64,000 nt of DNA from Haloplanus sp. GDY1. Lineage in GTDB: Archaea > Halobacteriota > Halobacteria > Halobacteriales > Haloferacaceae. The translations under genes were made by a program, and so were the position numbers. Where the stretch lies: contig NZ_CP098514.1 in assembly GCF_023703775.1 (NCBI RefSeq), positions 310,001-374,000 on the forward strand, in the 5' to 3' direction. Of this stretch, positions 1-64,000 are shown in pieces. The notes beneath the pieces were generated by a model. That model made no database searches. It had not been told where the DNA came from and was given only the letters and a program-made list of their open reading frames with translations. Numbering within the stretch: position 1 is the stretch's first letter; every line of letters begins with the position of its first letter.

Positions 1-284
1 ATCACCCCGCCCTCCTCGGCGCGGATCCAACCCAGACCGGCGGCGACGGTTTCGTTCGACTGCGCCGTCTCGGCGGCCGCGAGCACGGTTCCGACGGGCG
101 CGCCGACGCCGTAGTCGGCCTCGCTCCGGCCGGGGCGGACGACCGACCGCTCGGGCGGGACGATCGAGGAGTAGGTGACGAGGTTGTAGTTGTGGATCCC
201 GGCGTCCGCGAGCGCCGCGTCGAACGCGCTCAGCGGCGTCGTGGCGTCGCCGCGGCCCCAGACGACCTCGATGGCGTCGCTCAT
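1..284 (-). CDS. pdaD: Pyruvoyl-dependent arginine decarboxylase, N-terminal part (runs off left edge)
   Basis: About 94 residues are visible, from ATG at 284. The family cleaves itself between two serines to make a pyruvoyl cofactor and converts arginine to agmatine, feeding polyamine and, in archaea, agmatidine synthesis. The family N-terminal motifs are present: VVWGRGDATTPLSAFDAAL, then HNYNLVTYSSIVPP with the Ser39-Ser40 cleavage pair, then VGAPVGTVLA and AAGLGWIRAEEGG. The catalytic C-terminal part lies outside the window. It is divergent from the gene at 393. Confidence 0.9.
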   Translation of the reverse strand, partial: MSDAIEVVWGRGDATTPLSAFDAALADAGIHNYNLVTYSSIVPPERSVVRPGRSEADYGVGAPVGTVLAAAETAQSNETVAAGLGWIRAEEGGV

Positions 285-361
285 ACCGACGCTTCGGTAT
301 CGGGGGGTGAAAGGGGTTGCCGTCCCCGTCGTCGGTCGGCGCCCCCGCCGTCGGTCGGGGG

Positions 362-370
362 GACTTTAAC
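362..370 (+). promoter_or_regulatory. TATA-like promoter element
   Basis: An AT-rich patch, actttaacg, lies about 25 bases before the ATG at 393 in otherwise very G+C-rich DNA. This is the spacing expected for a haloarchaeal TATA box driving a nearly leaderless transcript. Confidence 0.45.
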
Positions 371-392
371 GCCCCCCGACTGACGCGTACGC

Positions 393-899
393 ATGGTACT
401 CAGAGCAGTCGACGGCGTCGAACCGACGGTTCACGAGGACGCCTACGTCGACGACGCGGCGGTCGTCGTCGGCGACGTGACCGTCGAGCGCGACGCCTCG
501 GTCTGGCCGAACGCCACGCTCCGGGGGGACCAGCCCATCGTGATCAGCGAGGGAGCCAACGTCCAGGACAACGCCGTCTGTCACGAGGACGCGGTCGTCG
601 GCCCCTACGCCACCGTCGGTCACACGGCCATCGTCCACGCGGCGACCGTCGAGGAGCGCGGACTGGTCGGGATGGGGGCGGTCGTCCTCGACGACGCGAC
701 GGTCGGCGAGGGCGCCATCGTCGCGGCCGGGAGCGTCGTCACCGAGGGGACCGAGGTCCCGCCGGAGACGCTCGTCGCGGGGACGCCCGCCGACGTCATC
801 AAGGAGATTCCCGACTCGTCGTGGTCGGAGGCGGCCGACCGCTACGTCGAGAAGGCCGACGTCTACGCCGAGACGTCGACCGTCGTCGACGAGGACTGA
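393..899 (+). CDS. Gamma-carbonic anhydrase-like hexapeptide-repeat protein
   Basis: 168 residues forming a left-handed beta-helix. Imperfect hexapeptide repeats run from about residue 15 to 145 (VVVGDVTVERDASVWPNATL and onward). The three zinc-type histidines of gamma-class carbonic anhydrases are present at His64 (AVCHED), His77 and His82 (GHTAIVH), with the RGD at 44-46 and NVQDN at about 57. That supports a metal-binding trimer, possibly CO2 hydration, although many family members have no proven activity. A short acidic helical tail follows the helix. It is a single-gene unit with its own promoter; the opposite-strand osmC-like gene ends 5 bases beyond it. Confidence 0.85.
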   Translation: MVLRAVDGVEPTVHEDAYVDDAAVVVGDVTVERDASVWPNATLRGDQPIVISEGANVQDNAVCHEDAVVGPYATVGHTAIVHAATVEERGLVGMGAVVLDDATVGEGAIVAAGSVVTEGTEVPPETLVAGTPADVIKEIPDSSWSEAADRYVEKADVYAETSTVVDED

Positions 900-903
900 C
901 CGC

Positions 904-1323
904 TCAGCGCAGGTCGGCGGTCAGTTCGATGTTCGGGCCGGCGAGCGCCTTCGACACCGGGCAGTTGTTCTTGGCGTCGATGGCGTACTCGCGGAACTCC
1001 GCCTCGGAGGCGTCGGGGACGGTCCCCTCGGCCACGAGTTCGATCTCGTCGATGGTGAGGTCGCCGGCGTCGAGGTGGACGCTCGCCTCGGCGTCGATGC
1101 GCTCGGGCGTGAAGCCGTCCTCCGCGAGGGCGTTCGCGAGCGCCATGGCGAAACAGCCCGCCTCGGCGGCGCCGATCAGTTCCTCGGGGTTCGTCCCCTC
1201 GGCGTCCTCGAACCGGGAGCCGAACGAGTAGGGTCCCTCGTACGCGCCGCTGCCGAGGGCGACCGTCCCGCCGCCCGTCTGCAAGTCGCCTTCCCACGTC
1301 GCTTCCGCGGTTCTGGTTGGCAT
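904..1323 (-). CDS. OsmC family peroxiredoxin-like protein
   Basis: 139 residues of the OsmC/Ohr family, which reduce organic hydroperoxides using two cysteines. Both are visible: Cys57 in AEAGCFAMALANAL and Cys121 in KNNCPVSKAL, with a candidate catalytic Arg37 in GSRFED. The N-terminal AEATWEGDLQTGGG matches OsmC rather than Ohr. The length is typical. It is convergent with the carbonic anhydrase-like gene. A cytosolic detoxification role is inferred from the family. Confidence 0.88.
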   Translation of the reverse strand: MPTRTAEATWEGDLQTGGGTVALGSGAYEGPYSFGSRFEDAEGTNPEELIGAAEAGCFAMALANALAEDGFTPERIDAEASVHLDAGDLTIDEIELVAEGTVPDASEAEFREYAIDAKNNCPVSKALAGPNIELTADLR

Positions 1324-1365
1324 GGCGTCCCGCCCCTACTCCCGGTCGACTCAAGTTAGTTTCCC

Positions 1366-2979
1366 TCACCCCTCGCCGATCATCCGATCCTCGTCCTCCC
1401 ACTCCTGGGACCGGAGTTCGTACTTCTGGACCTTTCCCGTCGCCGTCGTGGGGAGGGAGACGACGAACTCGATCCGCTTGACGGCCTTGAAGCCCGCGAG
1501 GTGGTCGCGGGTGAACTCGATCAGTTCCTCGGCGGTGACCCCCGGGTCGTTCGGGTCGCCGCTCTCGGGGACCACGAAGGCCTTCGGCTCCTCGCCCCAC
1601 CGCTCGCTCGGCGCGGGGATGACCGCCACGTCCGACACCGCCGGGTGCTCGAACAGCGTGTCCTCCAGTTCGATGCTGGAGATGTTCTCCCCGCCGCTGA
1701 TGATGATGTCCTTTTTCCGGTCCTGGATGGCGATCATGCCGTTCTCGTCGACCGTCGCCAGGTCGCCCATGTGGTAGTAGCCCTCGGCGCGTTCGCTGAA
1801 GGCCTCCTCGGTCGCCTCGGGTTTCTCCCAGTAGCCCTCCATCACCTGGTTGCCGCGGACGACCACCTCCCCGATGGTCTCGTCGTCCCGGGGCACGTCC
1901 TCGCCGTCCTCGTCGACGACGCGGATTTCGGTGCCGAGGAAGCCGAGCCCCTGTCGCTTCTTGACCGCGAAGCGGTCGGCGCTGTCGTCGTCGAAGAAGC
2001 GCCGGGCGTCGGAGGTGGTGACCAGCGGACCGGTTTCGGTGGCGCCGTAGACGTGGGTGAGATACCAGCCGAACTCGTCCTCGACGGTGCGGATGGTGGC
2101 CTCCGGCGGCGCCGACCCCGCGGTGGCGATGCGCACGTCGTTGTCGCCGCTCGTCGCCACGTCGGCGTCGCGGTAGTAGTCGCTCAGCATGTTCAGCACC
2201 GTCGGCGCGCCACAGAGGTAGGAGACGTCCTCCTCGACGACGGTGTCGAAGATCCACTCGGCGTCGATCCCGCGGGTGCAGACGTGTTTCGCGCCCATGC
2301 CCGTGATCGCGAAGATGTGCCCCCAGCCGTTGACGTGGAACATCGGGAGCGTCCAGAGGTAGACGTCGTCGTCCGAGATGTCCTGGTGGATCGTCGTCAG
2401 GTAGGCGTGGAGCGTCTCACACCGGTGGGTGCGCATCACGCCCTTGGGGTCGCCGGTCGTCCCCGAAGTGTAGTTGATGGTGATGACCTCGTCCTCGCTC
2501 ATCTCCGGGCGGTCGTAGTCGCTCTCCGCCGCCGCCAGCAGGTCCTCGAAGTCCTCCCAGTCGCCGTCGACGGCCTCGGGGTCGTTCGTGACGAACGTCT
2601 CCGTCGGCACGTCGTCGCGGACGGCCTCCACCTTTCCGGCGTACTCGTGGTCGGCGTAGATGGCGTCGACGTCCGCGTCCCCGAGGATGTACTCGAAGTC
2701 CTCGGGTGTCAGACGGTAGTTGAGCGGCGTGTGGATGGCGCCGAGTTGCATGATCCCGTAGGCCGCCTCGAGGTGGAAGTGCGTGTTCGGATCGAGGACT
2801 GCCACTCGGTCGCCCTTCTCGATGCCGCGGCTCTGGAGGGCGGCGGCGAACCGATCCGCCCGCGCGCCGAGCTCGTCGTACGTGTACCGTTCGCCCGTCG
2901 TCGCGACCACCGCCTCGTGGTCGCCGTAGTAGTCCCGGGCTCTGTCGAGAAAGTCGGTCACCAGGAGCGGTTTCTGCAT
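1366..2979 (-). CDS. AMP-forming acyl-CoA synthetase (fatty-acid-CoA ligase type)
   Basis: 537 residues from the ATG at 2979; a longer in-frame reading exists but the family alignment begins at MQKPLLVTDFL. It activates a carboxylic acid to an acyl-adenylate and then the CoA thioester. The adenylation motifs are in order: INYTSGTTGDPKGV (P-loop A3), YGATETGP (A5), YYHMGDLATVDENG (A7), the hinge RKKDIIISGGENIS (A8) and TATGKVQKYELR with the catalytic lysine (A10). The exact chain length of the substrate cannot be told. It may work in beta-oxidation with the acyl-CoA dehydrogenase at 17614, but the two genes are not linked. Confidence 0.9.
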   Translation of the reverse strand: MQKPLLVTDFLDRARDYYGDHEAVVATTGERYTYDELGARADRFAAALQSRGIEKGDRVAVLDPNTHFHLEAAYGIMQLGAIHTPLNYRLTPEDFEYILGDADVDAIYADHEYAGKVEAVRDDVPTETFVTNDPEAVDGDWEDFEDLLAAAESDYDRPEMSEDEVITINYTSGTTGDPKGVMRTHRCETLHAYLTTIHQDISDDDVYLWTLPMFHVNGWGHIFAITGMGAKHVCTRGIDAEWIFDTVVEEDVSYLCGAPTVLNMLSDYYRDADVATSGDNDVRIATAGSAPPEATIRTVEDEFGWYLTHVYGATETGPLVTTSDARRFFDDDSADRFAVKKRQGLGFLGTEIRVVDEDGEDVPRDDETIGEVVVRGNQVMEGYWEKPEATEEAFSERAEGYYHMGDLATVDENGMIAIQDRKKDIIISGGENISSIELEDTLFEHPAVSDVAVIPAPSERWGEEPKAFVVPESGDPNDPGVTAEELIEFTRDHLAGFKAVKRIEFVVSLPTTATGKVQKYELRSQEWEDEDRMIGEG

Positions 2980-3156
2980 GACGAGAAGGTGTCCGCGCGA
3001 GTCTATAATTGTTTTTGTGTACACACCGGAACGGCCATCCGACACCGATCACTGATACCGTGTGACAGTTACCCACAGATTCAAGTCGATCGGGTCCGGA
3101 GTGGGCGACGTCCGGCCCGGATCGACCGACGACGAGGTGGTCCGGGCGACCGAGCC

Positions 3157-3345
3157 ATGAACGATACGAGCGACACCCACGGATCACGATTGGACCGCGC
3201 ACAGCGTCGGCAGCTGCGAGACCTCGGCTGGCGGTGGCTGGGCCGCCGGCGAGCCAAGCGCCCCCGGTCGATCAGCCGGCGGCACCTCGTCGACGCCGAC
3301 GTGGACGACCAGGGGACCCTCGTCGACCTGGAGGCGCGCCTCTAG
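3157..3345 (+). CDS. Small basic hypothetical protein
   Basis: 62 codons from ATG at 3157. The protein is unusually basic for a halophile, with an Arg-rich centre (RAQRRQLRDLGWRWLGRRRA) and an acidic C-terminal third (HLVDADVDDQGTLVDLEARL). It overlaps the 3' end of the opposite-strand cupin gene by four bases. No family is recognised. The amphipathic Arg/Trp segment could bind nucleic acid or membrane, but it could also be a chance reading frame in G+C-rich DNA. Confidence 0.4.
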   Translation: MNDTSDTHGSRLDRAQRRQLRDLGWRWLGRRRAKRPRSISRRHLVDADVDDQGTLVDLEARL

Positions 3346-3659
3346 GGCGCGCCCGCGACGACGAACAGGGAGTCCTCTTCGGCGTCGAGTCGCCGGGTCG
3401 CCCCGGGGTCGACGCGCAGGGCGTCCCCCGCCGACATCGACACCGTCTCCCCCTCGACCGTCGCCGTCGCCGCCCCCTCGACCAGGACGTACACCTCCTC
3501 CTGACCGTCGTCCTCGTGGTCGTGGGGTTTGCCGCTCCAGCCCGCCTCGACGTCGAGCACCGAGACGCCGAGGTTCGAACAGTCGAGCGCGTCGCGCAGG
3601 AAGTGGAGACCGCCACCGACCGGGTCGACGTCCTCGTAATCGACGAGCGTGTGTGCCAT
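3342..3659 (-). CDS. Cupin-domain protein
   Basis: 105 residues of a single conserved beta-barrel. Cupin motif 1 is seen as KPHDHEDDGQEEVYVLVEG, giving two His and a Glu as metal ligands. The second motif is degenerate (GDALRVDPGATRRL lacks the usual His). The start at 3659 is the only ATG that fits the fold. The substrate is unknown. Small stand-alone cupins of this size are often regulators or enzymes acting on small metabolites. Confidence 0.8.
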   Translation of the reverse strand: MAHTLVDYEDVDPVGGGLHFLRDALDCSNLGVSVLDVEAGWSGKPHDHEDDGQEEVYVLVEGAATATVEGETVSMSAGDALRVDPGATRRLDAEEDSLFVVAGAP

Positions 3660-3706
3660 GGAGGAGCGTTGGGTCGGCGACGACAAAAGTCCGCCGTCGG
3701 CAGCCC

Positions 3707-4213
3707 TCACTCCGGCGGCGACTCCGAGTCGGACGCGCCCTCCACCAGGTCGACGAGTTCGGCCTGTTCCTCCCGGGTACCAACCGCGACGAGCAGATCC
3801 TCCGCGTCGAGTTCGGTCTCGGGCGGCGGGTTCGAGATGGTCCGCTCCCCCCGCTGGATGGCGATGATGGAGGTCCCCGTCTCGCTCCGGATCCGCGACT
3901 CCGCGAGCGTCTTGCCCGCGACCGGCGAGGACGGCGTCACCTCCACCCACTCGATGATGGCCTCGCCGAGGGGCACCGAGAGGGACTCCACGTCGACGGA
4001 CTCGAAGTACGCCCCCTCGAGGATGGAGCCGAGTCGGTTGGCCTGTTCGCCCTTCAGGTCGAGGATCTTCTCGCCGTCGGCGTCGGGGCCGTCCCGACGA
4101 AAGAGCTCACAGCGGCCGTCGTGGTGGACGACCACCACCACGCTTCGCTCGCCCGTGAGTTCGAGTTCGAACTTGCGGCCGACGCCGGGCACCTCCGACT
4201 CGTACACCCGCAT
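3707..4213 (-). CDS. KhtT-like TrkA-C (RCK-C) regulatory subunit of the antiporter
   Basis: 168 residues. The N-terminal half (about 1-75) is a family-specific beta-rich domain. The C-terminal half (about 85-155) is a TrkA-C ligand-binding domain (PLGEAIIEWVEV ... GKTLAESRIRSETGTSIIAI ... LDAEDLLVAVGT). In the known KhtT-KhtU pair this subunit gates a K+/H+ antiporter in response to pH and nucleotides. It lies 80 bases downstream of the antiporter gene on the same strand, so an operon and physical partnership are likely. Confidence 0.85.
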   Translation of the reverse strand: MRVYESEVPGVGRKFELELTGERSVVVVVHHDGRCELFRRDGPDADGEKILDLKGEQANRLGSILEGAYFESVDVESLSVPLGEAIIEWVEVTPSSPVAGKTLAESRIRSETGTSIIAIQRGERTISNPPPETELDAEDLLVAVGTREEQAELVDLVEGASDSESPPE

Positions 4214-4293
4214 ACCGACACTCCGCCCCCTCGATGCCTAAACCTGTCGTCGGGTCGAGCCGCCGTCGTCACGTCGGCCGGTCCCCCGTCGCG

Positions 4294-5490
4294 TCAGCTC
4301 CCCACCGACGGCAGCAGCCGTTCGAGCCGATCCGAGGCCCCCATCAGCGTCGTGCCCAGCGTACTCATGACGAGGACGTACCCGACCGCCACCGCGTAGA
4401 TGGTCCGTGCCGTCTCCGGGGGCAGCGTCGTCCCCGCGCCCGCGAGCGCGACTGCGGCGATGATCAGCGAGAACTCCCCGCGCGTGACCATCGCCAGCCC
4501 CACCCGGAGCGACCGGCGGTCGTCGAGGCCGTACACCCGGCCGCCGTAGAAGCCGCTCGCGAGTTTCGTGGGGGCCGTCACCGCGACGACGACGGCGATC
4601 ACGTCGAGTGCGCCGACGATCACGAACGGGTCGGTGACGAGGCCGATCCAGAAGAAGAAGACGGCGGCGAAGGTGTCCCGGAGGGAGGAAAGCGACGCCT
4701 CCAGGTCGTGGACGTACTCCGTCGCGCTGAAGGCCATCCCGACGAAGAAGGCGGCGACCGCCTCGCTGACGCCGACGGCGAGTGCCGCCCCCGCCAGCAG
4801 GACCGTCACCGCCACCGCACGCAGGACGAAATACTCCGAGGAGGGGGTGTCGAGCAGGCGCTCGAAAAAGCGCGTCCCCAGGGCCGCGAGGGCGACGAGC
4901 AGGAGGATGAACCCGAGCGCGAGGCCGATGGACCGGGCCGCCGCCTCCACGTTCCCCCCGCCGATAACCAGCGCCGAGACGACGGCGAGGTAGACCGCGA
5001 TCACGAGGTCCTCGAAGACGAGGACGCCGAGCAGCGGCGAACTCTCGGGATTGGCGATCCACCCCAGATCGAGCAACGACTTGGTGATGACGGCGCTGGA
5101 GGAGATGTAGACGATCCCCGCCACCAACAGCGCGGGCAGGAGGCCGCCGAAGAGCACGAGGCCGAGCGCCAGCCCGACCCCGAAGTTGACGACGAAGTCG
5201 GCCACGCCCGCCGCGCCGATCCGGGCACGGTCCGCGAGCAGCCTGTCGAGGTTGAACTCCAGGCCGAGGAAAAAGAGGAGGAAGACGATGCCGAGTTCGG
5301 CGCCGACGGTCACGAACTCGCCCGCCGAGACGGCGGGCAGGCCGACCCGGCCGAGGACGAACTCGTTCAGTCCGATCCCCGCGACGATGTAGAAGGGGAT
5401 CGGCGAGAGGTTCGCGCGAGCGGCGAGCACGCCCACGGCCCCGATGGCCGCGAACATCACCCCGACTTCGAGCAGCGCCGTCTCAGCCAT
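4294..5490 (-). CDS. CPA2-type cation:proton antiporter (Kef/KhtU family)
   Basis: 398 residues from the ATG at 5490 (MAETALLEVGVMFAAIG); the upstream in-frame sequence is Arg-rich and unlike a membrane protein. About 11-12 hydrophobic spans cover the whole length, typical of the Na_H_exchanger fold. LGLEFNLDRLL, SSSAVITKSLLDLG and RGEFSLIIAAVAL match CPA2 family signatures. It lacks the C-terminal TrkA-N domain of KefB/C. That regulator is supplied separately by the next gene. The expected role is K+ (or NH4+, Na+) efflux against protons for ion and pH balance in a salt-in halophile. Confidence 0.9.
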   Translation of the reverse strand: MAETALLEVGVMFAAIGAVGVLAARANLSPIPFYIVAGIGLNEFVLGRVGLPAVSAGEFVTVGAELGIVFLLFFLGLEFNLDRLLADRARIGAAGVADFVVNFGVGLALGLVLFGGLLPALLVAGIVYISSSAVITKSLLDLGWIANPESSPLLGVLVFEDLVIAVYLAVVSALVIGGGNVEAAARSIGLALGFILLLVALAALGTRFFERLLDTPSSEYFVLRAVAVTVLLAGAALAVGVSEAVAAFFVGMAFSATEYVHDLEASLSSLRDTFAAVFFFWIGLVTDPFVIVGALDVIAVVVAVTAPTKLASGFYGGRVYGLDDRRSLRVGLAMVTRGEFSLIIAAVALAGAGTTLPPETARTIYAVAVGYVLVMSTLGTTLMGASDRLERLLPSVGS

Positions 5491-5735
5491 CCACGCGCCC
5501 CCCTTCCGTCGGCACTCCGAGCCGTCCCGACGTCGTCCGGGCCCCGGCGCCCGGGAACGCGGTACCGGTGCGGTGCCGGCTTCGCTTCGACCCGCCGGCG
5601 GACGCCGTCTCCATGCGTACACTCGAACCGGCCCTCCCGTATCAATCTCCCGTCGACCGCCGGCGCGGCGACTCTCAAAGAGCCGTTTGTGTCTTCACGA
5701 AGGCTTTGTGGTCCCGGGACGGAGCCCGATCCGTG

Positions 5736-6518
5736 ATGCAACGACACGCACTCCTCACCGTGGGACTCGCAGTCCTGCTCGTGATCGCCGGCTGTTCGGC
5801 CGGGACCTCCTCGCCCGCCGCGACGGCCGACTCGCCGACGACCCCGGACTCCGACAGCACCATCGAGGTCGCCGGCACCGGCAGCGCCGACGCCGAACCG
5901 AACCAGGCAGTCGTCCGGGTGTCCGTCGTCGCGACCGGCGACACCGCCGCGACCGCCCGCGAGCGACTCGCCGCCAACACCTCGCGGATGCGCTCCGCCC
6001 TCCGCGAGGCCGGCGTCGACGAGGATCGGATCGTCACGCAGCGATACGACATCTACCAGGATCGGCGCCGACCGCCCGAGGAGGGCGCCGAACCCCGGAT
6101 CCAGTACCGCGCCTCGCACTCCTTCGAGATCACCGTGACCGACCCCGGCCGCGTGGGCGGCGTCGTCGACACCGCCGTCGCGAACGGTGCCACCGAAATC
6201 GACGACGTGACCTTCACGCTCTCCACCGAGCGCCGTCGCGAACTCGAACGCCGGGCCCGGAGTGCCGCGATGGCCGACGCGCGGGCGAAGGCGGAGTCGC
6301 TCGCGGCCGACGCCGACCTCTCCGTCACCGGCGTGAACGTGATCCAGACGACCGAGGCCGGCGTTCCCCGGCCCGTGGACGAGGCCGCCTACATGACCGC
6401 GACGCCCGCCGCCACCGGCGCCCCGCCGACGGACATCGAATCGGGGCCGGTCACCGTGCGGACGACCGTTCGGGTGGTGTACGAGGCGGGACCCGAGGGG
6501 AACGCGACGGGCGAGTGA
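5736..6518 (+). CDS. SIMPL (DUF541) domain lipoprotein
   Basis: 260 residues from ATG at 5736, chosen because it begins a signal peptide (MQRHALLTVGLAVLLVIAGC) ending in a lipobox with Cys20. A low-complexity Ser/Thr linker follows, then a SIMPL domain (about 45-255) beginning STIEVAGTGSADAEPNQAVVRVSV, the hallmark of this YggE-like family. It is predicted to be lipid-anchored outside the cell. Family function is poorly known; bacterial YggE relates to oxidative stress. It is divergent from the antiporter gene. Confidence 0.85.
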   Translation: MQRHALLTVGLAVLLVIAGCSAGTSSPAATADSPTTPDSDSTIEVAGTGSADAEPNQAVVRVSVVATGDTAATARERLAANTSRMRSALREAGVDEDRIVTQRYDIYQDRRRPPEEGAEPRIQYRASHSFEITVTDPGRVGGVVDTAVANGATEIDDVTFTLSTERRRELERRARSAAMADARAKAESLAADADLSVTGVNVIQTTEAGVPRPVDEAAYMTATPAATGAPPTDIESGPVTVRTTVRVVYEAGPEGNATGE

Positions 6519-7084
6519 GCCGTTTCCCCGACCCGCTCCCACTCGCCCGAGGTCCCCCCGTCGCTGCGGTCCTCCGGAACGAGGAGGGCATTCGTTTGGG
6601 TTGTTGATTATCCGGGGGACAGGTCGTTATATCCGGTTAGCGGGAGATGGTCGATACGGGGGGACGGGTGCCTCTGACATATGGCTACAGAGCCCAACTC
6701 CCCGATTTTGCGAGCCGAGATGGGTGCGACCGGAACGATGTCTCGTGTGGACGGACGACCCCGACGATCCCACTTCCGACGAGGACGACCCCGCGAGCAC
6801 CATTACAGCGGCCTTGGGAAACGATGTGCCGGCAGTCACATCCAGCGCACCCTGGATCACTACAGCCCCGCCCATAGCAGCGAGGGCAACCCAGTGCCAG
6901 CGCTCCGGCGGCATGGGCCAGCGTGTCGAGCGGCGTTCTGGTCGCGCTCCCGAGCATCCCCTCGTCGACTCCCGGTCCTTCATCGGCGCTCGCGTCGGAG
7001 CCGGCGTCGACGGTCCCCGACCGATCGCGTCCCGGTGAGCGGTGCTTCTAACGTGCCGGGGCGAATCCACGGTAGCCGAGAAGG
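6519..7084. other. Intergenic stretch with one doubtful small reading frame
   Basis: About 565 bases separate the SIMPL gene and the HEAT-propeller gene. An AT-rich patch around 6601-6640 may be a promoter or terminator. Frames on both strands are open but with poor haloarchaeal codon use. Only the minus-strand frame at 6627-6914 has protein-like character. No RNA gene, repeat array or clear inverted repeat is seen. Confidence 0.5.
6627..6914 (-). CDS. Possible small membrane protein, or decayed gene
   Basis: 95 codons starting MPPERWHWVALAAMGGAVV at 6914. The first 45 residues could form one or two membrane spans (WVALAAMGGAVVIQGALDV and AAVMVLAG). The remainder, after a Ser-rich stretch, looks like non-coding translation (Arg/His/Ser-rich, few acidic residues). 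The gene may be truncated at its 3' end, or the frame may be spurious. No family is recognised. Confidence 0.3.
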   Translation of the reverse strand: MPPERWHWVALAAMGGAVVIQGALDVTAGTSFPKAAVMVLAGSSSSEVGSSGSSVHTRHRSGRTHLGSQNRGVGLCSHMSEAPVPPYRPSPANRI

Positions 7085-9697
7085 ATGCCCCGGAACGACC
7101 TGACACCCGAACAGCGGGCCGCGATGGAGCGAGCGGCGGAGGAGCCACGTAGCGGTGACGTGGACGACCTGCGCACGCTCGGCTCGCTACTCGCTCACTC
7201 CGAGCCGGTGATCCGCAAGCGCGGACTCGTCGCGATGAACGCGATTCTCGATGAGGCTCCGTCCCTCGAACTCGACGCCAGCGCCGAGTCACTGCTGTCG
7301 CTACTGGCCGACGCACTCGACGACGACCTGGTGAAGGTTCGGACAGCCGCGGCGGTCGTCACCGCCCGCCTCGCTACCGTGGCCCCCGCTCAGGCGTCCG
7401 CTGCCGTCGGCCTGATTCGGGAGTTATTCGACGCCGAGTTGGCCCGGGTTCGGCACGGGGCGATCAGGGGGCTCTCCGTGCTCGCCGCCGACGCCCCCGA
7501 CACCGCCGCCGTGACAGCGATCGAGGCTCTCGTCGACCGGATCGATGTCGAACCGGAGAGGGCCGGGACCGTCCCGGCGAAAGGACTGGTGACGGTCGCC
7601 CAGGCGGCACCCGAACGGCGATCGGTCGTGGCCCGGGCGCTCGAACCGACGCCGTCGCGGGGGTGGACCGAGTCGACGCGGACGGACTGTCTCGGTGCTC
7701 TGGGGACCCTCGGGACGATCGACGCGGCAGCGGCCCGCGAGGCTCGGCGTCGCCTCCGGCCGGCGCTCGCCGACGAGTCATCCGCGGTCCGTCGGGCAGC
7801 CGTGGACGCGCTCGGGACATCGGCGACCGCGGCACCCGAGCACGCCCCGCCGGCGCTCCGGACCCTTCGACTCGTGCTCCTCGACGAGGCCACCGACGTG
7901 CGTACCGAGGCTGTCGCGGCGCTCGGGGAGATCGCGGCGACCGACGCGGCCGGGGCCACTACGGCCCTCGCCACGCTCGGAACGGCACTGGAGTCGAATC
8001 CGGCTGACGAGGTCCGCCGGACGGCTGCCGCGACCCTCGCGACGATCGAGGTACCGGGCCCGGACGACCTCGACGTGGAGCGCTCCATATCGCGAAGTCC
8101 CAGTCCACCGGCGCCGACCATCGGGGCGGTAGCCGACGACCGGCTCGCCGACGCCGGCATCGTCGGCGCGCTCTCGGCGGTGCTCACCGACCACCATCAC
8201 GACGTGCGCACGTACGCTGCCGAGGGATTGACGGGGGTCGCCGCGGCAGCCCCCGAACAGGCGGTACCAGCCGTCGGGGCGCTCGGGGACAGTTTGGCGA
8301 GTGAGGTCCGTGACGGGGACCCCCCCGAACCACCAGCCGTGGGGGATCCAGTGAACCCCGAACAGCCGCTGGCGGCGGCAGCCGCGTCCGCCCTCCGGAG
8401 GGTCGCCGCCGAGCATCCCCGGGCGGTCGCACCCGCCGTCGACGCGCTCGTCGCGGCGCTCGACGCCGACGATGCTGTCACCGTCATCGACGCGGCGCGG
8501 GCCATCGAGCGTCTGGGCGAGGCGGCTCCCGGCCAAGTCGGCCCGGCCATCGAGCCGCTGGCTCGACTCGCGGAGCAGCCACCGTCCGAGTCCGTGGAGG
8601 AGGCGACCCGCGAGACACTCACGACGATCGGCAACGCCGAGCCGGCACCGGGGGCGACGCGGTCGTCCGTTCCGGCTGCCGCTCGCGAGCGACTCGGCGT
8701 GCCGAGACAGGTGTGGCGGACCCCGGTTCGGAGGCCCGTTCCGGGCGGGTTGGCCGTCACCGGAGGGCGGGCCTGCGTCGCGACCGACGGCGGCGACCTG
8801 CTGGGGGTGGACGCGGACAGCGGCGAGTCCGAATGGCGGCGGGAACTGGACCCGACGGAGCCGTCCGCGGTCACCGCGGCCGCGGGGCCGTTCCTGGTCG
8901 GCTGTCGGGACGGGCGGGTGGTGGCCGTGGCCCCCGAGAGTGGTACGACCCGGTGGGTGTTCGATCCCGACGACCGGGCGGCGCCCGACACCCGACTCGC
9001 CGCCGCTGGCGGCACCGTCGCCGTCTGGAACGGGGCCGGCGTCCTGTACGGAATCGACGCGGCCGGGGGCACCGTCCGATGGCGGTCCGCGTTCGATCAC
9101 GACGGGAAGGCGTTCCCGACCGTGGCCGACGACACCGTCTACCTCGGAACCGGAGGTGGACGACTGGTGGCGGTCGACGCAGCGAGTGGCGCGGAGGAGT
9201 GGCGGCACGACCTCGGGGAGCCGGTGGGATCGCCGCCCGCATACGCCGGGGGCACGGTCTCCCTCGGGACGGTCGCCGGAACGGTGGTCGCTCTGGCCGG
9301 GGACGATGGCACGTCGCGCTGGCGGACGGAGTTCGACGACGCCGTCGATGTCTCCCCCGCGGTCGCGGACGGGGCGGTCTACGTCGGATGTGGCGCGGCT
9401 GGCCTCCACGCGCTCGACGCGGCTACGGGCGAGCCACGGTGGCGGGTGCAACCGGGCGGGCGGGTCGTCAGTCAGCCCGCAGTCGGCACTACCGGCGTGT
9501 ACGTCGGCACCGACGAGGGCGTGTACGCGGTCGGCGCGGAGGACGGGGAGCGGCGATGGTCCCTCGGCACTGACGGAACAGCTGTCGTCGGCCTGACCGT
9601 CTCCGACGGACCCGTCTACGCGGCGACCTGGGACGGTTCCCTGTACGCGCTCGCGGAGGCGGGCGGCGAACGGAGGTCGGCATCGGCATCACGGTGA
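7085..9697 (+). CDS. HEAT-repeat / PQQ-type beta-propeller fusion protein
   Basis: 870 residues with no signal peptide, so probably cytosolic. Residues about 20-530 are helical HEAT repeats with alternating units such as DDDLVKVRTAAAVVTARLA, DESSAVRRAAVDALGT and HHDVRTYAAEGLTGVAAAAP. A Pro-rich linker follows near 535-545. Residues about 550-860 form seven or eight beta-propeller blades of the PQQ/BamB type, each ending like GDLLGVDADSGESEWRREL or GRLVAVDAASGAEEWRHDL. Neither part has catalytic residues, so a scaffold or sensing platform is inferred. Such propellers occur fused to kinases elsewhere. Its codon use fits the chromosome. It is transcribed alone. Confidence 0.85.
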   Translation: MPRNDLTPEQRAAMERAAEEPRSGDVDDLRTLGSLLAHSEPVIRKRGLVAMNAILDEAPSLELDASAESLLSLLADALDDDLVKVRTAAAVVTARLATVAPAQASAAVGLIRELFDAELARVRHGAIRGLSVLAADAPDTAAVTAIEALVDRIDVEPERAGTVPAKGLVTVAQAAPERRSVVARALEPTPSRGWTESTRTDCLGALGTLGTIDAAAAREARRRLRPALADESSAVRRAAVDALGTSATAAPEHAPPALRTLRLVLLDEATDVRTEAVAALGEIAATDAAGATTALATLGTALESNPADEVRRTAAATLATIEVPGPDDLDVERSISRSPSPPAPTIGAVADDRLADAGIVGALSAVLTDHHHDVRTYAAEGLTGVAAAAPEQAVPAVGALGDSLASEVRDGDPPEPPAVGDPVNPEQPLAAAAASALRRVAAEHPRAVAPAVDALVAALDADDAVTVIDAARAIERLGEAAPGQVGPAIEPLARLAEQPPSESVEEATRETLTTIGNAEPAPGATRSSVPAAARERLGVPRQVWRTPVRRPVPGGLAVTGGRACVATDGGDLLGVDADSGESEWRRELDPTEPSAVTAAAGPFLVGCRDGRVVAVAPESGTTRWVFDPDDRAAPDTRLAAAGGTVAVWNGAGVLYGIDAAGGTVRWRSAFDHDGKAFPTVADDTVYLGTGGGRLVAVDAASGAEEWRHDLGEPVGSPPAYAGGTVSLGTVAGTVVALAGDDGTSRWRTEFDDAVDVSPAVADGAVYVGCGAAGLHALDAATGEPRWRVQPGGRVVSQPAVGTTGVYVGTDEGVYAVGAEDGERRWSLGTDGTAVVGLTVSDGPVYAATWDGSLYALAEAGGERRSASASR

Positions 9698-9979
9698 CCT
9701 CCCGGCACGACTCCGCACGACGATTGTCGGAATTCGTCTGTGAGGCCGGGACCGGCACCGGGAGCGGGCACCATCCGAATCGCTATACCCGCTCGGCGAC
9801 CTGAATCGGTCGTCGGTCGACGATTCGGATCGCTCGTAACCCCTCTGGATCCGGCGATCGACCCGTATCGAGGGAGTCACTCCCGGAAGCAGCTCCCGTC
9901 GAAAAACCGGCACTGAGTGTCGCGAATTCACCCGTCTGTTTAAACGGGACTCGACGCTCTCCAGACGAGGTATCTTCGC

Positions 9980-10010
9980 GTTCCAGAGCTACCCTTGTGG
10001 GATTGTAGCA
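9980..10010 (+). repeat. CRISPR-repeat-like 31-mer, copy 1
   Basis: This 31-base sequence recurs at 10800-10830 with a single change. It begins GTTCCAGAG, contains CCCTTGTGGGATTG and ends GTAGCA. It closely resembles haloarchaeal type I-B CRISPR repeats as I remember them. The differing bases create matching arms GCTAC and GTAGC outside the CCC/GGG stem. Only a single copy sits here, so it is not an array. Confidence 0.7.
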
Positions 10011-10125
10011 CCACATTAAGCCAAAAGCGGTGTGTGATTCGTTCGAGGAAGCAAATGACCCAGAGAACCTAATCACACTCTGTCGCGAATGTCATGCCGA
10101 GAAGGAGAACGTCGACTGGCTCTAA
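10009..10125 (+). pseudogene. C-terminal remnant of an HNH endonuclease
   Basis: In frame after a stop at 10006-10008, the sequence encodes HHIKPKAVCDSFEEAND, then PENLITLCRECHAEKE and a stop at 10123-10125. This is the core of an HNH nuclease: the His pair, the Asn and the final CxxCH. The N-terminal zinc-finger part is missing, and there is no start codon in position, so this is a broken gene. HNH genes of this type are common in mobile elements and restriction loci. The upstream break coincides with repeat copy 1. Confidence 0.75.
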
Positions 10126-10164
10126 CCGACCTTTCACCGCCGACCGGCGTAAGTTAGATGCGTC

Positions 10165-10183
10165 TGTATGCAGTCTGCATACA
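10165..10183. promoter_or_regulatory. Perfect palindrome (likely VapB operator)
   Basis: TGTATGCA, a 3-base spacer GTC, then TGCATACA: perfect 8-base arms ending one base before the vapB ATG at 10185. Antitoxins with ribbon-helix-helix DNA-binding ends usually repress their own operon through such a site. Autoregulation here is inferred from position and symmetry. Confidence 0.65.
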
Positions 10184-10184
10184 C

Positions 10185-10382
10185 ATGAGTACGTCCATTC
10201 GAGTCTCGGACGACACAAAAGAGATGCTGGAGAGCCTGAAGCGTGATGACGAGACGTTTGATGAGCTTCTCGAACGACTCGCACAGAGCGAGAAACCCAT
10301 CAACGTCGGCGCGTGGAGTGAAGAGGAAGCCGACCGCGCACGGGAGGCTGTGGAGCGTTCTCGGGAGAGTTTCGAACGGTGA
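10185..10382 (+). CDS. vapB: VapB-type antitoxin
   Basis: 65 residues. The N-terminus, MSTSIRVSDDTKEMLESLKR, is a ribbon-helix-helix DNA-binding strand and helix of the archaeal VapB/DUF7557-like type. The C-terminal acidic helix (WSEEEADRAREAVERSRESFE) would wrap the toxin. The stop overlaps the toxin start in GTGA at 10379-10382, which implies translational coupling. The start at 10185 follows directly after a perfect palindrome. Confidence 0.88.
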   Translation: MSTSIRVSDDTKEMLESLKRDDETFDELLERLAQSEKPINVGAWSEEEADRAREAVERSRESFER

Positions 10383-10777
10383 CCTTCCTCGATTCCTCCG
10401 TTATCGTCGACATGCTCGAAGGCGTCCCGGATGTCGTCGAGTACGTCGAAGACCGCGGGCAGCCCTACCTTACGTCGTCGCTCTGCGTCTTCGAGGTGAT
10501 CGACGGGGAAGTCGGCTCGGGAGAACCCGATGTTGTCGGCGTTCGGCAGGAGTTCGGTGGCGTTCGCTCACTTGACCTGAACGAGCGGATCGCCATGGAG
10601 GCCGGCCGGATGCAAGACAGGCTGCTGGACGACGGCGAACGAATGGCTGCCCGCGACCTCCTGATCGCCGCGACTGCGCGGTCCACGGGAGATGAACTCA
10701 TCGTCGCCGACAGCGACTTCGAAACCAGACACCTATCCGACGTGATGGACGTGACGAACCTCCGCGCTGAAGACTGA
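10379..10777 (+). CDS. vapC: VapC-type PIN-domain ribonuclease toxin
   Basis: 132 residues from a GTG start. The PIN fold has acidic metal-binding residues in the expected places: Asp5 (FLDSSVIVDML), Glu near 39 (CVFEVIDGE), Asp near 93 (AARDLLIAATA) and Asp near 111-113 (IVADSDFE). Family members cut tRNA or rRNA and are held inactive by VapB. The pair sits in an accessory patch between two CRISPR-repeat-like sequences, beside a nuclease remnant and close to a tRNA gene. This is consistent with horizontal acquisition. Confidence 0.9.
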   Translation: MTFLDSSVIVDMLEGVPDVVEYVEDRGQPYLTSSLCVFEVIDGEVGSGEPDVVGVRQEFGGVRSLDLNERIAMEAGRMQDRLLDDGERMAARDLLIAATARSTGDELIVADSDFETRHLSDVMDVTNLRAED

Positions 10778-10799
10778 GAACGGCGCCAGTTGGAAACCT

Positions 10800-10830
10800 G
10801 TTCCAGAGCTACCCCTGTGGGATTGTAGCA
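10800..10830 (+). repeat. CRISPR-repeat-like 31-mer, copy 2
   Basis: It matches the copy at 9980-10010 at 30 of 31 positions (CCCCTGTGGG replaces CCCTTGTGGG), in the same orientation, 820 bases downstream. It lies 23 bases after the vapC stop, so the hairpin could also act as a terminator. Confidence 0.7.
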
Positions 10831-11218
10831 TGTCGTGTCACCTCGGAAGCCGCCGTCGCCGCGGAATACCATCGGAGTTGAGTTGGCATAGAGGGCAGGA
10901 CGGATCTCACCAGTAGTTCCGATCTTTCGTCGCAGTAACGGATATGGAATCAGACGCTCCTCAATGAGGAACCAGCCACTTACATCCATACTGACGCAGT
11001 TGACAAATGATTAGCGCGATATCGCGTACCGTACGTTTATTGTCATTTCGCTTATTTCACTGGATGTAACTCGCATACGGCATGGGGGGCACCACCGAGA
11101 CGGTAGGAAATCGCGGGTGCAAATATTGCCGGACGTTGGCGGTTGAGCGGCGCTTGGAGAGTGGTTTCTTTAAAATGAACTCTACGCCGTCCGTCCAATC
11201 CGCTGACCACCGAAGGTG

Positions 11219-11232
11219 GATGGACTCGCCGG
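11219..11232. repeat. Partial duplicate of the tRNA-Ala 3' end (possible att scar)
   Basis: GATGGACTCGCCGG is repeated exactly at 11342-11355, where it covers the 3' end of tRNA-Ala. Similarity continues weakly beyond the exact match (ATTGTGAACCACGGG against ATTTGAACCCGGGG). This is the kind of trace left by integration of an element at a tRNA gene. Confidence 0.45.
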
Positions 11233-11343
11233 CATTGTGAACCACGGGAAGACGGTCGCCTCGCTCCGCTCGGCGCTCCGACTTCCCTGATTAAAATCCC
11301 GGCTCGACCATTCTCACTCCCTCGTAAAACTCGGTCACTCCGA

Positions 11344-11415
11344 TGGACTCGCCGGGATTTGAACCCGGGGCCTCTCCCATGCCAAGGGAGTGATCTACCC
11401 CTGATCTACGAGCCC
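11344..11415 (-). tRNA. tRNA-Ala (anticodon GGC)
   Basis: The minus strand reads GGGCTCG (acceptor), a D arm around AGGGGTA with GATC arms, an anticodon stem CTCCC/GGGAG with loop TTGGCAT, a T arm CCGGG-TTCAAAT-CCCGG, acceptor CGAGTCC and discriminator A. The anticodon GGC reads alanine GCC codons. The CCA end is not encoded. A TATA-like ccttattatcc on the minus strand at 11441-11453 lies about 30 bases before the 5' end. Confidence 0.93.
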
Positions 11416-11440
11416 GCGTCGCATCGAACCGTACCGCGGT

Positions 11441-11453
11441 CCGGATAATAAGG
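11441..11453 (-). promoter_or_regulatory. TATA-like promoter of tRNA-Ala
   Basis: The minus-strand sequence CCTTATTATCCGG sits 26-38 bases upstream of the tRNA 5' end at 11415, in G+C-rich surroundings. This is the normal position of an archaeal TATA box. Confidence 0.5.
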
Positions 11454-11675
11454 CCTTCGGATCGGCCGTCGCGTTCGAGACGCCGTCGCACGGGCGCGTT
11501 GGTGTCGAATCCCCGCGGATTCGAAACCGTTTAGTGCGCGACCGTAAAGGGTCAGACGGGAACGGCACGACCGCAAATCCGACTCGCCCGCAGGGCTTGG
11601 GATTGCGGTAGTGCGTGTACCGGCAGCCGCCGGTCACGGATACGCTTCTGCGGTCTGTGCGGTTCCAATCAATCT

Positions 11676-12143
11676 ATGGCACGAATGCACACCCGCCGCC
11701 GTGGCTCGTCCGGTTCGGACAAGCCGGTGGCAGACGACCCTCCGGAGTGGAGCGACGTAGACGAGGAAGAGATCGAAGCGCGCGTGGTCGAACTCGCCGA
11801 GCAGGGGCACGACCCGAGCGTCATCGGGATGAAACTGCGTGACGAGGGCGTGAAGGGGACGCCGATCCCCGACGTGAAGTTGGCGACGGGCCGGAAGATC
11901 ACGGAGATCCTGGAGGCCCACGACGCCGCGCCGGAGCTGCCCGAGGACCTGCGCAACCTGATGGAGCGGGCGATTCGCCTGCGCGAGCACATGGACGAGA
12001 ACCCCCAGGACCACCAGAACAAGCGCGCGCTCCAGAACACGGAGTCGAAGATCCGTCGCCTGGTGGACTACTACCGCGGCGACGCGCTGGACGAGGACTT
12101 CACCTACAGTTACGACGTCGCCGTCGAACTGCTGGAGGAGTAG
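11676..12143 (+). CDS. rps15: 30S ribosomal protein S15 (uS15)
   Basis: 155 residues, the length of archaeal/eukaryotic-type S15 with its N-terminal extension (MARMHTRRRGSSGSDKPV). The core S15 helices are clear: RNLMERAIRLREHMDENPQD and the signature NKRALQNTESKIRRLVDYYR, which binds 16S rRNA. It heads a cluster with the recJ-like gene, pcc1 and rps3ae, a gene order shared by haloarchaea. The downstream start follows the stop directly. Confidence 0.96.
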   Translation: MARMHTRRRGSSGSDKPVADDPPEWSDVDEEEIEARVVELAEQGHDPSVIGMKLRDEGVKGTPIPDVKLATGRKITEILEAHDAAPELPEDLRNLMERAIRLREHMDENPQDHQNKRALQNTESKIRRLVDYYRGDALDEDFTYSYDVAVELLEE

Positions 12144-13295
12144 ATGTCCACCGCGCCCGCCACCGTCGAGGACGCCGACGCCGGCGAACTCGCCGCCGCG
12201 GTCCGCGAGGCCCCCTTCGTCGGGGTCGTCGCGGCCGCGGACGGCGATTCGCTGGCCGCCAGCGGCGTCCTCGCGCGGGCGCTCGGGGAGCGATCCACCC
12301 CGTTCCAGGTGCGCGTCGATCCGGTGCCCGACCCGCTGCCGGGCGACGGCGACGACCTCGTCGTCGGCCTCGGCGTGGGCGGGGGTGACCTCTCACTCGC
12401 CGGCGACGACCGGCCGGTGAGCGTCGGGGCCGCGGCGGCGGCGCGCGAACTCGGCGTCGACCCCGATCCGGTTCTGGCGCTCGCCGGCGTCGCCGCCGCG
12501 GGCCGCCCCGTCGGCGACGCGGCGTCGCTGCTGGAATCCGCGGAGCGACGAACCGCGGTCGAGCGCCGACCGGGTGTGGCGATTCCGACGCCCGATCCGG
12601 CGGACGGGCTCGCACACTCGACGCTGGTCTCGGCGTCGCCGTCCGGAGATCCCGAAGCGGCCGAGGCGACGCTCGCGGACCTGGGCGTGTCGGCGGAGCC
12701 GAGCGACGAGGAGCGTCGCCGCCTCGCCTCGTGGCTGGCGGTCGAGGCGTCGGCGTCGTCGGCGCGGGCCGCCGAGGCGGTCGAGCGGGCGCTCCACCCG
12801 TACGCGACCCCCGACGGTCGGTTCGCGACGGTCGGCGGCTTCGGCGACGCCCTCGACGCGGCCGCGCGCGAGCGGCCGGGGTCGGGCGTCGCCCTCGCCA
12901 TCCGCGACGGCGACGCGGCGCGGGTGGCGACCCTCGACGCCTGGCGGGCCCACGGTCGTGCGGTCCACGGAGCGCTCGCGGACGCGACGACGGGCCGATA
13001 CGACGGCGTCTTCGTCGCCCGCGTCGAGGAGGGTAATCCGGGACGACTCGGGACGGTCGCTCGACTCTGTCGGGACTTTCGATCGCCGGAACCCGTCGCC
13101 CTGGCCGTCGGAGACGACGCGGCCGCGGCGGCGAGTACGGCGGACGCCGCCCTGGACCGGGCGATGGCCGAGGCGGTGCGAGCGGTCGACGCGGACGGAC
13201 GCAGCGTCGGTGGCTCCCGGCGGGCGACGGCGCGGTTCGGCGGTGCGGTCGAAGTATCGCGGTTGATCACGGCGTTCAGGGAGGCGCTGGAATGA
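12144..13295 (+). CDS. RecJ-like / DHH-superfamily protein, probably catalytically degenerate
   Basis: 383 residues, starting on the base after the rps15 stop. Its place between rps15 and pcc1 is that of haloarchaeal RecJ-like (Cdc45/GAN-related) genes. The first motif is weakened: AADGDSLAASG in place of DxDGD. I see no DHH triad where motif III should be (SLAGDDRPVSVGAAAA). The C-terminal part (GSGVALAIRDGD ... PEPVALAVGDD) resembles a DHHA1-type nucleic-acid-binding domain. It may be a structural partner of GINS/MCM rather than a nuclease; this role is inferred from the family, not shown here. Confidence 0.75.
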   Translation: MSTAPATVEDADAGELAAAVREAPFVGVVAAADGDSLAASGVLARALGERSTPFQVRVDPVPDPLPGDGDDLVVGLGVGGGDLSLAGDDRPVSVGAAAAARELGVDPDPVLALAGVAAAGRPVGDAASLLESAERRTAVERRPGVAIPTPDPADGLAHSTLVSASPSGDPEAAEATLADLGVSAEPSDEERRRLASWLAVEASASSARAAEAVERALHPYATPDGRFATVGGFGDALDAAARERPGSGVALAIRDGDAARVATLDAWRAHGRAVHGALADATTGRYDGVFVARVEEGNPGRLGTVARLCRDFRSPEPVALAVGDDAAAAASTADAALDRAMAEAVRAVDADGRSVGGSRRATARFGGAVEVSRLITAFREALE

Positions 13296-13528
13296 GACGC
13301 GCCTGCGTGGAGACGACCCACGACGACGCCTCGACGGTGGCGGCCGCACTCCGGCCGGACAACACGCCGTCGATGTCGACGAGCGTGGCGGACGACGTCG
13401 TCCGCACGGTCGTCGAGCGCGAGACTGCGGGCGGTCTGCAGTCGACCGTGGACGACTACGTGGTGAACCTGACGGTCGCGGAGACCGTCGCACGAACGGC
13501 ACGCGAACACGGACACAACCATGAGTGA
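13292..13528 (+). CDS. KEOPS complex subunit Pcc1
   Basis: 78 residues overlapping the preceding gene by ATGA. Pcc1 is the small dimerising subunit of KEOPS, which makes the t6A modification on tRNAs reading ANN codons. The family pattern is present: a beta hairpin, then the alpha-helical RPDNTPSMSTSVADDVVRT and the end DDYVVNLTVAETVAR. Its length and position before rps3ae agree with other haloarchaea. The end overlaps the rps3ae start by 8 bases. Confidence 0.85.
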   Translation: MRRACVETTHDDASTVAAALRPDNTPSMSTSVADDVVRTVVERETAGGLQSTVDDYVVNLTVAETVARTAREHGHNHE

Positions 13529-14165
13529 ACGCTCAGTATCCAAGCAGAAACGCGGCAAGCGCTGGTACACCATCTTCGCCCCGGAGCAGTACGACCGGGC
13601 GGAACTCGGCCAGACGGTTGCCGACGAACCGGAGAAGATCATCGGACGAACCATCGAGACGACCCTCGGCGAACTCAACGACGACGCCGGGGCGAACAAC
13701 ACCAAGCTCACGTTCAAGATCACGGACGTGGGGTCGGACTCCGCCTACACGGAGTTCGTGAAGCACGAACTCACGCGGGATTACCTGCGGAGCCTCGTGC
13801 GCCGCGGCGCCTCGAAGATCGACGCGACCGTGACGGTCCTGACGACGGACGACTACCGCGTTCGCGTCCAGCCCGTCGCGTTCACGACGAAGAAGGCCGA
13901 CCGCAGCCAGGAGCAGGCCATCCGGCGGGTCATGATCGACCTCGTCGAGGAGGCGGCGGCCGAGCGCGACTTCGAGTCCTTCGTCGAGAGCTGTGTCGAG
14001 GGGCGCCTCTCCTCGGCCATCTACGGCGAGGCCAAGACCATCTACCCGCTTCGCCGGGTCGAGGTCCAGAAGCTCACCCTCGAAGCGCGACCCGAGGAGG
14101 TCGCCGCGGAAGAGGAGGCGGCGGTCGACGTCGACGAGGAAGACGTCGCCGTCGACGAGGACTGA
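13521..14165 (+). CDS. rps3ae: 30S ribosomal protein S3Ae (eS1)
   Basis: 214 residues. The start MSERSVSKQKRGKRWYTIFA and the conserved segments GRTIETTLGELNDD, KHELTRDYLRSLVRRGASKI and YPLRRVEVQKL identify archaeal eS1. The C-terminus is a strongly acidic tail typical of halophilic ribosomal proteins (EEEAAVDVDEEDVAVDED). It is co-transcribed with pcc1 and the upstream genes. Confidence 0.95.
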   Translation: MSERSVSKQKRGKRWYTIFAPEQYDRAELGQTVADEPEKIIGRTIETTLGELNDDAGANNTKLTFKITDVGSDSAYTEFVKHELTRDYLRSLVRRGASKIDATVTVLTTDDYRVRVQPVAFTTKKADRSQEQAIRRVMIDLVEEAAAERDFESFVESCVEGRLSSAIYGEAKTIYPLRRVEVQKLTLEARPEEVAAEEEAAVDVDEEDVAVDED

Positions 14166-14234
14166 GGTCCGAGCCGCGATCTTTTTCGACGGGCGCCGCG
14201 ACCGCGTAGCCGAACGCTTATCGCCGACCAGTTT

Positions 14235-14248
14235 TTAGGTGTCCCTAA
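14235..14248. promoter_or_regulatory. TTAGG-N4-CCTAA palindrome at a histidine-kinase start
   Basis: TTAGG, TGTC, CCTAA forms perfect 5-base arms ending directly before the ATG at 14249. The half-sites are the same as in the box at 22396-22411 and resemble operators of DtxR/SirR-type metal-dependent repressors. Only one such site is seen for this gene, so metal control is a suggestion. Confidence 0.5.
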
Positions 14249-15484
14249 ATGGATGGGCCGACGGATCAGATCGCCGGCGCGGTGTTTCGGGCGCTGACTC
14301 GCCGTGGCCACGCCGAGGTGGAGCGGGCGGCCCTCGACGCCTACGCGGCCGTCGACGAGGCCGAAGCGACGGACCGGGAACGCCTCTCCCGGACGGTGTT
14401 CGCGGAGTTGCTGACCGCGCTCGACCGCCACCTCGACAGCGACGAGCAGGTGGACGTGCTCACGGCAGCCGTCGAGGACCTCGTCGAGCAGTTCTCGACG
14501 GTCATCGACGCGGCGCCCGTGGCCATCTGTGCCGTCGACGGCGCGGGGCGGATCCAGCTCTGGAACCCCGCCGCCGAGCGCACCTTCGGCCTGGAGCGGT
14601 CGGCGGCCCTCGGCCAGTCGTTCGGCGTCACCTGGGCCGACGACACGGACACCGCGGACTTCGACACCTTCCTCGACCGACTCGACGACGGCGAGCGGAT
14701 CGTCGGCGAGGACGCCCGTCACCGCCGCCCCGACGGCTCGCTCGTCGACACCCGGGTGTGGGCCGCGCCGCTCCACGACGGCGACCCCGGCGCGGCGTTC
14801 GTCGTTCTCGACGTGACGGCCCGGCGCGGCCGCCAGCAGCGTCTCGCGGTCCTCAATCGGGTCTTGCGTCACAACGTCCGGAACGACGTGAACGTCGTCC
14901 GGGGTCACGTCGACCGGCTGGCGGACCACGTGTCCGACGACGACGAGGCACGGCGGAGCCTGCGGGTCGCCCGCCGGCGACTCGACGCCATCGTCGACCT
15001 GAGCGACACGGCCCGGCGGATCGAGCGGGTGGCCGACGCCGACCGGGCGGAGACGGTTCGGATGGACCTGCCCGAGGTGGTGGCCGACCGGGTCGACCGA
15101 CTGCGGCGGGCGCATCCGGCGTGTGTGGTGCGGACGTCGCTCCCCGACGGCGCCGCCGTTCGCGCCCACGAACTCCTCCCGCAGGCCCTCGACAACGTCC
15201 TCGAGAACGCCGTCGAACACGCCGACTCGGCGACGCCTCGCGTAACGGTCGACCTCTCGACCGGCGGCGGGGACCGGGTCACCCTCCGAGTCGCGGACGA
15301 CGGTCCCGGACTCCCGCCGGTCGAGCGACGCGTCCTCGAAACCGGCGTGGAGACACAACTCACCCACAGCACCGGGCTGGGGCTGTGGCTCACGAACTGG
15401 ATCGTTCGGGTGTCGAGCGGCCGGATCGACGTCGAGACCGGGGACGAGGGCACGACCGTCGTCCTCGAACTGCCCGCTGCGTGA
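14249..15484 (+). CDS. PAS-domain sensor histidine kinase
   Basis: 411 residues with no membrane span. Residues about 1-80 are a helical N-terminal region. A PAS domain spans about 82-192 (FSTVIDAAPVAICAVDGAGR to FVVLDVTARRG). The H box contains His208 (LNRVLRHNVRNDVNVV, the haloarchaeal HisKA form). The ATPase part has the N box (LENAVEHAD), G1 (VADDGPGLPPVE) and G2 (STGLGLWLTNWIV). It would phosphorylate itself in response to a small ligand or redox change sensed by the PAS domain. No response regulator gene is adjacent. A TTAGG-type palindrome covers the start region. Confidence 0.9.
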   Translation: MDGPTDQIAGAVFRALTRRGHAEVERAALDAYAAVDEAEATDRERLSRTVFAELLTALDRHLDSDEQVDVLTAAVEDLVEQFSTVIDAAPVAICAVDGAGRIQLWNPAAERTFGLERSAALGQSFGVTWADDTDTADFDTFLDRLDDGERIVGEDARHRRPDGSLVDTRVWAAPLHDGDPGAAFVVLDVTARRGRQQRLAVLNRVLRHNVRNDVNVVRGHVDRLADHVSDDDEARRSLRVARRRLDAIVDLSDTARRIERVADADRAETVRMDLPEVVADRVDRLRRAHPACVVRTSLPDGAAVRAHELLPQALDNVLENAVEHADSATPRVTVDLSTGGGDRVTLRVADDGPGLPPVERRVLETGVETQLTHSTGLGLWLTNWIVRVSSGRIDVETGDEGTTVVLELPAA

Positions 15485-15904
15485 TCACTCCTCGACGACG
15501 ACGGTCCCCACCATCCCCGCCCGCTCGTGGGGGATGCAGAAGTAGTTGTACCGGCCGGGCACCTCGAAGGTGTGGCGGTAGGTCTGACCGTTCGTGATGG
15601 CGCCGTGCATGCCGTCCCACGCCTCGCGGGCGGCCTCCGCGGAGTCGTACCCGCCGGTGGCGAAATACTCCGCCCCCTCGGGGATGCCCTCGTCGTAGGC
15701 GGTGACGGAGTGGGCGCGGACGCTGTTGTTGTACCAGACGACCTCCTCGCCCGGCGCGACCGTGATGCGGGCCGGTTCGAACGCCTCCGCGGTCATCCCC
15801 ACGTCGCCGTCGACGCCCCCGCCGACCGTGCCGAGGGCGGTACACCCGGCTCCGACCGCGGCGAGTCCCGACCCGAGCGTGGCGAGAAGCCGGCGTCTGC
15901 GCAT
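15485..15904 (-). CDS. Halocyanin-like blue copper protein (Tat lipoprotein)
   Basis: 139 residues. The signal is MRRRRLLATLGSGLAAVGAGC, with an Arg-rich Tat-type start and lipobox Cys21, so it should be anchored outside the membrane. The cupredoxin domain has all type-1 copper ligands: His in VRAHSVTAY, then Cys, His and Met in YFCIPHERAGM. It should carry single electrons in the respiratory chain. The C-terminal domain is close to the one ending the large protein at 22416. Convergent with the histidine kinase; the two genes abut. Confidence 0.9.
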   Translation of the reverse strand: MRRRRLLATLGSGLAAVGAGCTALGTVGGGVDGDVGMTAEAFEPARITVAPGEEVVWYNNSVRAHSVTAYDEGIPEGAEYFATGGYDSAEAAREAWDGMHGAITNGQTYRHTFEVPGRYNYFCIPHERAGMVGTVVVEE

Positions 15905-16001
15905 ATCGGACGGTGGAGGGCGACGAATAAATGTCGACTGGTTCGACGGTCGAAGCCCACCGATATAAAGACGTAAATTCTCGGTGGCAGAGGTTGGGGC
16001 T

Positions 16002-16682
16002 ATGCAACCGCGGTTCGTCGGGCGTCTGGGGCTGGCCGACGCGGTGACGGTCGGCAACGCGATGCTCGGCTTCCTGGCCGCGTTCGTCGCGACTGGGAAC
16101 GCTCCGCTCGCCGCCCGGATCGTCCTCCTGGCGGCCGTCGCGGACGGCCTCGACGGCGTCATCGCCCGCAAGCGCGGGGGAACGCCCGCCGGTCCGTACC
16201 TCGATTCGCTCGCAGACGTTGCCTCCTTCGGCGTCGCGCCCGCCATGCTCATCGCGTCGCGGGCGGCCGACGCGTGGACGCTCGCCGACCGGCCGCTCCT
16301 CTACGCCCTCGGCCTCCTCCTCCCGGCCGTCTACGTCGCGATGGCGGTGACCCGCCTCGGTCTCTACACCGCCTACGACAGCGACGCCTCGGAGACGAAG
16401 GGGGCGCCCTCGACGCTCGCGGCGACGATCCTCTCGGCGGGCGTCCTCGCGGGCTTCGTCGGCCCCGCCCTCTTGGTCGCGCTCTCCGGGCTCCTCGCGG
16501 TGCTCATGGTGACACAAATCACGTATCCGGACCTCCACCCGCAGGACGCCCTCGTCATGGGACTCGTGCAGGCCCTCGCCATCCTCCTCCGGGGACGTCC
16601 CGGCGAGGTGTTCGCGTTCGCGCTCCTCTTTCTCTCGCTCGCGTACCTCGCGCTCGGTCCGCGGTTCTACTGGACCGGATAG
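16002..16682 (+). CDS. pssA: CDP-alcohol phosphatidyltransferase, likely archaetidylserine synthase
   Basis: 226 residues from the ATG at 16002, about six membrane spans. The CDP-alcohol transferase signature is in DGLDGVIARKRGG and GPYLDSLADVASFGVAP, supplying the metal-binding aspartates. The N-terminus FVGRLGLADAVTVGNAMLGF matches the haloarchaeal PssA type. That enzyme works with a decarboxylase to make archaetidylethanolamine and has been tied to archaeosortase lipid anchoring. The exact head group is inferred from similarity recalled, not tested. Confidence 0.82.
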   Translation: MQPRFVGRLGLADAVTVGNAMLGFLAAFVATGNAPLAARIVLLAAVADGLDGVIARKRGGTPAGPYLDSLADVASFGVAPAMLIASRAADAWTLADRPLLYALGLLLPAVYVAMAVTRLGLYTAYDSDASETKGAPSTLAATILSAGVLAGFVGPALLVALSGLLAVLMVTQITYPDLHPQDALVMGLVQALAILLRGRPGEVFAFALLFLSLAYLALGPRFYWTG

Positions 16683-16762
16683 GCGGACCCGCCCCCGTCG
16701 GCGCCCGCGTTCGGACGCCGACCGCGGGGATTTTTTCCGTAGTCGTTCGGTAGTCTCCCGTC

Positions 16763-17239
16763 ATGGTCTCTCTTCGGGAGGCGGTGGCGGCGGACGCCGA
16801 CGAGATGGCCCGCATCCAGTCGGCGTCGCTCCGGCGGAACGCACGGGAACATTACACGGAGGCACAGCTCGCTCACCTGGCACCGGCCGAACCGGACACC
16901 GCCGTCCTCGACGCCGAGTTCGCCGGCGAGTCGACCCGTCCGATCGTCGCCGAAGCGGACGGGACGATCGTCGGCTGGGGAAGCGTCCACCTCGACGAGA
17001 ACGTCCTGGCGGCGACGTTCGTCGATCCCGACTACGCCGGACGGGGGATCGGACGGGCGATCGTTGACGAACTCGAAGCGATCGCCCGCCGGGAGGGCGT
17101 AGAGCGGCTTCGCGTTCCCGCGTCGCTGAACGCCGTCGGCTTCTACGAAGCCCTCGGGTTCGAGCGGCGCCGGGAAATCGACGCGAGCGGTCCCGACGCC
17201 CCCGAGATTCCGGCCATCGAACTGACGAAGGAGCTGTAG
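16763..17239 (+). CDS. GNAT family N-acetyltransferase
   Basis: 158 residues of a single GNAT domain. Motif A, VDPDYAGRGIGRAIVDELEA, provides the pyrophosphate-binding loop for acetyl-CoA. Motif B is seen in ASLNAVGFYEALGFERRRE. The N-terminus (VSLREAVAADADEMARIQSA) is the usual first strand and helix. The substrate is unknown. A T-rich promoter-like patch lies about 30 bases upstream. Confidence 0.88.
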   Translation: MVSLREAVAADADEMARIQSASLRRNAREHYTEAQLAHLAPAEPDTAVLDAEFAGESTRPIVAEADGTIVGWGSVHLDENVLAATFVDPDYAGRGIGRAIVDELEAIARREGVERLRVPASLNAVGFYEALGFERRREIDASGPDAPEIPAIELTKEL

Positions 17240-17306
17240 GTGGTCTCCGTGGCCGGTTCGGCGGCGGTCCCAGGAACGGCTTGCCCGAACTCACCGCTCG
17301 ACGGCC

Positions 17307-17570
17307 TCACATCCCCATGTCGGCCGCCGCCTCGGGGACCGGCAGGTCCGCGACCCGAACCCCCAGTAGTTCCGCCGCGTGGTCGAGCGCCATGTCGAAC
17401 CCGTAGTACCGCTCCAGTTCCTCGCCCTCGGGGGCGCGGCGCACCGCCACCATCGCGTACCCCTCGCCGTTCTGGGCGAGGACGGCCCGCCGCCCGTCGC
17501 GTTCGAACGTCAGGACGCGCTCGCCGCCCGTCTCGTCGTAGCGGGCGGTGACGTCGTCGTCTTCGGTCAT
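17307..17570 (-). CDS. Conserved small haloarchaeal protein of unknown function
   Basis: 87 residues, acidic, with no membrane span. The order is a beta-rich first half (ERVLTFERDGRRAVLAQNGE, YAMVAVRR) and a helical second half (LERYYGFDMALDHAAELLG). I think this is a haloarchaeal DUF but cannot name its function. It is next to and on the same strand as the acyl-CoA dehydrogenase gene, 43 bases downstream of its stop, so it may share a transcript. Confidence 0.65.
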   Translation of the reverse strand: MTEDDDVTARYDETGGERVLTFERDGRRAVLAQNGEGYAMVAVRRAPEGEELERYYGFDMALDHAAELLGVRVADLPVPEAAADMGM

Positions 17571-17613
17571 ACGCGACCCTGGGACCCCGGCAAGTCGAAC
17601 CTTTCGACCTGTC

Positions 17614-18753
17614 TCACCGCAGTTCGTCGGCGATGGTGTTGCGGAGCACCTCGCTGGTTCCCTCGTAGATCTCGTTGAGTTTGGCGTCGCGGTAGAACCG
17701 CTCGACCGGGAAGTCCTTCGTGTAGCCGTAGCCGCCGTGGATCTGGATGGCCTCGTTGGCCACCTCGCGGCTCACCTCGCTCGCGTAGAGTTTGGCCTGT
17801 GCGGCCTCCTTGACGAACCGCTCGCCGCGCATCTTCCGATCGGCCGCGCGGTGCATCAGCAGGCGCGCCGCCTGGAGCTTCGTGTCCATGTCCGCGAGTT
17901 TGTGGCCGATCGCCTGGAAGTCGCCGATGGGCTGGCCGAACTGCTCGCGCTCGTTCGCGTACGCGACGGCCTCGTCGAGCGCCGCCTGCGCGATGCCGAC
18001 GCCGCGGGCGGCGATGGTGATACGGCCGGCGTTGAGCGTCTTCAGCGCCTGCACGAACCCCTCGCCCTCCTCGCCGATCCGTCGGTCGGCCGGGATCCGG
18101 AGGCCGTCGAAGCGGAGTTCCGCCGTCGGGCAGCCCTTGTCGCCGAGTTTGTGTTCGGTGCCCTCGACGTGAAAGCCCTCGTCCTCGTCGGGGCGGACGA
18201 CGAACGAGGAGATGCCCTTCCGGCCCGCATCCGGGTCGGTCTTCGCGAAGAGGATCACCGTGTCGGCGACCGACCCGTTCGAGATCCAGAGTTTCTCGCC
18301 GTCGATCACGTACTCGTCGCCGTCGCGGACGGCGGCGGTCTCCATCGCGGGCACGTCGCTCCCGGCGCCCGCCTCCGAGAGCGCGAAGGCGCCGACGTCG
18401 GTCCCCTCGTTCAGCGGCGTCAGGAACCGCGCTTTCGCCTCGGGTGACGCGAAGGCGTCGAGCATCCCGCCGGCGAGGCTGGTGTGGGCCGCGACGACGG
18501 TGCCGAGGCCGCCGCTCCCGCGGCTGATCTCCGCGAGACAGGCGGCGTACGCGTGGTAGTCGAGCCCCGCCCCACCGTACTCCTCGTCGAAGGGCATCCC
18601 CATGAGGCCGAGGTCGGCCATCTCCGCGACGAGGTCGGCCGGGAACTCGTCGGCCTCGTCGATGTCGTCCGCGACGGGGACGACCTCCTCGTCGACGAAG
18701 TCGGCCACCATGTCCCGCATCTGTGACTGCTCGGCGCTGAGGCTGAAATCCAT
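17614..18753 (-). CDS. Acyl-CoA dehydrogenase
   Basis: 379 residues, the normal length. It oxidises acyl-CoA to enoyl-CoA with FAD, passing electrons to ETF. Signatures: [20 protein letters not shown] (FAD/substrate loop), [35 protein letters not shown] and the C-terminal [20 protein letters not shown] followed by EIYEGTSEV, which contains the candidate catalytic Glu. The ATG at 18753 fits the family N-terminus [19 protein letters not shown]. Short- or branched-chain specificity cannot be read. It may cooperate with the acyl-CoA ligase at 1366. Confidence 0.93.
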
Positions 18754-18850
18754 ACGGGTCGTACGGGGCGCCGGCGTCTTATATCGTCCGTGTGTCGCGG
18801 TCGGACGGCGGAGTCGAATGAGCTAAGTGCGCCCCGACGGAGGGGAGGAT

Positions 18851-19033
18851 ATGGCACACGACGTCGCCGCGACGGACAGAGGGGTCGGGTTCGGCGTGCT
18901 GTTTTCCATCCTCGCGCTCGTCGGCGCGCTGGCGATGCTCGCCGCGCCCGGACGACTGACCAAGGCCGGCGGCTTCGCTCTCGCCGTCGGCGCAGCCCTG
19001 CTGGCGGTCGTGTCGGTGCAGGCCTACGCCTGA
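18851..19033 (+). CDS. Small two-span membrane protein
   Basis: 60 residues from ATG at 18851. A short acidic N-terminus leads into two hydrophobic helices (GFGVLFSILALVGALAMLAA and GFALAVGAALLAVVSVQAYA) with a short basic loop GRLTKAG between them. The topology is typical of small haloarchaeal membrane proteins of unknown function. An upstream in-frame ATG at 18827 is less likely because it adds only hydrophilic residues. Confidence 0.65.
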   Translation: MAHDVAATDRGVGFGVLFSILALVGALAMLAAPGRLTKAGGFALAVGAALLAVVSVQAYA

Positions 19034-19106
19034 CCCCGTCGATTCCGGCAGCCCTCGCGGGGGCTTGAAAGAGTTAAGACGCTGAATCCCCTACCGTGAG
19101 TGAACG

Positions 19107-19331
19107 ATGACCTCCCTGACCGAAGAGGAACGGCGAATCCTCGCGTACCTCCACGACAGCGTTTCCCGGGGTGAGCGCTACTTCCGCGCGAAGAACATCG
19201 CCGACGCAATCGGGCTGACGGCCAAACAGGTCGGCTCCCGGCTCCCGCGTCTGGCCGAGAAGTCCGAGGACGTCGAGATCGAGAAGTGGGGACGCGCCCG
19301 GTCGACGACCTGGCGCGTCACGCAGGGGTGA
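19107..19331 (+). CDS. Small winged-helix protein
   Basis: 74 residues. The helix-turn-helix elements are visible as EEERRILAYLHDSVSRGERY, AKNIADAIGLTAKQVGSRL and PRLAEKSEDVEIEKWG, followed by a wing strand (ARSTTWRVTQ). This looks like a conserved haloarchaeal DUF7123-type domain; the name is from memory. It may be a stand-alone DNA-binding regulator. A likely promoter, gagttaagac, lies about 35 bases upstream. Confidence 0.7.
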   Translation: MTSLTEEERRILAYLHDSVSRGERYFRAKNIADAIGLTAKQVGSRLPRLAEKSEDVEIEKWGRARSTTWRVTQG

Positions 19332-19368
19332 CCCCCGGATTTTTTAGCGTCGGACTGAACTCCAGGGT

Positions 19369-19794
19369 ATGACCGTGCGTGTCCGTCGGGCGTTCGAGTT
19401 CGAGGCACCGGCCGAACGGGTCTGGAACTTCATCGCCGACCCCGGCAAGCGGGCCGCCGCGATCAGCGTCGTCCGCGACTACGAGGTCGACGGCAACCGC
19501 GCCACCTGGGAGATCGACCTCGACCTGCCGCTCGTCGACCGCACCGCGACGGTCGAGACCGAGGACGTTGAGCGTGACGAACCCCGGTACGTGAAGTTCG
19601 TCGGCCGGTCGAGCGTCATGCGGGTCACCGGCGAACACCGCATCGAGGAGACGGCGGCGGGCGTGCGTCTCCACAACGAGTTCGTCGTCGACGGCCGCCT
19701 CCCGGGCGTCGAGCGCTTCTTCAAGAGTCGTCTCGACGCGGAACTCGACAACCTCGAAGCCGCCCTCCGGCGGGACCTGGAACTGCCCGCATGA
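19369..19794 (+). CDS. SRPBCC (START-like) family protein
   Basis: 141 residues of one helix-grip domain: RRAFEFEAPAERVWNFIADP at the start, central strands (TWEIDLDLPLVDRTATVE, YVKFVGRSSVMRVTGEHRI) and a long C-terminal helix (SRLDAELDNLEAALRRDLEL). Such folds bind hydrophobic ligands in a deep pocket. The stop overlaps the start of the nitrilase-family gene (ATGA), so the two are translationally coupled and may share a pathway. Confidence 0.85.
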   Translation: MTVRVRRAFEFEAPAERVWNFIADPGKRAAAISVVRDYEVDGNRATWEIDLDLPLVDRTATVETEDVERDEPRYVKFVGRSSVMRVTGEHRIEETAAGVRLHNEFVVDGRLPGVERFFKSRLDAELDNLEAALRRDLELPA

Positions 19795-20600
19795 AACTCG
19801 CGCTCGCCCAACTCGACCAGACGGCGGGCGACGTCGACGAGAACGTCGACCGGGCGGAACGGGCTGTCGCCGACGCCGCCGACCGCGGCGCCGACCTCGT
19901 CGTCCTCCCGGAACTGTTCACCGTCGGCTTCTTCGCCTTCGACGCCTACGCACGGACGGCGGAGGGGATCGACGGCCCGACGTTCTCCCGTCTCGCCGAC
20001 CTCGCGGCCGACCACGGCGTCGGCTTGCTGGCGGGGAGTCACGTCGAGGACCTCGCGGAGAGCGCCGCCGCCGGGGCCGACACCCCCGCGAGCGAGGGCC
20101 TCGCCAACACCGCCGTCTTCTACGACCGCGACGGTGACCGTCGCGCCGTCTACCGCAAACACCACCTCTTCGGCTACGAGTCCGCCGAGGCTCGACTGCT
20201 CACGCCGGGCGAGACGCTCGCGACCGTCGAGTTCGAGGGGTTCACCGTCGGCGTGTCCGTCTGTTACGACCTCCGGTTCCCGGAGTTCTATCGCCGACTC
20301 GCGGACCGCGGGGCGACGCTCGTCTGCGTGCCGAGCGCGTGGCCCTACCCCCGCGTCGAACACTGGCAGACCCTCTCGCGGGCGCGCGCGATCGAGAACC
20401 TCACCTACGTCGCGGCCGCGAACGGCGCCGCGACGTTCGAGGACGCCACCCTCCTCGGTCGCTCCACCGTCTACGACCCCTGGGGGACGACGCTCGCGAG
20501 TGCCGGCGACGAGTCCACCCTCGTCGTCACGGATCTGGACCCCGACCGGATCGACGCGGTCCGGGAGGAGTTCCCGGCGCTGCGCGACCGGCGCGAGTGA
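19791..20600 (+). CDS. Carbon-nitrogen hydrolase (nitrilase superfamily)
   Basis: 269 residues. The Glu-Lys-Cys catalytic triad is complete: Glu in VVLPELFTVGFFAFD, Lys in YRKHHLFGYE and Cys in VGVSVCYDLRFPEFYRRLAD. The C-terminal FEDATLLGRSTVYDPWG also matches. The family hydrolyses amides such as omega-amides, carbamoyl compounds or deaminated glutathione; the real substrate cannot be named. It is coupled to the upstream SRPBCC gene. Confidence 0.9.
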   Translation: MKLALAQLDQTAGDVDENVDRAERAVADAADRGADLVVLPELFTVGFFAFDAYARTAEGIDGPTFSRLADLAADHGVGLLAGSHVEDLAESAAAGADTPASEGLANTAVFYDRDGDRRAVYRKHHLFGYESAEARLLTPGETLATVEFEGFTVGVSVCYDLRFPEFYRRLADRGATLVCVPSAWPYPRVEHWQTLSRARAIENLTYVAAANGAATFEDATLLGRSTVYDPWGTTLASAGDESTLVVTDLDPDRIDAVREEFPALRDRRE

Positions 20601-20733
20601 GGTCCGAACCCGCCCCACCGCGGCCGGGCCGGTGCCTTTATCACCGAGAGGGCGTTACCCTGGCCTGCCGAGGTATCGACGCTTTTCTCGTCGAGAATCG
20701 GCAACCAAAATCCACCACGTCGTCGCTCGCCTC

Positions 20734-20772
20734 GGGCCGGAACCCCCTCGCCCGGCAGGGGCGTTCCGGCCC
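20734..20772. terminator. Strong hairpin between convergent genes
   Basis: GGGCCGGAAC and GTTCCGGCCC are perfect 10-base arms. Inside them CCCCT and AGGGG pair as well, leaving a loop CGCCCGGC. The hairpin lies in the 205-base gap between the nitrilase-family gene (plus strand) and the kinase-like gene (minus strand), so a bidirectional terminator is plausible. It could also be a remnant of a mobile element end. Confidence 0.5.
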
Positions 20773-20805
20773 ACAACTCCCGCCCCCTCTCGTCCACCCG
20801 TTCGA

Positions 20806-21603
20806 TCACGCGGCCCGCTTCTCGATTTCGCCCTTGAGCGCCGCGGCGTCGCAGTCGTGATCCGGGCGGATGTTGACGAAATCGAGGAAGTCGAGCGCGG
20901 CCAGCAGCTCCTCCGTCGTGTAGGCCGTCGCGGCGGCGTCGACCGTCGCCGCCGCCCCGATGAGGGGTTCGAGCGCCGCCATCCCACACGCCATGTCGTA
21001 GGAGCGGGCGTCGTCCTCGCCGCCGGTCCCGACGTTCGTCGCGTCGATGAAGTAGAGGTCGCCGTCGAGGATGAGGACGTTCTCCGCCCGGAGGTCGCCG
21101 TGGGCGAGCCCGTGGTCGTGCAGCCGCCGAAGGGCGGCGAACAGCTCGGGTGCGAGCTCCAGTTCCGCCTCGCGGTCGAGTTCGTCGAGCGGTCGGAACT
21201 CGGGGAGATATTCGAGGACGACCACCCCGAGTCCGTCGATTTCCAGCGCTTCGAGCGGTTCTGGCGCGTTCAGCCCGATGTCGCGCATCCGCTCGGTCGC
21301 CTCCAGTTCGTGTTCGGCCATCCCGTACGGCGTGCCGAAGTGCTCGAAGAAGCCCTCGGTGCCCGTCGAGAAGACGCCCAGGTTCCGGCCGGTGGTGATG
21401 AGCGCGTGGACCAGCGAGTTCTGTTTGGAGATCACCTTCAGGAAGAGGTCCTCGTCGAGGACGACCGGCGTCGACAGCCAGTTGTCGGCGTCGAGACACC
21501 TGACCGACGGATCCTCGCGGCCGTATCGCTCCGCGACCTCCGCGATCACCCGATCGAGTCGGTCGTCGTCGATCCGACCGCGCAGGAACCGCCTGACTTC
21601 CAT
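20806..21603 (-). CDS. RIO-like atypical protein kinase
   Basis: 265 residues from ATG at 21603. The N-terminal 75 residues carry LDEDLFLKVISKQNSLVHAL, where LFLKVI supplies the ATP-binding lysine. The hinge is VVVLEYLPEFRPL, the catalytic loop LAHGDLRAENVLI (Asp, then Asn) and the metal site YFIDATNVG. These match lipopolysaccharide/RIO-type kinases with HGDLxxxN and IDxxN in place of HRD and DFG. The family signature is RIO-like, but its substrate is unknown. It is preceded by a small membrane protein gene on the same strand, 47 bases apart. Confidence 0.82.
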   Translation of the reverse strand: MEVRRFLRGRIDDDRLDRVIAEVAERYGREDPSVRCLDADNWLSTPVVLDEDLFLKVISKQNSLVHALITTGRNLGVFSTGTEGFFEHFGTPYGMAEHELEATERMRDIGLNAPEPLEALEIDGLGVVVLEYLPEFRPLDELDREAELELAPELFAALRRLHDHGLAHGDLRAENVLILDGDLYFIDATNVGTGGEDDARSYDMACGMAALEPLIGAAATVDAAATAYTTEELLAALDFLDFVNIRPDHDCDAAALKGEIEKRAA

Positions 21604-21650
21604 CGACACTCCGTACGCGACCGGGAGGGATATATCATTGGTCGGCCCGG

Positions 21651-22253
21651 CTACCGCTCCTCCAGCGCCCCCGACAGGGAGCGCGCCGCTCGCTCGCCGT
21701 CGGCCCGGGGCGCGGACAGTCGGACCGGGTCGTCGCCGAAGCGCTCGACGACCAGGGCCGGCTGGCGCGTCCGGAGGTACTGGCCGAACAGCCCGAGGCT
21801 CGCGGCGACGAGCGCGAGGCCGCCGACCAGCAGCAGCGTCGCGAGGGTCGCCAGCGCGGCCGCCAGCGCGTCCGTCACCGCGAGGACGCTCCCGACGGGG
21901 GCCGCGCCCGTCGCCCCCGCCTCCATCGACAGCGTCCCGACGAGGTTCGTCGCCCGGAGGACGCCCCCGCCGCCGACGCCGGCCAGTCCGTAGAGCAGCG
22001 CACGGAGCCCCCAGCCGAGGAGTCGCCGGTCGCCCGCGGCGTCGACGCTCACCGACGAGACGTTCGGCCGGTCGACCGCCTCGAACCGGCGGCCGTCGGC
22101 CGCGGGGTTGTACGCGAGCACCCGGTGGGTGGTGACGGCCGCCCACCCGGCACCGAGCGGTGCCTCCGCGACGACGTCCTCGCCGGCGTAACAGTGGTGC
22201 GTCGCCCCGGCGTCGAGCGGGTCGCCGTCCCCGCGTCCGCCCACCTCGTTCAT
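21651..22253 (-). CDS. Membrane protein with N-terminal beta-rich domain
   Basis: 200 residues. The first 75 form a soluble, beta-rich segment (ATHHCYAGEDVVAEAPLG, VTTHRVLAYNPAADGRRFE) like a small pleckstrin-type fold found in haloarchaeal membrane proteins. Two or three hydrophobic helices follow (WGLRALLYGLAGVGGGG, LAAALATLATLLLVGGLALV). A short tail with basic residues ends the protein. Function is unknown. It is upstream of the RIO-like kinase gene and may be co-transcribed with it. Confidence 0.7.
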   Translation of the reverse strand: MNEVGGRGDGDPLDAGATHHCYAGEDVVAEAPLGAGWAAVTTHRVLAYNPAADGRRFEAVDRPNVSSVSVDAAGDRRLLGWGLRALLYGLAGVGGGGVLRATNLVGTLSMEAGATGAAPVGSVLAVTDALAAALATLATLLLVGGLALVAASLGLFGQYLRTRQPALVVERFGDDPVRLSAPRADGERAARSLSGALEER

Positions 22254-22358
22254 CGGCCGAGTGCAGGGACGCCCCCGTCCTTACGCTTTCGGCCGATCGG
22301 TTCCCCTGCGGCCGGCCGGGGCCGCCGCGACGGCCGATCCGGTGCGACCGAGCAACGA

Positions 22359-22376
22359 TTTTTGGCTGGCCTAAAA
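22359..22376. promoter_or_regulatory. Imperfect TTTGGC-N3-GCCTAAA operator-like site
   Basis: TTTTGGCTGGCCTAAAA has arms that match the perfect site 37 bases downstream at all but one position. Tandem sites like this before one gene suggest cooperative binding by a dimeric repressor of the DtxR/SirR type. Confidence 0.5.
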
Positions 22377-22395
22377 ACCGGAGCCCTTTTGTGGG

Positions 22396-22411
22396 TTTAG
22401 GCTAGCCTAAA
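22396..22411. promoter_or_regulatory. Perfect palindrome TTTAGGCTAGCCTAAA
   Basis: A 16-base perfect palindrome ending four bases before the ATG at 22416; the symmetry extends outward as GGG and CCC. It closely resembles DtxR/IdeR/SirR family operators (TTAGG...CCTAA), so iron- or manganese-dependent repression of the downstream cupredoxin protein is likely. Binding is inferred. Confidence 0.68.
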
Positions 22412-22415
22412 ACCC

Positions 22416-24893
22416 ATGCGACAGACGAGAAGACGACTGCTCAGGACGACCGGCGTCGCCCTCGGCGGCGTGGGACTGGCCGGCTGTGGCGGGCAGAGCG
22501 GCGACGAGTCCGACCCGACCGCGACGTCGACCGAGACGGCGACGGACACGCCCGAACCGACCGCAACGGAAACGCCGACCGCGGCAGCGGCGGAGGCGTC
22601 CGCCGACACGGCGCTCGCGGCCCAGTGGACCGTCATGCGTGCGCGGCTGCACGACGCGGCCGCGCTCGGCCGTGCCGGCGACGCCGCCGCGGCGGCGACG
22701 CTCGTCGGCGACGTGTTCGCCCGCTTCGAGGAGGCCGCCGGCGAGTACGGCGCTCACGAGGGCCTGGAGTCGACGGACGCCGAGGCCTACGAGGCCTTCG
22801 AGACGGAACTCGGGAACGCGCGTTCGGCCTTCGAGGGCGGATCCGTCGACGAGGGGACGGGCGCCCTGTCCGCCGCGGCGGCCCACCTCCGCTCGGCACA
22901 GGAGTCGCGGACGACCGAGTCGGTCGGCGAGGTCTTCACGCTGTACGTCTACGCCTCCCGGGTCCGGAACGTCGACGCGCTGGCCCGGGTGGGCATGACC
23001 GACGCGGCGGCGACGGTCGGACAGGCCGTCCTCTCGGACTTCGAGCAGGCGGCGGTCCACGACACCATCGAGTCCGCGAGCGGCGAGGCCTACGAGGCCT
23101 TCGAGGGCGGACTGGAGGAGGCCATCTCCGCCGCCCAGTCCGGCGACGCCGAGGCGGTTCACGAGGCGGCGCTCTCCGCCTCGGGGGGCGTCGTCGACGC
23201 CGCCTACGAACTCGTCTCCGAACCCATCGCGGGGATCGGTCACCTCTCGCTCATGGGTGCGGTCGGCTTCGACGCCGACGTGGCGGCCGACCTCGGCGGC
23301 CCGGGCCTCGACCTCGCGCACGCGGCCGGCCTGAACGGCTACCGGGTCCGCGTCCGCGACGCCGCGTGGCTCTACGACGCGGGTGAGACCGAGGCGGCGC
23401 GCGCGGCCGCCCAGTCCATCTTCCAGCACTTCGAGGGCGCCCGCGCCCACGAGGCCCTGGAGGCGGCCAGCGAGTCCGCGTACGAGCGGTTCGAGAACGA
23501 GGGGCTCCAGTCGCTCGTCTCGGCGGTCGAGAACGGCGACGACGAGGGCGTCGACGAGGCCGTGACGACGGTCCACGAGGCCCTCACGACGGGCATCACG
23601 ACGCTCGCCGGCGAGTCCGGTGCCGTCCTCGAATCCGGCTTCTTCCGTGCGCGCCTCGGCGACGCCCACGAACGGTACCGCCAGGGCGAGGGCGAGGTCG
23701 CGGCGACCGTCGCGGAGAACCTCTTCGCGCTCTTCGAGGCCGACGAGGCCGGCTTCCACGAGGCCCTGGAGTCGACGAGCGAGGACCTCTATCACACCTT
23801 CGAGGAGGACCACCTGGCGGCGCTCCCCGACGCCTTCCGCGAGGGCGACGACGAGGCCGTGCGCACCCACGTCTCCGGCGCGATGGACGCCCTCGTCGAG
23901 TTCGAGGCCAGCGCCGGATCGACCCCCGTCGCGGGCGCCGCCGCGGCGACGTACCTGACCGGCCGCGCCTGCGACGCGGGCGTCCTCGCGACGCTCGGCG
24001 CGACCGGTCGCGCCGAGACGGTCGCCGGCGACGCCTTCGGCTACTTCGAGGGCGGCGCCAACGGCTTCCACGAGGCCGTCGAGTCGGCGAGCGAGGAGCG
24101 CTACGAGGCCTTCGAGGAGGCACTCGGCACCCTTCGATCGGCGACGACCGGCGACGCCGACGCCTACGACGCCGCCACGGCCTTCGCCGACGAGGCGACC
24201 GCGGCCGTCTACGCCGTCGTCGAGAGCGGCGGTGGCGGCGGCGGGAGCGTCGCGCCGCTCGTGAGCGCCGTCTTCGCCGGCTTCGAGAACGCCCGCGTCC
24301 ACGAGGACCTAGAGGAGGGCGATCACGAGGCCTACGAGACCTTCGAGTCGGCGCTCACGGGGTACGTCTCCGCCCTGGAGGAGGGCGGCGACGTCGACGC
24401 CGCGGCCGAACGGTTCGCGGGGGCGACCCGAACCGCCTTCTTCGCCGTCGCCGGCGCCGTGAGCGAGGCGCCGGAGATGACCGCCGGCGGTGGCGGCGAC
24501 GCCGGCGGCGGCTCCGGTGACTTCGAGGGCGGCCCCAACGTCGTCTCCGGCGTCCCCGACGACGCCGATCACGTCGTCGACATGAAGGCCGTCGCCTACG
24601 ATCCGGCGGAACTCACCGTCTCCGTCGGCGACACCGTGGCGTGGACTCACGCCGGTGGCGAACCCCACAGCGTCACCGCCTACGAGGGGGAGGTCCCCGA
24701 GGGCGCGACCTACTGGGCCTCCGGCGGCTTCGACTCCGAGGACGCCGCCCGCTCCGGGTGGGAGGAGGGGCAGGGCTACGTCGCGTCGGGGCAGTCCTAC
24801 GTCCACACCTTCGAGACGGCCGGCGAACACGCCTACTTCTGCATTCCACACGAGATGGCGGGGATGGAGGGATCGATCACGGTCGAGGAGTGA
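22416..24893 (+). CDS. Multi-repeat lipoprotein with C-terminal halocyanin domain (DUF5059-like)
   Basis: 825 residues. The signal MRQTRRRLLRTTGVALGGVG and lipobox LAGC make it a Tat-exported lipoprotein. After a Thr/Pro/Glu linker, six helical units of about 110 residues follow, each with a core like FEGARAHEALEAASESAYER or GFHEAVESASEERYEAFEEA. After a Gly-rich linker near residue 695, a cupredoxin domain (about 715-825) has His in GEPHSVTAY and Cys, His and Met in YFCIPHEMAGM. The repeats are probably a metal- or heme-related scaffold on the cell surface. Two TTTAGG-type operator sites lie upstream. This is the window's clearest candidate for metal-starvation response. Confidence 0.85.
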   Translation: MRQTRRRLLRTTGVALGGVGLAGCGGQSGDESDPTATSTETATDTPEPTATETPTAAAAEASADTALAAQWTVMRARLHDAAALGRAGDAAAAATLVGDVFARFEEAAGEYGAHEGLESTDAEAYEAFETELGNARSAFEGGSVDEGTGALSAAAAHLRSAQESRTTESVGEVFTLYVYASRVRNVDALARVGMTDAAATVGQAVLSDFEQAAVHDTIESASGEAYEAFEGGLEEAISAAQSGDAEAVHEAALSASGGVVDAAYELVSEPIAGIGHLSLMGAVGFDADVAADLGGPGLDLAHAAGLNGYRVRVRDAAWLYDAGETEAARAAAQSIFQHFEGARAHEALEAASESAYERFENEGLQSLVSAVENGDDEGVDEAVTTVHEALTTGITTLAGESGAVLESGFFRARLGDAHERYRQGEGEVAATVAENLFALFEADEAGFHEALESTSEDLYHTFEEDHLAALPDAFREGDDEAVRTHVSGAMDALVEFEASAGSTPVAGAAAATYLTGRACDAGVLATLGATGRAETVAGDAFGYFEGGANGFHEAVESASEERYEAFEEALGTLRSATTGDADAYDAATAFADEATAAVYAVVESGGGGGGSVAPLVSAVFAGFENARVHEDLEEGDHEAYETFESALTGYVSALEEGGDVDAAAERFAGATRTAFFAVAGAVSEAPEMTAGGGGDAGGGSGDFEGGPNVVSGVPDDADHVVDMKAVAYDPAELTVSVGDTVAWTHAGGEPHSVTAYEGEVPEGATYWASGGFDSEDAARSGWEEGQGYVASGQSYVHTFETAGEHAYFCIPHEMAGMEGSITVEE

Positions 24894-24975
24894 CCGACCC
24901 GACGGCCGGCCCTGACCGTCACAACCACTCCCCGCCACCGTGGGCAATCGGTGACTCCCTCCACTTCCTTCGAAC

Positions 24976-26088
24976 CTAGCGACCGCCAGCGGCGCCGCCG
25001 TCGGCGTCGAGGGCGGGGTCCGCCGCCGCGGCCGTCCCCGCCGACCGGACCGTCACGTCGCTGCGCGGGTACGGAATCTCGATGTCCGCGTCGGCCAGCG
25101 CACCGTAGATGGCGCGGTTGAGTTCGTGACGCGCCCGTGACGCCCGGGTCGGCCCGTTCACCCACGCCAGGAGTTCGTACTCCAGCGCGGAGTCGCCGAA
25201 GCGGCGGAGCCGCATCCGCGGCCTGGGTGCGTCGAGAACCAGCGACTCGGCCAGCGCCAACTCGACCACCAGTTCCTCGAAGGCGTCGATGTCGGTGCCG
25301 TAGGCGACGCCGATGGGCACCCTGACCCGCCGGCGACGCCCCGGCGCGGACTCGTTGGTGACCCGGGTCGCGTTCAACACGGAGTTCGGCACCGTCACCA
25401 GCACCTCGTCCCGGGTGAGCAGCGTCGTCGAGCGGACGCCCACCTTCACGACCGTCCCGGACTCGCCGGAGTCGAGGACGACGAAGTCGCCCAGTTTGTA
25501 CGTGTCGTCGAAGTAGAGGGCGATCCCGCCGAAGAAGTTGGCGACGGTGTCCTTGGCGGCGAAGCCGACGGCGATGCCGGCGATGCCCGCGCCCGCGAGC
25601 AGCGGCGACACGTCGTACTCCCACAGCGAGAGGAGGACGGCGACGGTTCCCACCAGCACCACGAGCGTCCAGACGTTCGAGAGGACGGGCGCGAAGTCGA
25701 AGCGGTCGCCGCGGTCCTTCACCGCCTCGACGAGGCGGTTGACGACGCGGTTGAGCGCCCGCGCCCAGACGAGGACGATGATCGACAGCGAGGGGCGGCC
25801 GAAAAACAGCGACAGCGTCCGGGCGTCGACGAGCGTGGTCGTCGAGACGGAGTCGACGCGCGTCAGGAGGTACACCCCGGCGAGGGCGACGGTCACGACC
25901 AGCGGCACCCGGAGTTCCTCGAAGACGACGTCGTCGAGCGCCGTCTCGGTGCGGCGGGTGAGGCGACGGGCGAGTCGGACGCCCACCAGTTCGAGGAGGA
26001 GGGCGCTCCCCAGGGAGACGGCGAGGACGACGGCGGTCGCCTGCCAGGCGGGAAGCGCGTCGAGTCCGGCCACGAATCGGTCGATCAC
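24976..26088 (-). CDS. MscS family mechanosensitive ion channel
   Basis: 370 residues. The start is placed at a GTG (26088) because no ATG precedes the first span in frame. Four hydrophobic stretches come first. The pore-lining helix and conserved loop follow: LLAGAGIAGIAVGFAAKDTV and ANFFGGIALYFDDTYKLGDF, then the beta domain (VVLDSGESGTVVKVGVRSTT). The C-terminal domain is alpha-beta with no extra modules. It should release solutes on osmotic downshock. The downstream gene end is free of overlap. It is divergent from the membrane hydrolase gene. Confidence 0.9.
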   Translation of the reverse strand: MIDRFVAGLDALPAWQATAVVLAVSLGSALLLELVGVRLARRLTRRTETALDDVVFEELRVPLVVTVALAGVYLLTRVDSVSTTTLVDARTLSLFFGRPSLSIIVLVWARALNRVVNRLVEAVKDRGDRFDFAPVLSNVWTLVVLVGTVAVLLSLWEYDVSPLLAGAGIAGIAVGFAAKDTVANFFGGIALYFDDTYKLGDFVVLDSGESGTVVKVGVRSTTLLTRDEVLVTVPNSVLNATRVTNESAPGRRRRVRVPIGVAYGTDIDAFEELVVELALAESLVLDAPRPRMRLRRFGDSALEYELLAWVNGPTRASRARHELNRAIYGALADADIEIPYPRSDVTVRSAGTAAAADPALDADGGAAGGR

Positions 26089-26166
26089 GGTCGAGAGACG
26101 CGCCCGGGAGCGATAACGGTATCCCTCGGCCGAAAGGTTCTGGTCGCCCCCGTCCCACGTTCGGGC

Positions 26167-26655
26167 GTGTACCGACGTGGCCACTGGGGCGTCTCCCTGC
26201 TCGTGTTCGCACCGGTCGGCTTGGCGCTCGTCCTCGCCGGGCGCCCCGACCTCGCGGTCGTCGGCGGCGGCGCGATGCTCTGGCTGTCGACCCTCCCCGA
26301 CGTGGACCACCGCCTCCCGGTCGTCTCGCATCGCGGTCCCACCCACACCCTCGCCTTCGCGGTCCTCGTCGGTGCCGTCGGCGCCGGTGCGGGCGTCGGC
26401 CTCGCGTCGGTTCTCGGCGGCGACCGGACGACGTTCGTCGCCTTCGGCTTCGGCATCGGGACCCTCGGCATCCTCGCGCACCTCCTCGCGGACGCCCTGA
26501 CGCCCGCGGGCGTCCCCCTCCTCTGGCCGCTGTCGAGTCGGGACTACTCCGTCTCCCTCACCCGCGCCGACGACGCCCTCGCCAACTACGTCCTCCTCGC
26601 GGTCGGAGTGTGTGCGACGGCGGCCGCGGGCGTCGTCGCCCTGCGGGTGGCGTGA
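26167..26655 (+). CDS. YdjM/DUF457-type membrane-bound metal-dependent hydrolase family protein
   Basis: 162 residues from a GTG start at 26167 (MYRRGHWGVSLLVFAPVG). There are four or five hydrophobic spans. Conserved polar positions of the family are present: His6, the Asp and His in LSTLPDVDHRLP, SHRGPTHTLAF and GILAHLLADALTP. The family has been described as a membrane hydrolase related to LexA-regulated YdjM, but its activity is unproven. A position close to the mscS gene suggests a shared divergent promoter. Confidence 0.82.
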   Translation: MYRRGHWGVSLLVFAPVGLALVLAGRPDLAVVGGGAMLWLSTLPDVDHRLPVVSHRGPTHTLAFAVLVGAVGAGAGVGLASVLGGDRTTFVAFGFGIGTLGILAHLLADALTPAGVPLLWPLSSRDYSVSLTRADDALANYVLLAVGVCATAAAGVVALRVA

Positions 26656-26686
26656 GTTTTTGTCCTCCCCGCCCCAGGCGGGGGGT

Positions 26687-27268
26687 ATGAACGACGACGC
26701 GATGACCCGCTTCCCGGTGCCGGACCGTGCGGACCTGCCCGACGACCTGCGCGAACGCATCGACGCCGAGACGGAGCGGGCGGGCTTCACCCCGAACGTC
26801 TTCGCGGCGCTCGCGTACGCGCCCGACCAGTTCCGCGCCTTCGTCGACTACCACGACGCCCTCGTCGAGGGGACGAGCCTCGACCGCGAGGAGGTGGAGA
26901 TGATCGTCGTCGCCGTCTCCGGCGTCAACCACTGTTACTACTGCAACGTCGCCCACGGCGCGCTGGTTCGCCTCTACGCCGACGATCCGACCCTCGCGGA
27001 CCAGCTCGTCGCCAACTACCGGACCGCGGACGTGAGCGACGAGCGCCTGGTCATGCTCGACGTGGCCGTGAAGCTCACCGAACGGCCGGCCGAGGTGACC
27101 GAGGCCGACCTCGACGCCCTCGCCGAGGCGGGCTACTCCGAGCGCGAAATCTGGGACGTCGGCGCCGTGACCGCCTTCTTCAACCTCAGCAACCGGCTGG
27201 CGAGTTTCGCCGACATGCGCCCGAACGACGAGTTCCACACGCTCGGCCGGGGGGAGCGGGACGACTGA
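26687..27268 (+). CDS. AhpD-like carboxymuconolactone decarboxylase family protein
   Basis: 193 residues from the ATG at 26687. The redox motif is [11 protein letters not shown], a CxxC with following His typical of alkylhydroperoxidase AhpD. The surrounding helices ([38 protein letters not shown]) match peroxidase-related members of about this length. It probably reduces peroxides or acts in redox relay in the cytosol. A T-rich promoter-like patch lies about 30 bases upstream. Confidence 0.87.
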
Positions 27269-27410
27269 GCGGCCGGATCCGAACGCGCGTCACGCCACCC
27301 CCCACTCGACGGCCGGATTCGTGTCTTTCACGCCGAATCATTGGAATTTCTACCGTTTTTCGGCGCGTGCCGGAAACCTTATGCCTCTGCTTTTCGTCAC
27401 TCGTAACGCA

Positions 27411-27605
27411 ATGGCGACTGGTACGGTTGCGTTCTTTAACGACACTGGCGGTTACGGGTTCATCGAGACCGAAGATTCCGACGAAGACGTGTTCTTCCAC
27501 ATGGAGGACATCGGCGGCCCGGACCTCGAAGAGGGACAGGAAGTCGAATTCGACATCGAGCAGGCCGACAAGGGCCCGCGGGCGACCAACCTCCAGCGAC
27601 TGTAA
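27411..27605 (+). CDS. Cold-shock domain protein (CspA family)
   Basis: 64 residues, starting [23 protein letters not shown]-1 (GGYGFIE) and RNP-2 (DVFFHM) motifs for single-stranded nucleic-acid binding are intact. The C-terminus [10 protein letters not shown] is typical. The protein is acidic, as in other halophiles. The TATA-like accttatg at 27376-27383 is about 30 bases upstream, and the intervening sequence is AT-richer than average. It would act as an RNA chaperone. Confidence 0.95.
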
Positions 27606-27677
27606 GTCCGGGTCATCCCGACCGCTCGAAACGGCGCTGGATCAGAATTTCCTTTTTAATTCGCCGGTGAGCCACGG

Positions 27678-29168
27678 CTACAGCCGACCCTCGCGCGCCA
27701 GCCGGCGCACCGTCCTGGCACGCTCGCTGATCTCCGCCCGCTCCGACGCCGATTTGCGGTCGACGTGGGCGTACATCAGTCCCATCCGTCCCGTCCCGCG
27801 AAGCCGCGTCTCGTTACGGTCGAGGAAGTCCCAGTACAGCGCGTTGAACGGACACGCTCCCGCCCCGGTCGTCGAATCCACGTCGTACGGACAGTCCGCG
27901 CAGTGGTCGCTCATCCGGTCGACGTAGTTGCCCGAGGAGGCGTACGGCTTCGAGGTGAACGCGTCCGTCGCGAACGTCCCCATCCCGAGGACGTTCGGCG
28001 CCGTCACCCAGTGGTAGGCGTCGACGAACCCGAAGTGGAACCACTCGTTCAGTTCGTGTGGGTCGGCGCCGTAGATCAGCGCGAAGTTCGCGAGCAGCAT
28101 CAGCCGCTCGATGTGGTGGGCGTAGCCGTGGTCGTGGACGTGCCCCACCGCCTCCGAGAGACACCGCATGTCCGTCTCCGCGTCGTAGTAGAGGGGCGGG
28201 AGGTCCCGGGACCGGTCCAGCAGGTCACGCTCGGTCAGGTCGGGCATCGTGCGTCGGTAGGCGTGCCGCAGGAACTCGCGCCACCCGAGCACCTGTCGGA
28301 CGAACCCCTCGACGCTCTCGATGGGCGCCTCGTCGCGTTCGTAGGCCGCCACCGCGGCGTCGATCACCTCCCGGGGCCCGAGCAACCCCAGATTCAGCGA
28401 CGACGACAGCAGGGAGTGTGCCAGCGCGCACTCGCCGCCGACCATCGCGTCCTGATACGGCCCGAACTCCGCGAGACGGTGCTCGACGAAGTGATCGAGG
28501 GCGTCGAGCGCCTCGGCCCGGGTCACCGGCCACGCGAACCCCGCCAGTTCTCCCCAGGTGTCGAACCGCTCGGCCACCCAGTCGAGGGTCTCGCGGGTCA
28601 GGCCGTCCGGCTCGTACCGGGGCACCGGCGGCGGCGACCAGTCCGCCGGCGGCGTCTCCCGGTTCGACTCGTCGTAGTTCCACTCCCCGCCCGCGGGCGT
28701 CGAGCCGTCCATCAGCACGTCCTCGCGGCGTCGCAGCCAGCGATAGCAGTCCTCGTGACGGAACCCCTCGCCCTCGTGCCACTCGTCGAACGCCTCGGGC
28801 GAACAGAGAAAGCGGTCGTCGTGGACGACCGAGAGGGTGCCACCCCGCGCCGCGACGAGTTCGCGGAGGCGATCGGCGGCGCCGTGGCTCGGCGGGCGCA
28901 TACACCGCAAGTCGTCGCCCGGGCGCGCCGTGAAATGCTCGTCAAGCGCGTCGCCGAAGGTCTCGGCCCGGCGGTAGTCGACCGCGTATCCCGCCTCGCG
29001 GAGCCGGTCGCGGGCGTGACGCATCGCCGCGAACACCAGGCCGAGTTTCTGTGGATGGTAGGGGCGGCGGTCGGCGAAGGCCGCCGCCTCGATCACGAGC
29101 ACGCGATCCGCGCCGTCGAGGACGTGATGCTCGGGGTGGAGCTGGTCGCCGAGGAGCCAGACGGTCAC
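27678..29168 (-). CDS. FeS-type cryptochrome/photolyase (PhrB-like)
   Basis: 496 residues. The N-terminus MTVWLLGDQLHPEHHVLDG is the start of the iron-sulfur bacterial cryptochrome/photolyase (DUF523/PhrB-like) family. FAD-binding helical parts are in LGWREFLRHAYRR and HHIERLMLLANFALIYG. The four cluster cysteines are in the segment DMRCLSEAV, SDHCADCPYD and GACPFNALYWDF. It should repair UV-induced photoproducts, reported as (6-4) lesions for relatives, using blue light. It is divergent from the aldo/keto reductase gene. Confidence 0.92.
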   Translation of the reverse strand: MTVWLLGDQLHPEHHVLDGADRVLVIEAAAFADRRPYHPQKLGLVFAAMRHARDRLREAGYAVDYRRAETFGDALDEHFTARPGDDLRCMRPPSHGAADRLRELVAARGGTLSVVHDDRFLCSPEAFDEWHEGEGFRHEDCYRWLRRREDVLMDGSTPAGGEWNYDESNRETPPADWSPPPVPRYEPDGLTRETLDWVAERFDTWGELAGFAWPVTRAEALDALDHFVEHRLAEFGPYQDAMVGGECALAHSLLSSSLNLGLLGPREVIDAAVAAYERDEAPIESVEGFVRQVLGWREFLRHAYRRTMPDLTERDLLDRSRDLPPLYYDAETDMRCLSEAVGHVHDHGYAHHIERLMLLANFALIYGADPHELNEWFHFGFVDAYHWVTAPNVLGMGTFATDAFTSKPYASSGNYVDRMSDHCADCPYDVDSTTGAGACPFNALYWDFLDRNETRLRGTGRMGLMYAHVDRKSASERAEISERARTVRRLAREGRL

Positions 29169-29276
29169 CGCGACGCTCCCGTGGTCATGGCCGCCCTTGG
29201 GACCTGTCCGACAAAACGGTGTGGCCCGGGTCGCTCACGCCGTAGGTTTTTGTCGGCCGCCGCCGAGGGCAGGTAC

Positions 29277-30251
29277 ATGGAGTACACCACTCTCGGTGAC
29301 ACCGGGATGGAGGTGTCGCGCCTCTGTCTGGGCTGCATGAGCTTCGGATCGGACGACTGGCGGGACTGGGTCCTCGGGGAGGAGGCGGGAATCGAACTCG
29401 TCGACCGCGCGATCGAACTCGGGATCAACTTCTTCGACACCGCCAACATGTACTCGAAGGGCGAGTCCGAGCGCATCCTCGGGAAGGCACTGGAGGGGCG
29501 ACGCGAGGAGCAGGTCGTCGCCACCAAGTGCTACTTCCAGATGGACGAGGACGACCCCAACTCCGGTGGCCTGTCGCGGAAGGCCGTCGAACAGGAACTG
29601 TCGAACTCGCTGGACCGGCTGGGGATGGACACGATCGACCTCTACCAGATCCACCGGTGGGACTACGACACGCCCATCGAGACGACGCTCCGCGCCCTCG
29701 ACGACGCGGTGCGTCGCGGACAGGTGCGGTACATCGGCGGGAGTTCCATGTGGGCCCACCAGTTCGCGGACGCCCTCCACACGAGCGACCGTCTGGGGCT
29801 CGACCGCTTCGTCACCATGCAGAACCACTACAACCTCGTCTACCGCGAGGAGGAACGCGAGATGCTGCCGTTCTGCGAGCGGGAGGGAATCGGCGTCATG
29901 CCGTGGTCACCGATGGCCCGCGGCTACCTCACCCGGCCGGCCGAGGACGTCGACGCGACCGCTCGCGGCGAGGCCGAGGAGAACCTGTACGAACACCCCT
30001 ACCGCGAGGGGGGCGGTCGGGAGATCAACGAACGCGTCCAGCAACTCGCCGAGGAGCGGGGCGTGAAGATGGCACAGATCGCCCTCTCGTGGGTGCTGCA
30101 CAAGGACGTCGTGGACGCACCCATCGTCGGCACCACCTCCGTCGAGCACCTGGAGGACGCCGTCGAGGCCCTGGAGATCGATCTGAGCGACAGCGACATC
30201 GAGTACCTGGAGGAGCCGTACGAACCCGTCCCCGTCTCCGGGCACGACTAG
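29277..30251 (+). CDS. Aldo/keto reductase
   Basis: 324 residues of the AKR barrel. Catalytic and cofactor residues are in FFDTANMYSKGESE (Asp and Tyr), VVATKCYFQ (Lys) and IDLYQIHRWDYDTP (His). The phosphate-binding end is WVLHKDVVDAPIVGTTSVEH. The protein resembles the group of bacterial general-stress AKRs that use NADPH to reduce aldehydes. The 3' end overlaps the opposite-strand sco gene by four bases. Confidence 0.92.
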   Translation: MEYTTLGDTGMEVSRLCLGCMSFGSDDWRDWVLGEEAGIELVDRAIELGINFFDTANMYSKGESERILGKALEGRREEQVVATKCYFQMDEDDPNSGGLSRKAVEQELSNSLDRLGMDTIDLYQIHRWDYDTPIETTLRALDDAVRRGQVRYIGGSSMWAHQFADALHTSDRLGLDRFVTMQNHYNLVYREEEREMLPFCEREGIGVMPWSPMARGYLTRPAEDVDATARGEAEENLYEHPYREGGGREINERVQQLAEERGVKMAQIALSWVLHKDVVDAPIVGTTSVEHLEDAVEALEIDLSDSDIEYLEEPYEPVPVSGHD

Positions 30252-30922
30252 AGGAGGCCGCCGCCCGTCCGAACCGTCCGGAGGTCCTCGATGTACCGCC
30301 CCTCGCGGCCCTCCTGTCCGCGGTAGGCGCGCTCGACGTAGCCGTCGCCGTTCACCAGGAGGACGAGGCCGATGTGGGTGAACATGTACTTCCCCCCGTC
30401 CTCGGGATCGGTTCGGCGGAAGACGAAGCCGAACTCGTCCTCGAGGACCGCCGCCGCCCGCTCGCGGCCCGACGGGCGGAGGAAACTCCAGTTGCCGGCG
30501 TCGAGGGCGACGTTCATGTCCTCGGCGTAGGCTCGCAGGGTCTCGGCGGTGTCGCGTTGCGGGTCGAAGGTGATGGGGAGAAAGCGCACCTCGTCGGCGT
30601 AGTCGTTTCGGACGCTGTGGATCTGGACCTCGCGGAGCGCGGAGACCAGGCGGGGGCAGACGCTCATGCAGTTGGTGTAGAAGAAGCTCACGAACGCCGG
30701 GTCCTCGACCTCGCGGAGGGCGACCGACTCCCCGGAGAGCGGGTCGGGGAGGGTGACGTCCGGGACCCGCTCCCCCCACGCCGGATAGGCCAGCGCCTCG
30801 CTCGTCACGCCGCCCTTCCGGTCGGGTTTCCCGAGCGTCGTGTTCGGGTTGCCGCCGACACAGCCAGCGGTCGCTCCGAGCCCCGCCAGTCCGAGCCCCC
30901 GGAGATACGTGCGTCGGTCCAT
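30248..30922 (-). CDS. SCO1/SenC family copper chaperone (Tat lipoprotein)
   Basis: 224 residues. The signal is MDRRTYLRGLGLAGLGATAG followed by Cys21, a Tat-type lipoprotein start. The thioredoxin-like domain has the SCO copper ligands: the CxxxC in TNCMSVCPRLVS and a His in YMFTHIGLVLLV. The family delivers copper to the CuA centre of cytochrome oxidase. It is third in a run with the ccdA-like and tlpA-like genes on the same strand, 47 bases downstream of ccdA. Confidence 0.92.
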   Translation of the reverse strand: MDRRTYLRGLGLAGLGATAGCVGGNPNTTLGKPDRKGGVTSEALAYPAWGERVPDVTLPDPLSGESVALREVEDPAFVSFFYTNCMSVCPRLVSALREVQIHSVRNDYADEVRFLPITFDPQRDTAETLRAYAEDMNVALDAGNWSFLRPSGRERAAAVLEDEFGFVFRRTDPEDGGKYMFTHIGLVLLVNGDGYVERAYRGQEGREGRYIEDLRTVRTGGGLL

Positions 30923-30969
30923 ACCGTACCGCGGGGGCTGTACGGTGAAAACGCGTGTGGTCCGTCCGT

Positions 30970-31635
30970 CTAGAGGACCCCGAGGTAGCGAAGCGAGGCG
31001 ACGACCTGTGCGACGCCGGCCAGGATCATGACGACGGCGGCGAGGCGGTTGACGGCGCCGACCCGGTCGCTCCACGCGCGGACGGCGTCGCTCCCCACCG
31101 CCGACAGCAGCGTCACGCCCGTCAGCGGCAGGGCGGTGGCGGCGGCGTAGCCGCCGAGGACGACGGCCGCCCGCGTGGGCGGGAGCGTCAGCGACTGGGT
31201 GACGACGCCGAGCAACACGGGCACGACACAGCCGGCGGCCGCGAGGGCGTACCCGCCGCCGAAGACGGCACACCCGAGAACCGAGGTCCGGCGGGCCGGC
31301 AGCCGGAGGTGGAGCGTCGGCGCCCGGCCGGTCACCAGCAGGACACCGAGGCCGACCAGCGCCAGGCCGACCAGCGGTTCGAGCAGGGGGAGGTGACGCG
31401 CCAGTCGCCCGCCGACCGAGAGGAGGAGGGCACCGAGGGCCGCGAGGACGACGACGGCGCCGGCGGAGGCGGCGACGCCCCGGGCGGCCGCCCCCCCGAT
31501 CCCGGTTTCGTCGCTCCGGATGGCGTACCCGACGTACCCGGGCAGGAGCGGGTAGGCACAGGGGGCGAAGAAGGTGGCCAGGCCGGCGCCGACGGCGAAG
31601 GTGAGCGTGCCGAGGAAGCCGGCGTCGGTCGTCAC
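30970..31635 (-). CDS. ccdA: CcdA-like thiol-disulfide transport membrane protein
   Basis: 221 residues from GTG at 31635; this start overlaps the tlpA-like stop (GTGA), which supports coupling. Six hydrophobic helices. The two redox Cys are near GLATFFAPCAYPLLPGYVGY and in ALAAAGCVVPVLLGV. CcdA moves reducing electrons from cytosolic thioredoxin to proteins outside. It likely serves the TlpA- and Sco-type proteins encoded on either side, for cytochrome maturation or oxidase assembly. Confidence 0.88.
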   Translation of the reverse strand: MTTDAGFLGTLTFAVGAGLATFFAPCAYPLLPGYVGYAIRSDETGIGGAAARGVAASAGAVVVLAALGALLLSVGGRLARHLPLLEPLVGLALVGLGVLLVTGRAPTLHLRLPARRTSVLGCAVFGGGYALAAAGCVVPVLLGVVTQSLTLPPTRAAVVLGGYAAATALPLTGVTLLSAVGSDAVRAWSDRVGAVNRLAAVVMILAGVAQVVASLRYLGVL

Positions 31636-32186
31636 AGTGTCGACGCGACTTCGCGGTCGAGCGTCTCGACGGACGCGACGCCGCCGTGCGTCCAGACCAC
31701 CGATCCCGTCGCGTCGGTCACGGCCAGGTAGGGGAGACCGCTCGCCCCGAGCGCCGCCAGCAGGTCGCCCTCGGGGTCGTGGCCGAGCGACCAGTCGCCG
31801 TCGTTCTCGCGCCACCACGCCCGCAGGTCCTCGCGGGTGAGGCCGCCACCGAGCCGTTCGTTGGTGACCGAGACGAAGGCGGCGCGGTCGGCGTAGCGGT
31901 CGTGGACGGTCCCGAGCGCGGCCATCTGCTCGACGCAGGGGCCACACCAGGTCGCGAAGCAGTCGATCACGGTCGGCCTCCCGGGGGCGGGCACCTGCCG
32001 GGTGCCGGCGGTCGATCCGGGGGCGTCGAGGGTGGTCACTTCGACCGGCAGGCTCGCGCCCCGGCTCCCGCCCCCGAGACCGGCGACGCCCGTCCCGACG
32101 ACGCCCGCGCCGACGAGACCGGCCCCCGCGAGTCCGGCCAGCAGGTGTCGGCGGCCCAGCGTCCGGCCGTTGCCGTCGTCGCTCAT
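31632..32186 (-). CDS. TlpA-like thioredoxin-fold protein, exported
   Basis: 184 residues. A Tat-type N-terminus (GRTLGRRHLLAGLAGAGLVG) gives export. The redox site WCGPC lies in DCFATWCGPCVEQMAALG. The C-terminal thioredoxin strands (SGLPYLAVTDATGSVVWTHG) contain the cis-Pro. It should reduce disulfides in apocytochrome or copper-site proteins outside the cell. First of three genes in the tlpA-ccdA-sco run. Confidence 0.87.
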   Translation of the reverse strand: MSDDGNGRTLGRRHLLAGLAGAGLVGAGVVGTGVAGLGGGSRGASLPVEVTTLDAPGSTAGTRQVPAPGRPTVIDCFATWCGPCVEQMAALGTVHDRYADRAAFVSVTNERLGGGLTREDLRAWWRENDGDWSLGHDPEGDLLAALGASGLPYLAVTDATGSVVWTHGGVASVETLDREVASTL

Positions 32187-32314
32187 CGTCCCGGCCTTCG
32201 CCCCCGACGAATAAGTGTGCCGTGGTGCGCCCGTCGAAGGGCGTCGCCCGCGTCGTCGAGCGCCCCCGACCCGGTATCAGCGCGCTTTTATGCGCGCCCG
32301 CGGAACGTCGTCAC

Positions 32315-32506
32315 ATGAGCTTCGAGAAAGACGATTCGGTCGTCCTCCACGACAAACACAGCGAGTACGACGGCGACGTGGGGACGGTCACGCAGGTGAT
32401 GGAGACGATGTTCGGCGACGCCACGTACACGGTCAGCTTCGAGGACGGACAGGAGACCGGCGTCCCGGAGGACGCCCTCGAACTCGCCGAGTCCGACGAC
32501 GAGTAA
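32315..32506 (+). CDS. Small DUF1918-like / KOW-type protein
   Basis: 63 residues from the ATG at 32315. The pattern DSVVLHDKHSEYDGDVGTVT, then ATYTVSFEDGQETGVPEDAL, is an SH3/KOW-like beta barrel. The protein resembles the conserved haloarchaeal DUF1918 type; binding of nucleic acid is possible but unproven. It ends 18 bases before the RNA-binding gene, and both are plus-strand, so they probably share a transcript. Confidence 0.75.
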   Translation: MSFEKDDSVVLHDKHSEYDGDVGTVTQVMETMFGDATYTVSFEDGQETGVPEDALELAESDDE

Positions 32507-32524
32507 CCCGGACGGCCGCCCCGC

Positions 32525-32956
32525 ATGTCGAACGTCCCCTTTCACTACGTCGACCTCCGAACGTTCCGTTACGCCACCGAGGACGAGAAGCGCGTCGAGC
32601 AGGCGCTCCGCACCTACCTCCCCGAGGAGCACGACGTCGAGCGACAGGTGACGACGGGCCACCACGGCGACCGGATCGTCGTCCTCTCGGCCCGCCTCGA
32701 GAACGCCGACGACGTGCGGTACGTCCTCGACAAACTCGTCGACCTCCCCGAGTACGACGCCTTCCTCGCCGAACTCGACGATCGGGTCTCGGAGGACTGC
32801 TCGCTCTATCTCACGCTCGACAAGCAGGCCGCGTTCCGCGGCGCGGTGCGACGGGGCGACGGCATCACCCTCCGCGGGAAGGTCGAAGCCTACCCCGCCA
32901 AGCGGGAGTCGGCCGTCGAGAACGCCCGCGAGGCGTTCGAGGCCGCCCGCGACTAG
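32525..32956 (+). CDS. RNA-binding protein of the COG1325 family
   Basis: 143 residues. The conserved archaeal pattern is VPFHYVDLRTFRYATEDEKR at the start, VERQVTTGHHGDRIVVLSAR and SEDCSLYLTLDKQAAFRGAV. Members of COG1325 are predicted exosome-associated RNA-binding proteins, with genes near tRNA-processing enzymes. The assignment is from pattern recall. It is likely in an operon with the KOW-like gene just upstream. Confidence 0.82.
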   Translation: MSNVPFHYVDLRTFRYATEDEKRVEQALRTYLPEEHDVERQVTTGHHGDRIVVLSARLENADDVRYVLDKLVDLPEYDAFLAELDDRVSEDCSLYLTLDKQAAFRGAVRRGDGITLRGKVEAYPAKRESAVENAREAFEAARD

Positions 32957-32969
32957 TCCGGCACCGCGA

Positions 32970-33293
32970 CTAGTCCAGCAACTCGATCACGCGTTCGGCG
33001 CCGACGAACCCCTCCGAGAGCCGTCGGATCGGGTCGCCGTCCTCGAAGCGAATCAGGGTCGGCACGCTCCCGATTCCGTACTCGTCGATCGGGGCCGGGT
33101 CGTCGCGCGGGTTCATCGTCACCACGGGAACGCCCGTGGCGCGGGCGACGATGCCGAGGACCGGGTCCATCGCGGCACAGGCGCCACAGCCTTCGGTGTA
33201 GAACTCGACGAGGAGGCGGTCGTGTTCGTCGACGGCGGCGGCGAGTTCGGCGGCCGTCCGGACGCGTGTCACGTCCGTTCCCGTCCCTTGCAT
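32970..33293 (-). CDS. Thioredoxin-family protein
   Basis: 107 residues, one thioredoxin fold. The active site is EFYTEGCGACAAMDPV, a CxxC variant (CGAC). The cis-Pro loop is YGIGSVPTLIRFEDG. The N-terminus lacks any signal, so it is cytosolic. It lies 37 bases after the end of the redoxin gene, convergent with the RNA-binding gene. Possibly an electron donor for the neighbouring redoxin or for CcdA. Confidence 0.88.
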   Translation of the reverse strand: MQGTGTDVTRVRTAAELAAAVDEHDRLLVEFYTEGCGACAAMDPVLGIVARATGVPVVTMNPRDDPAPIDEYGIGSVPTLIRFEDGDPIRRLSEGFVGAERVIELLD

Positions 33294-33330
33294 ACCCGTT
33301 CCAGGTGACCGAGGAACCTACGTCGTTCGC

Positions 33331-33882
33331 TTACGGCCACTTGATGCCACAGCCACGGGACGGCCCGGGGTCGAGGGTCACGTCCTCGCCCGCGAGGACG
33401 GCGTCGATGGCCTCGCGGACGTAGCACTCGGTGGCCTCCTCGTCGGGGCCCATGGCGTCGTCGAGGCGGCCGTGGTACGCCAGTCGGTACTCGTCGCCCT
33501 CGCGCCGGAAGAGGAACGGGTCGGGCGTGCAGACGGCGCCGTAGGCGCGTGCGGTGTCGGCGGACTCGTCGCGGAGGTACGCGTCGTAGGCGACGGTGCC
33601 GTCCGCGACGTACTCCCGCATCTTCTCGAAGGAGTCCTCGGGGTACTCCTCGGCGTCGTTGGGGTTGATGCCGACGACGGTCACGTCCGCCTCGGCCGCG
33701 AGGTCGTTCAGCAGGTCGAACTTCGCCTGCGCGTACGGACAGTGGTTGCAGGTGAACACGATCAGCAGGGCGTCGGTGTCGAAGGAGTCGAGCGTGTACG
33801 TCCCGCCGTCGACGCCGGGGAGTTCGAAGTCGGGTGCCGGGTCGCCGGGTTCGAGTTCCGAGTCGGATTCCTGGAGTGCCAT
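33331..33882 (-). CDS. AhpC/TSA-type redoxin domain protein
   Basis: 183 residues from ATG at 33882 (MALQESDSELEPGDPAPDFE). The thioredoxin-like fold has a CNHCPYAQAK active site in TCNHCPYAQAKFDLLNDLAA. The conserved RAYGAVCTPDPFLFRREGD matches thioredoxin-family proteins with the CPY motif. It probably forms a redox pair with the thioredoxin next to it. Cytosolic. Confidence 0.85.
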   Translation of the reverse strand: MALQESDSELEPGDPAPDFELPGVDGGTYTLDSFDTDALLIVFTCNHCPYAQAKFDLLNDLAAEADVTVVGINPNDAEEYPEDSFEKMREYVADGTVAYDAYLRDESADTARAYGAVCTPDPFLFRREGDEYRLAYHGRLDDAMGPDEEATECYVREAIDAVLAGEDVTLDPGPSRGCGIKWP

Positions 33883-33948
33883 GGGCGAGGATAACGGCGC
33901 GTCGCGCAAATACTCCCCGCCAGCGGCAACCACCGACCGCGACGCCCC

Positions 33949-34374
33949 TCACTCGACGGAGACGAGGTAGATGCCGAGGACGGCACAGCCGATGCCCGCG
34001 ACCTTTCGGGGGGTGAGCGACTCGTCGAGGAAGACGATGCCGAGGACGGAACTGAGCACGAGGAACGTCCCGAAGATGGGGACCACCGCGCTGACGGGAC
34101 CCAGCGAGAGCGCGCGGTAGTACGCGAGGATGCCCACCGCGAGGAAGACGCCCGCGAGGTAGAGATACGGCGCCTTGGGGTGGCCGACGAACGACGACAC
34201 CGACTGCCCCTCGTAGAGGACGACGCCGACGGTGGCCACGAGGAGGATGCCGTTGGTGACGAGCGCGGCGACGAAACTGTGGATCTTCGGATCGCCCGTC
34301 GTCGCGAAGCCCACCAGCGGCGCCACCGCCGAGTACGACAACAGCGCCACGAGCGCCCACTGGAGATAGCCCAT
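33949..34374 (-). CDS. EamA/DMT-type membrane transporter subunit
   Basis: 141 residues with four or five hydrophobic helices (WALVALLSYSAVAPLVGF, AALVTNGILLVATVGVVLY, ILAYYRALSLGPVSAVVPI, GIGCAVLGIYLVSV). This is a single EamA repeat, half of a usual ten-span drug/metabolite transporter, so it should work as a dimer. The motif YRALSLGPVSAVVPI is the family hallmark. Substrate unknown. Confidence 0.85.
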   Translation of the reverse strand: MGYLQWALVALLSYSAVAPLVGFATTGDPKIHSFVAALVTNGILLVATVGVVLYEGQSVSSFVGHPKAPYLYLAGVFLAVGILAYYRALSLGPVSAVVPIFGTFLVLSSVLGIVFLDESLTPRKVAGIGCAVLGIYLVSVE

Positions 34375-34418
34375 GCCGACTACGCCGCGGGGCTGACAGT
34401 ATAGGGTTTCGATTCCGC

Positions 34419-35441
34419 CTACGCCGGTGGCCCGTGGGTCGACACGTGGGCCGCCAGCGACGCCGGCGTGGCGGTCCCCTGCCCCGAGACGTAGTGTGAC
34501 GCACAGGCGTTGCCCGCCGCCACGGCGAGGGGCCAGTCCCAGCCCGCGGCGAGCGACCGCGCCAGTCCGGCGCTGAACCGGTCGCCGGCGCCCGTCTCGG
34601 TCAGCGCCCGCGAGACGTCGAGCGTCGGGACCGACACCCGGCCGCCGGTCGTCGCCGCGACGGCGTCTTCCACACCGTGGACGACGACGCCCGCCGCGCC
34701 CGCCGCGGTCCGGACGGCGTCGAGGGCCGCCGGGTCGGTCGGCTCCCCGCCCGCCCCGTCGCCGACGGCCTCGGCCAGTCGCGCCGCCTCGGCGTCGTTG
34801 ACGCTCAACACCAGGTCGTAGGCGTCGCCGAGCGCCGGGAGGGCGGCGAGGAGGTCGCGCGCCCCGGCCGTCGTGAGCGGGCCGGGATCGACACAGCAGA
34901 CGCCGCCGTCGGGGTCACGGGCGCCGACGTCCCGCATCGCCGCTCCGAGTCCGGGCGTCGACGCCCAGTTGGTACAGCAGAGCGCGTCGCGTTCGAGGAA
35001 CGCGTCGATCGGTTCCCCGAGGGCCGCCCGGAGGTCCGCGAACGTCCACGCCGCGAGGTCTGCGGACTCCTCGACGAACATCACGTCGTCGGCGTCGAAC
35101 AGGCAGACCCGAACGCGGGCGGGCGAGCCCATCGAGGCCGTCTCGAAGTCGAAGTCGAAGACGGGGTGATCGAGGTGGCCGACGAGGGTCACGTCGTCGC
35201 CGAGGGCGGCCGCCTGTCGCGCCGCGTTGACCGCCTGTCCGCCCGCGTCGGTCGTCACGTGGTCGAGGCCGAAGGAGTCGCGGCCCTCGGAGACGGCGGC
35301 GGCGAAGGCCGCCCGCGAGGCGAGCGTCGACTCGCCGTCGCGGAGGCGGTAGTAGTCGTCGACGCTCCCGTCGGGGAAGGCGCCGACGGTCACCGGTTCG
35401 AGGCCGGCACGCAGACGGGTCACGAGGTCGGCGTATGGCAC
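34419..35441 (-). CDS. PfkB-family sugar kinase
   Basis: 340 residues from a GTG at 35441; an upstream TTG at 35468 is less attractive. The glycine-rich start DAGGQAVNAARQAAALGDDV binds the sugar, and the C-terminal signature TETGAGDRFSAGLARSLAAG supplies the catalytic Asp and the anion hole. The second signature lies in SVNDAEAARLAEAVGDG. Family members phosphorylate ribose, fructose, KDG or nucleosides; the substrate cannot be fixed. It ends 44 bases before the transporter gene. Confidence 0.87.
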   Translation of the reverse strand: MPYADLVTRLRAGLEPVTVGAFPDGSVDDYYRLRDGESTLASRAAFAAAVSEGRDSFGLDHVTTDAGGQAVNAARQAAALGDDVTLVGHLDHPVFDFDFETASMGSPARVRVCLFDADDVMFVEESADLAAWTFADLRAALGEPIDAFLERDALCCTNWASTPGLGAAMRDVGARDPDGGVCCVDPGPLTTAGARDLLAALPALGDAYDLVLSVNDAEAARLAEAVGDGAGGEPTDPAALDAVRTAAGAAGVVVHGVEDAVAATTGGRVSVPTLDVSRALTETGAGDRFSAGLARSLAAGWDWPLAVAAGNACASHYVSGQGTATPASLAAHVSTHGPPA

Positions 35442-35481
35442 TCCCCGCGCTACGGCGTCCGGGCGCAAAACTCCGACGGCC

Positions 35482-36342
35482 TCACCCGATCCACACCGAC
35501 GAGAAGGCGTCGAAGAAGTCCTCGTCCGTCGCCACGAGTTCGTGCGTGATCCCGAGGTCCTGTGCCCGGTCGGCCACGTCGTCGACGAACTCGTCGACGC
35601 GGGAGCGGTACCGCTCGGCGAGGCGGCCGCCGAAGTAGGTCCGCCGGGTCAGGTCGGACTCCAGGTCCTCGAAGATGGTGTCGCCGCCGACCTCCGGGTC
35701 GAGTTCGTCCGGCGAGAGGGTCTGGATCAGGACCACCTCGTTGCGCGCGAGCGACGCGATTCCCGTCTCCAGGCCGTCGAGGTCGCCGATGCAGTCGGTG
35801 ACGACGATCACCAGCGATCGCGAGCGGATCGACCCCGCGTACTCCCCGAGCGCCGACTCGAAGTCCGCCTCGCCGTCGGGCGCCGTCTCGTTGAGGCGGT
35901 CGACGAGCGCCAGCACCTCCCCCCGGGTTGACTTCCCGGTGTCGATCCGCTCCGTCCGATCCCGGAACAGCGAGAACCGGAAGTCGTCGTGTTCCTCGGC
36001 GGTGAGGTAGGCGTAGCCGAGGCCGAGTTTCGCGCCGAACTCGAACTTGTGTTCGTCGCCGTCGCCGAAGTCCATCGACGCGCTCGCGTCCAGCAGGACG
36101 TGCACCGTCAGGTTGCGCTCCTCCTCGTACTGCTTGATGAAAAACTCCTCCGTGCGGGCGTAGAGCCGCCAGTCGATGAGGCGGGTGTCGTCGCCCGGGG
36201 AGTAGCGCCGGTAGTCGCTGAAGGTCAACCCCTCCCCGACGCTCGGCGACTCCTGTTCGCCCTTCTTGATCGCCGTCGACTGCTGGTTCAGGGAGGCCTC
36301 GAAGCGGTCGAGTTCGTCGAGGAAGTCGGGGTCGATGGTCAT
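35482..36342 (-). CDS. DUF58 domain protein (vWA-like)
   Basis: 286 residues. The DUF58 hallmark GLTFSDYRRYSPGDDTRLID and DWRLYARTEEFFIKQYEEE precedes a von Willebrand A domain with MIDAS residues DASAS (VHVLLDASASMDF) and a Thr-Asp-Asp-like downstream site (VVTDCIGDLDG). It is the last gene of a six-gene cluster with a MoxR ATPase. In bacterial counterparts MoxR, DUF58 and vWA proteins act together in metal insertion or assembly of other proteins. The start overlaps the MoxR stop by ATGA. Confidence 0.9.
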   Translation of the reverse strand: MTIDPDFLDELDRFEASLNQQSTAIKKGEQESPSVGEGLTFSDYRRYSPGDDTRLIDWRLYARTEEFFIKQYEEERNLTVHVLLDASASMDFGDGDEHKFEFGAKLGLGYAYLTAEEHDDFRFSLFRDRTERIDTGKSTRGEVLALVDRLNETAPDGEADFESALGEYAGSIRSRSLVIVVTDCIGDLDGLETGIASLARNEVVLIQTLSPDELDPEVGGDTIFEDLESDLTRRTYFGGRLAERYRSRVDEFVDDVADRAQDLGITHELVATDEDFFDAFSSVWIG

Positions 36343-37289
36343 ACCTCGTCGAGCAGTCGAGCGATCACGTCGTCGGTGGTCAGCCCCTCGCGCTCCGCCC
36401 GGAAGTCGAGCAGGATGCGGTGGCGGAGCACCGGCGGCGCCATCGCCTCGACGTCCTCCCAGGAGACGTGGTTGCGCCCGCGCAGGAACGCCCGGGCCTT
36501 CGCGGTGAGGATGAGCCCCATGCTCGCCCGGGGGCTCGCCCCGAAGTCGACGGTTTCGGCCTCGCGGGTCGCCCGAACCAGCCGGATCGCCCGGTCGCGG
36601 ACGTCGTCGGCGACGGGCACCTCCCGGACGAGCGACTGGATCTCCTTGATCTCCTCGCGGGTGAGCACCTTCTCGACCGGCGGGACCGTCCCGCCCTCCG
36701 TGTAGAGGTTCACGATGTCCCGCTCCTCCTCGAACGAGGGGTAATCGAGGACGAGTTTCAGGAGGAAGCGGTCCGTCTGGGCCTCGGGGAGCGGGTAGGT
36801 CCCCTCCTGGTCGATGGGGTTCTGCGTCGCGAGGACGAAGAAGGGGCGCGGAAGCTGGTAGGTCTCGCCCGCCGCCGTCACCTGCTTTTCCTGCATCGCT
36901 TCCAGCAGCGCGGCCTGTGTCTTCGGCGTCGCGCGGTTGATCTCGTCGGCGAGGACGACGTTCGCGAAGATGGGTCCCTTCTCGAAGACGAAGTCGCGTT
37001 CGCCGCCGGCCTCGCGAATGATCTCCGTGCCCGTGATGTCGCTCGGCATCAGGTCCGGGGTGTTCTGCACCCGGGAGAAGTCGAGGTCGGTCACGTCCGC
37101 GACGGTGCGGACCATGGTGGTCTTCCCGAGGCCGGGGTTGCTCTCGAGGAGGGCGTTGCCGTCGGCGATGATGCAGACGAGCAGTCGTTCGAGGACCTCC
37201 CGCTGGCCGACGATGCGCTTGCCGACCTCCTGACGGACGAGGCCGAGACGTTCCTGTAGCGTGTCGATGTCGGTCGTGGGTTCGCTCAT
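36339..37289 (-). CDS. MoxR-type AAA+ ATPase
   Basis: 316 residues from ATG at 37289 (MSEPTTDIDTLQERLGLVRQ). Walker A is ALLESNPGLGKTTMVRTVAD, with a Glu-rich Walker B region (VVLADEINRATPKTQAALLE). Sensor 1 is FFVLATQNPIDQEGTYPLPE. The C-terminal lid contains LILTAKARAFLRGRNHVSW. MoxR ATPases are chaperones that load substrates onto partner vWA proteins. Overlaps both neighbours by ATGA, so an operon is certain by structure. Confidence 0.93.
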   Translation of the reverse strand: MSEPTTDIDTLQERLGLVRQEVGKRIVGQREVLERLLVCIIADGNALLESNPGLGKTTMVRTVADVTDLDFSRVQNTPDLMPSDITGTEIIREAGGERDFVFEKGPIFANVVLADEINRATPKTQAALLEAMQEKQVTAAGETYQLPRPFFVLATQNPIDQEGTYPLPEAQTDRFLLKLVLDYPSFEEERDIVNLYTEGGTVPPVEKVLTREEIKEIQSLVREVPVADDVRDRAIRLVRATREAETVDFGASPRASMGLILTAKARAFLRGRNHVSWEDVEAMAPPVLRHRILLDFRAEREGLTTDDVIARLLDEV

Positions 37290-38236
37290 GAATCGGAATC
37301 GGTCTCCTGTCGGATCCGCAGGTTGTACTCGCGGATCAGCTCCGCGTCTTCGAGGTTCTCCCCCTCGCTGAAGCCCGCCCGCTGGCTCTCGACGGGGCTC
37401 GACGAGTCGAAGCCGCTGTCGGCGTAGGCCGCGGCGGAATCCACGTCGGAGCCCTCGCCGCTCCCCGAGCCGGTGGTGTCGATGCTCGCGTCCAGTTCCT
37501 CGGAGCCGGCGGGGACGTCCTCCGGTTCGCCGAGGATGGACGAGCCGTCCTGGAGGCCGGTGTAGTCCTGCTGGGTGCCACCGCCGGGCCCCTCCGGCTC
37601 CGCCGGCCCCCCGAGGCCGGCGAGGGTGATGTCGACGACGGCGAGCTGGATGGTCGCGACGCTGAGCAGCGAGATGACGACCACCGTCACCGCCACCCGG
37701 CGCACGCTGATGAGGCCGACGCTCGACGCCTCCTGCAGTTCGTCGAGCACCTGCTCGTAGAGTCGGAGGACGATCCGCGACTCCCGGCCGCGGTCGACGG
37801 CGTCGCGGGCGGTCCGCAGCGACTCCGAGAGCGACGGGTTGGCGGCCGCGAACTGCTCGACGAGCGGCCGCCGACTCCGCCACGTCACCTCGGTGGCGAA
37901 GACGAGGAGGCCGAGGCCGGCGCCGACGACGGCGCCGCTCGACACCGTCGGCTCCGCGAGGGTCACGCCCGCGCTCCGGAGCGCCGAGAGGACCGCCTCG
38001 GGGATCGGCAGCCGCGCGGGCAGATACGGGACTCCGGCGAACGACGCGACGAGGTTCACGAGCAGGGTGGCGAGCGCCGCGTCGGCGACGGCGTAGATGA
38101 CGGCCACCTTCAGCCCCTCGCGGCGGATCTGGGTGAGGGCGCGGCGGAGCTTTCGCTCGGTGGGGGCGGCCGTCTCAGCGGCCTCGCCGTCGGCGCTCGC
38201 TTCCGGACCGGTCGTGGTGGTGTTCGCGTCCGACAT
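37286..38236 (-). CDS. Membrane protein of the MoxR/vWA cluster
   Basis: 316 residues from ATG at 38236, overlapping the upstream stop as TAATG. Three or four hydrophobic helices are seen: VIYAVADAALATLLVNLVAS, SSGAVVGAGLGLLVFATEV and VAVTVVVISLLSVATIQLAV. The helical region between residues about 125 and 185 is charged. The C-terminal third is low-complexity and acidic (GSGSGEGSDVDSAAAYADSG). No family is recognised. Its position suggests a membrane anchor or partner for the MoxR machinery. Confidence 0.78.
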   Translation of the reverse strand: MSDANTTTTGPEASADGEAAETAAPTERKLRRALTQIRREGLKVAVIYAVADAALATLLVNLVASFAGVPYLPARLPIPEAVLSALRSAGVTLAEPTVSSGAVVGAGLGLLVFATEVTWRSRRPLVEQFAAANPSLSESLRTARDAVDRGRESRIVLRLYEQVLDELQEASSVGLISVRRVAVTVVVISLLSVATIQLAVVDITLAGLGGPAEPEGPGGGTQQDYTGLQDGSSILGEPEDVPAGSEELDASIDTTGSGSGEGSDVDSAAAYADSGFDSSSPVESQRAGFSEGENLEDAELIREYNLRIRQETDSDS

Positions 38237-38874
38237 TAGCACTCCGCGGGTCTACTCGCGTTCGGAGGGATCGCGGCACAGGCCTCCTGCAAGGCCTGGC
38301 GAAGCCGCTGGTTCTCCGCCTGCAGTTCGTCGTTTCGTTCTTCGAGGCTGTTCACTTCGTCCTCCAGCTGACTCACCTCGCTGTTCAGGTCCTCGACGTC
38401 GGCCTGCAGTTCGTCCCGCTGTTCGCGGAGGTCCTCGTTGTCGGCTTCGAGGGTCCCGACCCGCGAGCGGAGGTCCTGGTTGCGGTCCTCGAGGGTGGAG
38501 ACCTCGCCCTGTAGGTCCTGGACCCGCTGTCGGGCGGCCTGCAGGTCCTGTCGGGTCGAGGAGAGTTCCTGCTGGGTCGACTCCAGTTGCCCCTCGGTCT
38601 CTTGGAGGTTCTCGGAGACCTGACTCACGTCGCTCCGGGTGGTGCTGAGGCTCTCGTTGAGTTCGCGCAGCCGCTCCCGTGCCCGCTGGAGGTCACTCTC
38701 GGTCGTTCGGAGGTCCTCGCGGAGGCGGTCGTTCTGCTGGCGAAGCTGACTGTTCTCGGCGTCGAGTTCCTCGACGGACTCCTGGTAGTACAGCGTCGCG
38801 CCGGCGGTGCCGGCGACGGCCAGACAGACGAGGAGGGCGAGCGCGACGTTGATCGATCGGCCGATGAGGCTCAT
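38236..38874 (-). CDS. Membrane-anchored coiled-coil protein
   Basis: 212 residues. One N-terminal membrane helix (NVALALLVCLAVAGTAGATL) is followed by a continuous coiled coil from about residue 30 to 195, with heptads such as ENSQLRQQNDRLREDLRTTE and LEADNEDLREQRDELQADVE. The tail (ACAAIPPNASRPAEC) has two Cys. It is probably a rod outside or inside the membrane holding complexes together. Position in the operon suggests it links the vWA proteins and MoxR. The ORF overlaps the upstream gene by four bases. Confidence 0.82.
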   Translation of the reverse strand: MSLIGRSINVALALLVCLAVAGTAGATLYYQESVEELDAENSQLRQQNDRLREDLRTTESDLQRARERLRELNESLSTTRSDVSQVSENLQETEGQLESTQQELSSTRQDLQAARQRVQDLQGEVSTLEDRNQDLRSRVGTLEADNEDLREQRDELQADVEDLNSEVSQLEDEVNSLEERNDELQAENQRLRQALQEACAAIPPNASRPAEC

Positions 38875-41240
38875 GGCAGACCACTCTCACTTCGGGTACG
38901 ACCGTTGTACACTTGAAGCCGCCGGACGACCACCTCGGTCAGAAAGAGGAGGAGGGCGGCGGTCAGCAGCGCCCAGTCCCAGGACTGGCGAACGTCGCGA
39001 ACCCGGGTGGACTGCTGGCGGGCGAAGTCGGCGATTTCCGCGGTCTGTCCCGGCTGGAACTGTCGGCCGCCGGTCGCCTGCACCGCGTCGGTCAGCGCCG
39101 ACGAGGTGCCGAAGCCCGCGTACTCGGCGGGGTAGTTCGCCGCGTAGGTCGCCCCGGCGACCGACTGGAAGCCGACCTCGGTCGGCGTCACCTGCGCCCG
39201 GTAGACGCCCTCGTCGACGGCGCTGAAGGCGAGGTCGGCCCCGCTCGGCGGGCTCTCGCCGCGGTAGATCACCGTCGTCGGCTCGCCGACCCGGGTGTCC
39301 GAGATGTCCGTGACGCCCGAGGCCTTGCGCTCGGGGTCGCCGATGGCGTAGTTCACCGACTTGGTGATCATCAGGGAGTCCGGCCGACCGAGCAGGCCGT
39401 CGAGCCCCCCGTTCGGCCCGTAGGTCGTGATGGTGGCGACCCGGCCGAGGCCGTACCGCCAGGCGGCGACCGCGGGGGTGCCGTCCGGCCCCGCGACGAG
39501 GAAGTCCGCCCCCGGCCGCATCGACACGTCGTTGATCGATCCGGGGTTGGACTCCAGGGTCACGCCGCTGGTGATGAAGTGCCCCGAGTCGACGACGGTG
39601 AGTCCCTCGCCCTGGAACTGGCGGCTGCCGCCGCCGAACAGCAGGCGCAGGCGGTCCGTCTCGCTCGCACGGAAGTAGTTGCCGCCGGACTCCTCGGCGA
39701 TCCGTCGCAGGACTCGCTCGTTGACGTTCCGACCGGCGCCGACGGCGATGACTCGGATGCCCCCCCTGCCGAGGGCGTTGGCGACGACGGCCGACCGGCT
39801 CTCGGTGTCGCCGCCGTCGCTGACGAGGATGACCGTCCCGCGCTGCCCGCCGAGCATCTCCTCGGCGCCCCGGAGGCCGTTGGCGATGTTCGTCGCCCCG
39901 CCGGCCTGCAGGCGTCTGATCCGGTCCTCGAGGCGGGCGCGGTTGTCGCTCAGGGGAGCGGGCTGGGCGACGCCGTAGGCCTGATAGTTGAAGCCGACGA
40001 CGCCGACGACGTTGTCGTCGTTGAGCTGCGAGAGGGCGTCGAGCGCGATGGCCTTCTGGATGCGCATGCCGCTGCCCGCGCTCCCCGAGACGTCGATCAG
40101 CATGACGATGCGGGCGCTCCCCGGCGCCGACGGGCCGAAGGTGACCGGGAGCATCGACGCCACCGAGGAGTTGGCGTAGTTGCCGTTCTCGAAGCTGTTG
40201 GGTCCGCCGACCATCAGGAGGCCACCGCCGTCGATGACGAACCGCTGGAGTTCGTCGACGTTGCCCATGTCGCCGGCCGCGACGTTCTGGACCACCACCG
40301 CGTAGTACGGGCTGAGGTCCGACGGAACGGACTCCGCGGTCTCCACGTCGTACAGTTGGTCGAGGTAGTTTCGCAGCGAGTAGTTGGTCCGGGAGACATA
40401 GAGGACGCGCGGCTGGTCGACGACCCGGACGGTCTTGCGGGCCACGTCGTTGATCGCGTACACGTCCTGTCCGTCGATTTCGGCGGTGATCCGGTGGCTC
40501 CCCGTCTCGGAGAAGGTGTACGAGACGGGGACGCTCCCGGTGCCGTCGACCTGTTCGGTGGTGACAGGGGTGCCGTCGACGGAGACGGTCACCGACACCG
40601 GCGCCGTCGCCTCCACGCCGGAGACCTCAACCAGGAACCGGCTCTCGACGCCGACGCTCGCCTTGTTCGGCCCGGTGAGCGTGACGTACCGCTCGGTGCG
40701 GGTCGGCTCCGTGGCGACGGTGCTGATCGTGGCGTTGAGCGAGCGGGCGAACTCCGCCGTCTCCGTCAGGCTCCCGCCGCCGGTCACCTGCCCGTCGGAG
40801 ACGACGACCACCGACCCGTTCTCGCGGAGGTTGGCGGCGATGCCGTCGCCGATCCGGGAGTTCGTCCCCTGAGCGACTGTGGAGACGGTGACCGGGACGC
40901 CCTCCTCCTCGATGCCGGTCGCGAGGTCCGCGGCGACGTCCGGCGAGACGGCGGTGCTGTTCGAGCGGTCGACCAGCAGCGACACCCGGGGGTCGCCCTG
41001 CGTCTCCATCGTCACGACGGTGAAGGGGCCGGCGGCCGCGACGACGATCAGCGTCGCGACGACGACCCGCGAGGCGAGCAGGAGGCGGCGGCTTCGGGTC
41101 GAGGCGGTCCCCGAGGCACGATAGCGGATCAGCAGGGCGAGGGCGACGACGGCCATCGGGAGGGCGGCGAGGACCAGCGGCCGTTCGAGGCCGACGACGG
41201 TGCCGTCGGAGAGCGCCGTCCGCACGGCGAGCGCGTACAT
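38871..41240 (-). CDS. Large vWA-domain membrane protein with BatB/BatA-like features
   Basis: 789 residues. Two hydrophobic helices near the start (PLVLAALPMAVVALALLIRY, LLLASRVVVATLIVVAAAG) anchor the protein. The first vWA-like segment (RVSLLVDRSNSTAVSP) and a second, fuller vWA domain (ARIVMLIDVSGSAGSGMRI with MIDAS DVSGS; VILVSDGGDTESRS) are separated by beta-sandwich segments. A C-terminal helix (LLTAALLLFLTEVVVRRL) closes it. It would sense or bind a partner outside the membrane. Starts 1 base from the end of the BatA-like gene (TGATG). Confidence 0.87.
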   Translation of the reverse strand: MYALAVRTALSDGTVVGLERPLVLAALPMAVVALALLIRYRASGTASTRSRRLLLASRVVVATLIVVAAAGPFTVVTMETQGDPRVSLLVDRSNSTAVSPDVAADLATGIEEEGVPVTVSTVAQGTNSRIGDGIAANLRENGSVVVVSDGQVTGGGSLTETAEFARSLNATISTVATEPTRTERYVTLTGPNKASVGVESRFLVEVSGVEATAPVSVTVSVDGTPVTTEQVDGTGSVPVSYTFSETGSHRITAEIDGQDVYAINDVARKTVRVVDQPRVLYVSRTNYSLRNYLDQLYDVETAESVPSDLSPYYAVVVQNVAAGDMGNVDELQRFVIDGGGLLMVGGPNSFENGNYANSSVASMLPVTFGPSAPGSARIVMLIDVSGSAGSGMRIQKAIALDALSQLNDDNVVGVVGFNYQAYGVAQPAPLSDNRARLEDRIRRLQAGGATNIANGLRGAEEMLGGQRGTVILVSDGGDTESRSAVVANALGRGGIRVIAVGAGRNVNERVLRRIAEESGGNYFRASETDRLRLLFGGGSRQFQGEGLTVVDSGHFITSGVTLESNPGSINDVSMRPGADFLVAGPDGTPAVAAWRYGLGRVATITTYGPNGGLDGLLGRPDSLMITKSVNYAIGDPERKASGVTDISDTRVGEPTTVIYRGESPPSGADLAFSAVDEGVYRAQVTPTEVGFQSVAGATYAANYPAEYAGFGTSSALTDAVQATGGRQFQPGQTAEIADFARQQSTRVRDVRQSWDWALLTAALLLFLTEVVVRRLQVYNGRTRSESGLP

Positions 41241-43039
41241 CAGAGATCACCCCGCCGGCGGAGGAAGGCCACCTCTCCGAGCGCCACGAGCAGCGCCGCC
41301 AGCCCGACGAGCCAGGTCAGCGGGCGGGGCACCTGTCGCTCCTCCTCGCGGCTCGTGACCCCGGTTTCGCTCGCGCGCTCGTCGAGGGCGACGGCGTCCA
41401 CGTCGGACTCCGCCTCGCTGTACAGCGAGACGCCGATCCGGCGGTCGCCGACGGCGTAGAAGCCGACGGCGTCGAGCGGAACGACGCGCGCGGAGACGGC
41501 CCCGTCGGGCGTCTCGACCCGCGTCTCGTTGGCGAACCGGAGTCGGCTCCCGGCCTCGCGGTTGAGCGCCGACAGCGACTCCCGGCCGGCGAGGTGGAAC
41601 ACCGCCCGCTTCCAGAAGACGGGGTACTGGTAGTTGAACCGGAACGGGTCGTCGTTGGTGACGTACCCGTAGTAGAGGACCCGCCCCGGGCCGCGGGTCT
41701 CGGTGGCGATCAGCGGCGTCCCGCCGGCGGTTCCCACCACCGCCGTCCCCGAGCGCAGCGACCCCTGGAGGTAGGTCCCCGGCGGCGGGAAGTCGATGCC
41801 GCGGGTGAGTTCCGTCGTCGCCACCCGCCCGACCGACGGGTTCGTCCCCGTCCCGTTCGGTGCGAGCAGGAGGAGGTCACCGTAGGTCTCCGGCGGGCTC
41901 GGCTGGGCCAGGACGCCGACGCCGCCGCCGGCTTCGATCACGTCACGTCCCGCCTCGACGTTGCCCCGGAGGAGGCTCTCGGGTTCGAGGTTGCTGTAGA
42001 GGATCACGTCGTACCCGTCGGCCACGGTCGTCGGGGGCTCGTCGACGGTCAGCTCCACCTCCTCGACGACCGAGAGCGCGGTCGTCAGATAGCGGTTCGG
42101 GTCGTTCGTCAGGAGGAGCACGTCCACGGTGGGGTCCGAGGGGGCGGCGACGTAGGCGGTGTCGTCGGTGGGGAAGGCGTCGCCGGGGGTCAGCCGCACC
42201 TGTCCACCGCCCGCGGGGACGACGAGGCTCACCCGCTCGACGCCGCCCGGGCCGAGTTCGAGCGAGCGACTGCGGCCGCCCAGCGACACCGACCGGGTGA
42301 CCGTCGACTCGCCGAAGTTCTTGACGGCGACGGTGACGTTCCGCCCCGAGAAGGAGCGGTCGACGATGCCGACGTTGCCGTCGCCGCCGCCCGCGAACTG
42401 CCGGAGGTCGACCTGCAGGTCGCGGGCGCGGGCCGACCGCACGGCGTCGGCCCAGCCGGCGTCGTCCGCGAAGTCGCTGAACACGACGACCCGGGCGTTC
42501 TCGCCGGCGATGGAGGCGGCCTGCGAGATGGCGGCGCCGAGGTCGGCCGTCGTGTCCGTCACGGCGAGTTCGTCGAGCGTCGCCTGCACCTCGGTGTCGC
42601 CGCCAGACCGGAGCGCGATCCGGCTCTCGGCGCCCGCGAAGACGACGGCGTTGGTGCCGGTCGTCTCCTCCCGGGCGGCGGCGACGGCGGCGGTGAAGCG
42701 CGTCCCGCCGTCCGTCTCGACGCCCATGCTCGCGCTGCCGTCGAGGACGATCACCGTCTCCTCGACCGTTTGGCTCTCCGAGACGGAGACGTAGGGACCG
42801 GCGAGCGCCACCGCGAGGGCGACCAGGACGAGCAGTTGCAGGAGCAAGAGGAGGTTGCGTTTGAGCCGTTCGAGCAGGGGGTTCGAGGCGTCCCGCTCGT
42901 CGTCGTCGAGCAGGAACTGGAGGGTCGGCAGTTCGACCCGGCGCGGGTCGGGCTGGACGAGATAGAGGACGACGATGGGGACCACCGAGAGCAGGGCGAG
43001 CAGCCCCAGCGGCGTGAGGAACACGTCGGAGAGGGCCAT
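41240..43039 (-). CDS. BatA-domain vWA membrane protein, first gene of the cluster
   Basis: 599 residues. The N-terminus MALSDVFLTPLGLLALLSVV and the second helix pair (LLLLLQLLVLVALAVALAGP) form the aerotolerance-regulator BatA N-terminal domain. The vWA domain has MIDAS DGSAS (TVIVLDGSASMGVETDGGT) and VVFSDFADDAGW. The middle has immunoglobulin-like strands; the C-terminal helix is LTWLVGLAALLVALGEVAFL. The first gene of a six-gene, all-overlapping operon (43039 to 35482). Divergent from the Lrp gene at 43155. Confidence 0.88.
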   Translation of the reverse strand: MALSDVFLTPLGLLALLSVVPIVVLYLVQPDPRRVELPTLQFLLDDDERDASNPLLERLKRNLLLLLQLLVLVALAVALAGPYVSVSESQTVEETVIVLDGSASMGVETDGGTRFTAAVAAAREETTGTNAVVFAGAESRIALRSGGDTEVQATLDELAVTDTTADLGAAISQAASIAGENARVVVFSDFADDAGWADAVRSARARDLQVDLRQFAGGGDGNVGIVDRSFSGRNVTVAVKNFGESTVTRSVSLGGRSRSLELGPGGVERVSLVVPAGGGQVRLTPGDAFPTDDTAYVAAPSDPTVDVLLLTNDPNRYLTTALSVVEEVELTVDEPPTTVADGYDVILYSNLEPESLLRGNVEAGRDVIEAGGGVGVLAQPSPPETYGDLLLLAPNGTGTNPSVGRVATTELTRGIDFPPPGTYLQGSLRSGTAVVGTAGGTPLIATETRGPGRVLYYGYVTNDDPFRFNYQYPVFWKRAVFHLAGRESLSALNREAGSRLRFANETRVETPDGAVSARVVPLDAVGFYAVGDRRIGVSLYSEAESDVDAVALDERASETGVTSREEERQVPRPLTWLVGLAALLVALGEVAFLRRRGDL

Positions 43040-43154
43040 ATCCGCACCACGTCACCGCTGCCTATCGGTCTTTCGCCGCGGCATCGTCACCATCGTTCGG
43101 GACGGATACTGACGCGTAAGCAAACCCTTTCACGGAGGGCGCCGACGGGAGCGT

Positions 43155-43643
43155 ATGGCCGACAAGCTGGAGCTACTCGACATACTCCTCGAGGACGCCC
43201 GTGAAAGCACGGCGACCATCTCGCGGCAGCTCGGCTGTGACGAGGCCGACGTCGAGGCGATGATCGAGGACCTCGAAGGCGAGGGGGCGATCCTGGGCTA
43301 TCAGGCCGTCGTCGACTGGAGCCGCGTCGAGCGAGACCACGTCGAGGCCGAAGTGGAACTCAACCTGGAACTCGACCGCGAGACGAAGTACGCCGACGTG
43401 GCCGGCCGGATCGCGAAGTTCGACGAGGTGACGGCGCTCCGACTCGTCTCCGGCGACTACGACTTCGACGTGACCGTCGAGGGCGACTCCATGCGCGACG
43501 TCTCCATGTTCGTCTCCGAACAGATCGCGCCGATTCCGGAGGTGACCCAGACGGTGACGCACTTCGTCATGGACACCTACAAGAACCGCGGGCTGGAGTT
43601 CACCGACAGCGACGAGGACGACCGCCTCTCGGTTTCCCCATGA
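43155..43643 (+). CDS. Lrp/AsnC-family transcriptional regulator
   Basis: 162 residues. The N-terminal helix-turn-helix (LLDILLEDARESTATISRQL, CDEADVEAMIEDLEGEGAIL) and the C-terminal RAM ligand-binding domain (AEVELNLELDRETKYADVAG, LVSGDYDFDVTVEGDSM) are both complete. The stop overlaps the aminotransferase start (ATGA), so the regulator probably controls its own operon and responds to an amino acid. Confidence 0.93.
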   Translation: MADKLELLDILLEDARESTATISRQLGCDEADVEAMIEDLEGEGAILGYQAVVDWSRVERDHVEAEVELNLELDRETKYADVAGRIAKFDEVTALRLVSGDYDFDVTVEGDSMRDVSMFVSEQIAPIPEVTQTVTHFVMDTYKNRGLEFTDSDEDDRLSVSP

Positions 43644-44779
43644 AGCTCTCCGAGCGAGCCAGGTCGACGCCCCCGTCCGGCATCCGCCGCTTCTTCGAAC
43701 TCGCCGAGGAGATGGACGACGTCATCTCGCTCGGCGTCGGCGAACCCGACTTCAGCGCGCCGTGGAAGGCGCGGGCGGCCGCCATCCACTCCCTCGAACG
43801 GGGGCGGACCTCCTACACCACCAACCGGGGGATGCTCGAACTCCGCGAGGCCATCGCGGACCACGTGCCGCGGTACGGCCTCGATTACGACCCCGAGACG
43901 GAGGTGCTCGTGACGACGGGCGCGAGCGAGGCCGTCGACCTCGCCCTCCGTGCCCTCGTCGACCCCGGCGACGCCGTGGCGGTCCAGTCGCCGGCGTACA
44001 TCTCGTACGGGCCGGGCGTGCGCTTCTCCGGCGGCGACCCCCTCCCCGTCACGACGCGCGCGGAGAACGACTTCGTCATGACCTACGACGACCTGGAGCG
44101 GGCGGGGGCCGCGGACGCCGAGGCCCTGATGATCTGTTACCCCAACAACCCCACGGGGGCGACGGCGAGTGCGGACGAACTGGCGGAGATCGCCGCCTTC
44201 GCCCGCGAACACGACCTGACGGTACTCTCCGACGAGATCTACGCCGCCCTGACCTACGAGGACGACCACACCTCCATCGCGACCCTGCCGGGGATGCGCG
44301 AGCGCACCGTCGTCTTCAACGGGTTCTCGAAGGCCTACGCCATGACCGGCCTCCGACTCGGCTACGCGCTGGGGCCGAGCGAGGTCGTCGACGCGATGAA
44401 CCGCATCCACCAGTACACGATGCTCTCGGCGCCGACGACCGCCCAGTACGCCGCGCTCGAAGCGCTGGAGTCCTGCGACGACGACGTCGAGGAGATGCGG
44501 ACGCAGTACGACCGTCGGCGCCGGTTCGTCATCTCCCGGTTCCGGGACGTGGGCCTCGACTGCTTCGAGGCGACCGGTGCCTTCTACGCCTTCCCCGAGG
44601 CCCCGTACGACGACGAGGAGTTCGCGGAGGACCTGCTCCAGGAGGAGGGGGTCGCCGTCGTGCCCGGACGCGTCTTCGGCGAGGAGGGGTACGGCCACCT
44701 CCGGGTCTCCTACGCGACGGGCATGTCGGATCTCAAGGAGGCGATGAACCGCATCGAGCGGTTCCTCGACGGTCGGTGA
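43640..44779 (+). CDS. Class I/II pyridoxal-phosphate aminotransferase
   Basis: 379 residues. The PLP lysine lies in VFNGFSKAYAMTGLRLGYAL (Lys in SKAYAM). Other conserved points are the start ELAEEMDDVISLGVGEPDF, TNRGMLELREAIADHV, YPNNPTGATAS (Asn) and the C-terminal Arg in YGHLRVSYATGM. It resembles aspartate/aromatic aminotransferases. The amino donor is not clear. Co-transcribed with the Lrp regulator. Confidence 0.93.
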   Translation: MKLSERARSTPPSGIRRFFELAEEMDDVISLGVGEPDFSAPWKARAAAIHSLERGRTSYTTNRGMLELREAIADHVPRYGLDYDPETEVLVTTGASEAVDLALRALVDPGDAVAVQSPAYISYGPGVRFSGGDPLPVTTRAENDFVMTYDDLERAGAADAEALMICYPNNPTGATASADELAEIAAFAREHDLTVLSDEIYAALTYEDDHTSIATLPGMRERTVVFNGFSKAYAMTGLRLGYALGPSEVVDAMNRIHQYTMLSAPTTAQYAALEALESCDDDVEEMRTQYDRRRRFVISRFRDVGLDCFEATGAFYAFPEAPYDDEEFAEDLLQEEGVAVVPGRVFGEEGYGHLRVSYATGMSDLKEAMNRIERFLDGR

Positions 44780-44834
44780 GGTCGGTTTCGAGACATAAGA
44801 AGTATTATCAGTGCCCCTTCCGTGAACGAAGGTG

Positions 44835-45551
44835 ATGGTCGCGGGTGGTGGGATGGGACCCGACGACGAGGGGATTAGCTTCGCGCACGCGTTAGCGACG
44901 CTGAAAGAACAGGGGAGTGCGCTGCTCGTCGTCGGGACGGTTCCGGACGAGATGTTCGCGAAGGCGTCGGCGACGATGCTCGGCGACCCGGCGGCCGACC
45001 CCCCGCGGCGCCGACTCGTCGTGACGCCGGAGCCGAACCGAGAGAGCGCGGTGCGCCGACTCCGCGAAACCGGGCCGCTCTCCTCGGAGTACGCACGGCT
45101 GATCACCCGGGGGGAGCAGGCGCGAAGCGCCGCCGCGGGGGGAGCGTCGCTCGACGAGGTGACTCCCCGGACGCACGTCATCGACGGGTCGATCCACGAA
45201 CTCGGGACGACGATCGCCGACGTGATCGAGGAGTTCGACCTGTTCGCGGGCGGCCTCGACCCCGCGGAGTTCCGGATGGGCTTCGAGTGCCTCCCGACCC
45301 TGCTCTCCGCCCACGGCCGCGAGACGGCGTTTCGGTTCCTGCACGTGGTCGTCGCACAGGCCCGGGCGGTGTCCGGACTGGTCCACTTCAGGCTCCCCCG
45401 CGACGTCGATGCGGAGGTCGTCAGGCTGTTCCAGCCGCTGTTCGACGCCACCGTCGAACTCCGGATCGACGGAGGCAGCCTGGATCAGCGGTGGCACTTC
45501 CGGGATCGGGACATCACGTCGGACTGGCTCCCCGTGGGCGATCCGACGTAA
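44835..45551 (+). CDS. DUF7504-like haloarchaeal protein
   Basis: 238 residues from the ATG at 44835; a GTG lies three bases earlier. The pattern is FAHALATLKEQGSALLVVGT near the start, then RRRLVVTPEPNRESAVRRLR, with HVIDGSIHELGTTIADVIEE and FECLPTLLSAHGRETAFRFL. It resembles a degenerate RecA/KaiC-like fold without a P-loop (I find no GxxGxGK[ST]). This family is common in haloarchaea next to signalling genes. An AT-rich promoter (aagtattatc) lies about 30 bases upstream. The CHAT protease gene is 59 bases downstream on the same strand. Confidence 0.68.
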   Translation: MVAGGGMGPDDEGISFAHALATLKEQGSALLVVGTVPDEMFAKASATMLGDPAADPPRRRLVVTPEPNRESAVRRLRETGPLSSEYARLITRGEQARSAAAGGASLDEVTPRTHVIDGSIHELGTTIADVIEEFDLFAGGLDPAEFRMGFECLPTLLSAHGRETAFRFLHVVVAQARAVSGLVHFRLPRDVDAEVVRLFQPLFDATVELRIDGGSLDQRWHFRDRDITSDWLPVGDPT

Positions 45552-45610
45552 CAGTATTGACAAGTAATCAACAATATGCTTTTGTGTACCACGACTGACT
45601 CTACCATACG

Positions 45611-47731
45611 ATGAGTCGAACCGAGCGGCCGAACGGGTCCGCCGTCGAGACGGACGGTGACCCCCTCGAAGTGTCGTTTACCACGCTCGACGACGAACCG
45701 GGACTGGTCGTCACCGACCTCATCGAGCGCAACCAGTTCCGGCTGTTCACCGACCGTCCGGTTTCGCCGACGCCGGTGGACCCCGCCGGTCATCGGTTCC
45801 CCATCGACGCGGCCGTGGCCGTCGACGCCGCGGAGATCGATCTGCCGACCGTCGTCTCCGTCTGCGTCCGCGACGAGAGCGGCGAGATGCTGGCCGAGAC
45901 CGAACACTTCGCCTACGAGGAGTTCCCGCCGGGGAGTTACAGCCTCGAACTCTGTGGCCCGATCAAGATCTACCTCCGGATCGAGGGTCCCGTCACGGTC
46001 GCCTCGGACGTGACACGCACCCACATCGAGTTCGACGGCACCCGCGAGGTCCGGGTGGGCGCCCGCTCGCACCACGAGGGTCCGGCCGCCACCCTCACGA
46101 CGACCGACGACCCCGTCGACGTGATGGCCGCCGTCTCGGAGTTCTCCTCGGCGCTCAAGACCGTCTCGCCGGAGCGATCCTATCCGACGCTCCGGGGGCA
46201 CCCGCCGCTGGTCGAACTCGGCGACCGGTTCGAGGTCCCCGACGGCGTGGTGTCGCCCGAGACGGGAATCAGGCTCGAACTCCCGCCGGCGTATCGATCG
46301 ATCTACGTGGCGACCCCGCTCGCGTACTACCTGGCGGCCGACGTGGTGCCGGGCGACCGCCCGCGACTCGTGACCGACTCCGGGTTCGAACACGACCTCG
46401 ACACGATGCGGGGGTTCGAGACGGAGGTCGAACGCGTCCTCAAGCAGACCTTCTTCCTCGACTGCGTGACGCGGACCGAGGGGTACTACTCGGTCGACCT
46501 CCACGAGCGGTCGGCCGTCGAGACTGACCTCGACCTCGACTTCGGGTGGCTGTACGACCAGCCGCTCGCGACCCAACTGGAGGAGTACCTCTCGGTTCCC
46601 TTCGGCGCCGTCGAGGACGAACTCCCGGAGTGGCGGCTGACGTCCCACGTCGCGCCCACACCGGAGAACGTGGAACTGCTGCCGTTCGTGACGAACGACC
46701 TCGCGGTGGTCCGGACGCCCCAGGATCAGCCGGAGCCGAGTTCGGAGGTCCAGACGGCCGCCGCCGACGAGTTCTTCCGCGACGCGACGTTCACCCGGAG
46801 CGCGGCGGCCGAGGAGTCCGCGCGGTCGTACGTCCAGCCGGAGACGGCCGACTCGCTCGAACAGTCGTGGGTGGGCGAGGGCGCCCCCATCGGCGCCAGC
46901 AAGGCCACCACGGCCGCCTTCTACAACCGACTCGATCGGACGCCCGCCGACGGGGACATCGGCATCACGGTCGTCTGCAACGACTCGCGCATGGCCGACG
47001 AACGCGACGTGGTCGACGAGGTGTACGGCTCGCGGGAGGAACTCCCCTTCGACGTGTCCGTCCACCACGACCTGACGCGGCAGGATCTGCGCGAGGTGCT
47101 CTCCGCGGAGTCGGATCTCCTCCACTACATCGGGCACATCGACGCGGCGGGCTTCGAGTGTGCGGACGGCAAACTCGACGCGACGACGCTCGAACGCGCG
47201 GGGCTCGACGCCTTCCTGCTCAACGCGTGCCAGTCCTACGAGCAGGGCTCGGCCCTCATCGACGCGGGCGCCATCGCGGGCATCGTCACCCTCTCGGACG
47301 TCATCAACAGCGGCGCCGTCCGGATGGGTCGGATGCTGGCGCGCCTGCTCAATCAGGGATTCACCGTCGGGAGCGCCCTCGAAGTCGCACGCGGCGACTC
47401 GATCATCGGGGAGCAGTACACCGTCATCGGGGACAGTAGCCTGTCGCTGGCCCAGACCGACGGCGGCCCCCCGAACGTCTGTGTGGTCAACAGCCGCGGG
47501 GACGGCTACGAACTCAACTGGCAGACTCACCCCTCCACCTCGTTCGGCATGGGGAGCCTCGTGATCCCGTGGATCGACGACGTCGACGAGTACCACCTCT
47601 GGTCGGGCGATTCCAGAACCTTCGAACTCTCCCGCGAGGAACTGCAGCAGTTTCTCTCCCTGGAGACGGTGCCGGTGAAAATCGACGGCTCGCTGGTCTG
47701 GAGCGACGAACTGGACCTGTCCGATCTTTAG
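45611..47731 (+). CDS. CHAT-domain (caspase-like) protease
   Basis: 706 residues. Residues about 1-420 form an unrecognised beta-rich N-terminal region. The C-terminal CHAT domain has the catalytic dyad His509 (LLHYIGHIDAAGFE) and Cys540 (AFLLNACQSYEQGSALIDAG) with the following conserved strand AIAGIVTLSDVINSG and helix (MGRMLARLLNQGFTVGSALE). CHAT proteases cleave specific protein substrates and often trigger cell death or defence. No TPR is seen in the N-terminal part. It has its own AT-rich promoter at about 45575-45590. The stop overlaps by four bases the convergent small repeat protein gene, which may be its substrate. Confidence 0.85.
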   Translation: MSRTERPNGSAVETDGDPLEVSFTTLDDEPGLVVTDLIERNQFRLFTDRPVSPTPVDPAGHRFPIDAAVAVDAAEIDLPTVVSVCVRDESGEMLAETEHFAYEEFPPGSYSLELCGPIKIYLRIEGPVTVASDVTRTHIEFDGTREVRVGARSHHEGPAATLTTTDDPVDVMAAVSEFSSALKTVSPERSYPTLRGHPPLVELGDRFEVPDGVVSPETGIRLELPPAYRSIYVATPLAYYLAADVVPGDRPRLVTDSGFEHDLDTMRGFETEVERVLKQTFFLDCVTRTEGYYSVDLHERSAVETDLDLDFGWLYDQPLATQLEEYLSVPFGAVEDELPEWRLTSHVAPTPENVELLPFVTNDLAVVRTPQDQPEPSSEVQTAAADEFFRDATFTRSAAAEESARSYVQPETADSLEQSWVGEGAPIGASKATTAAFYNRLDRTPADGDIGITVVCNDSRMADERDVVDEVYGSREELPFDVSVHHDLTRQDLREVLSAESDLLHYIGHIDAAGFECADGKLDATTLERAGLDAFLLNACQSYEQGSALIDAGAIAGIVTLSDVINSGAVRMGRMLARLLNQGFTVGSALEVARGDSIIGEQYTVIGDSSLSLAQTDGGPPNVCVVNSRGDGYELNWQTHPSTSFGMGSLVIPWIDDVDEYHLWSGDSRTFELSREELQQFLSLETVPVKIDGSLVWSDELDLSDL

Positions 47732-47937
47732 GGGCCGGAGATGCCGCCGCCGTTGCCGTCGGCGTTGTAGGGGCCGGAGATGCCGCCGCCGTTACCGTCG
47801 GCGTTGTAGGGGCCGGAGATGCCGCCGCCGTTGCCGTCGGCGTTGTAGGGACCGGAGATGCCACCGCCGTTGCCGTCCGCGACGGTACCGCTCTCTTCTC
47901 GGGACGCTGCCACCGTGCCGCTATCACTTTCGGACAT
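47728..47937 (-). CDS. Small repeat protein: four units of a 13-residue repeat
   Basis: 69 residues from ATG at 47937. The N-terminal 20 residues (MSESDSGTVAASREESGTVA) are Ser- and acid-rich with a repeated SGTVA. Four units of DGNGGGISGPYNA follow; the last ends at Pro. The DNA units are 39 bases and nearly identical, with only one or two silent differences. The protein is Gly-rich, probably unstructured, with no signal peptide. It sits tail-to-tail with the CHAT protease gene and has its own promoter. A substrate or regulator of the protease is a strong guess, unproven. Confidence 0.7.
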   Translation of the reverse strand: MSESDSGTVAASREESGTVADGNGGGISGPYNADGNGGGISGPYNADGNGGGISGPYNADGNGGGISGP

Positions 47938-47963
47938 CGCAACTCATCCGTCCGCCGGCAACG

Positions 47964-47973
47964 AATTATAATT
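47964..47973 (-). promoter_or_regulatory. TATA-like promoter of the repeat protein
   Basis: AATTATAATT sits 27 to 36 bases upstream of the ATG at 47937, in a strongly AT-rich patch (47964-48045) that contrasts with the surroundings. The spacing fits a leaderless or short-leader haloarchaeal transcript. Confidence 0.55.
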
Positions 47974-48115
47974 TTTCGAGAATATCTGATAGTAAATATA
48001 ATCAATTAAAGCAATTGACTACTGACATAAAATGAGGAAAACCCCAGATCGACGGAGTGAGGGGAGGGAGACGCGGAAAACGGGGGAGTGGAGCGCGAAC
48101 GTATAGGGTATCTAA

Positions 48116-48700
48116 TTATTCTTCGCCGTCGTCGCGAGCGATGTCCTGATAGACGCGTGTCAGGTCGTCCGTCTCGCTGAGGCGTGCGAGCTTGTCGTCG
48201 AGTTCGTCCCGGAGCCGCTCGATGTCGTCGAGGAGTTGCTGGTACTTCTCGGAGCCCTCCAGTTCCTTCCGGTTCCGCTCGGATTCCAGCAGGGCCTTCT
48301 TCGAGGCGAGCGAGAAGAGTCGGCGCACGCCCTCGTCGTACTCGTCGCGGACGAGCAGGTTCGACACCGTCCGCGTGAGTTCCTCCCTCGACACCGGCTT
48401 GACCAGGTAGTCGTCGAAGCCCATCTCCAGTACGCCCGTGTCGGGTTCGACGGCGGTGACCATGGCGACCCGACAGTCGAGCCCTCGCTCGCGGAGCGCA
48501 TCGAGGACCTCGTCCCCCGAGAGGTCGGGCATCCGTCGGTCCAGCAGGACGACGCGCACCTCGTCCTCGAGCGCATCCAGCGCCGCCCGGCCGTCGTTCA
48601 CCGTCCGCACACGGTACGACTCGGCGAGCCACGTCGTGTAGAGTTCGGCCAGGTCTCGTTCGTCTTCGACGACGAGGACGAGCGGGTTCTCCTCGCTCAT
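48116..48700 (-). CDS. HalX-domain response regulator
   Basis: 194 residues from the ATG at 48700 (MSEENPLVLVVEDERDLAEL); an upstream in-frame ATG exists. The receiver domain has the acidic pair (VEDERD), phospho-acceptor Asp (VVLLDRRMPDLSG), Thr (VAMVTAVEPD) and Lys (DDYLVKPVSREEL). The C-terminal HalX helix (about 125-190) is a coiled coil (GSEKYQQLLDDIERLRDELD). HalX regulators have no DNA-binding domain and act by protein contact. It could be the partner of an unlinked histidine kinase. It lies upstream of the repeat-protein gene on the same strand. Confidence 0.9.
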   Translation of the reverse strand: MSEENPLVLVVEDERDLAELYTTWLAESYRVRTVNDGRAALDALEDEVRVVLLDRRMPDLSGDEVLDALRERGLDCRVAMVTAVEPDTGVLEMGFDDYLVKPVSREELTRTVSNLLVRDEYDEGVRRLFSLASKKALLESERNRKELEGSEKYQQLLDDIERLRDELDDKLARLSETDDLTRVYQDIARDDGEE

Positions 48701-48813
48701 GTGTCCTCCCGGAGGGGAGTGCGACCACTCACGACTGTTCATGTATCGTCGGAGTATATCAAAATACCCTTTGCGGAACCCCCCACGCCGCCGGATCCGA
48801 CGGCGTCACCGGC

Positions 48814-50310
48814 TCACTCCTGGGGACTGTAGTTCGGCGCCTCGTCGGTGATCATCACGTCGTGGGGGTGGCCCTCCGTCTGTCCGGCCGCCGAGACGCG
48901 GACGAACCGGGAGCGCTGCTTGAACTCGGGGATCGTCGCCGCGCCGACGTAGCCCATCCCCGACTTCATGCCGCCGACGAGCTGGTGGAGTTCGGACGCC
49001 AGCGTCCCCTTGTAGGGGGTGGCCGCCTCGACGCCCTCGGGGACGAACCCCTCGTCGTCGTCCTCCTCCTTCAGGTAGCGGTCGCCGCCGCCCGAGCGCA
49101 TCGCGCCGACCGATCCCATGCCGCGGTACTGCTTGTACTTCTTGCCGTTCATGGTGATCACGCGACCGGGTGCCTCCTCGGTTCCCGCGAAGTACGATCC
49201 GAGCATGACGGCGTCGGCGCCGGCGGCGACGGCCTTGATCGCGTCGCCCGAGTAGCGGATGCCCCCGTCGGCGATCACCGGCACGTCGTGGCGGCTGGCG
49301 ACGTCCGCCACCTCCGAGACGGCGGTGATCTGTGGCATGCCCGCGCCCGTGACGACCCGCGTCGTACAGATCGATCCCGGCCCGATGCCGACCTTCACGC
49401 CGTCGGCGAAGTCGACGACGGCCTCCGCGGCCTGACGGGTACCGATGTTGCCGACGACCACGTCCGCCGCCACCGTCTCGCTGATCGCGCGGGCGCTGTC
49501 GATCACGTTCCGGTTGTGGGCGTGCGCACAGTCGATGAAGAGCACGTCCGCGCCGGCGTCGTCGGCGGCGACCGCGCGGTCGTCCTCGAACGGGCCGACG
49601 GCGACCCCGATCCGCAGCGCACCGTCGTCGTCGCGCGCGGCGTTCTCATGTTCCCGCCGCTGGAGGATCCCCTGCATCGTCACGAGGCCGACGAGGCGGT
49701 CCTCGTCGTCGACGATGGGGACGCGTTCGATCTTGTGATCGTACATGAGTTCGAGGGCGTCCCGCGCGGTCACGCCCTCGTCGGCGGTGATGACCTCGTC
49801 GGTCATCGCCTTGCGCACCTCGTCGGACTCGCCGACCTCCAGGTAGGGTCGGATGTCCGTCCCGGAGATGATCCCCAGCACCACGTCCCCGTCGTCGACG
49901 ACGGGCGCGCCGCTGACCCCCTCGCGTTCCATCATCTCGTCCACCTCGCGGACGGTCTGATCCGGGCTGGCCGTCACCACGTCGTCCCGCCGGATCACGA
50001 GTTCGTCGGCGCGCTTGACGCGCTCGATCTCGACGACCATCTCCTCGACGTCCATGTTGCGGTGGAGGACGCCGAGACCGCCGTTGCGGGCCATCGCTAT
50101 CCCGAGGTCGCTCTCGGTCACCGTGTCCATCGCGGCCGACAGGATGGGGATGTTGAGGGTGACGTTCGTGGAGACCCGCGTCGACACGTCCGCCTCGTCG
50201 GGTTCGATGTGGCTCTCCATCGGGCGGAGGAGCACGTCGTCGAAGGTCAGCGCCTCCGGTACCTGCAGTTTGGACGAGAAGGGGTCCGAATCGGGAACGT
50301 CGTTCGCCAT
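48814..50310 (-). CDS. guaB: IMP dehydrogenase
   Basis: 498 residues. It oxidises IMP to XMP, the first committed step of GMP synthesis. The catalytic Cys lies in [18 protein letters not shown]. Two CBS repeats are inserted ([40 protein letters not shown]). The flap is [20 protein letters not shown] and the start is [18 protein letters not shown]. The length is usual. Monocistronic as far as I can see. Confidence 0.96.
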
Positions 50311-50578
50311 GTAATCCGTCGTCTCGCCGCCCGGAAAAGCGTTGCGAGACGTCGGATTCCTCCCACGGCTTTAGCCGTGGGCTTCCTCCTTGCCCCCCGT
50401 GAGACGGGCGTGTGTCGACGTCACACGCGTTCAGCCGGCGTCGGACTGGACACGCGTCCGCCCCCCGTCCCGGTTCCGCGGCGACTCACAACGTGACACG
50501 CCTTCCCGTGGACGAATCGGCGGTCGTGTGTCCCCCTCCCACGCAACGTTTAATATCTCAGTGACCCACGTTTCCCAC
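50311..50578. other. Intergenic segment with an IS605-type hairpin
   Basis: About 270 bases upstream of guaB and before the small reading frame at 50579. A 20-base hairpin typical of IS200/IS605 right ends is at 50362-50381. A TATA-like TTTAATA at 50549-50555 serves the downstream frame. No transposase is present. Confidence 0.5.
50362..50381. mobile_element. Solo IS200/IS605-like end hairpin
   Basis: CCCACGGCT, TT, AGCCGTGGG: perfect 9-base arms flanked by GGATTCCT and CTTCCTCC. This matches the conserved subterminal hairpin I know from haloarchaeal IS605-family ends. No TnpA or TnpB gene is in the window, so it is a remnant or a non-autonomous copy. The hairpin could also act as a transcription terminator or ncRNA scaffold. 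Confidence 0.5.
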
Positions 50579-50761
50579 ATGGCTTCGAAGCGTTCCACCG
50601 CCACGCGCACTGCCGCTCGGACGAGTTCCGTTCAGGACTCCGGCATCTCCTTTACAGCGCGGGCCACCTTCAAACGCTTCGGAACCGACGGAAACGTCAC
50701 CGACCGCGGCGACAGGTCGAGGGCGTTACACCACCGGTCGGCCGATGGTTACGGCCGCTGA
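50579..50761 (+). CDS. Possible small basic protein
   Basis: 60 codons starting MASKRSTATRTAARTSSVQD. It is Arg/Ser/Thr-rich and basic, unusual for the host, with no recognised family. A TATA-like TTTAATA lies 24-30 bases upstream, which supports transcription from here. It stops seven bases before the chosen start of the DUF5794 gene. It could instead be an untranslated leader of that gene. Confidence 0.38.
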   Translation: MASKRSTATRTAARTSSVQDSGISFTARATFKRFGTDGNVTDRGDRSRALHHRSADGYGR

Positions 50762-50768
50762 CCGTGGT

Positions 50769-51644
50769 ATGAGCGTCTCTCAGCACCCGGTCGCACTCCG
50801 CCTGGAGCGACAGGTGGGCGGTGCGACGAAGCTGCTGGCGACGGTGATGATGCTCCCGCTGATCGACGGCATCTTCCCGGCCCTGATCCTGGCGGGCGCG
50901 CTCACCTACCCGTTCGGCATCCTCGAAACCGGCCTGCTCATCTTCGGCGGCTCGGCCACCGTGGCCGTCGTCCTCGCCGAGATGGACGGCTCGCCCCGCG
51001 AGCGGATGCGCACCATCGCGCTGCTGGGGCTCGTCTTGCTCCCGGCGGCGGCCGTCGAGGCGGCGCTGGCGCCCACCGTCCGGAACCTCGTCGACATGGC
51101 GGTCTTCCAGCGCTTCGCCGGCCTCGTCATCCTGACCGTCGCGGCCAAGACGGCGAGCGCCCGCGTCGGCGAGTACCTCCCCCGCCCGGCCGTCATCATC
51201 GGTCTGGGACTGATCGCCAGCTTCCAGCCCGCCGGGGCGTCCGTGGCGTTCGTCAGCGATCCGGGCCTCGTCGTCCGGGGCGTCGCCGCCGCCGCCGTCG
51301 GCGTCGGCTTCGCCATGCTGGTCGCGGCCCTCGGGCCGGTCCTGCAGGAGTCGGTCGACCTCGACCTGTTCCGGTTCGGGAGCGCCGTCGCCCTCGGCAT
51401 GCTCGCGCTCTCCGTACTCGGCCTGATGCCGACCGAGGCGCCCGTCGCGCTCGGCGTCCTCTGCGTGACGGCCGTGTTCTCCTTCGACCCCGACGGCTCG
51501 CCCCTCGGCGACGAGGACGACGACGACGACGCGGCCGAGGACGCGGGTGCCGACGAGGGGGGCGACGCGCCGCCCGCCGCCGACGACGAGGGGCGGTCCT
51601 CGCCGTTCCCCGTCGAGGAGGAGTCCCGCGCGCCGTGGCTGTGA
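50769..51644 (+). CDS. DUF5794-like membrane protein
   Basis: 291 residues from the ATG at 50769; the family starts at MSVSQHPVALRLERQVGGAT, so the upstream ATG at 50745 is less likely. Six or seven hydrophobic helices cover residues 20-235 (LLATVMMLPLIDGIFPALIL, LVILTVAAKTASARVGEYLP). The acidic low-complexity tail (GDEDDDDDAAEDAGADEGGD) is characteristic. Function unknown; conserved in haloarchaea by my recollection. Confidence 0.75.
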   Translation: MSVSQHPVALRLERQVGGATKLLATVMMLPLIDGIFPALILAGALTYPFGILETGLLIFGGSATVAVVLAEMDGSPRERMRTIALLGLVLLPAAAVEAALAPTVRNLVDMAVFQRFAGLVILTVAAKTASARVGEYLPRPAVIIGLGLIASFQPAGASVAFVSDPGLVVRGVAAAAVGVGFAMLVAALGPVLQESVDLDLFRFGSAVALGMLALSVLGLMPTEAPVALGVLCVTAVFSFDPDGSPLGDEDDDDDAAEDAGADEGGDAPPAADDEGRSSPFPVEEESRAPWL

Positions 51645-51681
51645 CTTCGGATTTTTACCGGTGGGTCTCGAACGGGCATCC

Positions 51682-51960
51682 ATGACCGACCGAGTTCGGG
51701 CCCGCGTGTTCGTCTCCGGGCGGGTCCAGGGCGTCTACTACCGGGCGAACACCCGCGACGCCGCGCGGGCCAGGGACGTCGACGGCTGGGTGCGCAACCT
51801 GCGTGACGGCCGCGTCGAGGCCGTCTTCGAGGGCGACGAGGACGCCGTCGAGTCCATGATCGAGTGGTGTCGGACGGGCAGCCCCGCGGCCGACGTTCGC
51901 GACGTCGACGTGCGCTACGAGGAGCCGACGGGCGAGTCCGGGTTCTCCGTCCGCCGATGA
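51682..51960 (+). CDS. acyP: Acylphosphatase
   Basis: 92 residues from the ATG at 51682. The two catalytic residues are Arg in VSGRVQGVYYRANTRDAA and Asn in VDGWVRNLRDGRVEAVFE, the family signatures. The C-terminus VDVRYEEPTGESGFSVRR closes the ferredoxin-like fold. It hydrolyses acyl phosphates. A T-rich promoter-like patch is about 30 bases upstream. Confidence 0.93.
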   Translation: MTDRVRARVFVSGRVQGVYYRANTRDAARARDVDGWVRNLRDGRVEAVFEGDEDAVESMIEWCRTGSPAADVRDVDVRYEEPTGESGFSVRR

Positions 51961-51985
51961 GTCTTCCACTCCCGGAGCGGTCACG

Positions 51986-52189
51986 GTGACGTCCGTCGTC
52001 AGACTCGTCGCCGGCACCGTCGGCGTCGTGGGACTCGCCGTGGTCCTCGGCTCGGGCTATCTCGTCGTCCGTGGCCCCTTCCTCGGCGGCCCCACGCTGG
52101 CGCCGCGGGCGCTGCTCGCGACCCTCGGCGCGTTCGTCGTCGGCGTCACCGTGGCGGCGTGGGGCGCGACCCGCTACGCCCGACTGTGA
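51986..52189 (+). CDS. Small two-span membrane protein
   Basis: 67 residues from a GTG at 51986. Two hydrophobic helices (GTVGVVGLAVVLGSGYLVV and LLATLGAFVVGVTVAAWGA) are separated by a short loop rich in Pro and Gly (RGPFLGGPTLAPRA). No family is recognised. It lies 25 bases after the acylphosphatase gene on the same strand. Confidence 0.6.
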   Translation: MTSVVRLVAGTVGVVGLAVVLGSGYLVVRGPFLGGPTLAPRALLATLGAFVVGVTVAAWGATRYARL

Positions 52190-52256
52190 GGGCGGGTGCG
52201 GGCGTCCCCGACGCCGGGGGTAGTTTTATTGTCGCCCCGGACTCCCCTCGTCGTAC

Positions 52257-52544
52257 ATGAAGGATTTCCTGATCCTCCGTGAGCTCGACGAGGCGATCAG
52301 CCGCGACGACCTCCACGCCGCCGCGGAGCAGTCGGGCGAGACGCTCGACGAACTCCGCTCCGAGGGCGTCGACATCGAGTGGGTCGACTCAGAGGTACTG
52401 ACGAACGACGACGGCGACGTGACGGGGACCTTCTGTCACTACCGCGCCGAGAGCGAGGACGCGGTGCGCGAACACGCCGAGCGGGCGGGCCTCCCGGCGA
52501 CGCGGATCGATCAGCGGGGCGAACCCCTCGCGGGCGAGGACTGA
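52257..52544 (+). CDS. DUF4242-type small protein
   Basis: 95 residues. The pattern KDFLILRELDEAISRDDLHA and SEVLTNDDGDVTGTFCHYRA with REHAERAGLPATRIDQ matches DUF4242, a small ferredoxin-like fold known as nickel-binding in one bacterial relative. Metal binding is not shown here. A TATA-like element (agttttattg) lies about 35 bases upstream. The LysW gene follows on the same strand. Confidence 0.75.
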   Translation: MKDFLILRELDEAISRDDLHAAAEQSGETLDELRSEGVDIEWVDSEVLTNDDGDVTGTFCHYRAESEDAVREHAERAGLPATRIDQRGEPLAGED

Positions 52545-52593
52545 CGCGAAAGGCATCCTTCAAGTCCCCCCACGACCAAGCGTCGGGCGAACC

Positions 52594-52758
52594 ATGCCCG
52601 AGTGCGTCGAATGCGGGGCCGACGTGACCCTGCACGAGGATCTGGAAGTCGGAGAGATCGTCGACTGTGGGACCTGCGGTGCCGAACTCGAGGTCGTCGG
52701 CCTCGACCCCGTCGAACTGGACGCCGCCCCGGAACTCGAAGAGGACTGGGGCGAGTAG
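52594..52758 (+). CDS. lysW: LysW/ArgW-type amino-group carrier protein
   Basis: 54 residues. Two zinc-knuckle pairs (CVECGADV and CGTCGAEL) and the C-terminal EEDWGE, whose last Glu carries the growing substrate through an isopeptide bond, define LysW. In archaea and Thermus it holds alpha-aminoadipate or glutamate during lysine and arginine synthesis. Here none of the usual partners (lysX, argC, argB, argD) are adjacent; the neighbours are a DUF4242 gene and an MFS gene. It is either a second copy or works with distant genes. Confidence 0.88.
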   Translation: MPECVECGADVTLHEDLEVGEIVDCGTCGAELEVVGLDPVELDAAPELEEDWGE

Positions 52759-52809
52759 TAACGGCCGCCGGACCTGCCCGCTTCCTTCTGTGGCACCGCC
52801 AATCGAGAC

Positions 52810-54144
52810 GTGCCCACCCCCCTCACCGCCGTTCGCCGGTTCGTCGCCGGACTCAGCCGACACGCCTCCGATCGGTGGCTGTACGCCTGGGCGCTCGGCT
52901 ACGCCGCCGTCGGCGCCGCCTCCCTCCTCGTGCCGCTGTACGCCGTCGCCCTCGGCGCCGACCCGTTCGTCGTCGGCCTCGTCGAGGCGGCGGCGGGGCT
53001 CGCGGGCGTCCCCGGGGCGCTCGTCTGGGGTCGGCTCGCGGACCGCACCGGGAACCGCCGGGGGTTCGTCCTCGGGGGTCTGTTCGGCGCCGGCGTCGTC
53101 CTCGCGCTCTTTCCCCGCCTGACCTCGCCGCGGGCCGTCGTCCTCCTGAACGCCGCCCTGTGGTTCGTCGTCTCCGCCGCCTCGCCCGTCGTGACGCTGT
53201 TCATGATCGAGGGCACCCCCGAACGCGAGTGGGGCGAGCGGATCGGCCTGCTGAACGCCTTCCAGCGGTACGGGTGGGTCGGCGGACTCGTCGGCGGTAC
53301 CCTCTGGCTCGGCGTCGGCGCCGTCGGACCGTCCGTCGTCGCGGCCCAGCGGGGCCTCTTTCTCCTCTGTGCCGCCGCGTCCGTCGTCGCCACCCCGCTC
53401 GCGTTCTACTGGCTCCCGCCGGAGACGACGACGTCCCCCCGCCGCCTCGGGCGGTCGAGCGCGCTCGGCCGACTGGTCGCCGGCGGTCGGTACGCAAAAC
53501 TCGTCGCGTTCGTTCCCCTCCGGGCCGTCCGCGTCCGCCGTCCGTCGCCCCGTCGGCTCCTGTCCCGGTTCCCGTCGGGGCTGCGACGCTACTTCCTCGT
53601 CGCCGCCCTGTTCAGCACCGCGTTCTCGGTGTTCTTCGGCCCCCTGCCCGTCTTCCTCGCCGACCTCCAGTATCCCGATACCCTCATCTTCGGGCTGTTC
53701 ATCGTCTCGAACGCCGTCAGCGCCATCGTGTTCGTCCCCGTCGGCCGACTGACGGCGCGGATCGATCCCGCCGCCCTCCAGGTTCGGGCGCTCGGCGTTC
53801 GGACGCTCCTGTTTCCCGCGTTCGGGCTCGCCGGCGGCCTCGCGGCCTGGTGGCTCAGAACCGGCTCGCTCGCCCTCGGGTTCGCCGTCGTCGGCCTCAC
53901 GTGGGCCGTCGTCGCGGTGACCGGCGCCGCTCTCGTCTCGCGTGCCGCGCCCGCCCCCCTCCGGGGCGAGGCGCTCGGCGTCTACACCGCGCTCTCCGGC
54001 GTCGGTGCCGGCGTCGGCGGCGTCCTCGGCGGCGCCCTCGCCCGCGTTGCGGGCTACGCCGTCGCCTTCGGCGCCGCCGGCCTCCTCGTCGGCTGTAGCG
54101 CCGCCGTCCTCCTGACGACCGACCTGACGGGGTCGGACGCGTGA
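52810..54144 (+). CDS. Major facilitator superfamily transporter
   Basis: 444 residues from a GTG start with about 12 hydrophobic helices. The conserved loop 2-3 motif is WGRLADRTGNRRGFVLGGLF. The central loop (RLLSRFPSGLRRYFLVAALF) is basic. The second half repeats the pattern (VPVGRLTARIDPAALQVRAL). It may export drugs or import a metabolite; the substrate is not evident. It begins 51 bases after the lysW stop. Confidence 0.88.
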   Translation: MPTPLTAVRRFVAGLSRHASDRWLYAWALGYAAVGAASLLVPLYAVALGADPFVVGLVEAAAGLAGVPGALVWGRLADRTGNRRGFVLGGLFGAGVVLALFPRLTSPRAVVLLNAALWFVVSAASPVVTLFMIEGTPEREWGERIGLLNAFQRYGWVGGLVGGTLWLGVGAVGPSVVAAQRGLFLLCAAASVVATPLAFYWLPPETTTSPRRLGRSSALGRLVAGGRYAKLVAFVPLRAVRVRRPSPRRLLSRFPSGLRRYFLVAALFSTAFSVFFGPLPVFLADLQYPDTLIFGLFIVSNAVSAIVFVPVGRLTARIDPAALQVRALGVRTLLFPAFGLAGGLAAWWLRTGSLALGFAVVGLTWAVVAVTGAALVSRAAPAPLRGEALGVYTALSGVGAGVGGVLGGALARVAGYAVAFGAAGLLVGCSAAVLLTTDLTGSDA

Positions 54145-54441
54145 CGAGCCGTCGGCTGTCGGGGTGACACCGATAAAAGACCACCCGCAGGCATCCGGGG
54201 GCCGAAAGTACCCCTACCAACTGCCCCCGAACTCCTGCGTCTCGTTACGTAGCCCGGCCCGAACTGGTATATATCTTGTGTCAGACGGAGGTCGTACGCG
54301 CCGGTTCGCCGGCGTGTGAGTGGTCCTCACGGACGAACTGTCCTCTCGGACTGGCGACGTAGGCGACCGGCGCTCCCGTCGGGGCTCCGCGCGCCCGGAC
54401 GGGAATAAAGAGTTTTGCCGGGGTCCGGCGTAGGTCGGCGC
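54145..54441. other. Intergenic segment, about 300 bases
   Basis: Between the MFS gene and the ferredoxin gene. An AT-rich ggtatatatcttg near 54267-54279 is a good TATA candidate, but no coding frame starts within 100 bases of it, so a non-coding transcript over about 54300-54410 is possible. A second patch, aataaagag, at 54404-54412 is the likely promoter of the ferredoxin gene. Confidence 0.45.
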
Positions 54442-54765
54442 ATGACCGAGTACACCGTCGAGTTCGTCGGCACCGGCGAGACGATTCGGGTGTCCGACAA
54501 GCGGACCATCCTCAAGGCGTGTATCGACGCCGGGATCGCACAGGAGTACTCCTGTCGCGTCGGGATGTGTCTGGCCTGCTCCGCGAAGATCGTCGAGGGC
54601 GAGGTGGCCCAGCCAGCGGCCCGGGCGCTGACCGAGGAGGAGGCGGAGTCGTACGCCCTGACCTGCATGGCCCGCCCGCAGAGCGACCTGGTGCTCGACC
54701 GCGGGAAGTACCCGCCGAGCATCGAGGACGCCGCGACCGACGCGGCCGCCGCCGCCGACGACTGA
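54442..54765 (+). CDS. 2Fe-2S plant-type ferredoxin
   Basis: 107 residues from the ATG at 54442 (MTEYTVEFVGTGETIRVSDK). Cluster ligands are in EYSCRVGMCLACSAKIVEG (Cys-x4-Cys-x2-Cys) with the fourth in SYALTCMARPQSDLVL. This is a shorter form than the 129-residue haloarchaeal ferredoxin, without its acidic insertion. It carries electrons for cytosolic enzymes. The rubrerythrin-like gene begins five bases after its stop, so an operon is likely. Confidence 0.92.
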   Translation: MTEYTVEFVGTGETIRVSDKRTILKACIDAGIAQEYSCRVGMCLACSAKIVEGEVAQPAARALTEEEAESYALTCMARPQSDLVLDRGKYPPSIEDAATDAAAAADD

Positions 54766-54770
54766 CGCCC

Positions 54771-55367
54771 ATGGACGCCGCGGACCTCCGGGCGCGGATC
54801 GAGGCCGACTACGCCGAAGCGCTCGACCTGCTCGGCTCCCGCGACCTGCTCGTCGCGCTCTCGGGCGGCGAGCCCCGATCCGAGCCGTTGCTCCGCGCCG
54901 CCGCCGCCAGCGAGTACGCCGCCCGCGAGACGTTCCGCGAGTGGGCCGACACCGCCGCCGACGACGCCCTCCGGGAGACGTACGCGGCCGTCGCCGCCCG
55001 GGAGGACGACCACCTCCGGCGGGTTCGCGAGTGCCTCGACGAGCCGAGGGGCCACCCCCCCGACGGCCCGGGGCCGATGCACGCCTACCTCCGGGGTCGC
55101 GAGGAGCCGATCCACCGCGTCGCCGGCGGAATGGTCGGCCGGACGCTCGTCAGCCTCCGGACCCACGGCGCCCTCCTCGACTTCTTCGAGGGACGCGACG
55201 CCGACGCCGAGGCCCTGCTTCGCGCGCTGCGGGCGGAGACGGCCGACTGTCTCGACGACGGACTCGACGTCCTCGACGCCCGCGCCGGCGGCGAGGACTG
55301 GGACGCGGCGCTGGCCGTCGCGGGCTACACCGTCCGCCTCGCGGCCGACGACCTGCGGGACGCGTAG
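54771..55367 (+). CDS. Rubrerythrin-like helical protein
   Basis: 198 residues. A four-helix bundle is suggested (ADYAEALDLLGSRDLLVALS, AASEYAARETFREWADTAAD, VAAREDDHLRRVRECLDEP, ALLRALRAETADCLDDGLDV). The Glu/His spacing (SEYAARE ... REDDHLRR) is like a ferritin or rubrerythrin diiron site, but no rubredoxin Cys set is present. It probably uses the neighbouring ferredoxin in peroxide defence. The family name is tentative. Confidence 0.68.
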   Translation: MDAADLRARIEADYAEALDLLGSRDLLVALSGGEPRSEPLLRAAAASEYAARETFREWADTAADDALRETYAAVAAREDDHLRRVRECLDEPRGHPPDGPGPMHAYLRGREEPIHRVAGGMVGRTLVSLRTHGALLDFFEGRDADAEALLRALRAETADCLDDGLDVLDARAGGEDWDAALAVAGYTVRLAADDLRDA

Positions 55368-55430
55368 CCGCTGTGTGCCCGGCGCGCACCGCCGTGATAC
55401 GCTTTTCGGGCTCGGTGCCCTCGTGGTGGT

Positions 55431-56498
55431 ATGGGATACCGAACCACGCGGCGGGGGGCGATGGCGCTCGCCGGGAGCGCGGCGACCGCTCTGGCCGGCT
55501 GTCTCGGGGCGGGGTCGGACGCGCCCGCGGCGTCGGCGCCCGCCGGCGGACCGCCGGCCGCCGACCGATCCCCGCATCTCGCCTACGAGCGCGACCGGAT
55601 CCGCGAGGGTGTCGTCTCCGGCGGCGTGAGCAAGGACGGCATCCCCGCGATAGACGACCCGACCGTCGTCGACGCGTCGTCGGCTTCGTTCCTCCGGGAC
55701 GAGGACGTCGTCTTCGGCGTCGTCCGCGGCGGGACGGCGACGGCCTACCCCCGAGCGGTCCTCGTCCACCACGAGATCGTCAACGACCGCCTCGACGGCG
55801 TTCCCGTGAGCGTCACGTACTGCCCGCTCACCGGGACGGCGATGGGCTTCGAGCGGGGAGCGACCACCTTCGGCGTCTCGGGGGATCTGGTCAACAGCAA
55901 CCTCGTGATGTACGACCGGGCGACGGACAGTCGGTGGCCACAGATGCTCGGGGTCGCCGTCTCGGGGCCGCTCGCCGGTCGGCCCCTGCGGGAGTTCGAC
56001 CTCCGGTGGACCACCTGGGGGCGGTGGCGCGCCCGGCATCCCGACGGCGGGGTGCTCTCTCGGGAGACCGGCTACGTCCGCAACTACGGCGTCGATCCCT
56101 ACGGGTCCTACGGGCCGAGGCGGGGCTACTACGCTCGGGACGACACGATGTTCCCGCCGCTCACGAGCGACGACCGCCTCCCCGCCAAGCGGGTCGTCGT
56201 CGGCGTCCGAACCCACGACGGTGCCGCGGCGGTCACCCGGACGCGACTCCGACGGCGGGGCGTGGTCGACCTCTCGATCGACGGGGAGCGCCTCGTGATC
56301 GCTCACGACGACGCCCTCGACGCGGCGTACGGGTACCGAGTGCCCCCGGCCGCGACGGTGACCGCCGGAGAGGACGGCGTCGTCGTCGACGGCGCCGCCC
56401 GTCCGGCCGCCGCGCTCCCGTTCGCGCGGTGGCCGGCCGTCGAGGCGATGTGGTTCGCGTGGGCGGGCTTCTACCCCGGGACGGTCCTCCATGCGTGA
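55431..56498 (+). CDS. DUF3179 domain lipoprotein
   Basis: 355 residues. The signal MGYRTTRRGAMALAGSAATA and LAGC are of Tat-lipobox type. DUF3179 covers about 50-300 with the hallmarks GGVSKDGIPAIDDPTVV, VSVTYCPLTGTAMGFER, TDSRWPQMLGVAVSGPL and DPYGSYGPRRGYYARDDTMF. The family is extracellular with unknown function. Its 3' end overlaps the next gene by eight bases. Confidence 0.86.
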   Translation: MGYRTTRRGAMALAGSAATALAGCLGAGSDAPAASAPAGGPPAADRSPHLAYERDRIREGVVSGGVSKDGIPAIDDPTVVDASSASFLRDEDVVFGVVRGGTATAYPRAVLVHHEIVNDRLDGVPVSVTYCPLTGTAMGFERGATTFGVSGDLVNSNLVMYDRATDSRWPQMLGVAVSGPLAGRPLREFDLRWTTWGRWRARHPDGGVLSRETGYVRNYGVDPYGSYGPRRGYYARDDTMFPPLTSDDRLPAKRVVVGVRTHDGAAAVTRTRLRRRGVVDLSIDGERLVIAHDDALDAAYGYRVPPAATVTAGEDGVVVDGAARPAAALPFARWPAVEAMWFAWAGFYPGTVLHA

Positions 56499-57042
56499 CC
56501 GGACGTCGGCCACCCTGCGTGGCGTGTTCGCCGCGCTCCGTCGACCGGACGGGCGGGCGGCGTTCCTGCTCGGCCTGGTCGGCTATCCGCCGCTGTATCT
56601 CGCGTCCGTCGGGCACCTCGCCCTCGGCGCCAGGGGGCACTCGGTTCGGGTGGTCGCGGACCCGCTCTCGCGGGCGCTGCGGCCGACCCGGCCGTTCTCG
56701 TTCGAACCGGTCGCGCGAGTCGCGCTCGAACCGGTGGCGCTGCTGGTGTCGCCGCTCGACGTCGGCGTCGCCCTCGTCCTGGCCGTCCTCGTCGGGTGCA
56801 ACCTCGCCGTCGGCCTCGTCGCCTGGCGCTCCCCGGCGGCCTGTGGCGTCGAGGGCTCGGCCGGCGCCCTCGCCGGCGTTCCGGCCCTGCTGACCGGGGC
56901 GACCTGCTGTGGGCCGGCCGTCCTGTTCGCCCTCGGCGTGGGAGCGGCCGGGGCGCTCCTCCCCGTCCTCCGGTACGCGACGCCCGCGGCCGGACTCCTC
57001 CTCCTCGGTGGGCTGTTCCTCGTCGCCGGCCGTCAGGACTGA
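56491..57042 (+). CDS. Membrane protein with a Cys-Cys motif
   Basis: 183 residues with four hydrophobic segments (LLGLVGYPPLYLASVGHL, ALVLAVLVGCNLAVGLVAWR, ALLTGATCCGPAVLFALGV, YATPAAGLLLLGGLFLVAG). The CC in GATCCGPAV resembles thiol-disulfide or copper-handling membrane proteins. It overlaps the DUF3179 gene, so the two are coupled and may share a function at the cell surface. No named family. Confidence 0.72.
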   Translation: MRDRTSATLRGVFAALRRPDGRAAFLLGLVGYPPLYLASVGHLALGARGHSVRVVADPLSRALRPTRPFSFEPVARVALEPVALLVSPLDVGVALVLAVLVGCNLAVGLVAWRSPAACGVEGSAGALAGVPALLTGATCCGPAVLFALGVGAAGALLPVLRYATPAAGLLLLGGLFLVAGRQD

Positions 57043-57605
57043 CGCGACACCTCGGGCGGCTCGGCGGCGCCGGCCAGGCCGGTCGAGCGGTAGTTGTGGA
57101 CGGCCGCGGAGACGCCGAACAGCGCGACGACGACGGTCATCCAGAACAGCGGCGGGAGGGAGCCGAACGGCGGGATGCCGAGCCAGACGGCGACGACGAC
57201 GCCGGCCGACACCGCCGAGAGGGCGAGATAGTACTGATCCCACGAGAGCTGCTCCTCGCCGACGACTTCGAGGTAGATGTCCAGTTCCTCGACGGCCTCG
57301 GTGGGCTCGACGCGGCCGCTGTCGGGGTCGAAACTGATCAGCCCGGTCCGCTCCAGTTTCGGGAGGTGGGACTGCTGCAGGGCGGTGTAGACGCGCTTTC
57401 GCTCCGCCGACGTCACGTCACCGATATTACACTCGTTCTCCCAAGCGGCGATCTGGTCGGCCAGCGAGCCGATCGTCGCCGTCTCGTCGCGCAGGAGTGC
57501 GTACAGCGCGTACCGACGACGTCGGTTCGACAGGATGTCGAACACCTCCTGTTCCGTCGGTTTCGCCGGCCGCTCGGCGGCCGATTCCGCGTCGTCGTCC
57601 TCCAT
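57033..57605 (-). CDS. Winged-helix protein with membrane helices (DUF7344-like)
   Basis: 190 residues from the ATG at 57605; an in-frame ATG at 57632 would add nine. The winged-helix part (EQEVFDILSNRRRRYALYAL, ERKRVYTALQQSHLPKLERT, FDPDSGRVEPTEAVEELDIY) matches the haloarchaeal DUF7344 type. Two hydrophobic helices follow (LALSAVSAGVVVAVWLGI, LFWMTVVVALFGVSAAVHN). It is probably a membrane-bound regulator. Convergent overlap of 10 bases with the upstream plus-strand gene. Confidence 0.82.
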   Translation of the reverse strand: MEDDDAESAAERPAKPTEQEVFDILSNRRRRYALYALLRDETATIGSLADQIAAWENECNIGDVTSAERKRVYTALQQSHLPKLERTGLISFDPDSGRVEPTEAVEELDIYLEVVGEEQLSWDQYYLALSAVSAGVVVAVWLGIPPFGSLPPLFWMTVVVALFGVSAAVHNYRSTGLAGAAEPPEVSRQS

Positions 57606-57781
57606 CGACACCGCCCCCCTCTGTCCACGCATCGGTGATTCGATACGTCGTTGGTGGCTACCGGGCAATTAAACTTCGTACTCCAAATTCATATTCTTTG
57701 ACACGTTTGGCGTCCGAACCGGCGACCGGTCCGGGAGCCGCGAACCACAAGACACGAGGTACTCCGCGGCGTGCCGGGCGT

Positions 57782-58138
57782 ATGAGCAACTATCTCGTCG
57801 CGATGGAGGCCGCCTGGCTGGTCAGGGACGTCGAGGACGTCGACGACGCCATCGGCGTCGCGGTCAGCGAGGCCGGCAAGCGCCTCAACGAACAGGACAA
57901 GGAGTACGTCGAGGTGGAGGTCGGCGCCACGCCCTGTCCGGCCTGCGGCGAACCGTTCGACTCGGCGTTCATCGCCGCCGACACCGCGCTGGTGGGTCTC
58001 CTCCTCGAAATCGAGGTGTTCAACGCCGACGGCGAGAACCACGCCACCCGCATCGCGAAAAGCGAGGTCGGGGGTGCCCTGCGTGACGTCCCGCTGTCGG
58101 TGATCGAGGTCGTGGAGACCGAGGCCGAGGAGGACTGA
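57782..58138 (+). CDS. UPF0212 / DUF555 family protein
   Basis: 118 residues. MSNYLVAMEAAWLVRDVEDV is the archaeal DUF555 start. A CxxC pair is in ATPCPACGEPFDSAFIAADT, and the C-terminus ends GALRDVPLSVIEVVETEAEE. The family is small and archaeal, with an unproven function, possibly zinc-binding. Monocistronic. Confidence 0.9.
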   Translation: MSNYLVAMEAAWLVRDVEDVDDAIGVAVSEAGKRLNEQDKEYVEVEVGATPCPACGEPFDSAFIAADTALVGLLLEIEVFNADGENHATRIAKSEVGGALRDVPLSVIEVVETEAEED

Positions 58139-58217
58139 CCTCCCGGTCAGCCACACACCCGTCGCTGTCCGCCGATTTCCCGCGAGCGGCGCCGACGTCG
58201 GCGTCCGCTCCCCGTCC

Positions 58218-58382
58218 TCACTCGTCGCGTGTCTTCAGCCACTCGTCGAGGAGGGTCCTGATCGCCGCCGCCCGGTTGTCCCGGTGGTCCGCGAAGGCGA
58301 TGTCGTCGACGGCGTCCAGCGTCTCCTCCTCCAGTTCGACGGTGACCGTCTCCATCTCCGCGAGTCCGTCTCCCTCGTCCAT
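58218..58382 (-). CDS. CopG-like ribbon-helix-helix protein
   Basis: 54 residues from the ATG at 58382 to TGA at 58218. METVTVELEEETLDAVDDIA is the N-terminal strand and first helix. NRAAAIRTLLDEWLKTRDE is the second helix, typical of a small ribbon-helix-helix DNA-binding protein. Such proteins act as repressors or antitoxins. No toxin gene is adjacent, so a stand-alone regulator is more likely. Confidence 0.75.
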   Translation of the reverse strand: MDEGDGLAEMETVTVELEEETLDAVDDIAFADHRDNRAAAIRTLLDEWLKTRDE

Positions 58383-58510
58383 GTGGTAGTCGACACGCGA
58401 GAGGGCTACAAATAGCTCCGTCAGACGACCGTCCGGCGTTCGTGTGACTCCGTGTCCCGCGCCCGCGACGGACCGGCCGCCGGCCGTGGCGGCGCCGTAT
58501 CGAAGCCGCT

Positions 58511-58957
58511 ATGTCACCGGCCGCCGCGCCCGATGACGTGACCCGACTCGTAGCCCACCACTTCGGCGTGACCGTGGCCGACCTGGACCGCGTGGTCGAG
58601 TTCTACCGCGACGCTCTCGGACTCGGCACCCCCGACCGCTTCGACGTCTCGGACGAGGCCTTCGCGGACGCCGTCGACGTCGACGGCGCCACCGGCCGGT
58701 TCGCCCACTTCGACGCCGACGGCGCACGGATCGAACTGATCGAGTACGACCCCGAGGGCGACGACGCCACCGGCGACGCGGTGAACCAGCCGGGCGCGAA
58801 ACACCTCGGGCTCGCCGTGGACGACGTCGACGCCTTCTACGCCGACCTCGATCCCTCCGTCACCACCCTGAGCGAACCCCGGACGACGGAGACCGGCTCG
58901 CGGATCTGCTTCCTCCGCGACCCGGAGGGGAACCTCGTCGAGCTTCTGGAGGTCTGA
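58511..58957 (+). CDS. VOC family protein (glyoxalase/dioxygenase fold)
   Basis: 148 residues. Metal ligands of the vicinal oxygen chelate fold are in VAHHFGVTVADLDRVVEFYR (His), DGARIELIEYDPEG (Glu), GAKHLGLAVDDVDAFYADL (His) and FLRDPEGNLVELLEV (Glu). This is a full two-module domain. It may be a methylmalonyl-CoA epimerase or glyoxalase relative; the substrate is not fixed. Confidence 0.9.
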   Translation: MSPAAAPDDVTRLVAHHFGVTVADLDRVVEFYRDALGLGTPDRFDVSDEAFADAVDVDGATGRFAHFDADGARIELIEYDPEGDDATGDAVNQPGAKHLGLAVDDVDAFYADLDPSVTTLSEPRTTETGSRICFLRDPEGNLVELLEV

Positions 58958-59139
58958 GACACGTTGGCCAAAAGACATATCCCGGGGAAGCGGCTAGGCG
59001 GGCGACGGAGAGCCGACCCGCCCCACAGCATGCACCACCAAAGTCACAGTCCTCCACGGCGGTTCGCCGCCGGAATCGCCCCGCCCGCCAGTCGCACCGA
59101 CGCTCGCGCCCCCGCGCGAGGGGTGCGTTCCGGACACCG

Positions 59140-59418
59140 ATGAGCGAGGCGGACTCCGCGGCGGCCCGCTGGGACGAGGATCGCGACGCGTACGTGGCCC
59201 GGTTCGACGGGACGAACCGCTCGCCGAGCGTCGCCGTCGCCGAGACGCTGACGGAGACGGTCGAGGTGGGCGACCGACCGCTGTTCGACTACGTCGACCC
59301 CGACGCGCTGGACGCCCTCGTCGCCGGGTCGTCGCCCTCGACGACGGTCACGTTCGACGTCGAGGACGCCGCGGTCACCGTCCACGGCGACGGCCGCATC
59401 CTCGTCCGGCCGCCGTGA
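59140..59418 (+). CDS. HalOD1 output-domain protein
   Basis: 92 residues. The domain pattern is SVAVAETLTETVEVGDRPLF, DYVDPDALDALVAGSS and VTFDVEDAAVTVHGDGRILV. HalOD1 is a haloarchaeal output domain found at the end of response regulators and as a stand-alone protein. It probably transmits a signal by protein contact. No partner is adjacent. Confidence 0.87.
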   Translation: MSEADSAAARWDEDRDAYVARFDGTNRSPSVAVAETLTETVEVGDRPLFDYVDPDALDALVAGSSPSTTVTFDVEDAAVTVHGDGRILVRPP

Positions 59419-59430
59419 CCCGCCCGTCGG

Positions 59431-59781
59431 CTACGACTTCGGTTCGATCTTGCCGGCGAACGTCTGCCGGTGGATCACTCCGTCCTCCACGACGAAGGTG
59501 TCGGTGCAGAACTCGTAGTCGTTGTCGGGTGTCTCCCCGTTCCAGACGATGTACGCGTACTCCCCCTCGACGGTCTTCCGGTCGAGGTCGATCCGCGACC
59601 CCTCCTGGGCGAACTCCTCGAACAGCCCGGCGAACAGTTCCTCGATCTCGTCGAGGCCGCGGAACGTCCCCACGTTCGTGATGACCACGGAGTCGTCCGT
59701 GTAGTCCGCGAGCGTCTCCTCGAGGTCCTGTGCGGTGAAAGCGTCGAGATGGTGGTCGAGTACGTCTTCTGTGGTCGTCAT
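59431..59781 (-). CDS. SnoaL/NTF2-like protein
   Basis: 116 residues from the ATG at 59781. The pattern TEDVLDHHLDAFTAQDLEET, YTDDSVVITNVGTFRGLDEI and DTFVVEDGVIHRQTFAGKIE is a single NTF2-like cone fold. Many such proteins are small-molecule isomerases, but none of their catalytic residues can be assigned confidently here. Cytosolic, convergent with the HalOD1 gene. Confidence 0.86.
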   Translation of the reverse strand: MTTTEDVLDHHLDAFTAQDLEETLADYTDDSVVITNVGTFRGLDEIEELFAGLFEEFAQEGSRIDLDRKTVEGEYAYIVWNGETPDNDYEFCTDTFVVEDGVIHRQTFAGKIEPKS

Positions 59782-59849
59782 CGGTGTCTCACCGACCACC
59801 CGTTTCGGGCACACTGACATGAACGTTGCCCGGCCGCCGCCGTCGGTGA

Positions 59850-59954
59850 CTAGGCGAAATAGAGGATGGAGATGGCGAGCACCGCGGCGAGGAGCAGGAA
59901 CGCCACCATGTACTCGAAGAGCCCTTCCGGTGTCGTCATCGGTGGGAACGTCAT
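59850..59954 (-). CDS. Tiny single-span membrane protein
   Basis: 34 residues from the ATG at 59954, or 29 from an in-frame ATG at 59939. After a short MTTPEGLFEY, one hydrophobic helix (MVAFLLLAAVLAISILYFA) runs to the C-terminus. It looks like haloarchaeal peptides that attach to membrane complexes. It precedes the NTF2-like gene on the same strand by 68 bases. Confidence 0.5.
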   Translation of the reverse strand: MTFPPMTTPEGLFEYMVAFLLLAAVLAISILYFA

Positions 59955-60064
59955 GCGCGGCCCTACGGCACCACGATTCAAGACGTTGACGCTCGGCCGT
60001 CGGGTTCTCAACGATGATACTTCTGCCACCAGAGCTAACTGCTCGCCGGTTCTGGATTCGGCGA

Positions 60065-61363
60065 ATGCCCCCCACACGCCGTCGGATCCTCGCGACCGTC
60101 GCCCTCGCACAGTCGAGCCTCCTCGGTGGCTGCTTCGGCGACTCCGGGGGGACGACCGCCGACACCGAACCGACCGACAGCTCCGCCCCCTCGGCGACGC
60201 CCGAACCCACCGCCGCGGAACCGACGGCGACCGAGACGGCGACGGCGACGGCCACGCCCGTCGCCCACGCCGACCTCGCCGCGGCGACCGGGAACGTCCT
60301 CGCCGAGTTCGAGTGGTTCCGCACGGAGTACGACGACGCCATCCTGGGGCTCAAGCGAGCCGTCAGCGGCGTCTTCGGCGTCGTCGAGGACCTCGAAACC
60401 GCCGAGCAACTGACCGAGTCGGACGTGACGGCGCTTCGCGAGGCGACCACCCACGTCGCGGAGTACGTCCAGGCGAACCTCGTCGACCACTTCGCGGTCC
60501 CGCCGGCCCTGCGGATCGGCGACAACGTCTACGTCCGCGACCTCGAACGCGGCGTCACCCGCGGCGACGAGCGCCTGCAGAACGCCGCCATCTCCCGCGC
60601 CGGGTCGTTCTACCAGCGGGTCGTCTCCGGCCCGTACGTCGACAACGAGTTCTCGCGGCGCCCCGTCTACGGGCCCCTGTACGACATGCTGGTCCCGGGT
60701 GGCTCGGGCAACCACATCGTCGCGCTCGCGAGCGCCGAGGACGACTTCGTCACCTGGGCCCACCCCGACCGCACCGAGTCGACGGCCACCGACGGCGTCG
60801 CCCGACACACCCACGAGTTCCCGAGCGGTCACCGGACGTACACCCACGCCCACGACCACTCGACGCCCCACCCGCTCAACGAGCACTCGAACGAGCCTCA
60901 GTACAACGAACTCTACGCCTACGGCGACGACGGGGTGGCCCTCCTCGAGGACACGGCGTCGTGGCGCGAACGACTCGACGACTACCGGCCGGTCCTCACG
61001 GACCTCTTCGGGCCGGTCCGCTCCGAGGGCCGCGAGTACGGCGTCACCATGATGGTCGGCACCATCGACGCCGGGTTCACCGCCGAACCGCTCTACGTCG
61101 AGCGCTTCGCCTCTCCCCAGGCCGCCCGGACGGCCGTCTCCGGGGACGGACCGGTGTCGGCCTCCGGCACCACCTCCTTCGCCGGCCGCCGGTGGGACCG
61201 GGTGTTCTACGACGTGGACGACGTCACCGTCTACGCCTACCGCTTCCGCGCGGGCGCCTCGGTGATTACCGCCCTCCCCGCGGACGTCCCCTGGGAGCGC
61301 CGGCCGGAGTGGACCGCCGGACTCGCGTCGACCTGGCTCGCGTCGCCGCCCTCCGGGGGGTAG
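60065..61363 (+). CDS. His-rich Tat lipoprotein of unknown function
   Basis: 432 residues from the ATG at 60065, giving MPPTRRRILATVALAQSSLL with lipobox GGC. A Thr/Pro/Ala linker (residues 25-70) leads to a helical domain (about 80-190). A striking His-rich segment near residues 255-290 (GVARHTHEFPSGHRTYTHAH, then DHSTPHPLNEHSNEPQ) holds 10 His, a likely Zn, Ni or Cu binding site. The C-terminal part is a mixed alpha/beta domain (about 320-430). I do not recognise the family. It is exported and lipid-anchored. Confidence 0.72.
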   Translation: MPPTRRRILATVALAQSSLLGGCFGDSGGTTADTEPTDSSAPSATPEPTAAEPTATETATATATPVAHADLAAATGNVLAEFEWFRTEYDDAILGLKRAVSGVFGVVEDLETAEQLTESDVTALREATTHVAEYVQANLVDHFAVPPALRIGDNVYVRDLERGVTRGDERLQNAAISRAGSFYQRVVSGPYVDNEFSRRPVYGPLYDMLVPGGSGNHIVALASAEDDFVTWAHPDRTESTATDGVARHTHEFPSGHRTYTHAHDHSTPHPLNEHSNEPQYNELYAYGDDGVALLEDTASWRERLDDYRPVLTDLFGPVRSEGREYGVTMMVGTIDAGFTAEPLYVERFASPQAARTAVSGDGPVSASGTTSFAGRRWDRVFYDVDDVTVYAYRFRAGASVITALPADVPWERRPEWTAGLASTWLASPPSGG

Positions 61364-61585
61364 CGATCCCTCGGTATCGGAACCCCTGCCGAGTCGACGG
61401 ACGGGGCTCGACGACGCCCTCGGCTCCCACCGGTGCGATCCGCCGGGGAACGTCGCCATCGAGACGACCCCGACGAGCACACGGCGCGACCTGAGCCTGG
61501 CGGACTCGCCCGGCGCGGCCGTCGTCGACGCAGGGGGGCGCGAGTCGGGCCGGCGGCGCGACCGGCAGACGGTCCCCCGACCCTC

Positions 61586-62023
61586 TCAGTCCGCGTCGCC
61601 GATGTTGACCACGAACACGGGGACGGTGGCGTTCTCGACGACGCGGTCGGTGACGCTCCCGAGGTGGGCGAGGCGGTCCCGTCCCGTCCGCCCGTGGGTG
61701 CCCATCGCGATCACGTCGATTCCGGCCTCGTCGGCGTAGCCGAGGATGGTCTTGTAGGGCACCCCCTCGCGCACGTCGGTCACGACGTCGAGTCCGGCCT
61801 CGCCCGCGCGCTCGGCGACGGCGGCGACGGCGTCCTCGCCCCGGTCGGTCAACTGCGCGATCAGTTCCTCGCGGTCCTCGTCGGCCGCGAGTTCGAACCG
61901 CCGGTCGACCACGTAGAGCGCGTGGACCGTCGCCCCGTGGTTGCGCGCCATCTCGATCGCGTGATCGAGCGTCCGGTCGACTCCCTCGCTCCCGTCCGTG
62001 GGGACGAGTATCGCGTCGTACAT
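61586..62023 (-). CDS. Universal stress protein (UspA family)
   Basis: 145 residues. The ATP-binding signature GTHGRTGRDRLAHLGSVTDR (G2xG9xGS/T) is complete, with the N-terminal strand MYDAILVPTDGSEGVDRTLD and the end VVENATVPVFVVN. It is a single-domain family member that probably binds ATP and forms a dimer. It is transcribed in the same direction as the kinase-FtsZ gene, 76 bases downstream of its stop. Confidence 0.92.
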   Translation of the reverse strand: MYDAILVPTDGSEGVDRTLDHAIEMARNHGATVHALYVVDRRFELAADEDREELIAQLTDRGEDAVAAVAERAGEAGLDVVTDVREGVPYKTILGYADEAGIDVIAMGTHGRTGRDRLAHLGSVTDRVVENATVPVFVVNIGDAD

Positions 62024-62099
62024 GATCGTTCGTTGGATGCGGGATCACTTGAAACGAGGCGGCCCCGGCAGGGCGCGTTCGCGCGACCACCGATCCCCG

Positions 62100-64000
62100 T
62101 CACGCGGGCGTTCCGTCGATCCCGGTCAGGAGCACGTAGAGACGGGTCTTTCCTTCGTACGCCGGCCGCCGTTCGGCGCCCCAGACTACCGATCCGCCCG
62201 GATCCACCCGGTCGGCGATCTCGTTCACGAGGTCCCGCGCCTCGCCGGCCGTGAGGTCGGGACCGCCGGTGACGTGGACGAGCGCCGCCGATGCCTTCCG
62301 GTAGTCGGCGTCGACGAGGGGATGCTTCAGCGCATCGTCCACGGCTCCGGTCTCGTCCCCGTTCTCGGTCTCGCCGACGAAGATCGCGGCCTCGCCGTCA
62401 TCCTGCAGCACCGTCGCCACGTCCGAGAGATCCAGTTCGACGAGCGAGGTCTGGGCGACGGCTCCGCCGACGTCCCTGACCGTCTCCGCGATGATCTGAT
62501 CCATCACGGACCGAGCCCTGTCGGTCGACAGGTCGGGCACGTGCTCGATCAGGTGGTCGTCGTCGAGTACGACGAGCGAATCGACTTCCGAGCGGAGTTC
62601 CGTGACCCCTCTCCGTGCCACCTCGTCGCGGTCGGCGTCGAGCGGCGTCGACGCCACCCCGACGACGAGGGCATCCTGTTCGTTCGCGATTTCGGCCACG
62701 GTCGGGGCGGTACCGGTGCCGGTCCCCCCGCCCATCCCGACGGTGACGAACACGAGGTCCGTCCCGTCGAGGACGTTCTCGATCGTCTCCCGAGCCAACT
62801 CGGCCGAGCGTTCGCCCACGGACGGCTCCCCGCCGGCGTCGCTCCCCCGCGTGAGCGACTTGCCGACGGGGAGTTTCGCGTCGGCATCGATCGTCTGCAG
62901 GTGCTGTTTGTCGGTGTTGATCGCGACCGTCTCGACGCCGTCGACGCCCATGTTGTCCAGCCGATCGACCGTGTTGCTGCCGGCATCGCCGACGCCGACG
63001 GTCGTGATGGTGGTGTCGGACGGGGATACCGCCGACCCGGCGTCCCGGTCCCGGTCCCGGTGGGTCGACACCGACCCGCCGGCGGCGCCCCCCGATGGCT
63101 CCGATCCGTCGCTGTCGAAGTTCGGAAGGAATCGATCCGGCCGGTTCCCCGTTCGAATGGCCCGGAGCGCGTCCGCGAAGTTCTCGACCGACCGGTATCG
63201 GGCGGTCTTGTCGCGTTCGAGCGCGTGGAGGACCGCGGCGTCCATCGCCGCCGTGACGTCTTCCCTGTGGGCACTCGGCGGCGGCGGCGCTTCGGATCCG
63301 ACGACGTCCCGAAGTACGCCGAGTCGGGTGCCGGTGTACGGCGGGTCGCCCGTGAGCATCGCGTACAGAAGGGTCCCGATCTGGTACACGTCGGTCAGGG
63401 TATCGGGATCGCCGAAGTCCGCGGGTTCGAACTGTTCGGGTGCCGCATACGTGACCGAGAGGCCGTCCGTCGCTCCGCTCTGCTCCGCGAGGACGCGAGC
63501 GAGCCCCCAGTCGGCGACTTTCGGCACGTCCCAGGAGTCCCCGGGGGTCTCGCGGAAGAGCACGTTCGCCGGCTTGAGGTCCAGATGAGCGATCCCGTAT
63601 CCGTGGGCGACCGCCACACCGCGACAGACACATTCACCGATCCAGAGCGCCTTCTGCAGTGGGAGCCCGTCGGGCGCGGATTCCAGCCGGCCGTCGAGGC
63701 TCCCCCCGTCCATGTACTCCAGTGCGATCCAGGGCCGACTCTCCCCCGTGTCGATCACGCCGACGACGTGTTCGAACTCCGACCAACGGGGCTTCCGTCG
63801 CTCCCGCGAGTCCACGGTCTCCCACCGTTCGGCCTCCGCGAGGAACTCCTCGACCGCGTCGACGGTCACCGTCTCCGGTGACAGTGGCTCCTTGAGTGCG
63901 ATCCGCTCCGGCGGATCGCCCCCGACGACGTCGGCTCTCGAAACGACGGCCTCTCCCCCGTGCCCGATCCGCTCGACGATCTCGATGTCTTCGTAGGTGA
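62100..64000 (-). CDS. Ser/Thr protein kinase fused to an FtsZ-family GTPase (5' end outside the window)
   Basis: About 632 visible residues, no stop before the right edge; the N-terminus is missing. Kinase part (63998 to about 63150): glycine loop [13 protein letters not shown] lysine RIALKEP, catalytic loop [11 protein letters not shown], metal site [14 protein letters not shown] and [19 protein letters not shown]. After a Gly/Ser/Arg linker (about 63150-63015), an FtsZ domain follows: T1 [24 protein letters not shown]4 [31 protein letters not shown]7-like [13 protein letters not shown] and [20 protein letters not shown]. The usual FtsZ C-terminal tail is absent. The T7 loop keeps both Asp residues but has Glu instead of Asn. 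It may couple phosphorylation to cytoskeletal assembly. Confidence 0.9.

Follow-up and report, generated by a model that had tools for sequence, protein, structure and literature searches.

The source genome belongs to Haloplanus (G000, 3.4 Mb), and the window, by which we mean the whole 64-kb stretch of DNA that was analysed, carries a locus of four genes in the order DUF7504 (+), CHAT (+), repeat protein (-) and HalX response regulator (-). A preliminary description had reported that the CHAT protein keeps its His509/Cys540 dyad, that a convergent gene for a 69-residue repeat protein overlaps its stop by four bases, and that a HalX regulator lies on the far side. These three observations are confirmed by the features summarized here:

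44832 to 45551, + strand: DUF7504 protein (PF24336, E 2e-51), 60 bases upstream of the CHAT gene
45611 to 47731, + strand: CHAT (caspase-like) protein of 706 aa, defined by the ORF, a Pfam CHAT match and an AlphaFold model
45659 to 46090, + strand: CHAT residues 17-160, a beta-rich domain weakly resembling a galactose-mutarotase-like supersandwich (Z 9.0)
46091 to 46630, + strand: CHAT residues 161-340, a middle domain as conserved as the catalytic domain
46631 to 47455, + strand: CHAT residues 341-615, a predicted paired caspase-like fold as in separase and gingipain, from structural comparison
47135 to 47137, + strand: codon of the putative catalytic His509 (HYIGH motif), invariant in 57 homologues
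47228 to 47230, + strand: codon of the putative catalytic Cys540 (NACQS motif), invariant in 57 homologues
47728 to 47937, - strand: putative GP-tailed partner peptide, 69 aa, repeat form with four ADGNGGGISGP units, apparently derived from DUF7503
47729 to 47881, - strand: 39-bp tandem array encoding the repeated tails (TRF)
47938 to 47997, - strand: upstream region of the peptide gene, its AT-rich half nearly identical to that of a DUF7503-form gene in another Haloplanus species
48116 to 48742, - strand: HalX-type response regulator (E 2e-20), the next gene behind the peptide

The 706-aa protein scored 19.1 bits against Pfam CHAT (E 9e-4) and its sister L005 22.7 bits, both below the curated cut-off of 24, and a search of solved structures by sequence gave no match. 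In the AlphaFold model (pLDDT 87), the folds nearest to residues 341-615 were gingipain R (Z 18.3) and separase (Z 17.4); SAVED-CHAT (8tl0) followed with Z 15.3 over 167 residues and TPR-CHAT with Z 14.7, the matches to gingipain R, separase and SAVED-CHAT falling within residues 198-651. Residues H505, H509, N538 and C540 were unchanged across the 57 CHAT homologues. On the strength of the model, the protein is a CHAT with the clan CD cysteine peptidase fold and an intact His/Cys dyad, that is, a predicted peptidase. An acid (D/E563) is conserved in the putative S1 loop region and the folds nearest to the catalytic part are those of Arg-preferring enzymes (PMC4357240), which hints at a basic P1 residue. 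The N-terminal half matched no Pfam family and gave weak fold matches at most, the best being that of residues 17-160 with a GH2 domain (Z 9.0, Foldseek E above 0.006). Despite its very high conservation, which includes the motifs SALKTxSPERSYPTLRGHPP and FFLDCxTRTEG, the middle domain (161-340) matched no Pfam family and no clear fold.

The convergent gene in Haloplanus

The CHAT and repeat-protein genes have bases 47728-47731 in common at their stops. The repeat protein opens with a leader of 19 residues, after which the 11-residue unit ADGNGGGISGP occurs four times with YN between the units, and its 39-bp array had a TRF score of 278, far above that of any other repeat in the window. The gene occupied the same position in 12 of 12 Haloplanus genomes, and its units differed from each other almost solely at synonymous sites, internal GP included. 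On these two grounds we consider the gene to be real, and the near-synonymous differences indicate that every unit is under constraint, not the last one alone.

The DUF7503 profile (PF24335) matched neither the repeat protein nor anything in the five Haloplanus genomes searched, while the peptide at the Haloplanus locus L182 matched it with E 5e-22. The repeat gene has in common with L182 the start MSESDSGTVAA, the tail NGGGISGP, AT-rich upstream DNA and the locus itself. Since upstream DNA, start and tail are shared, we believe that the repeat protein derives from DUF7503; as far as the alignments go, it is a DUF7503 protein minus the hydrophobic segment and with the tail multiplied.

Three of the 12 Haloplanus species (L182, L184 and L186) have the single-tail DUF7503 form, and nine have tandem tails without the hydrophobic segment, with 2-14 units (2, 4, 5, 7, 7, 10, 13 and 14, plus one array with masked bases). 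The internal GP is kept in all listed repeat units, and the residue that follows it varies (Y, F, M, S). The Haloplanus CHATs found with either peptide form were 81-90% identical to the 706-aa protein. Sisters L186 and L187 (support 100) carry different forms, and the Haloplanus tree implies at least two form switches, three on the nucleotide topology, support in the protein tree being weaker. By exchanging a single membrane-type tail for 2-14 soluble ones, the genus has run a natural experiment on what the partner is required to contribute. The repeat itself, taken at first for the key feature of the locus, is a Haloplanus derivative of DUF7503 and is replaced elsewhere by a single C-terminal GP tail; being genus-specific, it is ruled out as an essential feature. 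The Gly-rich repeat protein that had been expected near homologous CHAT genes was absent, and what we found instead was a more constant feature, a small ORF ending in GP.

A Gly-Pro-tailed partner across haloarchaea

We compared 83 CHAT genes from 79 named haloarchaeal loci with the 488 other long genes within the same loci as background; the loci are related to one another, which deprives a p-value for this comparison of its usual meaning. A convergent small ORF ending in Gly-Pro accompanied 75 of the 83 CHAT genes, against one of the 488 others, in agreement with the earlier suggestion that the small protein is a dedicated CHAT partner. A convergent small ORF was present in all but one of the 79 loci, its offset from the CHAT stop ranging from -15 to +127 bases. 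Outside Haloplanus, most of these ORFs belong to Pfam DUF7503 (E 1e-16 to 1e-23) and usually encode 43-52 aa, with an NP[RK]M-like start, a hydrophobic stretch (median KD17 1.74) with an AxA-like end, and an uncharged tail (median 9.5 residues) that finishes in GP.

The same ending recurred on other leaders, some of them hydrophobic and others not. The Halococcus partner ends in ..ACTYSGP on an unrelated leader, and those of L121/L122 in ..TSGP and ..TPGP, on unrelated leaders too; further unrelated leaders had the ends ..STSTGP (L228/L229), ..SPYTGP (L141/L142) and ..HPGP (L147). Partners of distant CHAT paralogues, with unrelated leaders, likewise end in GP. Three CHAT-linked peptides had no GP end (L069, L099 and L060, the latter apparently truncated). 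Every Gly codon and every Pro codon (four of each) is used for the terminal GP, as are the three stops, and this variety, together with the variable offset, argues for selection at the protein level and not for an effect of gene overlap; a GP imposed by overlap with the CHAT stop is ruled out, since codons and distance vary.

By comparison of these loci, the CHAT and peptide genes travel together tail-to-tail, with an interchangeable leader and a constant C-terminal Gly-Pro tail. Very probably, then, the small protein is a dedicated partner that is read through its GP tail, and the repeat protein is one genus's multi-copy version of it.

The CHAT family was found in 364 of 392 Halobacteriales genomes and DUF7503 in 332 of 392. 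Outside this order, a phylum-wide sample contained the CHAT family in one family only (four genomes), and these four yielded no convergent GP-ending peptide. Within Haloferacaceae, the CHAT block occupies a constant position on the chromosome, flanked by an Lrp/aminotransferase pair on one side and guaB on the other. Of 78 loci, 24 have HalX as the next gene after the peptide, and DUF7504 adjoins 37 of 78 CHAT genes. The DUF7504 family is broad, with 10 copies in the source genome, so that it can be no more than an optional third component and has roles beyond CHAT; the count of 37 in 78 and the 10 copies both weaken it as a fixed one.

A second CHAT clade (clade B, motif NACGS) was seen at L124-L138 and L218-L237, where a TbsP-like regulator (PF19138) often follows. 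Some genera have a GP peptide of clade B's own, ending in STYGGP, and in others none was found; the partners at L138 and L218-L225, from one family, end in ..STYGGP or SSYGGP. Many clade-B CHATs with an intact dyad have no adjacent GP peptide, which means that not all CHATs require one. An inactive CHAT was ruled out as the reason for peptide-less loci, because the dyad is mostly intact there too. At L123, a divergent 52-aa hydrophobic ORF ending in AGYYGP lies about 210 bases upstream of CHAT, and the partner may sit there on the other side of the CHAT gene.

The CHAT paralogues of Halorussus and Haladaptatus are multi-copy, partly broken and in some cases plasmid-borne, which is rapid turnover. 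Genomes G114, G190 and G180 carry many CHAT paralogues, several of them split or broken by stops, and this suggests birth and death of the copies. A count of coordinates in six multi-copy genomes placed 38 of the 47 DUF7503 copies next to a CHAT gene or the remnant of one. G180 also has five near-identical DUF7503-like genes without a CHAT neighbour, dispersed near housekeeping genes such as hisS, and perhaps mobile or acting in trans; two of them (L212:1755-1889 and L213:1421-1555) encode a 44-aa product ending in GP. Further orphan GP-tailed peptides away from CHAT genes were found at L214:1403-1537, L215:1689-1823, L216:8346-8474 and L217:6002-6136.

Possible roles of the GP tail

Most likely, on these sequence comparisons, the GP tail is the element that CHAT recognises, as that of a dedicated ligand that is possibly also processed. 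We give about an even chance to the reading of the whole locus as a caspase-like CHAT protein with a dedicated micropeptide whose GP tail CHAT recognises as a ligand. The tail would dock in or near the CHAT active site or the conserved middle domain and, once docked, would hold or position the protease. In most genera one tail would be presented on a hydrophobic leader that forms membrane assemblies or oligomers; in most Haloplanus species 2-14 soluble tandem tails would replace that leader, and either arrangement would present many tails. A motif fixed at the extreme C-terminus cannot be a cut site, which makes it likelier that the end docks, acting as a product-like or tethering ligand. The conservation of the internal GP in the repeats would be compatible with multivalent binding as well as with a cut behind every GP. 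The existence of DUF7503 genes that have no CHAT gene next to them counts against the tail as a CHAT ligand.

Bacillus Phr/Rap offers a parallel for a second explanation, since Phr is a hydrophobic precursor of about 40 aa that ends in a short C-terminal tail and whose gene neighbours that of its target; the CHAT target, however, has a protease fold and is not a TPR receptor, and the genes are convergent, not co-directional. Similarly, the small protein might be a propeptide that CHAT or another protease cuts into GP-ended signal or effector peptides, and we propose that the Haloplanus form would then be a multi-copy precursor cut after each GP. The size of about 44 aa, the hydrophobic segment with its AxA-like end and the short uncharged tail are as expected for such a precursor. 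Cuts after the internal GPs, which are kept while the next residue varies, would leave each unit ending like the single-tail form, and the conserved internal GP is no less compatible with such processing than with a purely C-terminal ligand. Nevertheless, the Haloplanus peptides and some other leaders lack the hydrophobic segment and therefore have no obvious export route. Moreover, a Pro at the P1 position would be atypical of clan CD, whose members are reported to take Asp, Asn, Arg, Lys or Leu there (PMC4357240). Neither Lys nor Arg occurs in the repeat units, and with a basic P1 hinted for CHAT, this weakly suggests that CHAT may not cut them. We consider the precursor unlikely, if the best of the alternatives, and lean towards a partner that acts as a regulatory ligand and is not chiefly a substrate for processing, a view to which we give slightly less than an even chance.

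Bacterial CHAT proteases release gasdermins, and a short hydrophobic DUF7503 peptide encoded beside a caspase-like protein could by analogy be a small membrane toxin, controlled or released by CHAT (or controlled by DUF7504). This is quite improbable, given that the hydrophobic segment is lost in nine of 12 Haloplanus species and absent from other partner types while the GP tail stays, and that the family is near-universal and chromosomal.

CHAT proteases act in several known defence systems, and the multi-copy paralogues of Haladaptatus and Halorussus, some broken and some plasmid-borne, would be in keeping with an antiviral module, a role at which the preliminary description had hinted. Nonetheless, PADLOC assigned the four genes of the locus to no convincing family, and no relative was found in phage records or viral contigs. 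A mobile defence island is made less likely by these results, by the near-universality of the family (364 of 392 genomes) and, in Haloferacaceae, by its fixed place among conserved housekeeping genes. Neither CHAT nor caspase is mentioned in a 2026 survey of immunity in archaea (PMC12988326). We hold the defence role to be very doubtful indeed. Mere coincidence of convergent neighbours in a stable region is exceedingly improbable: passive inheritance could account for the syntenic Haloferacaceae neighbourhood, but the adjacency also holds where the surrounding genes are unrelated and among paralogues dispersed across chromosomes and plasmids, and the GP end recurs on unrelated leaders.

Relation to known systems and to haloarchaeal caspase-like activity

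Returning to the tail as a CHAT ligand, securin sets a precedent as the dedicated pseudosubstrate inhibitor of separase. Separase and gingipain R, the closest folds to residues 341-615, have no sequence relation to CHAT beyond the fold, and the partner here is a micropeptide. TPR-CHAT/Csx29 of type III-E CRISPR (Craspase) also combines a caspase-like fold with a dedicated small protein partner, but our locus has no TPR, Cas7-11 or Csx30, and the N-terminal half is different. SAVED-CHAT gave the best CHAT-type structural match to the catalytic half, although no SAVED domain was seen in the 706-aa protein and its partner is dissimilar. As to DUF7503 itself, most non-Haloplanus partners and that of L182 match the family and have the same place and the same C-terminal GP, whereas the 69-aa repeat protein does not match, and the Pfam entry gives neither a function nor a link to CHAT.

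Caspase-like activity has been reported to be dominant among proteases in Haloferax extracts and very high in H. volcanii, with no gene assigned (PMC3615174). DUF7503 is present in H. volcanii, and the CHAT gene in other Haloferax species. In the same organisms a His/Cys caspase fold is near-universal, and the CHAT family is a candidate for this activity. There are two caveats: the H. volcanii activity prefers Asp substrates (LEVD, VEID), while D/E563 in the putative S1 region of CHAT would favour a basic P1, and the authors themselves raised the proteasome as a rival source (PMC3615174). What makes the candidate concrete is the combination of a near-universal family, an intact dyad and a constant micropeptide partner. 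Tentatively, and with some doubt, we suggest that haloarchaea have a caspase-like signalling of their own kind, in which a core protease would be controlled by micropeptides that share only a C-terminal Gly-Pro code while their leaders, whether membrane-type, soluble and multi-copy or of other kinds, are swapped around this constant tail; if so, this CHAT/micropeptide pathway may own the haloarchaeal caspase-like activity.

In the open literature searched, there was no mention of DUF7503 or DUF7504, nor of the CHAT domain in connection with haloarchaea or H. volcanii, and the GP-tailed partner of CHAT is undescribed in that literature. Both DUF families thereby gain a context, and the CHAT/GP-peptide pair constitutes a testable regulator-or-substrate system. 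In public annotation, the peptides and most CHATs are labelled hypothetical.
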